A stretch of DNA of 64,000 nucleotides from Anadara kagoshimensis. Lineage: Eukaryota > Mollusca > Bivalvia > Arcoida > Arcidae. The stretch spans positions 42,606,780 to 42,670,779 of the forward strand of contig CM037874.1 of NCBI GenBank assembly GCA_021292105.1, in the 5' to 3' direction. Of this stretch, positions 1 through 64,000 are shown in pieces; positions within the stretch are counted from its first letter, which is position 1, and each line of letters begins with the position of its first letter. The position numbers and the translations under genes were made by a program. The notes under the pieces are model-generated. The model saw nothing but the letters and a program-made list of their open reading frames with translations. It was not told the origin of the DNA and did no database searches.

Positions 1-2291
1 ATTTCTATCCAGATGGTAATCCCAATGTGGCTTTATATTTATATGTCTCTTTCATATTTGGGAAAAATCGGGCCGTATCTGACCACCTTAAATGAACTAC
101 GTTGAGTATACCAATTCTAATTACCAGCACATGATGTGTTATTTAACTTGCAAATTTATCTACACAGCATTCAAAGATAAAATTTATAGATTTTGAGTTG
201 TGCAACTTTGCGTTTTTGTAACTTGTCAATCAAATTAATGATGATGATATCAGATATTATCCTCTACCGTCGAACATTAATACACAGAAGACGAAAATTT
301 TCTTTATTTAAAGGTTATATAATGTAAAACGCAAAGATGGTATTCTATGTTAACTGGACGCACCCCTTTGTTTGAGAACCTAAAATCAAGATGATGCATG
401 TTAACTTACAATTAACAAAATCGATTGAGATACGATACAGTGATAAAATTAAAATGTTTATTAGAGGTTTTTTCAATTTTGTCAGGATCGTATTGAAAAC
501 ATTTAATTATATTTACACTCGTACTGAATTTCCTTCAATAAACATTTTGTGAGTAACTGAAGATATTAATCACGTGCAATCGTTCACCTATCACGTCACT
601 TGTTTGTTTCCTTTGGCAATTAGGCGGGCTTTTATTTGACGTGGCACTGAACATAGCATTCCTAGGGTTAAAAGATTGGTTGTCCGTGACTCAATAAATT
701 CAATAAACTAAACTTCACTCCTGAAATGTATATTTTGTTTTTAAAAAATTGAATTTCTATTGAATTATCGGAAACTTCGTAACTTTGTGAAGTTGAAAAA
801 CGAATTGATCATCAAACACAAAGGCATTCGATACCCCAAGAAAACCACTTTGGAACATTGGGGCAGTCATTTTGTTTACAATGTTATAGTTCCTCAGGCA
901 ATGTGTATTGCCAATATTAATATTCAAACAGAGTGATGCGGTCGTTTGACATTTATAGTCCTATTAATGCCAAAAGTCTCAAACTGGAAAATATAGGCAA
1001 TACGCAAGGCTAATGAAAATATACAATATTAAATTGACATGTTTATAACAAAACATTTTTTCTTTAATATATATATAATGCTTAATTTTTTACCACTATG
1101 GATAGCAGCTCTTAGAATTTTGACGATGGTAACATGAGATAATAAATACATAATAACTTATTTTGATTTACTAGCATTTGCATATATTTCACAAATAGAA
1201 CTAGGATATACCGCTGTCTGACTGCCAAGTAAAAACCGTAACAATGACACGGACTGACCCACCTTTGAACGGCAAGAAAGACAACAAATCAAAAACAAAC
1301 ATATTAATCTATGTACGGCAACTAAATATACGGATTAAATAATTAAGAAATATTGAATATTGTTATCAATGGGTTATATGCCGTTATACTTGTCCACATC
1401 TGAATGACAAGCAAAGCAGCAATACAAGTGATTGGGGCCTTTCCCTAACATCAAGACGCTGCATTGTCTACCATTTAATAGTGGGTCAGTATATATAGCG
1501 ATTGGGTAATTACAAAACATATCAACAACGGTATTAACTATATGTATTCAATAGTTATCAACGTTTTGTAAAAAAGTATTCTTAATTACTATTTACACAG
1601 ATATTATTATTTTAGATAAGAAGAGTGAATATGCAAATAGACATAGTCTGTTGACCAGTTGTTATAGCAGGCGAACAGGTAATTGGGCCCCCTACCTACA
1701 AGGCACCTGCTATTTCCACTACTCACCAAAGGTATGTCTAAACACATGTACAAATTATTCTTACAAAACTACAATTAATATAATACAAGCAATAAAACAA
1801 TTACACTGTAATAATACTTAGAGAACACACATGATTTTAAGCGCCCTAATAAAATTGTACAGTTGTTTAACATTTTGTACAGATAGCAATTGAATTTATT
1901 TGAAAACATCGTTTGTTTAAGTAATATTTCTTAATAAAACGAGGGTGTAAACTTCAATAAACAGGAATTTTAGAATAAAATGGAACTCATCTTCTATTTC
2001 ATGATGATTACACAATGTAGAGTATCTTTAGTTCCTTGGAATGTTAAATCGGTATCTTCCACCTACATAATATCTACCCGTTTTAATGCATAATTTATGA
2101 TTTGATAAACAAAACTTTGCAAATACATTATTCAAACATCTATACGCAATAAAAAAATATTACCATAATCCCGCAATAATAGTGATTTTTGTCTAAAATT
2201 AGTTTAAACTTAACGCCATAGAAAACGTTTTTAGCGCTTTTTTCTACTACATCTTAAAAAGCCGCAGGATTTAAAGTCCATTTACGATCCT
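1..2291. other. Intergenic DNA without recognisable gene
   Basis: AT-rich sequence with stops in all frames and no coding match that I recognise. The only structured part I see is the small inverted-repeat element at 206-336, listed separately. Confidence 0.6.
206..336. repeat. 131-bp element with perfect 11-bp terminal inverted repeats, related to the IL-17 upstream block
   Basis: The left end CTTTGCGTTTT (206-216) is the exact reverse complement of the right end AAAACGCAAAG (326-336), which suggests a MITE-like unit. Its interior (CAATCAAAT, then TATCCTCTACCG, AACATTAATAC, GAAGA) aligns along its length with 33886-34013 upstream of IL-17 gene 1 and more weakly with 59841-59948 upstream of gene 2. 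It is either a mobile element that also supplied the promoter region, or the relic promoter of a lost third paralogue. No coding exon is visible downstream here. Confidence 0.5.
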
Positions 2292-2963
2292 TTAGTCTCT
2301 TGGTTTTTCGTAAAATTCTCTAAAACGAAACTTTTTATTGCAAAAGTAAAATCGTACATTTATTATACAATTCATGCCGTAATTAATTTTTAATATTTCT
2401 ATCCTTAAACTTTTATCAGTTTTGCCCCATACTCCGTAAATTTTGGTCAATTTTGAGCAACGGCTATTTTGTCTAAGTCCTACATTTCGGTCGAAACCAT
2501 TTCGGACAGGGAAATACTGAGCTAATTTGCATAAGAAATACTTATCGACAATATGTTGATACGCAACACTACACATGATTGACAAGGACGGATATTGTTA
2601 ACTTAAAAACAGGTTCAGGAAAACTGATTGTGATATTAATATACACGTGGTTGGGGGTGACTATCTTCGTAGAATCGAAGACGATTGTGTAAATGACCCG
2701 TAACAAAAACTGATTAGCATATGAAAAACCCTCTCACTCCTGTTTTTGGTATCGCCACAAAGGTTAAGAAAATGGCGCTAAAATAATTTACATAGCGATA
2801 TCGAAGGTGATATTAAAAAGTTTTAATATGAAGTAAAGAGAGTAGATTAGACACCGGTTACAACAGGCCACATTACGGCATGGGTTTGTTTTCACGATGC
2901 AAAAAGCTATGATTTTTATTCACACGCTAACCCCATGAAAAGGGACAAAAACCAAGAGACTAA
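2292..2963. repeat. Interval bounded by 17-bp inverted repeats, possible non-autonomous DNA transposon
   Basis: TTAGTCTCTTGGTTTTT at 2292-2308 is repeated in reverse complement at 2947-2963. The 672-bp interval has no convincing coding sequence. No clear target-site duplication is visible, so the call rests on the inverted repeat alone. Confidence 0.35.
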
Positions 2964-4909
2964 TTGGTTGTAAACAGACTTTACTATCAATCAGGCACAT
3001 GGCATACGTTATAATATGAGGATCATAATTCATCGATCAATGAACCCGGTTTTCCAAACAGTTCATTGCAATCAATCAGCAAGCATTGTAAATAAACCAT
3101 AATAATAAATAAGGTGAAGTAAGTACAGATGATATGTCTTTGTTTTCTTTTCGTTAATTTTTCCTCGGCATTAAGCCTTTGAAAGATAAAAATGCTAAAA
3201 ATAATATGCGTACCATTTAAAACCATATTATACATCAGAGAAATTGTAATTCAGCTCTAGCATGGTATTGTCTGTCTTGGTTTTGACGACGCTAAGTTCC
3301 ACGGCTCGACGTTTGAATTTTGTTATCCGTGATTTCAATATTATTTTATAACTATTTTATAATACATTATTTATAAATTAATATTTTTAACAAGAAATAT
3401 ATCAATATAAAATGATAAACAAACACTTTAAAGTGAAGTGGTCTATTAAGTATATAGAAACACTTTCCGTTTTCTCGTTACTATATCAATAAGTTGTTTT
3501 AAAAAGAATTAAAAAACGTTTATTGATCGGGATGTTGCACAGAAAACTTGGCTAAAAATAAAGCGATGATATCCTGGATACTGAAACCACTGGTGAAATT
3601 AATGAAATACACACATAGTTTTACGTGATAGACATCTGACACGACACAAAAGAAATCATATTATCCATGGATGAAACAAGAGAAATGACAGAAAGTTTAC
3701 ATTCCTGGGACTCGCATGATTGTGCTATTGTCTGTCTTGTCTACCACGCTTGGATTTGTTGTGAACACATTTAGACAACCCAAGTACATTGAAACGGGTT
3801 GTAAAAAAAGTGATTGTTAGGAATTGTACTCCAGAAATCAGTGAAAGAAATTAACGCAAACAGCTTTAACTCACATAAACGGCACTCATTTCCCCACGTG
3901 CTCATATTTCCCGTTCCGGAATAGTATTGAATCGGCATATTACTAATATTAACTAATAACAATACTTACTGTCGCAATTTAGTTTATTTAGAACTACGAC
4001 AAATTGTTGGTGGTAGATTGACAAAAAAGCCCGTTTATAATGAAACTTATACGTTCGTTCATCAACATACCGTAATTCAGATATTTCGACCCTAGACAAT
4101 AACATGTATACATATAACTGTCTGTATTTATATGGAGCCTTCAATGGCTGTTAAGATGGTTGGAGAACGAATTACCCTGGAAAGGCCACGTATCACATCT
4201 TAGTGCCTCATTAAGATGGAAAGGAACGTGCGTTAATGCAGATCGCAACAAATATTTATGTAAGTTGTATACGGTTCCCATATTAAGGTAGATCCATACC
4301 ATGGTGACGTCATCGTTTTGTGCGTACGTTTGCAATGTATTTTTTTTATCTATGACGTTACGAATGAGCGGTCTTCAGCGCCTACAGAATCATGGCGGGA
4401 TAGTAGGCATGGCATATGCTGAGAGCGCAGCGAAATAATAGTGTTCATAATGATTTAATTAGTTTTGGTATTTTAAATGAAAATGAATTTTAGGCTAGTT
4501 ATTTTTAATTTTTAAAAAGCCCAATTCCAAGTACAGTACACATATTATATTTCACTTATATTCGTAAAGATGTCATTGACTAATAAATTACCACAGTACG
4601 TCTAAAAAAATTCAACTAATAAAATTCCCAATTAGTCTGGAAATGTCTGATGATGAGGTTTTAATTAATTTCGCCAAACTTTTTCAGGAGGTACTGTGAC
4701 TTTCTCATACTAGAATCTACCGGGGCTAGTGATTTAAACTTGATAACTAGTAAGTAGTCTTCTCGTTTTCAACGTCACGGGAGTAGACATGATTAAACTT
4801 ACTGACTGACAGTTAAATTCAATTTAAACAGTTAAAAACATGTTAATAGATAGTGTATTTATTGTAAGAATGAATTTTGTATCAGCTGAAAAAAGACAAT
4901 AAGTTAACT
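2964..4909. other. Intergenic DNA without recognisable gene
   Basis: No gene, RNA or clear mobile element recognised. Short ORFs here have compositions typical of chance reading of AT-rich DNA. Near 4372-4400 there is a block of about 29 nt (GGTCTTC, then GCCTACAGAAT, then ATGGCGG) that recurs near 6340-6370 with a few differences, so part of an undefined dispersed repeat is present. Confidence 0.5.
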
Positions 4910-5425
4910 GGAAGCCTATCCAGTATCATCGGGCAGTCATTTTTGGATTCAGTAACCGTTGTGAGCAATATCCACATAGCAGTGTTGGGAGACACTTCAT
5001 TCAGAGCCAGTAACAGTTGTTGGCAGTGTCCCAGAGGACAGTGTTTAGGAACCACTAAAGATATAGTAACAATATTGTCAGTGTCATCATAAAGGACAGT
5101 GTCGGAGAGCCAGGTCAGATACAGTAACAATTGTCAATAGTATCCCACAGGGCAGTGTTGGAAAGCCACAACAGATCTATGTATCCATTTTCAACAGTGT
5201 CATACAGAGAAGAAGTGTTGACACGTGAACCCACTTCAAATCCTGTTACAGTTGTCAGGAATGTCCCACATGCTAGTAATGGGGAGCCACCCCAGAGATC
5301 CAGTCAGAGATGTTATACAGACCAGTGTGAGGGAGCTACATCCTATCCAGTATCAATTTCTAACAGTGTTCTCACAGGACCCAAGTCTGTTCAAACTTCA
5401 AGTTGGTGAAGTGGCAATGTTTTCA
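4910..5425. repeat. Degenerate minisatellite, unit about 58 bp
   Basis: The phrase CAGTGTTGGAGAGCCAC recurs in diverged form near 4980, 5039, 5097 and 5152, with a weaker copy near 5213. The spacing is 55-61 bp, separated by CAGTAACAATTGTCA-like segments. ORFs in this stretch are by-products of the repeat. Confidence 0.6.
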
Positions 5426-5503
5426 AGAGATGCAAAACTGTACCACTGAAAAATGGTCCTTTAAGAAAATGAAATACTACTATGTATAAACATCAAACAA
5501 AAT

Positions 5504-5554
5504 TAAAGATTGGTTGATTGGGGCTTTACGTCCCACTCACGACTTTTTTACACA

Positions 5555-5605
<51 letters not shown>

Positions 5606-5965
5606 ATATATCTCGAGGCGTCACCCAATATACATAAATTTTAACTACCTTTGCAGTGCAGGGAGGGTTCAGTTAGCGTGCCACGCCTGGCGTTTCCTAC
5701 AGTCTTCTTCAAAAGATATTGACTGGTAAAAGGTCTTATGACCCATCTATCCAGTATTATACTGTTGCGGGACATCAAGCTTTAATGTCTCTTCCAAAGG
5801 AACCTGTGGTTTTCATTTCTGAATACCGCAGTGTTGATGAAAGAACAGTCACTGCCTATTTTCAAGTCTTGGTCAGACTCAAGCTGATCATGAGGTTCGA
5901 ACCTACCACCTCCCACATACAAAGCGTACACTCTTCCAACTCGGAGCTACCGCAGTGGTCAATAT
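5504..5965 (-). mobile_element. tRNA-derived SINE, diverged, split by an (AT)n tract
   Basis: In reverse complement the right end carries a tRNA-like head: an A-box-like segment near 5950 and a B-box GGTTCGAACCT near 5895-5905. The left end has the tail motif GATTGGGGCTTTACGTCCC seen in related form in the other SINE copies of this window. An (AT)n tract at about 5557-5612 interrupts the body. It belongs to the same family as 12530-12866, 13815-14153 and 41165-41456. V-type molluscan SINEs are a reasonable guess, not verified. Confidence 0.6.
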
Positions 5966-6825
5966 AATTGCTTAAATAGATAACAGGAGAAACTCGATGT
6001 ATCCAAATTCTTTAAATAAACAATTTTAATGAGTCGCACGTAGTTTTAAACTTTATAGGTTTTTTGCTATTTTAATGATATTCATATCTAGATCTATAGA
6101 AAAATCTATGTAAAATTGAGTATGTGACATACATTATCAGACAAAATATTCAAGAGTGGCAGCCTTGAGCTGAGTATGCCCTAATTATTTCTAAAAATCC
6201 TAGCAATTATTATGCAATTTAATTAATCTACCCCGTGTGTCGATGATATTTTAAACTCTATTCATGTACATGATATCTAAAGAGCTCGCTTCGCTGCGCT
6301 CTCTAATATTCCGTATTCAATCAAATTAAAGTTCGTATGTGGTCTTCGGTGCCTACAGAATTATGGCGGAAACGCTGTTACGCGTATCATTTAGAATTCT
6401 TTTCTGCATTCACAAAAGATTATAATTCAATATATCAATTTTGAGTATTATTTTAAATAACTAAACTAAATGTATATTTTAACGGAAATTACACTTCTAA
6501 GTAATTGAAAGATTTGAGTACACCGTTTAAAACTTGAAGTACTGTATTGTAAATACTGCTTCATGTGATTTTTTCGGTGAATTTAAGTACAGATAGTATG
6601 ACACATGATTATATCTTTGTATGTCATACTCCAGACTATTATAGAAGGCCAATATTTACAGGTTTACATGTCTACATGCCTACATAGCTGTTAAGGCGTA
6701 TACCTGTACAAATCAGCATTACTAATATCTAAACTATTAATTAATGTCCGAAAAATATTTCTTTTACTATAATTTCTTATAATATCACGCACAAACTGAC
6801 ATTTCTTCAATGAACATACTGTATA
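5966..6825. other. Intergenic DNA, no gene seen
   Basis: AT-rich. It contains a second copy of the GGTCTTC / GCCTACAGAAT / ATGGCGG block (about 6338-6368) and a nearby palindromic GAGC...GCTC stretch (about 6280-6303). No coding sequence is recognised. Confidence 0.45.
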
Positions 6826-8200
6826 ACGAGTACTAATGTAATGATGGATGCATCATTACAAATAAGGCGCCCAAACGAATAAAAATTAAACCCTGTATTC
6901 AAAACACATATTAGAACTTGTACTTTTGTTGCTTTTTTCCATTTCCATGGCAACGGCTGAAAATTTTAAACCTTTAAATAAGTTCTACACACAATAGAAA
7001 AACTGTTGAGAAATTTTAAACTTGTAATATTTTTTCATTTTAAGATTTAATTTTATATAGAGAAGTAGTACATGAATCCAATTGGTTGACATTCAAACAA
7101 TAGGCAAAGTTGATTGACATCACCTATACCCAATATCACAAACCATTGTTTTGATGAGCTAATGATGTGTTGATTTTAAATTAATCCAGGCATTTACCCA
7201 TATAATGTCATACTGATAACTAAATAATGCAGCTACTCTATCGAATTGAATAATAAATCATGCCCCAGGGACAAATGGCCATTAGTGTTGCTTATAAAAA
7301 GATTTAGCTTAAAAGCTTTTAGACATGGATCAGTGATTACTTAAATATCCTAAACAATGAAAATTCATGCTTATTGTTTTAATTCTTAAACAAAATGATA
7401 GCAACCAGCCCATGAAGAAAACTGTAGTTTGAGGGTGGGGATCTCAAAGTTAGTACCTAGACCTACCTGTCCCCAACCTCCTATTGGAATGTCCATATGG
7501 GTTTACTTTAGTATCAATCTATTCAACTTTTCATAAAGAACAAGAAAATATATATGTTAAGGGTGGGGATCTCAACTGATCAAAAGTTAGTACCCAGCCC
7601 CGCCTGTCCCTGCCCTCTTCTGGAAAACGCCATGGGCATTTCTTCAGTATCACTCTATTCAACTTTTAAAACAGAACCGAAAAATATATAGTTTCAGGGT
7701 GGGATATCAACCATTTAAAAGTTAGAACCAAGCCCCGCCCGTCCCCACCCTCCATCAGGAATGACCCCATGGGATTTTCTTTAGCATCACTCTATTCAAC
7801 TTTTCATGTAGAACCAGAAAATATATAGTTTATGGGTTTATGGGATCTCGACCGTTTAAAAGTTAGCACACTGCCCCGCCCATCCCCACCCCTCCCTGAT
7901 ACCGCAGGGAAAATCTGCTGATACAGACTTGTGCATCTTGAGATACTGATCATGAATATATATGGTTTTATAGTACAAAATAAAGTATAGATGGCAAAAT
8001 TGATCATTATTGTTTTTAAGACCCCGCCCTCCTGCCCCTCCCCTAATGACTTCATGGGAATTTTACCTCGGCCTTCAGGGAAGGAGATGGGGATCAACCT
8101 TCATGTGAAGTTTGGTTAAGATTGGACCAACGGTCTTTGAGAAATTGGTTGGACAAGTTCATGGCCGAAAGAAGAAGAAGAGGAAGAATAATAACAATAA
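6826..8200. repeat. Repeat element, first of two tandem copies, with internal tandem repeats
   Basis: Begins near AACGAGTACTAATG and AAGGCGCCCAAACG (about 6862-6880). The part from about 7425 to 7890 is built of roughly 125-bp tandem subunits, each with AAAGTTAGTACC, CCCCGCC, TCCCCACC and CTCTATTCAACTTTT segments. It ends in a GAAGAAGAAGAGGAAG purine tract that runs straight into the second copy. There is no coding capacity. The plan (inverted ends, tandem core) suggests a non-autonomous element. The superfamily is unresolved. Confidence 0.6.
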
Positions 8201-9769
8201 TAACGAGTATTAATGTAATGATGGATGTACCATTACAAATAAGGCGCCCAAACGAATAAAAATCAAACCCTCTACTTAGAACTCATATTAGGAGGACTTG
8301 TACTTTTGCCGCTTTTTTCCATGTCCATGGCAACGGCTGCCATTTTGAAAATTTTAATTACGATCTACATCACTAAAAAAACTGCAGGGAAACCAAATTA
8401 CTTTTTGCCATTTTTAAAAGGACAACAAAAATATGATCACTTTGCATAATTACAAAATATATCATTTTTTCATTTACATGGTATAACATTATTGTAAACA
8501 TGTACTTTGTGAACTTTTTTTATCAAATACCAAGTTTCCAAACTTAAAAATCCCTAATCAAATAGTAACACTTATTTTAATCCCAACATGGATTATTAGA
8601 AATTTTAAACTTGTATTATTCTTTTCATTTTAAGATTTGATTTTATATATAGAAGTAGTACATGAATCCAATTGGTTGAAATTCAAACAATAGGCAAAGT
8701 TGATTGACATCGCCTATACCCAATATCACAAACCATTGTTTTGATGAGCTAATGATGTGTTGATTTTAAATTAATCCAAGCATTTACCCATATAATGTCA
8801 TATTGATAACTAAATGCAGCTACTCTATCAAATTGAATCATAAACCATGCCCCAGGGATAACTGACCATTGGTGCTGCTTATAAAAACAGATTTAGCTTG
8901 AGAGCTTTTAGACATGGATCAGTGATTACTTAAGTATCCTTGACAATAAAAATTCATGCTTATGGTTTTAATTCTTAAACAAAATGATAGCAACCATCCC
9001 ACGAATAAAACTATAGTTTAAGGGTGGGGATCTCAAAGTTAGTACCTAGACCTACCTGTCCCCACCCTCCTATTGAATGACCATATGGGCTTACCTAAGT
9101 ATCAATCTATTCAACTTTTCATAAAGAATAAGAGAATATATATGTTAGGGGTGGGGATCTCAACTGATCAAAAGTTAGTACCCAGCCCCGCCTGTCCCCG
9201 TCCTCCTCTGGAAAACGCCATGGGCATTTCTTCAGTATCACTCTATTCAACTTTTAAAACAGAACTGGAAAATATATAGTTTCAGGATGGGGATATCAAC
9301 CATTTAAAAGTTAGTACCAAGCCCCGCCATCCCCACCCTCCATCAGGAATGACCCCATAGGACTTTCTTTAGTATCACTCAATTCAACTTTTCATGCAGA
9401 ACCAGAAAATATATAGTTTATGGGTGGGGATCTTAACCGTTTAAAAGTTAGCAAACTGCCCCGCCCATCCCCACCCTCCCTGATACCCCCGGGAAAATCT
9501 TGTGATACAGACTTGTACATCTTGAGACACTGATCATGAATATATATGGTTTTATAGTACAAAAAATAGTATAACTAGCAAAATTGAGCATTATTGTTTT
9601 TAAGACCCCGCCCTCCTGCCCCTCCCTAATGACCCCATGGGCATTTTACCTCGGCCTCTGGGGAAGGATATGGAGATCAACCTTCATGTGAAGTTTGGTT
9701 AACATTGGACCAACGGTCTTCGAGAAATTGGTTGGACAAGTTCATGGCCGGAAGAAGAAGAAGAGGAAA

Positions 9770-9810
<41 letters not shown>

Positions 9811-9945
9811 GAAACGGTGCAAAAACAATAAGTCGCCAAACTTCGTTTGGGCGCCTTAATAATAATAATAATAATAAGAAGAAGAAGAAACGGTGCAAAA
9901 ACAATAAGTCGCCAAACTTTGTTTGGGCGCCTTAATAATCTTTCT
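8201..9945. repeat. Second tandem copy of the same element, with complete right end
   Basis: Repeats 6826-8200 at high identity, plus roughly 230 bp (about 8350-8605) absent from the first copy. After an (AAT)n tract at 9770-9811 the terminal segment (GTCGCCAAACTT, then GTTTGGGCGCCTTAAT) appears twice, near 9832-9860 and 9907-9935. GGGCGCCTTA is the inverse of the left-end TAAGGCGCCC. ORFs of poly-Ile, Leu or Tyr here come from the trinucleotide tracts. Confidence 0.6.
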
Positions 9946-10554
9946 CGGTGCCAAATTGAATATGCTCTTGTATTTGAGTTTCATTTCGGCGGCCAGGAAT
10001 CTAGAACGCTTCATCAATATATACGAATTCCCTTTCCACTTTAATTCATCTGTGTTTGGTAACGGTTGATATGGGAACAGACTATGAAATATTTGCAACT
10101 AAAATAGCTCAAAATCAGTGTATTTGTTTATTTGTTAATACCAAACGAACATATTAAGGTCATTGTAGTATACTAGTTCATTAATGATATCTACTTATGT
10201 AAGAGATAAGGTTTTTGTTTCTATTTTCAGGATTTTGATGCAATTTTATGAAAAAAAGTAGCTTGACGACCCCCTATTTTTGTTTCTGAAAATCAAACTA
10301 AGTCTTATATATTCTTGCGCAATACATGTGAAAATCAGGGTCGTATTCGACTTAGTTTGTTGACTATCTACAAATTAACAAAAGGGTGTTAGTTTTAAAT
10401 TTAGTTTTCCGGAATTTTTCGCTATTTCGCTTCTTGTAGGTGCTAGGGTCTTAATTCTTGCATATCCGAGCTGGGCATGTCCAAATACCACGGACTTGAC
10501 CATTGGTCAAATCGTTCTGCATGAGTGATTTTCACACCTTTTCACTTCAGTTAG
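9946..10554. other. Intergenic DNA, nothing recognised
   Basis: No gene, RNA or repeat structure seen in this stretch. Confidence 0.5.
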
Positions 10555-10880
10555 GTGCTATGGTCTTCATCCATCAAGAGGATTGACAGGTGTATCCTAT
10601 CCACCAGAATGATTGACATGATTCATACATTAAGCAGATTAAGCATCCACCAAGCGTACAGGTGACTCATTAGCCCTATCCATCAAACCTAAATCCATAA
10701 ACAGAACAAGCGAACAGGTGCGGGACTCATCCACCAAGAATACATCCATAAAATTAACTAACAAATAGGTGCGTGCCCTATCCATCACCATGACTGTCAG
10801 GTGTGTTCCTTCTATCGCCATGACAGATGCGTGTCTTATCCGGTTCGTCCCATCCATCAAGATGATTGGCATGTGTCTAC
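10555..10880. repeat. Degenerate short tandem repeat, about 40-45 bp period
   Basis: Imperfect recurrence of ATCCACCAAG / GATTGACAGGTG / CCTATCCATCA phrases. The two overlapping ORFs on opposite strands are explained by the repeat. Confidence 0.5.
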
Positions 10881-11439
10881 TGCCTGACGTCAAACTCTCT
10901 GTACATTTTTCAGGCAGCAGGCAGCACTCAGCACGCGTACGGAAGATACTGCGGATACATTACTACTGGCTAATAATGAGTGTGGTTTAATAATTTATTT
11001 TCTAAATTCTGTTATATCACGCTGCAATACAAGCACAACGTAAATGCACGTGCTCGATTTTCATGTAATACCCAAATAAAATAACGCAACCATATCAACG
11101 ACGATCAAGGCACTACTTTTACACCAATCAGTTGGGTCCAGGGGTCAGAATTTGGATCGTTCATCTCGTATTGTACATGACAGCTTCATTCCCGTCAATT
11201 TTGAAAAAAAACCTTCGTATTTCTTCACAATTGCATGAATAAATTAAGGTTACAAATAAAATCTAATAAAAACAGGCATTAATTATTTATTTTAATAATT
11301 ACGTTTATTTATTGTGTTTACATTAGGTATCGTCTAAATCAAAACGTAAACCAGCGTGTCCGCTATCGACAATTTTAACCTTGGGGATGTGAAAATAATA
11401 TTCAATCTAAAGAAGTAAATTATGGAAGATATTTTAATT
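10881..11439. other. Intergenic DNA, nothing recognised
   Basis: No coding or structured feature seen. Confidence 0.5.
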
Positions 11440-11680
11440 AACCATCAGCTTTCAATGCCTTTTTCAAAATGAGTTTGATTTGGTTGAAGTGTCACTACCA
11501 ATACCTATGCCAAATAGTAACGCCATAGTCAAAGCACTTGGAACATGTCCGGGGATCCTAATTCAGACACTGGCTTCAAGATTTAAGAAACAAACCTTTG
11601 ATGATATTGAACTCATGTCTTTTGGGTTTATGTCAAAATCTCATTTCTACAACTGCACATTAAACTTCGGTGACAGATAA
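11440..11680 (+). pseudogene. Relic of a Crypton-type tyrosine-recombinase ORF, C-terminal tail
   Basis: The last 20 or so codons before the stop (GFMSKSHFYNCTLNF) match the C-terminal tail of the recombinase ORF at 16518-20492 (GFMSNSTFNHCTFQF). The opposite orientation and the absence of the catalytic core nearby show a detached 3' fragment of a related element. The upstream part (to about 11480) is proline-rich linker like the one preceding that tail. The match is short. Confidence 0.45.
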
Positions 11681-12219
11681 TAACTCTTGATTACATGTTC
11701 CGTTTGAGGATCAATTGCGGTACCGTTTGATAAATGTCACCCGTGCTGCACTCGAATTTCACATTGTACACAATATTTCAAAATTTTACATGTTTATTGG
11801 ATAAGGCTAGTTTTGATATATTCTGTTTTGATGTAGCATTTTATGAAATATTGGTCAAAACATTGATGCAATAGAACTGGCGCACACAACTTAAATTTTC
11901 GTTTTCGACAGATTTCTCTTTTGATATTTCATTTTTTGGAAATTGGTCGTACAATATTTACTGAATTTGGTCATATAATTTAACTGGATCTATATATGAT
12001 ATTTATATATTAAAAGATATTAACTTACCAATTTATTTTATTTTATTTTATTTTATTTTATTTTAGTGCGGGTGACACTTTTCGAACGGTGTCCTGTGTC
12101 TCGGCCCTTTTTGATTGGTTGATGTTTGCTGACAGGATGAATTTCGCTTTTATTATTTAGAACAAAATAGACACGGCTGAAACAAAATATCGTTTTATGT
12201 TTTAGTCGTAGTGTTGATA
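11681..12219. other. Intergenic DNA with (TTTTA)n at 12033-12065
   Basis: A clean pentanucleotide microsatellite of six to seven TTTTA units lies at 12033-12065. No gene is seen. Confidence 0.6.
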
Positions 12220-12370
12220 GGAATAACTTGTGTCTTTACCAGGTTAATTGAGACATAACATGAAAAAACACTCTGCACATTTTTTCTTAACGCGCTACGC
12301 GCATTATGAAATGTGCAAACCGTTTTTCAAGTTATGACTCATTAAACTTGTTAAAGACACAAGTTATTCC
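12220..12370. repeat. Foldback (palindromic) element, 151 bp
   Basis: Left arm GGAATAACTTGTGTCTTTA (12220-12238) pairs with the right end (12352-12370). Further pairing continues inward (GCACATTT with AAATGTGC) to a CGCG-TA-CGCG tip near 12295. The shape fits a MITE or foldback repeat. It codes for nothing. Confidence 0.6.
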
Positions 12371-12529
12371 TTAAGTATTTCAGACTATGTCACATGAATA
12401 TACTTCAATTCATTTGCACAATTAATTGTTATTAACTGTAATTTAAACTCAGGGCTTCACTTGTTACGCCCAGAATTGGCTACACGTCAGCTGCTGCTAA
12501 TTCAGGGGTAAATGAGAGATGCATTTTGA

Positions 12530-12866
12530 ATTGAATTGGGTTGAGTTGAATAATGGTGTTTAACGTCCCAGTAAAGAATATTTCAGTTATATTGAGAAGT
12601 CGCCAGCTATAGGCGAAGGTTCAGAAATTTTGCCTTTGAGTTTTGTTGATGGCATTATACAGTAGGGTTCTTTATCGTGTCAAGCCTGGCATGACACGGA
12701 ACCTCGTTTATGGAAAAAATCGTGACTTTTATTTCGAAATGCCAAGTGCTTGGCGAAAAAACAGTAACTACCCACTTTCAAGTCTTGGGTAAGACCCGGT
12801 CGGGATTCGAACCCACGACCTCCCACTTACGAAGCGAGCACTCTACCAACTGAGCTACCGCATTGA
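12530..12866 (-). mobile_element. tRNA-derived SINE, well preserved head
   Basis: On the minus strand the element starts with a cloverleaf-like head (about 12862 down to 12790). It has box A TAGCTCAGTTGG, an anticodon-loop region containing CTTCGTA, and a perfect box B GGTTCGAATCC. A body of about 260 bp follows, ending in a TTTAACGTCCC-type tail. The long non-tRNA body and related copies elsewhere in the window make this a SINE rather than a tRNA gene. Confidence 0.75.
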
Positions 12867-13814
12867 TTGAGATGCATTTTGAGACACAAAACATTTTTCG
12901 CGTTTCGTTTTGTAAGGGTGTTCGCTGATGTAACGATTCTGAATATTATGTGTCGTAAGAATAATTAATGCGTGTTTCGATTAGGTATTAACAGGTTTCT
13001 AGTCGGCTACCTGACGTTACTCAGCTATTTTTCATATAATCATGTACAGAAATCGAGGTCCGACCGTAAACCATTGATGCGTTTAAGACGGTGGTCTTGT
13101 ATTAAGTCACCCGTAAGATTGCCAGCCCGTTAAGTTACAATGGGAACTTGATACACCCGATTTTCAAATTTAAATTTTAACAATAACAATATTATTTTCT
13201 GAAAATGTTTGGTTCTCATACATACTGTCACGAATATTCAAATATAAAAATGATTAAAATACATGTATCTTAAAAAATCCATTCCACTTTTTGATTTAAA
13301 ATATGGTAACATAGTTCCCTATTAAACTCATTAGAAAGTGCACAGCACATGTACATAAACACATTTATACGACAGGCCCCTGCACTCTGAAAAAGGGGCG
13401 TGTAAAAATCAATTTCATGCTACATTTAACGCTTTGCCTTCAGTGGTAATTTGATGACAATACATCTCTCCTTAATAGGATTTAAATAAACATTTAAAGT
13501 TGACCATTGATATATTTTACTGTTACACAGGATTTCAGATTTAAATTGTATTAGAAATGGTATTTCTTCAATATATAACACAACTTTTTAAAACCAATGT
13601 AAAGCTAACAGACATTAGAACCTATCTATAAAGACCCCCTGTGGGACTTAAGAAATATGGAGTCTTTAGACAGTTGGTTTATATACAGAGGTTCTTTTTG
13701 GTTGAAATATAAAAGCAATTGCCCATAAAACAGTGGTCTTAAAAGACAAGTGGTCTGTATACATATGGTCACTCTAGAAAAGTTTTATTGTTTTTACAGT
13801 TATAATTGCCAAGA
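12867..13814. other. Intergenic DNA, nothing recognised
   Basis: No gene seen. A block near 13275-13310 (AAATCCATTCCACTTTT) recurs near 15485-15520, so a dispersed repeat touches this stretch. Confidence 0.45.
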
Positions 13815-14153
13815 GTGGATTTGAGTGGAGTGAGTGAAGTAATGATGTTTCATGTCCCAGTCAAGAATATTTCACTTGCATCGAGACATCGCTAGCTATA
13901 GACACATGTGAAGAAATCTTGTCTGTATGTTGCACTGGTGGCAATATTAAGCAGGTTTCTTAATAATGTCACGCCTACTTTGACATGAGGCCTCGTTTAT
14001 TTGAAGTTCCCATCACAAATAACCACGGCTTTCATTTCGTAATGACGAGTGTTTGGCGACAGAACAGTCCTTACCCACCTTCAAGTCTTGGGTTTGCTAA
14101 GCACGACCACCTACTTATGGACAGAGCACGCTAACAACTGAGCTAACGCGGGT
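13815..14153 (-). mobile_element. tRNA-derived SINE, diverged copy
   Basis: Same order of blocks as 12530-12866: tail motif at the left (TTTCATGTCCCAGTCAAGAA), CGCTAGCTATAG, TGGCGACAGAACAGT, CTTCAAGTCTTGGGT, and a decayed tRNA head with TGAGCTAACGC at the right. Box B has lost several bases. Confidence 0.65.
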
Positions 14154-14810
14154 ATTTGAGTAGAATAATAATGTTTAATGTCATAATTTTATAATGAGAC
14201 AGTCAGTCTGGATTGGTGGAAACCAGATATCTAGAGAAAACAGTGGTGAATATGTCTTTTGCTAATAGCTGACTAATTTTAAGATCATATGGCCCAGCAA
14301 GGTTATTTATAGACGGTGTGTGTAAGTGTGTGTGTGTTAATACATCAAAAGCCCCAACAAAAAGGGTGCCGAAAAATACATAAGTCAAATAATTCATAAT
14401 GAACTACTGTTGGTGGAATCTTTGAAGTGAAGCCTACATGTATATTACTATTTTATGCAATAATAATTTTTGACAAAGGATGTAAAGGAGCACATATAAA
14501 AAATGAAAGTCCAGAAGCCCTTAAAATGACTATACTTGATTTGAATCTATTTTTTTATAATTAAATTTTTAATACTATCCAGTGTTGTAAGTTTTTGTAT
14601 CTATGATCCCATAGACAGAATTTTTTGACGTCATATTAGCTGACGTCATATTGTGCAGAGCTACCGGCGGTTGCCATTGGCAATCAGCTGTGTTCCGCTT
14701 TTAGATTAATGCGCCATTTTTGTTTTAATGCGCTGGTTTTTTGTTTCATGTGTATGATTTAAAGATTACATGAATGTTTTGAATATTGAACTTATTTTTG
14801 AATTTAATTA
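14154..14810. other. Intergenic DNA with a decayed half of the neighbouring palindrome
   Basis: No gene. About 14596-14650 resembles one arm of the palindrome at 14811-14967 (TATCTATGATCCCATAGACA versus TATCTATGGGGTCATAGACA), so an older relative sits beside it. Confidence 0.45.
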
Positions 14811-14967
14811 TAAGGAATGATTGTAATTTTTTTTCTATCTATGGGGTCATAGACAAAATTATTTGGTGCACGCGTATGCATAAACCGCTTCGCGGTTTTA
14901 TGCCGCGTGCACCAAATAATTTTGTCTATGACCCCATAGATAGAAAAAAAATTACAATCATTCCTTA
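14811..14967. repeat. Near-perfect 157-bp palindrome (foldback element)
   Basis: TAAGGAATGATTGTAA at 14811-14826 returns as its reverse complement at 14952-14967, and pairing is nearly continuous to a tip at about 14890 (AAACCG-CTTCG-CGGTTT). ORFs on both strands translate to almost the same peptide because the sequence is a palindrome. The tip resembles those of the hairpins at 16036-16347. Confidence 0.8.
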
Positions 14968-16025
14968 ATAATATCATTGACCCACCGTGCAATCAAGATC
15001 TGGGGTACATACATTTTTAAGAAAAGGTACATGCATATGGAAACTTATAATTCATATCTCACTTACTTTTGTAACTTCTGTGCTATGGCAGATTTTAACT
15101 TCAATATTGTGTTTCAAGTAAAATGAATGAAATAAACATGCACCTCCAAAAAGGCAATCAGTTACGTAAAAATTTTCTACATCATCAGTACTTTGATTCT
15201 GTGTGTAAAAATAAGAACATAGAATTTGAAGTACCCAGATAGTTCTTAAAACTGCCCTAAAGGCTTTAATTTAATTTACTGTCCATAAACCAGGATGAGG
15301 TCAACTATCAATTTAAATCTACTGAATTTCAGTTTTATTCGGACCGCTTAGAACCCGACTTAGGTGACATTTTTGGGGCCTGGCGTATAAGTGAACAGGT
15401 TTTTTCTTATTAAAGATATAGATGGTGTTCATGATAAAATTCACATCGTGATAAAAACTCAGTTATAAAAATCTTTATGGTACAGTTAAAAAAATCCATT
15501 CCACTTTTAATTTGAAATTTAGGTTGTACAATATTTGTATCAATATTTCAGTCAGTGGCTAAGGACCAATTGCGATAGGATAGACTATGTATATACTATG
15601 AATATGTATAGACTATTATAGTCAAATACTAACCTACTGGATCTAATACAACTATTTAAAAATTATTAAAAAATTAAATCAAGTTAAAAGAAATAGGAAC
15701 ATTTTTATTTTCCATTTTATCATATTTCTTATTTATTTAACTAATAGAGTATGAGACTTTAAAATAACAAAAGTTCCGAAATTTATTTAAATAGGAAAAA
15801 TATGCACATTTTTATTTATTATATTTCTTATTCACTTAACTAATAATTATAATAATAATATGTATTTTATTAAAGTTCAAAAGTAATCAATGCAATAAAA
15901 CATTTAAACCTAAATGATTATTCCCAGCCATTTTGACTTGATACACCAAATAAATTTGAAGGAAACAACATTGAATGACTTAGTTAAAATTAACAATTAC
16001 ATTTAAATAATTGTCTATTGAACGG
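14968..16025. other. Intergenic AT-rich DNA, nothing recognised
   Basis: No gene or RNA is seen. It includes the second copy of the AAATCCATTCCACTTTT block noted near 13275. Confidence 0.45.
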
Positions 16026-16035
16026 ATTTAATTAT

Positions 16036-16347
16036 TTAAGCAATGATTTCAAAAAAATTTTGTCTATTGAAAATTGGATAAAATTTTTTAATTTTTTTTC
16101 TGCACACTATAAATCCGCGAAGCGGGTTTATACAAACGTGTGCAGAAAAAAATTAAAATAATTTTATCCAATTAAGCAATGATTTCAAAAAATTTTTTGT
16201 CTATTGAAAATTGGATAAAATTTTTTAATTTTTTTTCTGCACACTGTATAAATCCGCGAAGCGGGTTTATACAAAAGTGTGCAGAAAAAAAATTAAAAAA
16301 TTTTATCCAATTTTCAATAGACAAAAAATTTTTTGAAATCATTGCTT
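16036..16347. repeat. One partial and one complete hairpin at the left end of Crypton copy 1
   Basis: 16174-16347 is a 174-bp near-perfect palindrome: AAGCAATGATTTC at one end, its inverse at the other, tip CCGC-GAA-GCGG at about 16260. 16036-16173 repeats the left arm and tip but only part of the right arm. Copy 2 retains only the sequence of the final arm, so the inverted duplication arose on copy 1, or was lost from copy 2. Confidence 0.75.
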
Positions 16348-17772
16348 ATAATTAAATTTTAAAAGACAAGTAAAAGAAAAAATATGTTTCAACATTTTTA
16401 ATCGTTTACATTTTAAAGAGCGTAAGAATTCATACGCTTGGTTACAACCGTCATAGCAACCGCCGACGACATACACCCGCCGACGTCAAACAGCTCAAAC
16501 GTCCAACTTTGAAACAGTTAATTATTTGCGAATTGGAATGTACAGTGGTTGAATGTTGAATTGGACATAAACCCCGATGTTTGAAAATTACTAGGATGTA
16601 ATGAAACTGAATTTTGGGAATGAACAACGGTCTGAGCAGAGGATTCAGGTGAAATTGAGCTGCCGATTTGCAAAGGGATGAATGGCTGGGGACGTGCTGG
16701 CAGAACAGGAACAATGGCGTCCGACTCGCAAGCATTCGAAGAAAGTATTGAAAGTGTGTTACTTAATGATTTTTTCTGTAATGTGGAGCACTGACGGTTG
16801 TAACTCCTTACAGAGCTTTCACTCCTGTGGCCACTCATGTACATGATGTGGCGTGCTTCATAGCCGGAGTCATTCATATATTATATGGCAGTTGCTCTCA
16901 AGGAATGACAAGTGAAACGTTGGACAAGTTTGGAATTTTTACAAATATCTGGCAGGTATGAACGAAACAGGTATGGTTTCACCGGTTTATTACTGTACCA
17001 AATTTCCTCATTTTTGTTTTTGAGTGAAGCTGCCGTACAGTGATTAAATAATGCAGTGGCTGACGAATCAGTTTTGTCTAAAAATAGTTTTAATGACGTC
17101 ACGGGACATCGGCCATCAGCTGATTCATTTGCGTACATTCTTTTGTCGGAATCATTTTCTGGATTATCCAGCCCACCTTGCCAGTTTTTTTGTTTCGTAT
17201 CATGGGAAAGAGTTACATATTCTTTACCGTTTTCATCTTTTTGGAAAAGGAATGAATTTGTTTTTAACTGCTGGTGGAATTCTAACCCCCTAGAAACGAA
17301 ATGTAAACTCAGGGAATACCAAACTCGAAATCTTAGGATAACCGGGGAGTCATCGGACCAAAGGTAAGTGCAAATCTTAACTAAATCAGATTGGGGAATA
17401 ATTGGTTTATGTGCAACTGGGCGAGACAGTCCATTTTGAAGATTGAATTTTAATTTTCCGTCCAAGTTTTCATTTGCAGTTTTAAATTCTCTTCCGCGAA
17501 CAATGTCCAAATCTCTGTTTATGTCTTTAAGATGTCTGTTAATAGCAGATCTTATTGACTTGAAAGAATTTTTGTGATATTCAGCAGCCTGTTCCATTGG
17601 TAAATCTCCTGATCTCTTTCCTGGATTCTTTGGTGTGGCCTCAAAGTAAAATTTGGATAAATACTCATTCAGCGTTTCAGCTGAAACTGTTTTAAAATCA
17701 ACTTTCGTTCCATGAACTTCTAAACACCATTCTAAAAAAACATTTAAAACAAAAAAATCTTGTGAGGTTTTT

Positions 17773-19800
17773 AGCTCACCTGACCGAAGGTCATGTGAGC
17801 TTATGGCATAGCGCAGCGTGTGTATGTGCGTGCGTGCGTGCGTGTGTGCGTCGTTAACACCTATTTTCGACTTCTCCTCTGAAACTACTGGACAGTTTTT
17901 AATGAAACTTTGTCAGAAGTATATATGGGCCGGTGCAATTCAGATTTGTTCGTGGCGTTGCTATGGCAACCATAACTAGGTCAAGGTGACCTAGGGGTGC
18001 AAAAATCTTAAAAAATCTTCTTCTCCGAAAGTACTGATAAGAGAAAAAATCTGATGTGATATTTGGCTTTTCTAGGGTCTTAAGCCTATAGTTTGTTCAT
18101 TTTGTGAAATTCGGATAAAAAATAGGTAACGCGTTTTTGCGTTTAATTTTGAAAAAAATCGTAAAATAGCTTCAAATTGTTATAACTTGACTATTTGACC
18201 AGATAATGACATGGGGTTTTCAGTTTTGACATCTTCTTGTTAGAATCTTCAAAATGAGGTCAAGGTCAATTGTGGAGGTCGTGACCTAATTTTTTTTACC
18301 TCTGATTATAATTATTATCTCGAAAACTATAAACTTTTTGTATAGGCATGTATATTAGAATGTTGTAGGCATCGACACAACGGTCATTTTGATATATAGA
18401 AAAAGGTCATGGGTTCAAAGGTCAAGGTCACAGATGTGAAACAATACCGAAATGGTTAATTATCTCGAAAACTATAAACAGTTTGTATAGGCATGTATAT
18501 TAGAATGTTGTAGGTATTGATACAACGATCATTTTGATGTATAGAAAAAGGTCATGGGTTCAAAGGTCAAGGTCACAGATGTGAAACAATACTGAAATGG
18601 TTAATTTTCTCGAAAACTATAAACGTTTTGTATAGGCATATACATTAGAATATTGTAGGTATTGATACAACGAGCATTTTGATGTATAGAAAAAGGTTAT
18701 GGGTTCAAAGGTCAAGGTCACAGATGTGAAACAATACCGAAATGGTTAATTATCTCGAAAACTATAAACGTTTTGTATAGGCATATACATAAGAATGTTG
18801 TAGGTATTGATACAATGATCATTTTGATGTACAGAAAAAGGTTATGGGTTCAAAGGTCAAGGTCACAGATGCAAAACAATACCAAAATGGTTAATTATCT
18901 CGAAAACTATAAACTTTTTGTATAGGCATGTATATAAGAATGTTGTAGGTATTGATACAACGATCATTTTGATGTATAGAAAAAGGTCATGGGTTCAAAG
19001 GTCAAGGTCAAAGATGTGAAACAATACTGAAATGGCTAATTATCTTGAAAACTAAAAACATTTTGTATAGGCATGTATATTAGAATGTTGTAGGTATTGA
19101 TACAACGATTATTTTGATGTATAGAAAAAGGTCATGGGTTCAAAGGTCAAGGTCACAGATGTGAAACAATACCGAAATGGTTAATTATCTCGAAAACTAT
19201 AAACAGTTTGTATAGGCATGTATATTAGAATGTTGTAGGTATTGATACAACGATCATTTTGATGTATAGAAAAAGGTCATGGGTTCAAAGGTCAAGGTCA
19301 CAGATGTGAAACAATACTGAAATGGTTAATTATCTCGAAAACTATAAACTTTTTGTATAGGCCTGTATATTAGAATGTTGTAGGGTATTGATACGAAGAT
19401 CATTTTGATGTATAGAAAAAGGTCATGAGTTCAAAGGTCAAGGTCACACATGCAAAACAATACCGAAATGGTTAATTATCTCGAAAACTATAAACGTTTT
19501 GTATAGGCATGTATATTAGAATGTTGTAGGTATTGATACAACAATTATTTTGATGTATAGAAAAAGGTCATGGGTTCAAAGGTCAAGGTCACAGATGTGA
19601 AACAATACTGAAATGGTTAATTATCTTGAAAAATATTAACTTTTTGTAAAGGCATGTATATTAGAATGTTGTAGGTATTGATACAATGGTTATCATGATG
19701 TAAAGAAAAAAGTCATTGGGGTTTAGTATTTATGTTTTCTTTAAATCTATCAGCTAGCCATTAGTTATCAGGTGAGCGTATCAGACCCTTGGGCCTCTTG
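17773..19800 (+). mobile_element. HINE-like (Helentron-type, non-autonomous) element with 145-bp tandem core
   Basis: Left end AGCTCACCTGACC and subterminal right CAGGTGAGCG form asymmetric inverted repeats. The right end is a hairpin-like GACCCTTGGGCC followed by CTCTTG. From about 18297 to 19720 there are roughly ten copies of a unit of about 145 bp, each with AAAGGTCAAGGTCACAGATG and GTATAGGCATGTATATTAGA. Copy 2 of the Crypton has the uninterrupted site (GAGGTTTTTATTTAATATT), which shows that the insertion added only two T residues besides the element. TT targeting, asymmetric inverted repeats, a 3' hairpin and a tandem core are the described traits of Helentron-associated elements. The assignment is inference. 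Confidence 0.7.
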
Positions 19801-19923
19801 TTATTTAATATTTCAATTTTTTTTTTTTTTTTTTGTGTGGTTTTTTGTTTTTGTTTTTGTTTTTGTTTTTTTGTTTTTTTGCTAGAGAGTTCTTATTGTT
19901 TTATATCAAGTCGGTCCAGATAC

Positions 19924-19994
19924 ATCCAGATAGCTCAATGGAGAGCAACTCGACATTAAGTTGAGTCGGTTCAGGTTCAAGTCCTGATCTGGAA
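19924..19994 (+). tRNA. tRNA-like sequence inside Crypton copy 1 intron (probably tRNA-derived, not a working tRNA)
   Basis: 71 nt. Box A TAGCTCAATGG fits the consensus. Box B GGTTCAAGTCC differs from it at one base. The acceptor arm pairs at six of seven positions (ATCCAGA with TCTGGAA). The D stem is GCTC/GAGC and the T stem TCAGG/CCTGA with loop TTCAAGT. The anticodon arm is irregular: read with CTCGA/TTGAG it gives loop CATTAAG, with A instead of U at position 33 and triplet TTA. The same sequence sits at 22357-22427 in copy 2, so it was present in their common ancestor. It lies antisense to the recombinase gene. Confidence 0.5.
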
Positions 19995-21089
19995 AAGGAT
20001 CAAGCTTGATTTATTTTTGCTTATTTTTTCAACTTATTATTATTATTAAAAAAAATTCAAAAGATATAGATCTAATTTTTATACTATCATATCTTTGATA
20101 CTTTTCATATTATTTTTATTTCTATTATATTTATTTATTTTTCTTAAATTTTTATTTATAAAAATAATTTTGACAAAATTACCTTGAAAAATTTTGACGC
20201 CCCATTTTGTATTGCGTTTTGTTGAGTCCGAAGTTCTGCACTCCTTTATTTTTTCCATTTCCTCTTCGGAAATTCTTTTAAATCTCTTTGTTGATGGCAT
20301 TGCCAAAGATGGTACCGGTTGCAGGGGGTCTGTCATTGCTAGATTCATTTCTCTATTAGCTTCAGAAACTGAGGTTGCATTAGACCCAAATGTTGTTGGT
20401 TCCCATTCTTCTTCAAAAATTGAATTTAGCAGATCAAGATCACTAAATGGATTTCCGAGATTGAAATTTCCAATTTCCAGTTCTGTCTCCATTCTGAGAG
20501 CACGGAAAACGGAAAGCAGACGATTGCTCTTTCCAAAATATCCGAAATTCCGCCTTTTTATTATTTTTATTATTGTTATTATTATTTTAAATGCATTATT
20601 ATTTTTGGTTTTTTATTTCTACTTTTCAATAAAATTTACTCAAAATAAATACATAAAGAAATATCGGAAGAATTTTATTGGTGATAGCGTTAGGAATTTT
20701 TTTTCAAGATCTGCGGTCTTTTTTGTGTTTTTTGGTTTTTGTTTGTTTGTTTACATTGCGGTAAATTCGTTCACTTCCGGTTTACAAAAAAAGTAGTTCC
20801 GGTCCTAATTGTTGTCTATCGGGAATTGGATGCAAAATTCTGACCAATTATATTGCTTGAAATCAAGGAAATTTAATTATTTTTCAATAGACAATTTTTT
20901 TTTGAAATCATTGCTTATAATTAAATTTTAAAAGACAAGTAAAGGAAAAAATATGTTTCAACATTTTTAATCGGTTACATTTTAAAGAGCGTAAGAATTC
21001 ATACGCTTGGCTACAACCGTCATAGCAACCGCCGACGACATACACCCGCCGACGTCAAACAGCTCTTGAAAACGTCCAACTTTGAAACA

Positions 21090-22455
21090 GTTAATTATTT
21101 GCGAATTGGAATGTACAGTGGTTGAATGTTGAGTTGGACATAAATCCCGATGTTTGAAAATTATTAGGATGTAATGAAACTGAATTTTGGGAATGAGAAG
21201 AGGATTCAGGTGAAATTGAGCAAAGGGATGAATGGCTGGGGACGTGCTGGCAGAACAGGAACAATGGCGTCTGACTCGCAAGCATTCGTAGAAAGTATTG
21301 AAAGTGTGTTACTTAATGATTTTTTCTGTAATGTGGAGCACTGACGGTTGTAACTCCTTACAGAGCTTTCACTCCTGTGGCCACTCATGTACATGATGTG
21401 GCGTGCTTCATAGCCGGAGTCATTCATATGTTGGATGGCAGTTGCTCTCAAGGAATGGGAAGTGAAACGTTGGAGAAGTTTGGAATTTTTACAAATATCT
21501 GGCAGGTATGAACGAAACAGGTACAGGTATGGTTTCACCGGTTTATTACTGTCTGCCCTACAATGATTAAATAATGCAGTGGCTGACGGATCAGTTTTGT
21601 CTAAAAATAGTTTTAATGACGTCACGGGACATCGACCATCAGCTGATTCATTTGCGTACATTCTTTTGTCGGAATCATTTTCTGGATTATCCAGTCCACC
21701 TTGCCAGTTTTTTGTTTCGTATCATGGGAAAGAGTTACATATTCTTTACCGTTTTCATCTTTTTGGAAAAGGAATGAATTTGTTTTTAACTGCTGATGGA
21801 ATTCTAACCCCCTAGAAACGAAATGTAAACTCATGGAATACCAAACTCGAAATCTAAGGATAACCGGGGAGTCATCGGACCAAAGATAAGTGCAAATCTT
21901 AACAAAATTTAGATTGTGCAACTGGGCGAGACAGTCCATTTTGAAGATTGAATTTTAATTTTCCGTCCAAGTTTTCACTTGCAGTTTTAAATTCCCTTCC
22001 GCGAACAATGTCCAAATCTCTGTTTATGTCTTTAAGATGTCTGTTAATAGCAGATCTTATTGACTTGAAAGAATTTTTGTGATATTCAGCAGCCTGTTCC
22101 ATTGGCAAATCTCCTGATCTCTTTCCTGGATTCTTTGGTGTTGCCTCAAAGTAAAATTTCGATAAATATTCATTCAGCGTTTCAGCTGAAACGGTTTTAA
22201 AATCAACTTTCGTTCCCTGAACTTCTAAACACCATTCTAAAAAAAAACAGTGAAAACAAAAAAATTTTTTGAGGTTTTTATTTAATATTTCAATTTATTT
22301 ATTGTTTGTTTTTGCTAGAGAGTTCTTATTGTTTTATATCAAGTCGGTCCAGATACATCCAGATAGCTCAATGGAGAGCAACTCGACATTAAGTTGAGTC
22401 GGTTCAGGTTCAAGTCCTGATCTGGAAAAGCTTGATTTATTTTTGCCTTTTCAAC

Positions 22456-22498
<43 letters not shown>

Positions 22499-22956
22499 AT
22501 GTATTATTATTATAAAAAAATTCAAAAGATATAGATCTAATTTTTATACTATCATTTCTTTGATACTTTTTATATAATTTTTATTTATTATGTTTATTTA
22601 TTTTTCTTAAATTTTTATTTATAAAAATAATTTTGACAAAATTACCTTGAAAAATTTTGACGCCCCATTTTGTATTGCGTTTTGTTGAGTCCGAAGTTCT
22701 GCACTCCTTTATTTTTTGCATTTCCCCTTCGGAATTTTTTTAAAATCTCTTTGTTGATGGCATTGCCAAAGATGGTACCGGTTGCAGGGGGTCTGTCATT
22801 GCCAGATCCATTTCTCTATTAGCTTCAGAAACTGAGGTTGCATTAGACCCAAATGTTGTTGGTTCCCTTTCTTCTTCAAAAATTGAATTTAGCAGATTAA
22901 GATCACTAAATGGATTCCCGAGAATTGAAATTTCCAATTTCCAGTTCTGTCTCCAT
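21090..22956 (-). pseudogene. Crypton tyrosine recombinase, copy 2, several frameshifts
   Basis: Exon 1 is 22956-22646 and exon 2 is 22236 to about 21090, with the same splice signals as copy 1. By comparison with copy 1 I see an extra A near 22923 that shifts exon 1 just after the start, a deletion of about 20 bp near 21910, a one-base loss in a T run near 21710, a deletion of roughly 33-39 bp near 21555, and two short deletions near 21200-21230 in the tail. The HSLRATAIQHM, MSGHRS and SYNR motifs are intact and in one frame, and the CAA codon that is TAA in copy 1 is preserved. Neither copy can make a full recombinase, and their lesions do not overlap. Confidence 0.8.
22357..22427 (+). tRNA. 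tRNA-like sequence inside Crypton copy 2 intron
   Basis: Identical in all recognisable parts to 19924-19994: box A TAGCTCAATGG, box B GGTTCAAGTCC, paired acceptor, D and T arms, irregular anticodon arm. The surrounding intron is shorter here because no HINE-like element is inserted. A (TTA)n tract follows at about 22455-22497. Confidence 0.5.
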
Positions 22957-23024
22957 TCTGAGAGCATGGAAAACGGAAAGCAGACGATTGCTGTTTCCAA
23001 AATATCCCAAATTCCGCCTTTTTT

Positions 23025-24911
23025 AGCTCACCTGGCTATGCCAGGGTGAGCTTTTGCCATCACTTTGCGTCCGGCGTCCGTCGTCCGTAAACTTTTCATT
23101 CAAAGATCTTCTTCATTGAAACTACTTGGCCAATTGAAACCAAACTTGGTCATAATAGTCTTTGGGTGGCCTCCTTTAAAAATTGTGTCGCTCAGGTTCA
23201 TACTTCATCCAAGATGGCCGCCAGCACGGAACACAGTTTATAATTAACATTGGAGCCTATGGGAAAATGCATTTAAAGAATTTTTTCTGAAGAACAACTG
23301 GGCCAATTGGAACCAAACTTTATCACAATAGTCCTTAGGTAGTCCCCTTTTAAAAAAGGTGTTTCGCAGGTTTCCATGTAATCCAAGATGGCTGCCAGAG
23401 GGAAAATAGTTTAACATTGGACCCTATGGGAACAATTTCAGAGATCTCTATCTCTGAAACTACTGGGCCAATTGAAACCAAACTTGGTCACAATAGTCTT
23501 TTAGTGGTCCCCTGTAAATATGATGGTTTTCAGGTCTGCACCAATTCCAAGATGGCCGCCAGCGCAGGACACATTTTAACATTGGACCGTAGGGGAAAAC
23601 GCATTCAAAGATCTTTTTAGCTCACCTAAACCTTTGGCTCAGATGAGCTATTGCAATCTATCACCGTCCGTCGTCCGTCGTGCGTCGTGCGTCGTCGGTC
23701 GTCCGTCGTTCGTCGTGTGTAAACTTTACATGATTATCTTCTCCTCCAAAACTACTAGGCCAAATTTGACGAAACTTGGCGATTATCATGCCTGGGTAAC
23801 AGCTTTCAAAATTGTGTTGGGGTTTGGCCACGCCCAACAAGATGGCCGCCGTTACTAAAAATAGCAAAAAGACAAAAAAATCTTCTTCTCTGAAACCAAA
23901 AGGTGCAGGCAAATTTTGATTGGACATTTACATTCAGCATACCTGGGAACATTAAAATTGTGTTTTTTATGAAAATTGAACGAAAAATAGGTTACGCGTT
24001 TATTGCGTGAAATTATGTAATTTTGAAAATGAGACATTTATTGTTATAACTCAATAACGGCTGAAGATAATTGTATGGAGTTTTCACTGTTGATCTTGTC
24101 TTGCTATTTTCTTCCAAAAGATGTCAAGGTCAAAGGTCAATGTCATGTCCCTGTTTTTGACCTTTGATAAAAAATGCTTATTTTTTTAAACATTTCAGGT
24201 GATAATGGCATGGGATTTTCAGTTAATTGTAGGTATTGACATGATGATCATTTTGATACATAGATCAAGGTCATGGGTTCAAAGGTCAATGTCAAAGATG
24301 AACAACTATTACCGTTATAGTTGATTATTTGCAAAACTATTAACTTTTCGTATAGGCATACATATTAAAATATTGTAGGTAATGGCACAATGGTCATTTT
24401 GATATATCAATAAAGGTCATGGGTTCAAAGGTCAAGGTCACAGATGCAAACAAGTACTGAAATGGTAAATTATCAAAAAAAAAAACTATAAACTTTTTGT
24501 ATAGGCATATATATTGGAATATTGTAGGTATTGGCCTAACAGTCATTTTGATATATGAATGAAGGTTATTGGTTCAAAGGTCAAGGTCACAAATGCAAGC
24601 AAGTACTGAAATGGTTGATTATCTCAAAAACTGTAAACCTCATTGTATAGACATATATATTGGAATATTGTAGGTATTAGTCTAATGATAATTTTGATAT
24701 ATGAATAAAGGTCATGAGTTTAAAAGTCAAGGTCACAGATGCAAATTAATACTGAATTGGTTAATTATCTTGAAAAGTATAAATATTTTGTTTAGGCATC
24801 TATGCTAGAATATTGTAGGTATTGGCCTAATGATCATTTTGATATATGAATGAGGCTTATAGGTTCAAAGGTCAAGGTCACAGGTGAGCGTTAAGGTCCA
24901 TGGGCCTCTTG
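23025..24911 (+). mobile_element. Composite HINE-like insertion: truncated 5' element joined to a complete element
   Basis: There are two left ends in the same direction: AGCTCACCTGGC at 23025 and AGCTCACCTAAACC at 23619. There is one right end, CAGGTGAGCG...GGGCCTCTTG, at 24911. The first part (to 23618) has a core of three repeats of about 155 bp with CCAATTGAAACCAAACTTGG and CCAAGATGGCCGCCAG. The second part has repeats of about 150 bp with GGTTCAAAGGTCAAGGTCAC. Both leading ends carry the GTCCGTCGTCCGT-type stretch just inside. Compared with copy 1 the junctions again add two T residues. Either the second element landed next to the first or the first lost its 3' part. Confidence 0.65.
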
Positions 24912-25228
24912 TATTATTTTTATTATTGTTATTATTATTTTTTTAATTCATTATTATTTTTGGTGTTTCATTTCTACTTTTCATTAAAATTTACTCAAAA
25001 TAAATACATAAAGAAATATCGGAAGAATTTTATTGGTGATAGCGTTAGGATTTTTTTTAAGATTGCGTTTTTTTTTGTGTTTTTTTGGTTTTTGTTTGTT
25101 TATATTGCGGTACATTCGTTCACTTCCGGTTTACAAAAAAGTAGTTCCGGTCCTAATTTTTGTCTATTGGGAATTGGATGCAAAATTCTGACCAATAATA
25201 TTGCTTGAAATCAAGGAAATTTAATTAT

Positions 25229-26189
25229 ACTCAAATAAACATAACAGAATAACGAAAAATAAATTTATAACTAAGATTTATTAGATTTTCAAATGGTTCG
25301 TGATAAAATTATCATTCAAATACATCACATTTAATAATAATAATTAATAATTATAAACTTTAATTTCCTCTTAAATACAGTTTTTACTAGTAAGTCAGAA
25401 TTAAGGTATGAGCAATTTATTGTAAAGTGCAAAATTATCGCACATTTTCTGATTAAAGACGATTATTTAAATATTTGCATTTTACTTACCTATAGGTGAA
25501 ATAATAATGATCAGTCAAATTATAGTCCAAACATATCAATCATGTCATGTGTAGTACATTGTTAGTACTATGTTGATTAAACTAAAAATTTACAAGATAA
25601 AAATATCTAGATCATCCAACTGCTGTTTTACCTTGCTTATACATGTAACAAGGTAAAACAAACGTAAACAGGAAAAAAGAAACAAATAGACAAGACAAAT
25701 ACATATATAGACTTCTGATTATTAACGACTATCTGTGGATGTAGACGAACCCGAAATGTTATAGATAATTTTTTTTTGCAGTTAAAAGTTTTTGTATAGG
25801 GTCAAATCATACAACTTGATCCTTAATACGTGTAATCAATGTCATGTTACATCACACAAGACCTAAAGATAGAATGACACGATTAAAAAAACACAATTAT
25901 AATTATCATTTTAAAAAAATACAGAGATATTTTGAAGAGATGGTAATTTTGATTTCTATATCAATGTCTTATACCAAAATATTAAAACACATTTAACGAC
26001 TCTTTTGCGAGGAGCACTATCAGTGCAGTATAAAATCATTTATTTTACTGTTGTTTTGGCGGGAACAATAATGATTTTATTATAATATGTAGTCGAATAC
26101 AAATCAGGCTTTTGTAGTGGAAAATTTCTACCTATATCACTATTATGAAAATTAGTATTATACCTATTGGGGTTGCTCGATATATAATG
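25229..26189. other. Intergenic DNA, nothing recognised
   Basis: AT-rich, stops in all frames, no structured repeat seen. Confidence 0.5.
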
Positions 26190-27190
26190 TAAATGATATC
26201 TCAAAAACATTCGACCCAAAAAGTGAAATGAACACAACATCCCCTCAAAGTATTCTCCGCGGTTTGAAATACATTATTCCAATATGTGAATACATTTCTG
26301 AAATGTGTGACGGTACGCCTCCGAGGCATTTACTGATGGCTGAGCCAGGGGTTGTCGGGACTTATAAAAACTGTTTTAGTTTTGGAACTAGCAAAAAGTC
26401 GCATAGGGACCAGATCTAGAGAGTATGGTGGGTGTAGCAAGACAGTGATCTTCTCCTACTTAAAAAATTGCTTCACAAGCCCAGATGTATGTGATGGAGT
26501 ACATTATCATGAACTACACGGAAATGCCTAAATCCTGACACAGGGCGTCGTTTAAGATACGATTTCTTGTTAGTATAACATATCGCTAATACTTTTGTAC
26601 CGGAATTTGTACGACTATTCAATTACATGAGAAAAATATGCAATACAGAAACTTATTTGTGCTTATGTCTCTTTTTGCAACTACATGCCTTCTAATGTGT
26701 TTAATTAGTCATATTTTGCTTCCATTTTTCTTACCGGTTTGAAGTCGTAAGCCCTTGTTTCGTCACCAGTAACAGTGTTTGCAAATTGTCTTTTATTGTA
26801 TTTTGGTAACATTTTATGCAATTGCCAAGCGTTTTGTACTCGTACCCGTTTTTTATTAATCAATTAGTCAATATATGCAGCTGGAACCATCTGGCAGAAA
26901 TCTTTTTTGTAATTTCAAAAATACGCTTTAAAATGAAATGCACCAGCGATAGCGACATGCCTACAGCTTTGGAAATTAATAAATCGTGTAACTATTGAGA
27001 TATGAGATATTTGCAAAGCCTGTCACATTCACAGACCGACCAGATCTTGCTGTATCTTTGACAAATTTTGTGCCAGTCAGAAACCTTCTCCACCTACGAA
27101 TGGTCTCATAAGATACCTTATCAGACCCATAAACATCCCCTTTGAATAAAAATCTGTATTTCCGAATGACCCGAGTTTTATGCAAACTTT
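26190..27190 (-). pseudogene. Mariner-family transposase pseudogene
   Basis: Encoded a DDD/D cut-and-paste transposase. Reading the minus strand, the N-terminal helix-turn-helix region is at 27185-27010 (SYETIRRWRRF, then KDTARSGRS). VTGDET with the first catalytic Asp is at 26762-26764, VVHDN with the second at 26506-26508, and HPPYSLDLVP with the third at 26414-26416. A C-terminal GEYFEG motif lies near 26240. All five motifs are in the order expected for mariner. The frames change between them and stops intervene; the second and third Asp are 92 nt apart, not a multiple of three. The gene is long dead. I did not identify terminal inverted repeats. Confidence 0.8.
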
Positions 27191-29150
27191 TATTTAAGGT
27201 CTAATTTCTTCAATATTCTCAACCAATTTCATTATTTAATTGACACTTGTTTATACTGTTGGAAAAGTATTGAATAGAGTTATTCATGACAAGCGTATCA
27301 TCATCAACGAAATCGTGCAAAGTATAAAAATTTAGCGCTTTGGTACAATACACATTACACATTGAACAACCTTAGTATTATCATTATAATGTTTATCACG
27401 AATTAAAAAGATATAAAAAGTACTTGAGTGACTTACTGAACCTATCATGTTTTCATTTTTATGTATCTCGGCACGCAACTCCTATATACATGTATACATT
27501 TTATGTCGTCAAACCTTAAAGTGTCCCCCACCCAATCTGTACCGAAACTTACATACTGCATTGGAAATATGAATATAATTCGGTCCTGTGTTGCAATATT
27601 TTTATGTTTATTTTTTAACTCTCTACTCTCGGGTCTGTGATTACCATTTAAAAGATCAATAGTTTTCATTTATCTTTGTACTGGTTTTCCTACTGAGATT
27701 TTGCTAGGGTAATTTTAAACAAATACATCAGGTTTACAAACTTTTAATTAGCTATCTTGATGAGAATCTACGAGTTGTCCAATAATTTCTTCTGGCTTTT
27801 CTAGGTTCAATAATAAATTTAATAATAAATAAATAATTAATTAATTAATAAGTTCCAAAACTAACTTTTTTATGTACGAAATTATATCAATATAGCGCAA
27901 AATAATCTGTAACGTATTACTTATCCATAATATTTTAAATTAAATTGTAATAATGTTTTATCCTGTATGTAAGATACAGCACAGATGTAATACGTACCAG
28001 AGATGCAAGATAAGAACAAGGTGTTCAGAGAACACGATCCCCCACAATGGTGAACATCAGTGAATTTCATACAAAGTGAATATTGTTTTATGAAACACTT
28101 AATTTAATAAATAAATAACCACATCAATGGGCATTTCTTATAATGTTTGTGTAAAATCATAAAATTTAATAATCAGTATTTTTGTCTCGGACATATATAA
28201 ATATATATTATGAATTTTTAACTTTTAACACTCAATGATCTTCTATGCCAGGAATATTTTTAAGAATTAAGCTAAATAAACCTTATTAAAACAACAACAA
28301 CAACAACATACCATCAACAAAATATTGGAGTTTTTGATAGATAACATATTTGTGTGTTTGGTAATATAGTTTTTCAGCAAACAATCAGTATACCAAGGGG
28401 TAAAAACTATGAACCATTGCTTGCTGATTTGTTTCTTTATTCTTATGAAACAGAATTTATAATTATGCGGAACCTTGTTTAATCTGGATAGAAGACTGTC
28501 GCCAAGTCATTCAACTACACATACAGATATATAGACAATGAAAGCTGCCTATACGCCAAGCAAGCCCGGGCTTGCACATAAATTTACCAAGAAAGTGTCC
28601 AATTATGTATTTTAACCGATTCAACCTAATAGAACTACTTTTTTAGAAAACTGAAATGAGTTTAAAAATGTGAAACTTGCAAACAGGTCCCAGTTTAGAA
28701 TTCTATTCTGGGTCCCGGATGCAAAATAAACATTTTTAAACTTAGAATTCTATACTGGGTCCTAGCTTACACGTAGCTTACAAATCCGGCATCATATAGT
28801 TTCTAGTCGTTATCAATTTGTCATTTACATTTGACTTTTAACTTCCAGTATTAGCTTTTTAGTATATGCCAATGCCCGGAGCCAAAAAGCAATGATGGGA
28901 TCTAAAACTTTTTTGCTATTTTACTATACATACATATATAGGGCTATTGGATAAAAGTGTAAGAGTGAAAGAGCCACATTTGAGCAAATTATTGACATCA
29001 AAATGGGACGATGTACATCAATTTAATTTTCTAGATCTAGGTACGTGTACTAGTTAGGTTAATAATAATTTTAGTTTTTAAACTGAATTTGTAATCAGTC
29101 AATAGTTGTTGTAACGTAACGTTCACAAACCTTTTCTAACAATTAAAGGA
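27191..29150. other. Intergenic DNA, nothing recognised
   Basis: AT-rich, with a short (CAA)n tract near 28291-28308. No gene or clear element is seen. Confidence 0.5.
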
Positions 29151-29261
29151 TGGGCCTTTGGCGCGTAAGGTGCCTTTGGCATCCGGCTTGCACATCAATT
29201 ATTAGTCAGCTAGGCCACTGATAGATGACTTTCTATCTCTTAACAATCCTAAATTATGTGA

Positions 29262-29670
29262 GTGTCATCTATCCTAGTAAGTACGACTGATTCCTTTGCT
29301 ACGTATTTAGACTTATACCTCAATTATGACGCCCACGAAAGGCTACATTTGAAACTTTATGACAAACGTGATTACTTCAATTTTTCTATTACCAACGTTC
29401 CTTTTCTATGCTGCAATATACCTGCTTCTCCTGCTTATGGTGTGTTTGTTTCCCAATTAATACGCTATGGTAGAGCTTGTTCCTACTACGGGGACTTTGT
29501 ACAAAGAAACAAGCTGCTTGCAAATAAATTGTTGACTCAGGGGTATTGCAAGCTAGGCTTATCAAGACCCTCAAAATGTTTTATGGCCGTCATCACAGTA
29601 TTGTTGTTAAGGTTGATGTCTCTGGGTCCAGTATTGCCCTGGATATATTTGACGTCACATAGTTCCATGT
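29262..29670 (+). pseudogene. Reverse-transcriptase polyprotein fragment (retroelement), frameshifted
   Basis: The ORF contains LYDKRDYFNFSITNVPF, then IPASPAYGVFVSQLIRYGRA, a segment I recognise from the region downstream of the reverse-transcriptase core in retroelement proteins widespread in mollusc and cnidarian genomes. Near 29570 the frame breaks: the adjacent frame continues with FYGRHHSIVVKVD, the expected next block, until a stop near 29653. No RT catalytic core is present upstream, so this is a 5'-truncated dead copy. I cannot tell whether the parent is a LINE or Penelope-like element. Confidence 0.65.
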
Positions 29671-29702
29671 TCCTTTCTCTCAATTTTGATTACACACGTT
29701 GA

Positions 29703-30415
29703 GTGTAGCTAGCTAAACAGGAGATGTTTACCTTTCCGGAACACCTGACCTCACTTCCCTGGTGGAAGCTCAAGTGTCAAACCTGACTTGTCAGTTCCAA
29801 AGTTTTTACTTTGCCTCTGGATTGTGATTCGGACATGGATAAGTATGTTTGTTTTTGATTACATATTGCATTAATATTACAGAAATTAAAAACAATTAAT
29901 ACAGAAACCTGTTACATATGTTTAATACCCAGAGTTGTATTTTCCATGTTTAAAATTATAATGAAATTGGTGCATAAACAAGGCTGTACATAATGACCCT
30001 TTATCGGTGTTTTTATTGGTAACATCGACCATCCTGGATACACCCTATTACATTATAAACGAGGCTGTGCTGGCCATTTATACGTTTTTGCTATTTAAAG
30101 TAACAACGGCCATTTTATATATACTGTACTTTACAAACTGAACATTTTACAAAAAAGCCTGTTTAGTATGTTGAATAACATGAGTTCTATTTTCTATGTT
30201 TACAATTTCAACAAAATCGGTACATAAATAAGGCTGTAATGTCCATTTATATGTTTTTGCTACTAGTATTTACAGTAATGACGTAATGACGCCCATCTTA
30301 GGTATGTTGTAAGGGTGTCGAGAGATACCACACCAATCACCACCACAATAAATCAACTGATCAAGTTTCAGTTCAATCAGATGTATTGTTTTCTTTAAAA
30401 TGCACGAAAACCAAA

Positions 30416-30449
<34 letters not shown>

Positions 30450-30730
30450 TAAATTACATATGTATATCCCCCTCACCACGGGTGGCGGGGGGTAATTATT
30501 GTTTAAATACAGAGGATTCTATATCACTGTACTCAAAGACGTTCAATGTTGTAAATGAAAATAAATGTCGCCGGGCAGACACATTTCTGTATTATTTAGC
30601 GTTTATTTCCTTCATTTAACTCTAAATTGTATATTTGTTCCTTTTTGGCAACGTTTTGGTGTACATCGTCATACTGACGTTCATTTACCTGGATTATACA
30701 AGGGAAGTTTTAGTAATATATTTTTATAAA
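29703..30730. other. Intergenic DNA with (CA)n at 30416-30448
   Basis: A roughly 33-bp CA microsatellite is the only structure I see. Confidence 0.55.
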
Positions 30731-32965
30731 CAAGAGTCCCATAGACCTTAACGCTCACCTGAGGCCGAGTACATATCTCATGCAGAGGTTCAATGTCAAT
30801 GACATTAATTAAAGAGAAGTCCAAATTTTCAGTAGTAAGAGCCAATTATATGCAAGGATTTTTGCAAATTTATTATAGCTTGTCCTAAGAATGCTATATA
30901 TAACATATCTAAAGTCTAGCTACAATATATTATTTTTAAACAGCTAAAAAATCTATATATCAAATTGAACATTAGGCCAACACCTACAATTTTCTAACAT
31001 ACATGTCTATACAAAAAGTATATGTATATAGTTTTTGAGATAATGAACCATTTCAATATTTGTTTGCACCTGTAATCTTGACCTTTGAACCCATGACCTT
31101 CATCTATATATCATAGTGATCGCTAGGCCAATGCCTACAATATTCCAAAATATATGCCTATATAAAAAGTTTACAGTTTTTGAGATGATGAACCATTTCA
31201 ATTTTCGTTTGCATCTGAGACCTTGACCTTTAATTTGAACTTATGACCATCATTCATATATCAAAATGACCGTTAGGCTAATACCTACAATATCCCGATA
31301 TACATGCCTATACAAAATGTTATAGTTTTTGATATTATTTACCATTTCAGTATTCGTTTGCATTCGTGACCTTGACCTTTGAACCTATGACCTTCATTCA
31401 TATATCAAAATGATCATTGTGCAAATGCCTACAATATTTTGATATACTTGTTTTACAAAAAGTTTATAGTTTTTCAGATAATGAACTATTTACAGTATTT
31501 GTTCGAATCTATGACTTTGACCTTTGAACGTATGACCTTCATTCATATATCAAAATGATCGATAGGCCAATACTTACAATGTTCCAAATATATGCCTATA
31601 CAAAAAGTTTATAGTTTTTGAGATAATTACCCATTTCACTATTAGCTTGCATCTGAGACCTTGACCTTTGATCTTATGACCTTCATTCATATATCAAAAT
31701 GACCGTTAGGCCAATACCTGCAATTTTTCAGTATGCATGCCTATACGAAAAGTTTATAGTTTTTGAGATAATGAAACATTTCAGTATTCGTTTACATCTT
31801 TGGCCTCATCCTTTGAACATATGACTTTCATTAATATATCAAAATGATTGTTGTGTAAATGCCTACGGAATACGAGAAGGGTCACTAAAAATAAAAAATA
31901 TAACTGGTGCGCACGAGTTACTAACTTCAGCGCACAAGTTCCTTACTTGAGTTTCACAACTTGAGCGCACGAGTTGCTAACTTGTGCGCACGAGTTATAT
32001 TTTTTATTTTTGGTGACCCTTCTCGTCTTCCGTAAATGCCTACACTTTTCTAATAAACATGTCCATGTTTATAATTTTTTAGATAATGATCCATTTAAGT
32101 ACTCGTTCGCATGTATGACCTTGACCTTTGATCCCATGACGTGCATTCAAATAACAAACTGACTGTTAGGCCGATACCTACAATATTCTAATACTGTATA
32201 TATGCTGCCTTTACAAAAAGTATAAACTTTTTGAGATAAATAACCATTTCAGTACACATTCCAATCTATGACCTTGACCTTTGAACCCATGACCTTTATT
32301 AATATATCAAAATGCCATGTGCCATTACCTACAATATTCTAATATGCATGCCTGTACAAAAAGTTAATAGTTTTGCAGATGATTAACTATTTCGGTATAT
32401 TTGTGCATCTGTGACCTTGACCTTTAAACCCATGACCTTGATCTATGTATCAAAATTATTGTCATGTCAATACCTACAATTAACTGAAAATCCCATGCCA
32501 TAAACAACTTGAAATGTTTAAAAAATAGCACTTTTTATCAAAGGTCAAAAACTGGGACATGACCTTGACCTTTGACTTTGACATCTATTGGAAGAAAATA
32601 GCAAGACAAAATCAACAGTGAAAACTCCATACAATTATCTTCAGCTGTAACCTATTTTACGCCCAATTTTCATGAAAAACGCAATGTTAATGTTCCCTGG
32701 TATCCTGAATCCAAATATCCAATCAAAATTTGTCTCCACCTTTTGATTTCAATAAAGAAGATTTTTTTGTGTTTTTGGCTATTTTTGTAACGGTGGCCAT
32801 TTTGTCAGGCATGGCTAAATCCGGAACATAATTTTAAAAGCCTGTTACCCAGGCATGATATTCATCAATTTCATCAAATTTGGCTTAGTAGTTTCGGAGA
32901 AGAAGATTTTTGAAAAATTGTTAACGGACGACAGACGACAGACGTCAAGTGATGGCAATAGCCAA
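30731..32965 (-). mobile_element. HINE-like element, inverted, with about ten diverged core repeats
   Basis: CAAGAG at 30731, then GTCCCATAGAC and CGCTCACCTG, match the 3' end of the family in reverse complement. From about 30960 to 32470 there are repeats of about 145 bp carrying TGACCTTGACCTTTGAACC and TTCATATATCAAAATGA. The other end keeps the GACGACAGACGTC region but the terminal AGCTCACC has decayed. More diverged than 17773-19800. It ends about 1.1 kb upstream of the TATA box of IL-17 gene 1. Confidence 0.65.
31867..32031. mobile_element. 165-bp palindromic MITE with 12-bp target-site duplication
   Basis: The terminal inverted repeats are about 53 bp with four mismatches (GGAATACGAGAAGGGTCAC versus GGAAGACGAGAAGGGTCAC at the tips). 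The interior has repeated GCGCACGAGTT / GCGCACAAGTT motifs. The flanks GTAAATGCCTAC at 31855-31866 and 32032-32043 are identical. It is nested in the HINE-like element, whose repeat unit continues normally on both sides. Confidence 0.8.
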
Positions 32966-33514
32966 CTTATTGAACTTTATACTGATCGAATTTCCTAATT
33001 TTATTAAAACGTTTTGCATGTTGATGTAAAACCATCTGATTTCTAACAATTTTCATATGCTTTATTCTAAAATAAAATTAAATTCACTGCATTTTTAAGA
33101 TGGTATAAAACCAAATTCATAAAATGATACTGTACATCAAAATTCTTTTTCAATAGAAAAAAATAACTATGCATAAATACGCCTTCTGTATGGTTAGCTA
33201 CACGTTTCCTGTGAGAGACTGATATCGCAAATGAAAGGAAAATGGAATTTTGAGACTTTAAATATATCAAACAAGTCTTTCTTACATTGTCTGTCTGTTA
33301 CCTTTACAAATTAGTTGCTTCTGTGTTCCATTGCTCTTTGGTGTGTTATATTATTGTTTCTGTTCTCAATAGAAGCCTTGAGAGCTAAGGTGATCATAGT
33401 GAGAGACATCATAATGCTTTAACTTTGCCAAATGACAGTATTCAGGCATATCAAATATATTTAAACTTCGGGTACGAGTGACGATAAGGAATGTCAGTTT
33501 ATCAATGAGAGACT
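32966..33514. other. Intergenic DNA, nothing recognised
   Basis: No feature is seen apart from the start region of the short ORF that follows. Confidence 0.5.
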
Positions 33515-33703
33515 ATGCAGATTAGTCGTGATTATGAAGACTATATTAATATAGAAGCAGTCAGATCTAATTTAGTGGATGAAATTAGAAATTACCTTAA
33601 AAATCAAATGATCGTCGTTGAGTTAGCTGAGAAGCTGTCTGACACCATGTCCTTGGCGGATGATGAAGTCAGACAGAAGTACATAAGGTCCCTTAGCTCA
33701 TAA
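33515..33703 (+). CDS. Short ORF of unknown function (62 aa)
   Basis: The product is charged and predicted largely helical (for example EAVRSNLVDEIRNYL and SLADDEVRQKYIRSL). It differs from the Phe/Ile/Lys-rich peptides of chance ORFs in this window. An in-frame TGA lies six bases upstream of the ATG, so this Met is the first possible start, and the ORF ends at TAA. There is no signal peptide or membrane segment. I do not recognise the family; the helix spacing loosely recalls death-fold domains such as CARD but no diagnostic motif is present. It could be a small gene, a single exon or a relic. It lies 0.5 kb upstream of the TATA box of IL-17 gene 1, same strand. Confidence 0.3.
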   Translation: MQISRDYEDYINIEAVRSNLVDEIRNYLKNQMIVVELAEKLSDTMSLADDEVRQKYIRSLSS

Positions 33704-33885
33704 GTTTCTTATTCTTCTGTGGATGTTTTACAAGGAGATTAATAGAACATTTTATCGGATAAGTAACATGTCATTCTGATAAACTTGAACACAACAATAA
33801 ACACGCCGAAGAAGATTGTTATGTATGTAAATTGAGGTTTTTCATAAAAAGTAAAAAAGTTTACAGATCTGTCCAAAAACCCTCC

Positions 33886-34013
33886 CTCTTTTTGCTTTGT
33901 CAATCAAATGATGATAATTGACGTCAAAAATATCATCTTCCACCGCCCAACATTGGAATACGGAAGATCAAATTTTAACTTCCATTATTAAAAAGTTATA
34001 TCACGGAAAACTC
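33886..34013 (+). promoter_or_regulatory. Upstream block shared with the other IL-17 gene and with 206-336
   Basis: Conserved landmarks in order: GTCAATCAAAT (33899-33909), ATATCATCTTCCACC, AACATTGGAATACGGAAGAT, AAAGTTATATCACGG. The block ends about 50 bp upstream of the TATA box. The same landmarks occur at 59841-59948 before gene 2 and inside the inverted-repeat unit 206-336. Function is inferred from position only. Confidence 0.45.
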
Positions 34014-34064
34014 AAATGCGGTAGTGGAAATTTAAGATTAAATAGGATTTCCGATTTTTTGTAG

Positions 34065-34073
34065 TATATAAAG
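34065..34073 (+). promoter_or_regulatory. TATA box of IL-17-like gene 1
   Basis: TATATAAAG, 140 bp upstream of the start codon. Gene 2 has a similarly placed TATATATAA (122 bp upstream). Confidence 0.6.
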
Positions 34074-34204
34074 TCGTATAACTACTGCAATGTTTATGTT
34101 CGATATCAAAACTTGAAGAAGACACAGCTTTAGAATATACTTAGCATAATTTATATAAAGAATATATTTTGGAAAGTATTATTTAAAGAATATATGAGAA
34201 AAAA

Positions 34205-35259
34205 ATGATTAAGGTAAGTTAAACTAGTCCATTACATAAGTGTACACATTGGATACATTTTCATATTGATTTATCAACATTTTGGTTCCAGTGTTTGCTG
34301 TTTTCATGTACTATCCTTTTAGTTAAATCTTTTTTTCTTCTACTTCTATATCAGCAAGTAAATGGGGTTTCATTATTTCAAATAATTAATGTTCAAGTTT
34401 AAATACATTAAAATATGATACAATGGTCACCTTTTAATTAAAACCCGTACTTGAAGGTTCCTTTGTTTAATTTTTTTAAACCAAAATGAACCTGTATATA
34501 CATACTAACGATTTTCTGTAAAGTCTATATTTCTAAGGTCCCGTGGGTGTATTTATTCAACCAAATAATAACCATCATCATTGTTTATAATATTGATGAA
34601 AAAGAAATTAATAGAAAACGTAATGTAATGTGCTCAGAATTAGAAAGGTATTTTATATTTTATTTCAGATGGAAATGATACTTTTTTTTGCTACTGTATG
34701 TTTGTACCTTGCCACAGGAACCACCAAAACTACAGAATGTATTGATGTCATAAGTGCTCACAACTTTTCTACAAGTATAAATTCAGGGTTTAACCATACA
34801 GAATACTTTATGTCTTCTACATCTGGAGACATTTCGGAAACATGGGTCGACATAGCTTTTAGAAGTAGGCATGGGCCTGATAATACAAAATGTCCGAATT
34901 TTTTACCACGAGGTGATTATCCCGTAATGATGCGTTCTACTTGTCCATGGTATATCAAATTAAACTACGATCCCGAAAGATTCCCCGCTACAATTCCATA
35001 TGCAGTCAGTCGATGCCAAACTTGTGTAGGGTCTGATGGAAGTAAGAAATGTGAACCTATACGTCGTAAAATAAATATTTTGAAACAAGCAGAAAATTGT
35101 GAGAGTGGTTTGTACAGGTATACACAACAAGAAATGAACATTGTCGTTGCCTATGTTTGTACTGTTCCTAGAGAAATAGAAAACAGTTTGAATAAAAATA
35201 ATGAATATACATTTACTAGTACCACTCTAGCTTCAAATGATCCAAGGCCCATTGCATAA
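34205..35259 (+). CDS. IL-17-family cytokine, gene 1 (two exons)
   Basis: Secreted IL-17-type cystine-knot cytokine that would act on IL-17-receptor-like proteins of other cells. The CDS joins 34205-34213 (Met-Ile-Lys, then GTAAGT) to 34669-35259 after TTTCAG, phase 0, 199 residues. A hydrophobic signal peptide spans about residues 5-20. The mature chain has Cys 27, 78, 95, 119, 122, 131, 147 and 167, with the family hallmarks RSTCPWYIKLNYDPERFPATI, SRCQTC and CEPIRRKINIL. The usual C-terminal CTC pair is reduced to one Cys (VAYVCTVP). N-glycosylation sequons are at N35 and N45. The micro-exon start was chosen because gene 2 has the same structure; reading straight through the acceptor would remove the signal-peptide start context. 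A four-codon upstream ORF (34194-34208) overlaps the start. AATAAA lies at 35270-35275, 11 nt after the stop, with another near 35749. Confidence 0.92.
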
Positions 35260-35275
35260 AGTAACAACAAATAAA

Positions 35276-36832
35276 GAACCACACAAAGTTGTGTAATAAC
35301 GTAAGTCATATTGACCAGTTAAATGTTTATTATCACTTAATATTTTGCTGTATGTAAAATGAGTTTTAAGTAATATAGTGATTATGTCTTGTCAATTGAA
35401 TTGAACTAAACTTTTACATGGTTTTTAATATACTACTAATAGATATATTGTCCTTTTAATTGATGAACAAATGCGAAAAAGTCTAGTATGCCGGCCAAAC
35501 CCAATCGTTTGAGACCCCTTATTTATATATGCTTTGTAAATTTACCTTCCTTTGTAATTTTTTTTTCTATTTTGGTACGTCAGATTTGTAAAAAGGACTT
35601 TTTGCTACCAATACATATTTCTACTTTAACAGTGACATAATGGAAAGGTTTTAATTTTGTTCAACTAAATTAAGTGATAACAGATTGTATTTAAAAATGC
35701 AATATCGTGATATATGGGGTAAATTTATGTAAAAATATTACAATATGAATAAATAAGATTGAATGTCGTTAATGTCGCATCTTTAGATTACACCTATTGG
35801 TTTATGTGGTGGTACGTAAAGTTTTGCAAACTGATATGCTTTCTACTGTTGTGCACTTATGATGGCCTTAAGAGTTTTAATAAATTGTCGCAGATATCTC
35901 AGTCCATTATACTGAGGCATATACAAGTAATTTTTTCTCACTTGAGGAAGCCATAGAGGTGAGATGTATTGAGTATGATAGCTAGCGCATTAATCATTCG
36001 GTCACAGTTGCCAATTATAGTATTCTAAACACAATAGGAGTTAACACTCTCAACAACTTTTTTTTTTAAAAATTATAACAGTCTAAATATAATTAAAATG
36101 TCACAAACGCTGATTTATGGTAAAATGGGGTGAAATGGTTTATTTTTCGGGCATGTTAAAGTTGTATCAGAGTGACATTCCAAGTTGAAAAAGAAGTATC
36201 CTAATGCAAAGATTTTGTAAACGGGATTTTGATTGGACACCAATCGCAGTAAAACCTACGTTTTACGCTCGCAGTTATGACGTCGCGTGCTGTCTTGGCT
36301 GCGATAACTTCATGTATTCCTACACGCCGGTGGACGTACTTCTGTTTACAAAAAGCAATGACATTGTTATATTTAAATATCGATATTTATTCGGCACCTG
36401 TAGTTCGAACAATAGAAGTATTATATCGTCTGTACTAAACAATGTCTAACTGCATCATAGGAAATCTTCATTTTTTCAATTGATTTTAGTATTATTAGGG
36501 TCTTTTATTTGCATTAGAATGGAGCAAGCATCGCCAGATAGAATTCATTTTGCGACAGTAAAATCCACGTTTTACGGTCGGAACTTTTCTTTTGTAACAT
36601 TTTTCTCTCCTAATTTCTGTGGCTTGATTGTATAAATTTTTGTGCGAATAAATGTCCGCTGGATCTATTGGGGTGGCATTCTCAAATTTTGTTTTAAATT
36701 ACTGACTAGTACTTTAAAATTAAATATCTACATTCTCGGGTTGGATCTGTATTAAATAAATTACGCATTTTTTATTTAAAATTTCAATGAATTATGATAA
36801 CTGTGTATATTAATTGCATATACACTGTAAAG
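35276..36832. other. Probable 3' flank and intergenic DNA
   Basis: No gene. Two related short segments, GTAAAACCTACGTTTTACG (about 36248) and GTAAAATCCACGTTTTACG (about 36558), suggest fragments of a dispersed palindromic repeat. Confidence 0.5.
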
Positions 36833-37075
36833 GATGGAATTCAGAATGTTTTAGTATATTTAACAAGATATGCGTGTTGTAGATGGAATTCAGAATGTTT
36901 TAGTATATTTAACAAGATATGCGTGTTGTAGATGGAATTCAGAATGTTTTAGTATATTTAACAAGATATGCGTGTTGTAGATGGAATTCAGAATGTTTTA
37001 GTATATTTAACAAGATATGCGTGTTGTAGATGGAATTCAGAATGTTTAGTATATTAACAAGATATGCGTGTTGTA
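36833..37075. repeat. 49-bp tandem repeat, five copies
   Basis: Units start at 36833, 36882, 36931, 36980 and 37029 (GATGGAATTCAGAATG, then TATATTTAACAAGATATGCG). The first four are identical and the fifth lacks two bases. Such uniformity indicates recent expansion and likely length polymorphism. Confidence 0.95.
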
Positions 37076-37735
37076 GATCTTTGTTGCTCAGTTATTTTGT
37101 AATATTCATTTAATGTATTGTAAAATATATGTAAATATATATTTTATTCCTAATATTACACTTGCATATGGTTGTGACATTAACGTAATGGCCATCGCTT
37201 TCTATTAAAAGACTAGATCCATATCAGATATCTTAATATTTGTATGTAATGTGTCTGTTGGTTTTCATTTATACATTAGTATGTTCGGAGTTTTTGCCAC
37301 AGTTTTAGATGTTGCTTTTTTAAATTTCAGAATGATGTTTAAAATATATTTGAAGTCACATCACATCGATATACTGTAATTTTCGATATAGTACAAATGA
37401 TTATTACTATATATATATTTAAAATGTTTAATGTTTTGTATGTTGCGATTGAAGTTTCAATAATATAATGAAAAAATATGCTTAAAAATGATATTATTTT
37501 TTTTGTTTTATGATTTATTTCTATTTTTTCAATTAAACCATGTGTATAATAATTATTCATTGGCTATAATAATAATATCATGTATTATCACATATATAAA
37601 TATTTTACTGTAAACTTGTTACAATTATATCGAATGTATTATAAATATACCAGATATACAAAAATCATTTGTTCTCATTATTATTTTGTAAGCTAAGATT
37701 GACATTTACAGTAACAGTAACTATCAGAATCAAGT
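37076..37735. other. Intergenic AT-rich DNA, nothing recognised
   Basis: No feature is seen. Confidence 0.5.
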
Positions 37736-37745
37736 TTCACAATCA

Positions 37746-37955
37746 GTCCTTAACTAAGATTTTCCTTAATTTAACTTAGATCAAGCAAACTTGGGCAATC
37801 TTTTGTGTGCTATAAAAGAGCATTTTTATAAGTTTGTAGTCATCTTCAAAATGACATCTCAAATTTATGAATACCTTAACAATTAGTAAAATTATAATAA
37901 GATTTCAAATTTGCCAGATTTAAGTTAAGGAAATTATAGTTAAGGAAAGTATGTT
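37746..37955. repeat. Inverted-repeat-bounded element, about 210 bp
   Basis: CCTTAACTAAGATTTTCCTT at the left pairs with AAGGAAATTATAGTTAAGG at the right, with a few mismatches. There is no coding content. A MITE-like element is the simplest reading. The ends are approximate. Confidence 0.45.
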
Positions 37956-39309
37956 AGTAATTGATCCTACAATTCTTCTTGTTAATAAGTCAAAGGTTAA
38001 TGATTAGTTTATGTGGTGCATGGTGTAAGTCTTAATGATATTTACTAGTGCGTACTTTTGACGACCTTTAGGGCACATTTACCCAAATTATCGCAGATGA
38101 ATATCGAAGACTACTCGGACAGTAATCTTGGTACCAAATAACTTATTAAACCATTTTTAATTTTGCAGCCTAGACGGCTGTTTCGGAATAAACCAGTAGA
38201 AACCTACTACGACATATGCCCATAGTGGTGATATACCTTGAGTGTGAAGGCTAATGCATAAACCATTCGGCTACTACTACCGCTTCATTACTTACTAGAG
38301 GATAAAACAGTAAAACGCCGCTCTTTTCTATGATGTAATGTGTGCTGGGTGAATATGTACTGAACCTAAAAACTTGACGATAAACAATATTATTAAGGTC
38401 CATTTAAACACACACACACACACACACACATACACATACACACACACACATATATATTGTATCTTTGACAGGGAAAATGGGGCCGTGTAACCCGCCAGAA
38501 CCCTGTATAACTGATAATGTCTACCTCATCAAGTCAATGATTGTATTGCCTACCGCGCAAAAACGCACGCAACGGGTATGTGACATAAATGAAAAAGCAA
38601 AGCATACTTCTAATGAAGAAACTTTATTACGTTTTGTTATTTTTTTTTTTTGAAAAAGTTACTCTTTCCTCAATATTAAATTGATACAATTGACAGTTTC
38701 TTGTCTCTTGTGTTTAAATAAAACTTCTATTTCTCTGTTGATTATTATAACATAAATAGGCTTGGTATTGTAGTTCTGTTATTTGATGGGGAGAAGGACG
38801 ACTGTTAAACCGTTGAACATGCGTCTCATTTGTTTTTGATCAACAAATAATTTAAGTGCCGTTAATACAGGACAACATTAGTGACATGCATCCGTTTGTC
38901 AGACGGGGCTTCTATTTTCTTCTAAGCGAATACCAAAAGAAAAAAAAATCAAAACAAACACTGTGTTTGCGAAATCTACTGTAGTGTATATGCTTTGCGT
39001 TCAATATGTAAACAAAGTATAAAAATAGTTGTGTTTCGCACGTGGTATATATTATTTCTGGTTTTGATAGTTTTTCATATTTAAAATACCCTATTTTAGG
39101 GCGAAGGAGAATTACATCCCAGGAATATCTTCTCGTTGGAGCTGTGTATACCGTAATTGGGTGGTCGAAATCGTGTCCAAACCGTCACTATGGTTCACAC
39201 GTCTCTTAAGCACTCTCAAAGCCGATTGCCAGCGTTTCGATCTTCAGGAATTATCATTTATTGGTCTCATCAAACTCTATATGCAATCTTTTGCTTAAGG
39301 ATATCACTG
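37956..39309. other. Intergenic DNA with (CA)n at 38408-38456
   Basis: A CA/TA microsatellite is the only structure. No gene is recognised. Confidence 0.5.
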
Positions 39310-39910
39310 GCTAGGGATCTTCAATACCAAATTTGGTTTCAATTTGTCAAGTGATTACAGAGCAAAGGAGTTGGGAGTATAAGGGCCGATTTCGGCCCCA
39401 TCTCAGAATTGATTATTATGTTTACATTTTGAAGTTCCCCATTTACTTTAATCAAAAACAGTTCATTTTAAATACATGTATCATGACGTCATGGGTGTCA
39501 ATAGCGAGGCCCCAAAAGGGGGCACTTATTTACGGCGAAATAGAATTTTTTCCATATTTCAGGGCTACATAAAAATTAATTACAATAAAACCAGTATTGA
39601 AAATCAAACAATCAAAATACATTTGTAGCACTGTACCTTGCTAAAGTGTATTTCTAACCTATTAAGGATTATGAATATTAGAGAAACAATGTTGTGTTAA
39701 TTTAAGTCAGATTTTCACAATTTCCCCTTAATAGTGCCCCAAGGGGACATAATCCTTTCATTTGTGCAAATCTGAAAGGCCCTCATATAGACATTACTGC
39801 CAAATATTTGTAGTTTTGGAGGAGTTGATTAAAATGTGAAAAGTTTACACACGACGGACGACGAAGATAGGGCGACGGACGAAGATAGATGACAAAAGCT
39901 CAGATGAGCT
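39310..39910 (-). mobile_element. Decayed HINE-like element, 5' end recognisable
   Basis: The right end GCTCAGATGAGCT preceded by an ACGACGGACGACGAAG stretch is the family's 5' end in reverse complement. ACCAAATTTGGTTTCAATTTG near 39328 resembles core phrases of sibling elements. The 3' end is not identifiable, so the left boundary is approximate. Confidence 0.4.
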
Positions 39911-39949
39911 AAAAAAAAATGGTCCAAATTCACAACCGCAACTGTCGGC

Positions 39950-39972
39950 GGGGGGGGGGGGGGGGGGGGGGG
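39950..39972. repeat. Poly(G) run of 23
   Basis: A long uninterrupted G tract. Its exact length is prone to sequencing error. Confidence 0.8.
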
Positions 39973-40128
39973 ATCGGCTGCCGAAATTTTCATGTGTTTC
40001 TTCGCTATTGGTTTAAGAATTTTATATTGTTTTCTAACACTTACACCCACTCTTTCAATCCATATACTTGTTTTTTGTTACCTTGCAAAACGCAAAAATG
40101 GAAGGTTGATTTCAGTCATAAATGACAA

Positions 40129-40869
40129 CAAGAGGCCCAATGGGCCTGTATCGCTCACCTGGTAAGCATGCGCCTGAAGACACTCAGAGGATTAAGTTTG
40201 TCAATATTTCATTTATACTTTTCACTGAAAATGGAAACATATTTGACAGCAAATCCCGTTACATATGTTAAATGGCTATCTATCTAGTTTCTTTGTACCA
40301 AATTTGAACAAAATGGGCCGATAAATAAATCCACACTGACTAATAATAGGTTTTTGCTTTTTTAGTAACAGCGGCCATATTGGATATTGGTGGATTATGC
40401 CGGAAATAATTTTTATCTTTATCCAGCAAGAACTTTTCACACCAAATTTGGTTTAAATTGGTTCAGTAGTTTCAGAGGAGAAGATTTTTAAAGAAAAAGT
40501 CTTAAAACCCATCTATTTGCATATTACTCTAATATTGGTTAAACGAAAAATTTGACAGCAAATCCCATATCATATGTTAAGTGGCTATCTATCTAGTTTC
40601 TGTGTACCAACAAAATCGGCCCATAAATAAATCCACATTGACTAATAATAGGTTTTTGATATGTTTAGTAACAACGGCCATATTGGATATTGGTCAATTA
40701 TGCCGGACACAATTTTAAATCTTTGTCTTGCAAGGACCTCTCACACCGAATTGGTTTAAATTGGTTCCGTAGTTTCAGAGGAGAAAATCCAAGTTTACGC
40801 ACAGACGGACGCACGCACGGACGCACGCTTTGTCATACCATAAGCTCACGTGGCTTTGCCAGGTGAGCT
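40129..40869 (-). mobile_element. HINE-like element, complete short copy (741 bp)
   Basis: In reverse complement it runs from AGCTCACCTGGC (40869) to GGGCCTCTTG (40129), with subterminal CAGGTGAGCGATACAGG and hairpin GGCCCATTGGGCC at the 3' side. Just inside the 5' end is the GCGTCCGTGCGTCCGTCTG-like stretch. The core has two repeats of about 300 bp (TTTGACAGCAAATCCC, GCCATATTGGATATTGG). It is flanked by A residues on both sides, consistent with TT targeting read from the other strand. Confidence 0.75.
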
Positions 40870-41164
40870 AAAATGACCTTATAACGAAATCCTGTCACTG
40901 GCCTGGATTATACAATTTTGTTTGTAATGATGCACATCCAGTGGCGAGTCAAAATTATTTCGCTCGTATCGATATATTCAGTTCTGGTACTAAATCTGAG
41001 TATCAAAAGAAAACCAACTAACTTTGAAACCAAGCATTTTCACATCAGGTCCTCGAGATTCAACCAAATGCTGAGAGAAGTAAGCCGTTGGATATGCGAT
41101 TAATCGACCGCCTAACGAATCACAACTTCAAATGATAATAATAAAGTGTTATTTAACGCATTGT
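40870..41164. other. Intergenic DNA, nothing recognised
   Basis: No feature is seen. Confidence 0.5.
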
Positions 41165-41456
41165 TAGTTGGTTGGTTGATTGATTAAATAGTGTTTGAAA
41201 TCCAGTCAAAATCACCTAACTGATATAGAGAATTTTAGTTTTGGGAGGGAGGGGTGGGTTTCTTCATGAGACGGCCGCAACAACAATTCGCATGTTGGTA
41301 TCTTTAGCCGTGACACGGGGTATAGGTTTCAAGGTCTCCTTGGGACCCAACATTTCTTAATGGTGAGTGTTTGGCGAAATAATAGTCACTACCTAGTCAG
41401 ACTTGATAGGTTTCGAACCCCGAATTCTCATATACGGAGTGACCACCGAGATACCG
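41165..41456 (-). mobile_element. tRNA-derived SINE, diverged
   Basis: Tail TTGGTTGATTGATTAAATAG at the left. AGTGTTTGGCGAAATAATAGT and a box-B-like GGTTTCGAACC lie toward the right end. The tRNA head is decayed. Same family as 5504-5965. Confidence 0.55.
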
Positions 41457-44355
41457 TATTTGTCTTCTTGTAAAGACTAGTGACATCTTAAAAATCATAT
41501 TTCAAGTTTACGATGGCCGCTTGTATATGAGGACACTTTTGCAAGTTATATGAAGTGGTCTTTACATTCGGGTTTGATTTTATAAATACCATGTGTATGT
41601 AGTTACTTCCTGTGGCAGTTGACTGGTGAATTTTGTTTTATGGAATCCATTTGGTACAATATAAGACTGAATCGCCCTTTCATTCTTAAAATCATCATTA
41701 CATGTTTTCACTTTTTTTACTTCTAATACTATTGCAAAACTGATAAGCAAAATACTTTACCTGATCACATTATTCGAGTGGAGTGAAGTAATGTTGCATT
41801 ACGCCCAAGTCATGTTTATTTTGCTTTTAGCAAGGTAATACGTTCTGGGATGTTTGGGGAAACCGGAATGTCCGGAGAAAGCAAATACCTTCGCCAAGCG
41901 AACTGAAAACGTTACGAGTTTGATTCTAAAATTTTGGGTGAAAAACGTTGCAAGTCCACTCGACCCCTGATCACCAACGCAACATCGATCACAAGCACAT
42001 TGCACACTGAAACTGATGAACACTTTGTATAACAGCTCGACTGAAAGTCGGAAAATACTGAACACAAAATATCTAATTAAAACATTTTTATACACCCCCG
42101 GGGGACATTTGAGCGAATATTCAGCTTTTTCTTTTTCCGCCCTCCATACTGGAACAGAAAATAGATTTAAAATATTCAAACTGTCGCTCAAATGTTCTCT
42201 ATGAGTTTTTTTTTTAATTTGCGCTCAAATGTCCTGCGCCCATACGGGTCCCGAAACGAAGGGGTTATACTGGAATCACATGTCTGTCTGTATGTCCGTC
42301 CGTGGACAAAACTTCCTTCCGGAGGTTAATTTAAATACGTTAAATCTAAATTTTCTGAAACTATACACACATATAAGGCTCATAAGAACCTGTGCATTTA
42401 TGATTATAAATTGAGTTTTCCTGATATTATGCACAGATCAGTTAAGTATTATAAGAGCATGTGTACCAGAGATTATCCGTTTGTTCGCATATATTTTATT
42501 GAATTATGAATTATTTGCAAATTCCAGGCATTGAACTCCTGAAAAATAATTTTAACATAATTTATCACAAACATCATAAAAACCCATCAAAGACGATCAA
42601 ATTTCTCCATCAACAATTGGGAGGCGTAGTAGTCGAGTTTGCAGACAGTTCTAGTTCTTTCAAACACCGGTCTAATATTTGACCCCAGTTTTGTATATTT
42701 AGGAAGATGTTACGGACGTAGTAGAAGACATGCGATCGACACATTCACACTGAATATAAACACGTTTTTCCGTTTTTATAGAACCTGTCATCACAACGAT
42801 ATTTTGCTTGTAATTATTTAAGGAATTTATTATTTTTTATTGGATTGCATTAATTTTATTACAATTCACATCTCTTGAAAGGCACACGGCTAGGATTCAT
42901 TTCTTAGTCGAATCCAACTGTGCATCGAACACTTTTTTAATACTGAAAATGGTACATTTTCGTTTCAACAGAACTGTCTCAAAAGTGATCGAAGATCGAC
43001 ATTTTCTTTACATAAAATGATAATATAAGAAATATTTAGTCTATTTTAGTACGGATTTTGCCAAAATTTATAGATAATTACTGAATTGCGGTAATCTTAA
43101 GGTACAAGAAAGTTGCGTAACGATATTTAAAGATCTATTCTAAAAAATATTTACACGGCGATTAAAAACAATCTTCATTTTTAAACAATGTGAAACCTAT
43201 TCAAAAAAATAAAAAAAAACATGTATTTTAAATAAATAAGAAAATGGTGGATTTTTGGTAGATAGATACATGTAACTTGATTGCGTTATTCGTGGGCTAC
43301 TCTGGGTTTTATTTTTTAACACAATTCTACATAGGGAATAAGAAAATGTTGTCATGTTCCGACAGAGACCTAAAATTTCAACCTTGGAAAATATAACCGT
43401 TCTATCATTTTGGTTGCGATATTCGTGACCCGGTTGTTGAAAACCTTATATTCCGTGAATACCGTGATATACAATTTTTTTTAATATCTGTTACTTAATT
43501 ATATCAGGTATAATAACAAAGTGAATAATCTCTTTCTAATAAATCTACTTTTCAAAGTATGACCTTTCACGAAAAGTAAAGGAAATGCTTTATTGTCGGC
43601 GTATAGATTTGAAAACTGTGCATCGTTATCTTCTACAAGTTGAGATATCCTGCGAGAAAACTTCTTCAACAATATCCGAGTTATCACAGTTTTCCCATAA
43701 TTGTGTTGGATAGGCTGATTGTATGCTTGCCGCTACTATTATGTACCAATAGGAACAGAAAGGAGTTCAGTAACTTGTTGTTTTCAGTCACAATGTTCCC
43801 TTTTTCTGACTATTTTTACCTTTTTTCATATCGAGCGCACGCAACAACCAAAACCATATTTATATATGTTGAAGATATTCACGAAACGCATCTATGTTGA
43901 AAATATCTTTTTGGTTGTTGCCTGCGCTGGGTATGAAATATTGAAAAATATTCTCAAAATACGACAAATACACGATAAAACCGCCATTACGTCACCGTTG
44001 GCAACGTCGTCGTGACGCCATCAGACATAAAGTGACAAAAATTAAATTGGAAATTAACAGTTCATATCAAGGTTGTGTTTTAACATAATTATTACAAGTC
44101 CATGTCGCATTTTAATTTTTGTGATTTTTTGGGGCCGAATATGCCTCCTATCGTACTATCTCCTTTTCAAAGAATAATAATCTCGAAATAATGATTCATT
44201 CTCACGTAATGCACGTAATCCCAAAATTAGGAATATATCGTTCGCTATCGACAAAGTTAAGACAACATGTTTGCCAATTATGTTAGAATTAAATAAATTA
44301 TTGACCATTTGAACCATATGCTGTAATGCTGTAATTACCGACAAATTACGCACTA

Positions 44356-44358
<3 letters not shown>
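41457..44358. other. Intergenic DNA with a SINE tail fragment and a hairpin
   Basis: 41779-41890 carries SINE tail blocks (GAGTGGAGTGAAGTAATG and following). The ORF on the minus strand there (41799-42191) is a translation of that repeat and its flank. 43834-43928 is an imperfect hairpin with arms of about 28 bp (AGCGCACGCAACAACCAAAA). Otherwise nothing is recognised. Confidence 0.5.

Positions 44359-44402
<44 letters not shown>
44359..44402. repeat. (CT)n microsatellite abutting the satellite array
   Basis: 22 CT units immediately before the first GCGTT-type satellite unit. Confidence 0.9.
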
Positions 44403-44404
<2 letters not shown>

Positions 44405-47400
44405 ACATTTCAGCCTCTTTGTTGGCGTTTTAACGTTCTTAATTTTGCGTTACAACGCCTTTTAGTTTGTGTTTTTACGTCTTTTATTCGCATAATATAC
44501 CGCTTTTCTGTTGGCCTTTTTTTAGTCGCCTCTTTCTTGGCGTTATAACTGTTTTAATTTTGCGTTACAACGCCTTTTAGTTTGTGTTTATACGTCTTTT
44601 TTCGCGTTATATACCGCTTTTCTGTTGGCTTTTTAGTCGCTTCTTTGTTAATTTTTTAATTTTGCGTTACAACGCCTTTTAGTTTGTGTTTTATGTCTAA
44701 TTTTGGCGTTATATAACGATTTTCTGATGGCGTTTCTGTCGCCTTTTTGATGGCGTTATAACTGTTTTTAATTTTGCGTTACAACGCCTTTTAGTTTGTG
44801 TTGTTATGTCTAATTTTCGCGTTATATAACGCTTTTCTGTTGGCGTTTTTGTCGCCTCTTTGTTGGCGTTTTAACGTTTTTTGGTTTTTTTTTTTGCGTT
44901 ACCAGAACGACTGTCATTATCACACAAATAACCCAAAAAGACTCTCCGTATCACACAAATAACACAGAACGACTGTCAGTATCACATCAATAACACAGAA
45001 CGACTGGCGTTACAACGCCTTTTAGTTTGTGTTGTTTGTCTAATTTTCGCGTTATATACCGCTTTTATGATGACGTTTTTGTCGCCTCTTTGTTGGCGTT
45101 ATAACTTTTTAAATGTTGCGTTACATTGCCTTTCAGTTTGTGTTGTTACGTCGCCTCTTTGTTGGCGTTATTGTGTTTTAAATTTCGCGTTACAACGCCT
45201 TTTAGTTTGTGTTACGTCTAATTTTGGCGTTATATACGCTTTTCTTCGGCGTTTTTGTCGCCTCTTTGTTTGCGTTATAACGATTTAAATGTTGCGTTAC
45301 AACGCCTTTTAGTTTGTGTTGTTACGTCTTCATATTTAATTATATAACGCTTTTCTGTTGGCGGTTTTGTCCCCTCTTTGTTGGCGTTATAACGATTCAA
45401 ATTTTGCGTTTCAACGCCTTTTAGTTTGTGTTGTTACGTCTGTATATTTCCTTATATAACGCTTTTCTGTTGGCGTTTTTTCGCCTCTTTGTTGGCGTTT
45501 TTGTCGCCTCATTGTTGGCGTTATAACGATTTAAATTTTGCGTTAAAACGCCTTTAAGTTTGTTTTGTTACGTCTATATATTCCTTTATATAACGCTGGC
45601 GTTTTTCTCGCCTCTTTGTTGGCGATATAACGATTGAAATTTTGCGTTACAACACCTTTTAGTTTGTGTTGTTACGTCTGTATATTTCTTGATATAACGC
45701 TTTTCTTTGTTGGCGTTATAACGTTTTTTATAATTTTGCGTTGCAACGCCTTTTAATTTGTGATGTTATTTCTGTTTTTCGCGTTATATTTTGCTTTTCT
45801 GTTTGCGTTTTTGTCACATCTTTGTTGCCGTTATAACTGTTTTTATTTTGCGTTACAACGCCAATTAGTTTGTGTTGTTACGTCTATATCTTGCTTTATA
45901 TAACGCTTTTTTGTTGGCGTTTTTTTGTCGCCTCTTTGTTGGCGTTATAACGTTTTAAATGTTGCGTTACATCGCCTTTAAGTTTGTGTTGTTACGTCTA
46001 TATATTTCATTATATAACGCTTATTTGTTGGCGTTTTTGTCGCCTCTTTGTTGGCGTTATAACGTTTTTTATAATTTTGCGCTACAAAGCCTTTTAGTTT
46101 GTGTTGTTACGTCTATATGTTTCATTATATAACGCTTTTCTGTTGGCGTTTTTGTCGCCTCTTTGTTGGCGTTATAACGATTTAAATTTTGCGTTTCAAC
46201 GCCTTTTAGTTTGTGTTGTTACGTCTATATATTTCATTATAAAACGCTTTTCTGTTTGTGTTTTTGTCGCCACTTTGATGGCGTTATAACTGTGGAGATA
46301 CAACGCCTTTTACTTTGTGTTGTTACGTCTGTATATTTCTTTATATAACGCTTTTCTGTTGGCGTTTTTGTCGCCTCTTTGATGGCTTTATAACGATTTA
46401 AATTTTGCGTTACAACACCTTTTAGTTTTGTGTTGTTACGTCTGTATATTTCTTGATATAACGCTTTTCTGTTGGCGTTTTTGTCGCCTCTTTGTTGGCG
46501 TTATAACGTTTTTTATAATTTTGCTTTGCAACGCCTTTTAATTTGTGATGTAATTTCTGTTTTTCGCGTTATATTTTGCTTTTCTGTTTGCGTTTTTGTC
46601 ACATCTTTGTTGCCGTTATAACTGTTTTTCATTTTGCGTTACAACGCCAATTAGTCTGTGTTGTTACGTCTATATCTTGCTTTATATAACGCTTTTCTGT
46701 TGGCGTTTTTTGTCGCCTCTTTGTTGGCGTTATAACGTTTTAAATGTTGCGTTACATCGCCTTTAAGTTTGTGTTGTTACGTCTATATATTTCATTATAT
46801 AACGCTTATCCGTTGGCGTTTTTGTCGCCTCTTTATTGGCGTTATAAGGTTATAAATTTTGCGTTACAACGCCTTTTAGTTTGTGTTCTTACGTCTATAT
46901 ATTTCATTATATAACGCTTTTCTGTTGGCGTTTTGTCGCCTCTTTGCTGGCGTTATAACAATTTGAATTTTGCGTTACAACGCCTTTTAGTTTGTGTTGT
47001 TACGTCTATATATTTCATTATAAAACGCTTTTCTGTTGGTGTTTTTGTCGCCACTTTGATGGCGTTATAACTGTTTTTTCATTTTGCCTTACAGCGTCTT
47101 TTATTTTGTGTTGTTACGTCTATATCTTGCTTTATATAACGCTTTTCTGTTGGCGTTTTTGTTGCCTCTTTGTTGGCGTTATAACGTTTTAAATTTTGCG
47201 TTACAACGCCTTTTAGTTTGTGTTGTTACGTCTATATATTTCATTATAAAACGTTTTTCTGTTGGTGTTTTTGTCGCCACTTTGATGGCGTTATAACTGT
47301 TTTTTTCATTTTGCCTTACAGCGCCTTTTAGTTTGTGTTGTTACGTCTATATCTTGCTTTATATAACGCTTTTCTGTTGGCGTTTTTGTTGCCTCTTTGT

Positions 47401-50400
47401 TGGCGTTATAACGTTTTAAATTTTGCGTTAAAACGCCTTTTAGTTTGTGTTGTTACGTCTATATCTTGCTTTATATAACGCTTTTCTGTTGGCGTTTTTG
47501 TTGCCTCTTTGTTGGCGTTATAACGATTTAAATTTTGTGTTACAACGCCTTTTAGTTTGTGTTGTTACGTCTATATATTTCATTATAAAACGCTTTTCTG
47601 TTGGTGTTTTTGTCGCCACTTTGATGGCGTTATAACTGTTTTTCATTTTGCCTTACAGCGCCTTTTAGTTGTGTTGTTACGTCTTTATATTTCATTATAT
47701 AACGCTTTTCTGTTGGCGTTTTTGTCGCCTCTTTGTTGGCGTTATTATGACTTAAATTTCGCGTTACAACGCCTTTTAGTTTGTGTTGTTACGTCTAATT
47801 TTGGCGTTATATAACGCTTTTCTATCGGCGTTTTTGTCGCCTCTTTCTTTGCGTTATAACGATTTAAATGTTGCGTTACAACGCCTTTTAGTTTGTGTTG
47901 TTGCGTCTTTATATTTCATTATATAACGCTTTTCCGTTGGCATTTTTGTCGCCTCTTTGTTGGCGTTATAACGATTGAAATTTTGCGTGACAACATTTTT
48001 AGTTTGTGTTGTTACGTCTGTATATTTCTTGATATAACGCTTTTCTGTTGGCGTTTTTGTCGCCTCTTTGTTGGCGTTATAACAATTGAAATTTTGCGTG
48101 ACAACATTTTTAGTTTGTGTTGTTACATCTGTATATTTCTTGATATAACGCTTTTCTGTTGGCGTTTTTGTCGCCTCTTTGTTGGCGTTATAACGTTTAA
48201 TTTTGCGTTACAACGCCTTTTAGTTTGTGTTGTTACGTCTATATATTTCTTATATAACGCTTTTCTGTTGTCGTTTTTGTCGCCTCTTTGTTTGCGTTAT
48301 AATTGTTTTTAATTTCGCATAACAACGCCTTTTAGTTTGTGTTGTTACGTTTAATATTTCATTATATAACGCTTTTCTGTTGGCGTTTTTGTCGCCTCTT
48401 TGTTGGCGTTATAACGTTTTAAATTTTGCATTAAAACACCTTTTAGTTTGTGTCGTTACGTGTATATCTTTCATTAGATAATGATTTTCCTCTTTGTTGG
48501 CGTTACAAACGATTCAAATTTTTGCGTTACAACACGTTTTAGTTTGTGTTATTACGTCTTTATATTTCATATATAACGCTTTTCTGTTGGCGTTTTTTGT
48601 ATCCTCTTTGTTGGCGTTATAACGATTGAAATTTTGCGTTACAACGCCTTTTAGTTTGTGTTGTTTCGTCTATATATTTCATTATATAACGCTTTTCTGT
48701 TGGCGTTTTTGTCGCCTCTTTGTTTGCGTTATAACGTTTTTTATAATTTTGCGTTGCAACGCCTTTTTAGTTTGTATGTTATTCTGTTTTCGCGTTATAT
48801 AACGCTTTTCTGTTGGCGTTTTTGTCGCCTCTTTTTTGGCGTTTTAACGTGTTTTTTTTTGCGTTACCAGAACGACTGTCAGTATCACACAAAAAACACA
48901 GAACGAATGGCGTTACAACGCCTTTTAGTTTGTGTTGTTATGTCTAATTTTGGCGTTATATAACCCTTTTCTGATGGCGTTTTTGTCGCCTCTTTGTTGG
49001 CGTTATAACTGGTTTTTATTTTGCGTTACAGCACCATTTAGTTCGTGTTGTTATGTCTAATTTTGGCGTTATATAACCCTTTTCTGATGGAGTTTTGTCG
49101 TCTCTTTGTTGGCGTTATAACTGTTTTTAATTTTGCGTTACAATGCCTTTTAGTTTGTATTGTTATGTCTAATTTTGGCGTTATATAACGGTTTCTGATA
49201 GTGTTTTTGTCGCCTCTTTGTTGGCGTTATAACTTTGTTAATTTTGCGTTACAACGTCTTTTAGTTTGTGTTGTTACGTCTAATTTTGCGTTATATAACC
49301 CTTTTCTGATGGCGTTTTTGTCGCCTCTTTGTTGGCGTTATAACTTTTTTTATTTTGCGTTACAACGTCTTTTAGTTTGTGTTTTTATGTCTAATTTTAG
49401 GGTTATATTTTGCTTTTCTGTTGGCGTTTTTGTCGCCTCTTTGTTGGCATTATAACTTTTTTAATTTTGCGTTACAACGTCTTTTAGTTTGTGTTTTTAT
49501 GTCTAATTTTGGTGTTACATAACCCTTTTCTGATGGGGTTTTTGTCGCCTCTTTGTTGGCGTTATAACTGTTTTTAATTTTGCGTTACAACACCTTTTAG
49601 CTTGTGTTATGTCTAATTTTGGCGTTATATAACCCTTTTCTGATGGCGTTTTTGTCGCCTCTTTGTTGGCGTTATAACTGTTTTTAATATTGCGTTACAA
49701 CACCTTTTAGTTCGTGTTGTTATGTCTAATTTTGGCGTTATATAACCCTTTTCTGATGGCGTTTTTTGTCGCCTCTTTGTTGGCGTTATAACTGTTTTAA
49801 TTTTGCGTTACAACACCTTTTAGTTCGTGTTGTTATGTCTAATTTTGGCGTTATATAACGCTTTCTGATGGCGTTTTTGTCGCCTCTTTGTTGGCGTTAT
49901 AACTTTTTAATTTTGCGTTACGTCTTTTAGTTTGTGTTGTTATGTCTAATTTTGGCATTATATAACCCTTTTTCTGATGGCGTTTTTGTCGCCTCTTTGT
50001 TGGCGTTATAACTGTATTTATTCTGCGTTACAACACCTTTTAGTTTGTGTTGTTATGTCTAATTTTGGCGTTATATAACCCTTTTCTGATGGCGTTTTTG
50101 TCGCCTCTTTGTTGGCGTTATAACTGTTTTTAATTTTGCGTTACAACACCTTTTAGTTCGTGTTGTTATGTCTAATTTTGGCGTTATATAACCCTTTTCT
50201 TCTGATGGCGTTTTTGTCGCCTCTTTGTTGGCGTTATAACTTTTTTAATTTTGCGTTACAACGTCTTTTAGTTTGTGTTTTTATGTCTAATTTTAGGGTT
50301 ATATTTTGCTTTTCTGTCGGCGTTTTTGTCGCCTCATTGTTGGCGTTATAATTTTTTGTTTTGTTACAACGCCTTTAGTTTGTGTTGTTACGTCTATATA

Positions 50401-50495
50401 TTTCTTTATATACAGCTTTTCTGTTGGCTTTTTAGTCGCCTCTTTGTTGACGTTATAACTGTTTTTCATGTTGGCGTTTTAACGGGTTTTTTTGC
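44403..50495. repeat. Satellite array, unit about 112 bp, roughly 54 units
   Basis: Each unit contains GGCGTTTTTGTCGCCTCTTT, GTTGGCGTTATAACG, TTTTGCGTTACAACGCCTTT, TAGTTTGTGTTGTTACGTCT and GTTATATAACGCTTTTCTG. Spacing is 112 bp where measured (for example 47149 to 47261). The unit is itself made of three GCGTT-centred dyads, including the 14-bp palindrome GCGTTATATAACGC. Patches of the 31-bp satellite interrupt the array at about 44895-45005 and 48868-48908. The many ORFs here (with repeating FLSPLCWRYN and LQRLLVCVVTS) are by-products. The cluster lies between the two IL-17 genes. Confidence 0.95.
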
Positions 50496-52983
50496 GTTCC
50501 CAGAACGACTGTTAGTATCACACAAATAACCCAAAAAGACTATCAGTATCACACAAATAACATAGAACGACTGTCAGTATCACACAAATAACCCAAAACG
50601 ACTGTCAGTATCACACAAATAACCCAGAACGACTGTCAGTATCACACAAATAACCCAGAACGACTGTCAGTATCACACAAATAACATTGAACGACTGTCA
50701 GTATCACACAAATAACCAAGAACCACTACCCGTATCACACAAATTACCCAGAACGACTACCAGTATCACACAAATAACCAAGAACGATAACCGGTATCAC
50801 ACAAATAACCTAGAATGACTGTCGGAATCACACAAATAAACCAGAACGACTACCGGTATCACACAAACCTCCCAGAACAACTGTCAGTATTACACAAATA
50901 ACCCAGAACGACTGTCAATATCACACAAATAACCCAGAACGACTACCGGTATCACACAAATAACCAAGAACGACTACCACTACCGGTATCACACAAATAA
51001 CCCAGAACGACAGTCGGTATCACACAAACCTCCCAGAACAACTGTCAGTATCACACAAATAACCCAGAACGACTGTTAATATCACACAAATAACCCAGAA
51101 CGACTACCGGTATCACACAAATAACCCAGAACGACTACCGGTATCACACAAACCTCCCAGAACAACTGTCAGTATTACACAAATAACATTGAACGACTGT
51201 CAGTATTACACAAATAACCCAGAACGACTGTCAATATCACACAAATAACCCAGAACGACTACCGGTATCACACAAATAACCCAGAACGATTACCGGTATC
51301 ACACAAACCTCCCAGAACAACTGTCAGTATTACACAAATAACCCAGAACGACTGTCAATATCACAAAAATAACCCAGAACGACTGTCAATATCACACAAA
51401 TTACCCAGAACTACTACCGGTATCACACAAATAACCTAGAACGACTACCGGTATCACACAAACCTCCCAGAACAACTGTCAGTATTACACAAATAACCCA
51501 GAACGACTGTCAATATCACACAAATAACCCAGAACGACTACCGGTATCACACAAATAACCCAGAACGACTACCGGTATCACACATATAACCCAGAACGAC
51601 AGTCAGTATCACACAAATAACCCAGAACGATTGTCGGTATCACACAAATAACCAAGAACCACTACCCGTATCACACAAATTACCCAGAACGACTACCAGT
51701 ATCATACAAACAACCAAGAACGATTACCGGTATCACAAAAATAACCTAGAATGACTGTCGGTATCACACAAATAACCCAGAACGACTACCGGTATCACAC
51801 AAACCTCCCAGAACAACTGTCAGTATTACACAAATAACCCAGAACGACTGTCAATATCACACAAATAACCCAGAACGACTACCAGTAGCACACAAATAAC
51901 CAAGAACGACTACCGGTATCACACAAATAACCCAGAACGACAGTCGGTATCACACAAACCCGTCCCAGAACAACTGTTAGTATCACACAAATAACCCAGA
52001 ACGACAGTTTTTTTCACACAAATAACCCAGAACGACTATCGGTATGACACAAATCTCTCAGAACGACTGTCAGTATCACACAAATAACCCAAAACGATTG
52101 TTGGTATCACACATATAACCCAGAACGACTACCGGTATCCACAAATAACCCACCAGAACGACTAGTTGATATCACACAAATAACCCAGAACGATTGTCAG
52201 TATCAAATAAATAACCCAGAACGACAGTCGGTATCACACAAATAACCCAGTACGATTGTCAGTATCACATAAATAACCCAGAACGACTGTCAATATCACA
52301 CAAATCTCCCATAACGACTGTCAGTATTACACAAGTAACACAGAACGACTGTCAATATCACACAAATAACCCAGAACAACTACCGGTATCACACAAATAA
52401 CCCAGAACGACTACCGGAATCACACAAATAACCCAGAACGACAGTCAGTATTACACAAACCTCCTAGAACAACTGTCAGTATCACACAAATAACCCAGAA
52501 CGACAGTTGGTATCACACAAATAACCCCGAACGACTATCGGTATCACACAAATATCTCAGAACGACTGTCAGTATCACACAAATAACCCAGAACGATTAT
52601 CGGTATCACACAAATAACCCAGAACGACTACCAGTATCACACAAATAACCCAGGACGACTGTCAGTAGCACTCAAATAACCCAGGACGACTGTCGGTATC
52701 ACACAAATAACCCAGAACGACTGTCGGTATCACATAAATAACCCAGAACGAATACCGGTATCACACAAATAACCCAGAAGGACTGTCAGTATAACACAAA
52801 TAACCCAGAACGACTGTCGGTATCACATAAATAACTCGGAACGACTACCGGTATCACACAAATAACCCAGAAGGACTGTCAGTATAACACAAATAACCCA
52901 GAACGACTGTCAGTATCATACAAATAACCCAGAACGACTGCCAGTAGCACACAAATAACCAAGAACCACTACCCGTATCACAC
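50496..52983. repeat. 31-bp minisatellite array, part 1
   Basis: The unit reads CACACAAATAACCCAGAACG followed by ACTGTCAGTAT or ACTACCGGTAT, about 80 copies. A mosaic of CTGTCAGT, CTGTCGGT and CTACCGGT variants suggests a shuffled higher-order pattern, for example recurring blocks with CACACAAACCTCCCAGAAC. The transposon at 52989 splits this array. Confidence 0.95.
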
Positions 52984-52988
52984 AAATT
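52984..52988. repeat. Target-site duplication AAATT, left
   Basis: Identical to 56009-56013. Joining the flanks restores a normal 31-bp unit variant (CACACAAATTACCCAGAAC) present elsewhere in the array. Confidence 0.85.
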
Positions 52989-54494
52989 CACAGTGTGGGA
53001 CCGGAAGTTGAGTCAAACTGTACAGTTGTCGGTAGCTCTGTTAATCGAAGCGAGGAATGAAAACAGTGGAGTCAAACGCAAGAAAAAATATGTAAAATTA
53101 CTGTTGTTATGAAGTGTTGTGAGATTTTTCATAGGTACATGGATCTCACTATGTTAATGCAATTTTTAATTATCCAACACATTTTGTGAAAAATCAAGCC
53201 TAAAACTTTAATTTGTTTGTTGAACATGATTGATCACAGCGGAATTGTCATGAATTCACGATTTATTCTCAATTTTCTCTATATTACTATTCTATTTAAT
53301 ACCATTCTGAAGACAGTTTGCAAGCTATGAATGTTAAAAATAACTTGTGACTTATTACAGTACTTACAAGTTTTGAGAAAACTTCAAAACACGATTTTAT
53401 TGGACTGTGTGGTTTTCTGTTTACTGTACAGGTAGCTCACATTTTATGAAATTGTACTGTACAGGTAGCTCGCAACCGGCATTCAAATTCAAAGTATAGA
53501 AAGTATAAAAAACGCTTTCATTTAATAGAAATGCATGTATTCTTGAAAAAAAACAAGGTTTGATTTTTATATTTGGGTTACAGGGGTATAAAAGTAGGGT
53601 TAATATCTAAAATGCGTGTATCAGGCGTGACATTCATATTCTAAGGCAATCAACGATCTAAAATACATCAAGTCATAAAAAGGACATAGTCAGACAATAC
53701 TGTTCTATATAAATTAAGGCAAATATTGTTTATCATGAACAATATACAACTGAATACTATTATGACTCTAAAATAGTAAAAGGATATAGATATAATCTTA
53801 GAATGAGAGAATCACGCGTGGGTAACGCATTTTAAAAGACACCTAAATCGTAGATCTATGGCATAAATTGTCTAAATATCATAAAGCACAGTTTATACGT
53901 TTTACTTTGCGTTTTGTCATCAGATTAACCAAATCAATCATATCTTGTATTATCCCTGGTGAAATATTCTTCATATGGTTTGAGAAATCATCGTTAACCA
54001 GGACGTTTTTGGATCAAGATTGCGTTGTGAACACTGACCTTGGTTTTTCCAACCACCATGAAACGAAGTAACGTTCCCTTAAACAATTTAGAACCAATGT
54101 GCCAGAACTGTCTAACTTCAGCTGATTATCTCATCACATGACTGTCCTTTGTAGAAAACCATTCGATTACCTCTAGAAACAGTAAATATGAAATGATTTT
54201 CATTGGAAAAGCATTTTGCATCAGAACTGAAGGCTATTAAATTTCAAGTATTAATCTTCATGCTCATACTCTCTAAGAATTGCAATTACTTTCGGTAGCA
54301 TTTCTGATAGCGTTTGTGGAAGCGGTACATCTGCTGGTGTCATTTCATCCATTAAGGAACGGTAAAAGATGGCCCCGTCTGGCATGCATTTGTACATGAT
54401 GTTTCTATGATATTTAATCTGTAACAGATAAATTCGAGAAGCTGTAGATTAGAAAATCTTCTTCGTCCATATTGTTGTCAGATGTATCATCATG

Positions 54495-54820
54495 TTATGA
54501 ATTCTTTGTAGGCGTAGAGTGTAACAAAAATTTCTTTGGTGTTTGGAATGGAGAATCGTTTGGGCGTTTTGAATTTTTTATTTTTTCAGTTAATTCGTTT
54601 GGTATAAGAATGTTGTTGTCTTTCTCGTATTCCCTTCGGATGATGTGGAAATTTTTAATTCGAATATCTCCTTGATTGAGGTCTGTGTTATTAACTGCTT
54701 GTGAAATATTATACAATGGTCGACAACCTCAAAAAAATTTAATTTTGCTTTACTTTTGCAGTATAAACAATGGAATCGTTTCGGTGTTTTTGAACATCTG
54801 AAATTAAGAAAATGTTGCAA
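54495..54820 (-). pseudogene. Frameshifted ORF fragment with a C2H2-like zinc finger, inside the transposon
   Basis: On the minus strand one frame (from 54820) reads FHCLYCKSKAK...DHCIIFH, a Cys-x2-Cys...His pattern. Near 54700 the other frame carries on with a charged segment (IRIKNFHIIRREYEKDNN) and a basic Pro/Ser-rich end. The change of frame looks like a single indel in one ancestral coding exon. I recall similar finger-plus-linker exons in unnamed molluscan proteins but cannot name one. It could be captured host sequence or a remnant of the element's own gene. Confidence 0.35.
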
Positions 54821-54862
54821 TAGTATATATATATTATTGCAACATTTTCTTAATTTCAGATG
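54795..54862. repeat. Perfect 28-bp-arm hairpin
   Basis: CATCTGAAATTAAGAAAATG...CAATA at 54795-54822 is exactly reverse-complemented at 54835-54862, with a 12-bp TA-rich loop. It adjoins the (TA)n tract. Confidence 0.85.
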
Positions 54863-54865
54863 CTA

Positions 54866-54919
<54 letters not shown>

Positions 54920-54930
54920 ATATATACTAG

Positions 54931-54997
<67 letters not shown>

Positions 54998-54998
54998 G
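54863..54998. repeat. (TA)n tract
   Basis: About 135 bp of nearly pure TA dinucleotides with short breaks. AATGTTGCAA recurs at its far side (about 55001-55010). Confidence 0.85.
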
Positions 54999-55042
54999 AA
55001 AATGTTGCAAAAAATTAAAATAAACCAGAAATGTCGAAAGTA

Positions 55043-55453
55043 GACTATTACCCCCCCACAGAAAAAATAAGAATAAGAATTTCAGCGGACACGATATTGT
55101 GACGGAAAAATAAATTTGACCTCATGACCTTGACCTTATGCAACACATCGTCTCATGTTGGTTTACATTTGTGCTAAGTTTGATCCAAATCCATCGGTAG
55201 ACGTGGAAGATATGTGCAGGTACGATATTGTGGCAAAAACTAATATTTGACCTCATGACATTGACCTTTGACACATCAGCTCATGTTGTTTTACATCTGT
55301 GCCAAGTTTGGTGAAAATCTATTGATAGACATGGAGGATATGGAGAGGACACAATATTGAGACAGACAACCAGACGGATGGACGGACGGGCGGACAGGCA
55401 GGGTGATTTCTATATACCCCCTGCACTTCGTTTGCGGGGGGGGGGGGGTATAA
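55043..55453. repeat. Nested repeat element with C-tract/G-tract ends and two core repeats
   Basis: Starts at CTATTACCCCCCC and ends at GGGGGGGTATAATA. The core holds two diverged repeats of about 120-130 bp (TTTGACCTCATGACCTTGACC, GCCAAGTTTGGTGAAAATC) followed by a GACGGATGGACGGACGG stretch. It resembles the tandem-core elements elsewhere in the window but with different ends. Confidence 0.55.
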
Positions 55454-56008
55454 TAATGCATTCAACCTTGAATTATTATTTGTTTGAATTTTGAGCTACC
55501 TGTACAGAAAAATTACAGATATTTAGAGCTACCTGTACAGTATTTTCGAGCTACCTGTACAGTAAACAATCTCCAAGGTGCAAAGAAAAATCTTATTTAT
55601 AACAATAACCATTTAAAGGAGGGTGATGTCATCTTAATATATGTGTAACTTTATATTAAAAGCTGTCTTAAGTATTGTTTGTTACACTAGAAAATTCATC
55701 ACGCTAGAGAATTTACGCATTTTTTTCGCTATAAGTCGATGTATTTTATCTCACTGTCTCGTGTTCAAGTGCTATTATTGTCGAGCGTATAATGATATAA
55801 GTGCAACGAATTCTTAAAATGGTAAATAATTTCATCGTCAAATTTCTCCATTTGAATTTCTATCCAGATCTTGCATTATATGCTTAATACAAGTTAAAAA
55901 GTAACCACCAACCGTTTCAGACATCTTGTTTTTATTTCGTCTCTCGCTTCAATTAACAGAGCTACCGAAAACTGTACAGTTTGACTCAACTTCCGTTCCC
56001 ACACTGTG

Positions 56009-56100
56009 AAATTACCCAGAACGATTCTCGGTAGCACACAAATAACCCAGAACGACTACCAGTATCACACAAATAACCCAGAAGGACTCAGTATCACACA
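56009..56100. repeat. 31-bp minisatellite array, resumption after the transposon
   Basis: AAATTACCCAGAACG continues the unit cut at 52988; three units follow before the assembly gap. Confidence 0.9.
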
Positions 56101-57100
56101 NNNNNNNNNNNNNNNNNNNNNNNNNNNNNNNNNNNNNNNNNNNNNNNNNNNNNNNNNNNNNNNNNNNNNNNNNNNNNNNNNNNNNNNNNNNNNNNNNNNN
56201 NNNNNNNNNNNNNNNNNNNNNNNNNNNNNNNNNNNNNNNNNNNNNNNNNNNNNNNNNNNNNNNNNNNNNNNNNNNNNNNNNNNNNNNNNNNNNNNNNNNN
56301 NNNNNNNNNNNNNNNNNNNNNNNNNNNNNNNNNNNNNNNNNNNNNNNNNNNNNNNNNNNNNNNNNNNNNNNNNNNNNNNNNNNNNNNNNNNNNNNNNNNN
56401 NNNNNNNNNNNNNNNNNNNNNNNNNNNNNNNNNNNNNNNNNNNNNNNNNNNNNNNNNNNNNNNNNNNNNNNNNNNNNNNNNNNNNNNNNNNNNNNNNNNN
56501 NNNNNNNNNNNNNNNNNNNNNNNNNNNNNNNNNNNNNNNNNNNNNNNNNNNNNNNNNNNNNNNNNNNNNNNNNNNNNNNNNNNNNNNNNNNNNNNNNNNN
56601 NNNNNNNNNNNNNNNNNNNNNNNNNNNNNNNNNNNNNNNNNNNNNNNNNNNNNNNNNNNNNNNNNNNNNNNNNNNNNNNNNNNNNNNNNNNNNNNNNNNN
56701 NNNNNNNNNNNNNNNNNNNNNNNNNNNNNNNNNNNNNNNNNNNNNNNNNNNNNNNNNNNNNNNNNNNNNNNNNNNNNNNNNNNNNNNNNNNNNNNNNNNN
56801 NNNNNNNNNNNNNNNNNNNNNNNNNNNNNNNNNNNNNNNNNNNNNNNNNNNNNNNNNNNNNNNNNNNNNNNNNNNNNNNNNNNNNNNNNNNNNNNNNNNN
56901 NNNNNNNNNNNNNNNNNNNNNNNNNNNNNNNNNNNNNNNNNNNNNNNNNNNNNNNNNNNNNNNNNNNNNNNNNNNNNNNNNNNNNNNNNNNNNNNNNNNN
57001 NNNNNNNNNNNNNNNNNNNNNNNNNNNNNNNNNNNNNNNNNNNNNNNNNNNNNNNNNNNNNNNNNNNNNNNNNNNNNNNNNNNNNNNNNNNNNNNNNNNN
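56101..57100. other. Assembly gap, exactly 1000 N
   Basis: A round-number run of N inside the minisatellite, so its true length is unknown. Long ORFs spanning it are artefacts. Confidence 0.99.
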
Positions 57101-59443
57101 CGACTGTCGTATCATACAAATAACCCAGAACGACTGTCGGTATCATACAAAATAACAAAGAGCGACTACCGGTATCACACAAAATAACCTAAACGACAGT
57201 CGATTCACACAAATACCTAGAACGACTACCGGTATCACACAAACCCAGAACGACTGCCGGTATCACACAAATAACCCAGAACGACAGCCGGTATCACACA
57301 ATCCCCAGAACGACTACGGTATCACACAAATAACCAGAACGACTGTCGGTATCATACAAATAACCCCGAACGACGTTGGTATCACACAAATAACCCAGAA
57401 CGACTGCAGTATCACAAAATAACCAGAACGACAGTCTATATCACACAAATAACCAGAACGACAGCAGTATCACACAAATAACCCAGAACGACTGTCTGTA
57501 TCACCACAAATACCCAGAAGAACAGCCGGTATCACACAAATAACCCAGAACGACTACCGGTATCATACAAATAACCCCGACGACTGTCGGTATCACACAA
57601 ATACCGAGAACGACTACCGGTATCACACAAATACCCAGAAGAACTGTCGGTATCACACAAATACCCAGAACGACTACCGGTATCATACAAATAAACACGA
57701 ACGACTGTCGGTATCACACAAATAACCGAGAACGTACCGGATCACACAAATAACAAGAACGACTGTCGGTATCACACAATAACCCAGAACGACTACCGGT
57801 ATCATACAAATAACCCGAACGACTTACCGGTATCATACAAATAACCTCGAAACGACTGTCGGTATCACACAAATAACCGAGAACGACTACCGGTATACAC
57901 ACAAACCCAGAACGACTACCCATATCAACAAATAACCCAGAACGACTGTCTGTATCACACAAATAACTCAAAACGACTACCGGTATCACACAAATATCCC
58001 AGAATAACTGCCGTATCACACAAATAACCCAGAACGACTGTCTGTATCACAATAACCAGAACAACTACCGGTATCAACAACTAAACGAATGACTGTCGGT
58101 ATCACAAAAATAATCCAGAACGACTATCGGTATCAGAGAAATAACCCAGAACGACTGTCGGTATCACACAAATAACCAAGAATAACTGCCGGTATCACAC
58201 AAATAACCCAGAACGACTGTCTGTATCACACAAATAACCCAGAACAACTACCGGTATCACACAACTAACCTAGAATGACTGTCGGTATCACAAAAATAAT
58301 CCAGAACGACTATCGGTATCAGAGAAATAACCCAGAACGACTGTCGGTATCACAAAAATAACCCAGAACGACTACCGGTATCACACAAATAACCCAGAGC
58401 GACTGTCAGTATCACACATATATCCCAGAACGACGGCCAGTATCACACAAATAACCAGGAAGGACTCTCAGTATCACACAAATAACCCAGAACGACTGCC
58501 GGTATCACACATATAACCAAGAAGGACTGTCGGTATCACACAAATAACCCAGAACCACTGTCAGTATCACACAAATAACCGAGAAAGACTGTCATTATCA
58601 CACAAAAAACCAGGAAGGGCTCTCAGTATCACACAAATAACCCAGAACGACTAGCGGTATCACACAAATAACCCAGAACGACTAACGGTATCACACAACT
58701 AACCTAGAATGACTGTCGTTATCACAAAAATAATCCAGAACGACTATCGGTATCAGAGAAATAACCCAGAACGACTGTCGGTATCACACAAATAACACAG
58801 AACGATTGTCAGTATCACACAAAAACACAGAACGATTGCAGTATCACACAAAAACCAGAACGACTGTCAGTATCACACAAAAAAACCAGAACGACTGTCA
58901 GTATCACACAAAAAAAACCAGAACGACTGTCAGTATCACACAAAAAAACCAGAACGACTGTCAGTATCACACAAATAACCCAGAACGACTGTCAGTATCA
59001 CACAAATAACCCAGAACGACTGTCGTTATCACACAAATAACCCAGAACGACGGTCGGTATCACACAAATAACCCAGAACGACTGTCGGTATCACACAAAT
59101 AACCCAGAACGACTGTCGGTATCACACAAATAACCCAGAACGACGGTCAGTATCACACAAATAACCCAGAAAGAATGCCAGTATCACACAAAAACCAAGA
59201 AGGAATGACAGTAGCACACAAATTACCTAGAACGACTGTCATTATCACACAAATAACAAGAAGGACTGACAGTATCACACAAATAACCCAGAAAGACTGT
59301 CATTATCACACAAATAACAAGAAGGACCGACAGTAGCACACAAATTACCTAAAACGACTGTCAGTATCACACAAAAAACACAGAACGACTGTTAGTATCA
59401 CACAAATAACCCAGAACGACTGTCGGAATCACAGAAACAACCA
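57101..59443. repeat. 31-bp minisatellite array, part 2
   Basis: Same unit as part 1. Units from 57101 to about 58100 vary from about 27 to 32 bp, with many single-base losses, often within AACCC, ACAC or GG runs. From about 58130 onward the units are mostly regular again. A local block with CACAAAAAAACCAGAACG occurs at 58810-58975. Confidence 0.9.
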
Positions 59444-59456
59444 CAGGATGAAATGC

Positions 59457-59625
59457 CATCTATAAGCCACCTATAAGCCGTGCTTATAGGAGCTTATATG
59501 TGGTTTATAGGTGGCTTATAGCACCTCCATCTATAAGCCACCTATAAGCCATCTATAAGCCTGACTTATTAGCACTCAAAATATAAGCCACCTATAAGCC
59601 ATGCTTATAGGTGGCTTATAGATTG
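59457..59625. repeat. Cluster of short direct and inverted CTATAAGCCAC repeats
   Basis: CTATAAGCCACCTATAAGCC occurs near 59459 and 59531, with a partial copy near 59581. Inverse GGTGGCTTATAG occurs at about 59509 and 59611. The segments can pair into several alternative hairpins. No coding function is seen. Confidence 0.75.
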
Positions 59626-59674
59626 TTTTTATTTCTAAATAAAGTCATCGTCGTGTACTTACATTATGGAAGTC

Positions 59675-59675
<1 letters not shown>

Positions 59676-59725
<50 letters not shown>
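59676..59725. repeat. (ATTT)n microsatellite
   Basis: About twelve ATTT units. Confidence 0.9.
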
Positions 59726-59840
59726 GTTTGTATATATGACAAAAAATCATATGAGAAAATACGCACCAAATTATAAGTTCCTTGTATATACCAATGAAAT
59801 TATTTCAACCTACCCTCCTTCTTTCCGCTTCGATCTCATG

Positions 59841-59948
59841 ACCAATCAAATATCTGTAATACAACGTTTGTTATCTCGTCTCCCATTCACAAATATACAC
59901 GGAAGATAATATATTGTGACTTTACATCTTATCATTACTGAATAACCG
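59841..59948 (+). promoter_or_regulatory. Upstream block of IL-17-like gene 2, homologous to that of gene 1
   Basis: CCAATCAAAT, TATCTCGTCTCCCA, ATACACGGAAGAT and ACTTTACAT follow the same order as at 33886-34013. The block ends right at the TATA box. CCAAT here could act as a CCAAT box. Function is inferred from position. Confidence 0.4.
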
Positions 59949-59949
59949 C

Positions 59950-59958
59950 TATATATAA
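59950..59958 (+). promoter_or_regulatory. TATA box of IL-17-like gene 2
   Basis: TATATATAA, 122 bp upstream of the start codon. Confidence 0.55.
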
Positions 59959-60071
59959 CAGACAGAAATCTGAAGACTTTCATACTTAACTCTGTAACAG
60001 AACTGTGTAAAGAGCCAATAATAACATAAAACTTTAAAATATCATTAAATCAAACTTAACATATATTTGTG

Positions 60072-61184
60072 ATGAAGGTAAGAAAATTTTAATTTCAAGT
60101 TTAGCTGTTTGATACTTTTTATCTACAAAGCAAACCAGAACGATGAGCAGCATTTGTAAGATATACAAGTCAAATAAATTTCAATTATAAATTCTACACT
60201 TAATACGGCCCATGTTACATTCACATTTAGAGGTAGACCCGTACTGTTAGTTAAAACAATTGTAAAAGAACCATTATATGTTTACACATTTAACAGACAA
60301 TACCATGAATGTTTATATATTGAAGATATGTCAATACCGTTCATGGTGAAAAAGTCTGCTTGGGAATGTTTATCTATTAACAATTAAATAATTAAATAAT
60401 TCAGCGTGAACTCATACAACATTATTGCATTATTGGTAATGTTCCAGATATGCTAATTGTATTTCAAGCTGGATATATTTAAAACGTTTTTCCCCTTTAA
60501 ATGCAAACAAAAAATTCAAGGATTCTATATATTGTACCTTAACTCTAATTCTTTTTATTTCAGATTGATACCATTTTGATTTTGTTACTTGTGTTCCTTG
60601 ATTTTGTCATAAAGACAAATGGTGATACTAATGGTAGTAATCCATCCACATTATCAGAATGTACTTATCCAAACAATGCTGAAAATCATTACGTTAGTTT
60701 GAATTCAGGATTTAATCATACAGAATACTTTATGCAACAGTTTTCTACATCTGGAGACATTTTGGAAACATGGGTCGACATAGCTTTTAGAAGTAGGCAT
60801 GGGCCTGATAATACAAAATGTCCGAATGTTTTACCACGAGGTGATTATCCCGTAATGATGCGTTCTACTTGTCCATGGTATATCAAATTAAACTACGATC
60901 CCGAAAGATTCCCCGCTACAATTCCATATGCAGTCAGTCGATGCCAAACTTGTGTAGGGTCTGATGGAAGTAAGAAATGTGAACCTATACGTCGTAAAAT
61001 AAATATTTTAACACAAGCAGAAAATTGTGAGAGTGGTTTGTACAGGTATACACAACAAGAAATGAACATTGTCGTTGCCTATGTTTGTACAGTTCCTAGA
61101 GAAATAGAAAACAGTTTGAATAAAAATAATGAATATACTGTTTCCAGACCTGCACTTCCAGATGACCCAACACCTATAGCATAA
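60072..61184 (+). CDS. IL-17-family cytokine, gene 2 (two exons)
   Basis: A paralogue of gene 1 and likewise a predicted secreted cystine-knot cytokine. The CDS joins 60072-60077 (Met-Lys, then GTAAGA) to 60564-61184 after TTTCAG, phase 0, 208 residues. A strong hydrophobic signal peptide (ILILLLVFLDFVI) spans residues 6-18. The N-terminal mature part is unlike gene 1 apart from SGFNHTEYFM. From residue about 63 the sequence nearly equals gene 1 through RSTCPWYIKLNYDPERFPAT (Cys at 105), SRCQTC, CEPIRRKINIL and VAYVCTVP, then diverges in the last 15 residues. Without the micro-exon no ATG begins the signal peptide in frame, which supports the splice model. The best polyadenylation signal is AATAAA at 61767-61772, giving a 3' UTR of about 0.6 kb. 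Confidence 0.92.
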
Positions 61185-61800
61185 GGAAAACAAAGAATAG
61201 AATCGAATCCGAGCAAAGTCTTGCACTTTATTGTTCAGTGTTATAGGACGTAGAGGTAAGGTCACATTGGCCATTATTATTGTACATAATTCATCATAGA
61301 CAGAATTTCTCTTGTGTCATGTGCTTCTATTGATACGTATTATTGTCCCAAGCATTTTATAATACCTCTTTAGAGGTTTTATCATTTTTACATTAAAAGC
61401 AATAATTGTGTTATTACACACATATTCAATCAAGATTATTCATGTTTCTGATGATAGAGAGAGGGGTGAGATAAAGAGAGATACTTAAATGCTTAATAAT
61501 TATAAACGTTTGGCATCATTCTGACTTTTAAAATTTTATCATTAATCTGCTTTGTGGGCAGTGAATTATTTTTTAACGTTTGTATGACATTGTTGTGTTT
61601 TATATGCTCAACTGTGTATGCTAGTATATAATTTCCATATCGTTTTTAACTTTATATTTTGCATTGTATTTAAGTCAGTGACCTCACTAGGGAGAACATT
61701 ACTGTTTATAATACTCAAGGAGTTCGCCAGAGACTGTTGATATTGTTTACTTGTTACTGAAACATAAATAAAATATATACAAATGTAATATAATTCCTGA
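61185..61800 (+). other. Predicted 3' UTR of IL-17-like gene 2
   Basis: AT-rich sequence after the stop, with no ORF of note, ending shortly after AATAAA at 61767-61772. The transcript end is inferred. Confidence 0.45.
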
Positions 61801-63333
61801 ATTATATTTATTTCAATGATTAAGTTTCTACTGTGTCAAAAGCCTTTTAAAATTCCTTTTTGCATATGTATAAAAGTATGTAATATTTAACATTGTCTAA
61901 AGACGAATATTCTTCTTTGAAAGCGGCCTGGGCCTATGTTAGTCTATTAATTATGTCTACCCAAGATTGCAATCTTTTTTTTAAATTGTAGCAAAAATCT
62001 AACAAAAAGTACTGAATTATAAATCATAATTTTCTCAAGTTTTTACATAAATTAACTTTTATAATACTAAATTGACAGACGGAATATTTATCATAAAGAT
62101 TCTTATTTATTAATTATTATGAATTTGGACATTATGCTCTCAGATTAAAAAAAAACAGGATATAGACAGTTGGGTGATCAATTCAAGCGTATATATAATG
62201 GACATATTGCCTAATTAAGTGACTTCAGTTAATCTAAATTACAGATTAACAAATTGACACATTTCTCAGTGTCAGCACGATTTACTGTATATAATTGTAT
62301 TATAGTTTTGTAATATTATTTAAATAATAAATGTATTATTTATGAGAATATATAATTTTGATTATGAATAGCAATTATACCTCTAAGAATATAAATTCTT
62401 ATGTTGCATCTTGTGTTTACCTATTGTTATTTATAATAATAGAATTATGTTCCAATCAATATTCACTGAGTTGTAGTAAGGCACAAGACAAAACCCATCT
62501 CTTGGAAAATAGAAATAAATCTGTTTCAAGGCTGAACTGCATCTTCAGTTATTGAGCTAGAGTTGGCCAAAATAATTCAAGTTATTAACAAAACAACTAA
62601 TATAACTATGTCAAATTGTCTCTTCTATACCTTCTAACTCGGAATAATTGGAATATTTATGATCATACCTGGTAAACATGAACAATAATGACCTACCTGA
62701 CCCTAAATACCCTGATGTAACTTTGAATGAGGCCCCATTGGTGTATAAACGTGATTAAATTTTTCTTAAAAATTCTCTATACTCTATGGACAACTAAACG
62801 ATGTTTTCATTTAACCATATAACTTGGTTAGGGCAGTGCATTTTAAATTAATTTTACTGATTAGCCTATTTAATGGAAATATTTTCAATTGAAAGAAATA
62901 AATAACAAAAATCATGTGCACTCCATATATGGATATACAGTAGTCTATACCGCATTAGTTACCGCTGGTGTGGCCGTTGTATGGCGTGACTGGTGGATGT
63001 GTTTTGTACCTATCGGCTGTACAAAACCACCTAATCTACATCTCAATGTGACTGCATGTTATTTATTTACTAGTATATGATATTGTTATTGTGGCGTTTC
63101 AAGAAAGACTAATGAAGACGTGATTAATTTTCTTCTCTTTACTTGATAATACATAACCTCCAGAAAGGGTAAAATACTACAAAATACAAATTTAATATTC
63201 CTTAGAACATGAATGATTATATATCTAAACATGTGTACTACTCAACCAACAAAAGTACTACTTCAAACATAGAAACTATATTCTAAATTATTAAGAAAAA
63301 TAAAAAATACCCTGCCCAAGTAACAATATAGCC
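61801..63333. other. Intergenic AT-rich DNA, nothing recognised
   Basis: Two ORFs of 63-65 codons (62358-62555 and 62889-63080) have no recognised motif and I would not call them genes. A small inverted repeat, GTTTTGTAC / GTACAAAAC, lies near 63001-63029. Confidence 0.5.
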
Positions 63334-63475
63334 CCAGGTGAGCGAACGTACCTTAATCCAAACAGGTGAGCATAAAGCCCAAAACAGGTGAGCGTGAAGG
63401 CCCAAAACAGGTGAGCATAGCATAAACACCCTAAACCAAGAACAGATGAGCGTGACAGGCCCTGAACATGTAGCA
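63334..63475. repeat. Short tandem repeat with CAGGTGAGC core, period about 24-33 bp
   Basis: (A)CAGGTGAGC followed by (A)TAAAGCCCAAAA-like spacer recurs five or six times. The minus-strand ORF with repeated LFWAFTLTCFGLYAHLFGL is its by-product. Confidence 0.75.
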
Positions 63476-64000
63476 TATGAGAAAAGGCATGTTCAATTAT
63501 GCCAGCATGATTTCCTAAGATATATGGCATTAAATGGGATTCGAACCTGATGCGCCCGTATAAAATACAGATGTGAGATGAAGTACACAGGTCAAAGATG
63601 CGGGTTTCAGAAACCCCAAGCCACGTGCACGGTGACGGTGCTTACAATCAGCAATTAGTAATGCTTAAAGCGGCAATCAGATGCTGCAAGTCAGTCACAC
63701 GGAACATACGCATGATAAAATAATATTATGATTATTAAACTTACACTTTGGCGTCATAAACATGTAAAAAATGCATAAGAATGCCGTAAACACGAGGCAA
63801 CTCGCCATACAAAAACTACGGAAGTGAACAATTCAAACTAAAAAACAAAATAGAAAAAGGATTAACAGATCCGGAAATTATACACAATTTATTCCGGAAA
63901 CGTAACACTCCCCTCCTGATTTTGAGGAAAAAATCACTACATATTAAAAACACATATTACTAACCACCATTTTGCATATATGCGCAAACTTAATCAGTTT
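63476..64000. other. Window end, unresolved repeat-like DNA
   Basis: A box-B-like GATTCGAACCTG at about 63539 hints at a tRNA-derived repeat, but no box A partner is found. The final 150 bp (with AACACTCCCCTCCTG) may belong to an element that continues beyond the window. Confidence 0.3.

Follow-up and report, generated by a model that had tools for sequence, protein, structure and literature searches.

Transib and the RAG-like transposons are the described systems closest to the element analysed here. In the account given in PMC8289069, most Transib families have symmetric terminal inverted repeats (TIRs), a heptamer, and little or no similarity to the nonamer, and the target duplications of Transib, ProtoRAG and RAG show a tendency to be GC-biased. 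A paper from 2025 places Transib in the CMCT clade, for which it describes mostly CA..TG termini and duplications of 2-5 bp (PMC12730594). RAG-like (RAG1L-RAG2L) transposons with 5-bp duplications and CAC ends are reported to occur in bivalves, and non-autonomous ones are known from Pinctada imbricata (PMC7204232).

The window, a stretch of 64,000 nucleotides from the genome of the bivalve Anadara kagoshimensis, contains a transposon that an earlier note had proposed as a candidate Transib/RAG-like element. The element is very probably a copy of a young non-autonomous family of cut-and-paste DNA transposons, internally deleted from a larger gene-bearing element. The assignment of this family to Transib or RAG is possible.

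The element and its insertion site

The transposon resides in an array of 31-bp satellite units (Table 1), and both its coordinates and the AAATT on either side, as given in the earlier note, were borne out by direct reading. The note had also claimed that removal of the element restores the satellite, and excision in silico of the element together with one AAATT indeed leaves the empty site cacacAAATTacccag, while CACACAAATTACCCA was counted three times in satellite stretches beside the element. The heptamer CACAGTG is present three times in the window, counting both strands, and two of these occurrences are the ends of the element. With a tolerance of three mismatches, a pattern of 37 bp taken from the ends matched two places in the window and nothing in 100 shuffles.

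Taken by itself, the window copy leaves the junction ambiguous, since it could equally be read as having TCACAGTG ends and a 3-bp duplication of AAT. This alternative was rejected because the other copies described below begin at CACAG and only a length of 5 bp often matches in their flanks. The onset of similarity is at CACAG in 29 of the 30 loci listed and two bases later in the remaining one (L031), and the precision claimed for the boundaries was thus upheld.

The satellite to the right of the element is interrupted by exactly 1000 N (56101-57100), a gap whose size is probably unspecified. The same 31-bp satellite is adjoined by long arrays of tandem units, each about 112 bp in length (45150-50478). 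The gap starts 92 bases past the right end of the element, which would suit a chance inverted repeat or an assembly artefact within the satellite; however, the same ends recur in 20 more complete copies elsewhere in the genome, and this explanation, already refuted, retains a negligible probability.

Other parts of the window carry features of their own. Two ORFs of 211 aa on the plus strand (34624-35259 and 60549-61184) have most of their sequence in common and presumably resemble molluscan IL-17-like cytokines. On the minus strand, two near-duplicate coding stretches (16518-17912 and 21206-22294), each split into several ORFs, look like a protein that we take to be of the tyrosine-recombinase type. 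Three tandem arrays whose units are alike and about 145 bp long are found at 18314-19716, 24226-24883 and 30955-31852, the third being oriented opposite to the first two. A search of the remainder of the window for other copies of the element gave TA-rich matches only.

Table 1. Positions in the window of the transposon, its parts and the adjoining satellite.
Feature	Position	Strand	Remarks
Transposon copy	52989-56008		3020 bp, inside 31-bp satellite; direct reading
31-bp satellite array left of the element	50499..52987		Insertion target
Left target-site duplication AAATT	52984..52988	none	Direct reading; 5-bp length also across copies
Left TIR	52989..53062	+	74 bp, starts CACAGTGTGGGACC
Palindrome CTGTACAG in left TIR	53018..53025	none	Followed by 5 bases, then GGTAGCTC
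Left subterminal array	53423..53471	+	ACTGTACAGGTAGCTC twice, at element positions 435 and 468
Decayed, frame-broken coding remnant	53974..54790	-	tblastn; longer open pieces in sister copies
Palindrome with 34-nt arms	54795-54862		Beside the (TA)n run
(TA)n run	54864..54997	none	Inside the element
128-bp unit	55091..55342	none	1.9 tandem copies inside the element
Right subterminal array	55493..55563	-	Three inverted copies of ACTGTACAGGTAGCTC, one with a mismatch
Right TIR	55935..56008	-	74 bp; minus-strand start CACAGTGTGGGAAC
Palindrome CTGTACAG in right TIR	55972..55979	none	Arranged with GGTAGCTC as in the left TIR
Right target-site duplication AAATT	56009..56013	none	Direct reading; 5-bp length also across copies
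Same 31-bp satellite right of the element	56009..56100		As far as the run of N

Terminal repeats and subterminal sites

The inverted repeats, put at about 66 bp in the earlier note, are 91.9% identical over the 74 bp measured in the window copy. Agreement between them decreases inwards, from 57 of the first 60 positions to 7/10, 5/10 and 2/10 in the positions that follow. The ends had been described as exactly CACAGTG, which holds for both ends of the window copy but not for the right end of the family: among 21 copies (the window copy and 20 others, see below), the left heptamer is invariably CACAGTG, while the right one is CACTGTG in 13 and CACAGTG in 8. Heptamer ends of the CAC type are therefore found in 21/21 copies. 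At the spacings of recombination signals, no nonamer was found at either end of the window copy or of copy L036, the agreement being 1/9 with a spacer of 12 and 2/9 with a spacer of 23.

Both TIRs of these two copies carry TTGAGTCAA from base 20 and, from base 30, the palindrome CTGTACAG. In the window TTGAGTCAA occupies positions 53008-53016 and 55981-55989, and TGAGTCA is a site of the AP-1 type. The palindrome occurs seven times in the element and is absent from the remaining window, and none of 5000 simulated elements contained it more than twice. Five of the seven lie approximately 435-500 bp from an end in the form CTGTACAG-GTAGCTC; the left side has two of these and the right side three, with like orientation relative to their own end. 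All 21 copies have six or seven CTGTACAG palindromes and carry the subterminal CTGTACAG-GTAGCTC motif on both sides. This set of TIR and subterminal sites looks like a series of putative transposase binding sites.

Copies of the family

That other copies with these TIRs exist was confirmed by a search with the left 212 bp of the element against the 1.115-Gb host assembly (36 contigs, the window being on contig C18), which gave 493 candidates, of which 40 were scored, with identities of 96-100%. The 20 copies read end to end were the best after the window among these 40 and are not a random sample. The right end, and with it the second TIR, was found in 20/20, and their lengths range from 1491 to 3272 bp.

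Of the 21 copies, 18 have a target duplication of exactly 5 bp, the exceptions being L037 (7 bp), L038 (6 bp) and L049, which has no duplication. When flank matches were counted for every length k from 1 to 12, k=5 gave 18, and every other length at most 3 (k=1, 3; k=2, 1; k=3, 1; k=4, 0; k=8, 0). Two lengths that had been named beforehand as speaking against the Transib/RAG-like proposal were among those counted: 8 bp, typical of hAT elements, is present in none of the 21 copies, and 2 bp, found as AT in ISL2EU (PHIS), in one. The 18 duplications have a GC content of 23%, compared with 36% in their flanks. They start with A in 15 cases and end with T in 11, and C stands just before the duplication in 11; pooled over both positions, A in first or T in last place is found in 26/36 (p = 1e-6, in a test picked after the sites were seen).

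In the terminal 480 bp, identity between the window copy and the 20 others is 95.1-99.6% at the left end and 95.6-99.6% at the right end, gaps not being counted, and L045 and L048 agree at 100.0% of the aligned positions over the left 480, again with gaps left out. Such identity among the termini suggests a recent spread of the family. Outside the host assembly, the TIR, motif and peptide patterns had no hits in the collection viral_contigs, the TIR had none in genome_contigs, and 82 bases of the left end were not found in phages. Across the 21 copies, TIRs and duplications at unrelated sites are combined with the lack of an intact transposase gene, as in a non-autonomous TIR transposon.

The coding remnant

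The statement of the earlier note that no transposase is visible stands in so far as no intact gene was found in the copies read; however, a decayed coding remnant is present on the minus strand. Of the 20 other copies, 19 gave a tblastn match to its protein, as did the window; L039 was the exception. The remnant comprises, in this order, a C2H2-like finger (FHCLYC...DHCIIFH), the segment MDEMTPADV...LPKVIAILREYEHED, and YLLFLEVIEWFSTKDSHVMR..AEVRQFWHIGSKLFKG..LRFM. The C2H2-like spacing of the finger is FHCLYC-x13-H-x4-H, and the block YLLFLEVIEWFSTKDSHVMRYSAEVRQFWHIGSKLFKGKLLRFMGG represents the majority of five copies. Some copies keep longer open pieces of it; L035, L036 and L042, for instance, each retain one of 129 aa, and L040 has one of 87 aa. 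The longest stop-to-stop piece is 72-147 aa in the 20 copies and 90 aa in the window copy.

On the minus strand, 53750-54800 obtained a coding score of 20.4, a value attained in 16 of 2000 simulations, as against 7.1 on the plus strand. The tile that covers most of the remnant has a score of 17.5 and ranks 12th of the 58 tiles of the window, tiles without a known gene equal or exceed it (satellite tile 58857 reaches 22.9), and the score is also high at 55468-55408 on the minus strand, within the element but outside the remnant. The comparison of copies is the stronger evidence that the remnant is probably coding, and weighs more than this modest score.

A Pfam search gave nothing for the remnant at E up to 10; the remnant may represent an N-terminal part only. 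A match to SMAP (Pfam, E 0.084), below the cut-off of that family, was not taken as meaningful, and comparison with PDB by sequence returned only weak, unrelated matches (E 0.54, 0.67 and 0.7). For the remnant protein, six pattern stretches in viral_contigs were noted and none was confirmed, and a peptide-pattern match in one Thermoleophilia contig of genome_contigs (L001), which had no hit to the family protein, was judged to be due to chance. DUF6589, guessed as the protein family of the remnant, had no mention in the literature searched. Similar invertebrate proteins presumably have a YqaJ-like nuclease at the C-terminus. YqaJ is carried by ISL2EU elements, according to PMC4482050, and their duplications are of 2 bp. 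The readings weighed below do not draw on this resemblance.

Relationship to known superfamilies

The family resembles Transib in its 5-bp duplications, symmetric TIRs and CAC-type heptamer ends, and could accordingly be a non-autonomous Transib, moved by a Transib transposase (a relative of the RAG1 core) encoded elsewhere, the remnant then being an extra or captured gene. The little or no nonamer similarity of most Transib families likewise fits. However, the duplications of the family are AT-rich and not GC-biased, the remnant, which may be N-terminal only, has no match to RAG1 or other significant match in Pfam, and a survey of mollusc genomes reports one ORF-bearing Transib element (PMC10294476). 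The 74-bp TIR and the CTGTACAG arrays may further set the family apart. An origin in Transib appears unlikely, albeit a reading to be taken seriously. The part of the original proposal that stands is thus the 5-bp duplications and CAC ends, while the AT-rich duplications, the lack of a RAG1 match in Pfam and of a nonamer, and the departure from the protostome consensus described next tell against it.

The case for a passenger of a RAG-like transposon is weaker still. The family has in common with the protostome RAG-like elements the first three bases CAC, the 5-bp duplications and the occurrence in bivalves, but the rest of its TIR start is off the protostome consensus CACTWMCAAACKTYKBB (PMC7204232). 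Three ends, namely the two of the window copy and one of L036, agree with it at 6, 6 and 7 of 17 positions, compared with a random mean of 9.0. The absent nonamer and the AT-rich duplications also speak against this origin, neither RAG1L nor RAG2L was seen in the copies read, and the reading, already disfavoured, is highly improbable.

Among other known superfamilies, duplications of 5 bp are given for hAT5 (PMC12730594) and of 4 or 5 bp for Ginger2 (PMC10045372). The likeness to hAT5 concerns the length of the duplications, the comparison being made by this length and by domain. However, no significant Pfam match was obtained in the remnant, and therefore no hAT or integrase domain was detected there; such a domain could lie outside the remnant if the latter is N-terminal only. 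Membership of hAT5, Ginger2 or a similar known superfamily is improbable. The CMC group (EnSpm/CACTA, Mirage, Chapaev) shares termini of the CA..TG type, but its own duplications are described as 2-4 bp (PMC4482050), whereas those of the family are 5 bp, and at each of these three lengths the flanks match in at most one of the 21 copies.

The remnant may instead be the mark of DNA transposons of an undescribed group, whose ends resemble those of Transib but whose enzyme is a different one. The C2H2-like finger and YLLFLEVIEWFSTKDSHVMRYSAEVRQFWHIGSKLFKGKLLRFMGG block without significant Pfam match, the AT-rich ANNNT targets and the discrepancy in duplication length with CMC all point in this direction. 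Against it, none of the copies read showed a recognisable catalytic region, and because of this no enzyme can be named; the group may also be a known superfamily whose N-terminal part is lacking in Pfam. An undescribed or unrecognised source group, the chances of which come close to even, is more likely than Transib proper. It is a more tentative proposal that the remnant is part of the transposase of an undescribed animal superfamily that independently uses CAC(A/T)GTG ends and a 5-bp stagger.

Origin and mobilisation of the family

The element has the appearance of a passenger with an internal deletion that is mobilised in trans. We infer that the members of the family derive, by internal deletion, from a source element with a gene running leftwards from the right end. 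This source would have been larger, with a minus-strand gene extending inwards from the right end and encoding a protein with the C2H2-like finger, and its internal deletion would have given rise to the non-autonomous family. The protein of the remnant may have been either the transposase or an accessory protein. The transposase of an intact relative may bind the TIRs and subterminal sites, pair the ends and cut at the heptamers. Joining to the target would occur with a 5-bp stagger and a preference for ANNNT, and the filling of the gaps by repair would generate the 5-bp duplications. Both the mobilisation in trans and the identity of the enzyme are matters that we infer, because no autonomous copy is among those read.

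The CTGTACAG-GTAGCTC sites and the remnant common to the copies offer two handles for locating the enzyme, whichever reading holds. If the family belongs to Transib, it would represent a numerous young family in a mollusc, where one survey has Transib genes scarce (PMC10294476), and would add natural RSS-like ends for comparison. If it does not, a CACAGTG end and 5-bp duplications would not by themselves identify a relative of RAG. Should the source be an independent superfamily, a heptamer of the V(D)J type would not suffice to diagnose the Transib/RAG lineage.
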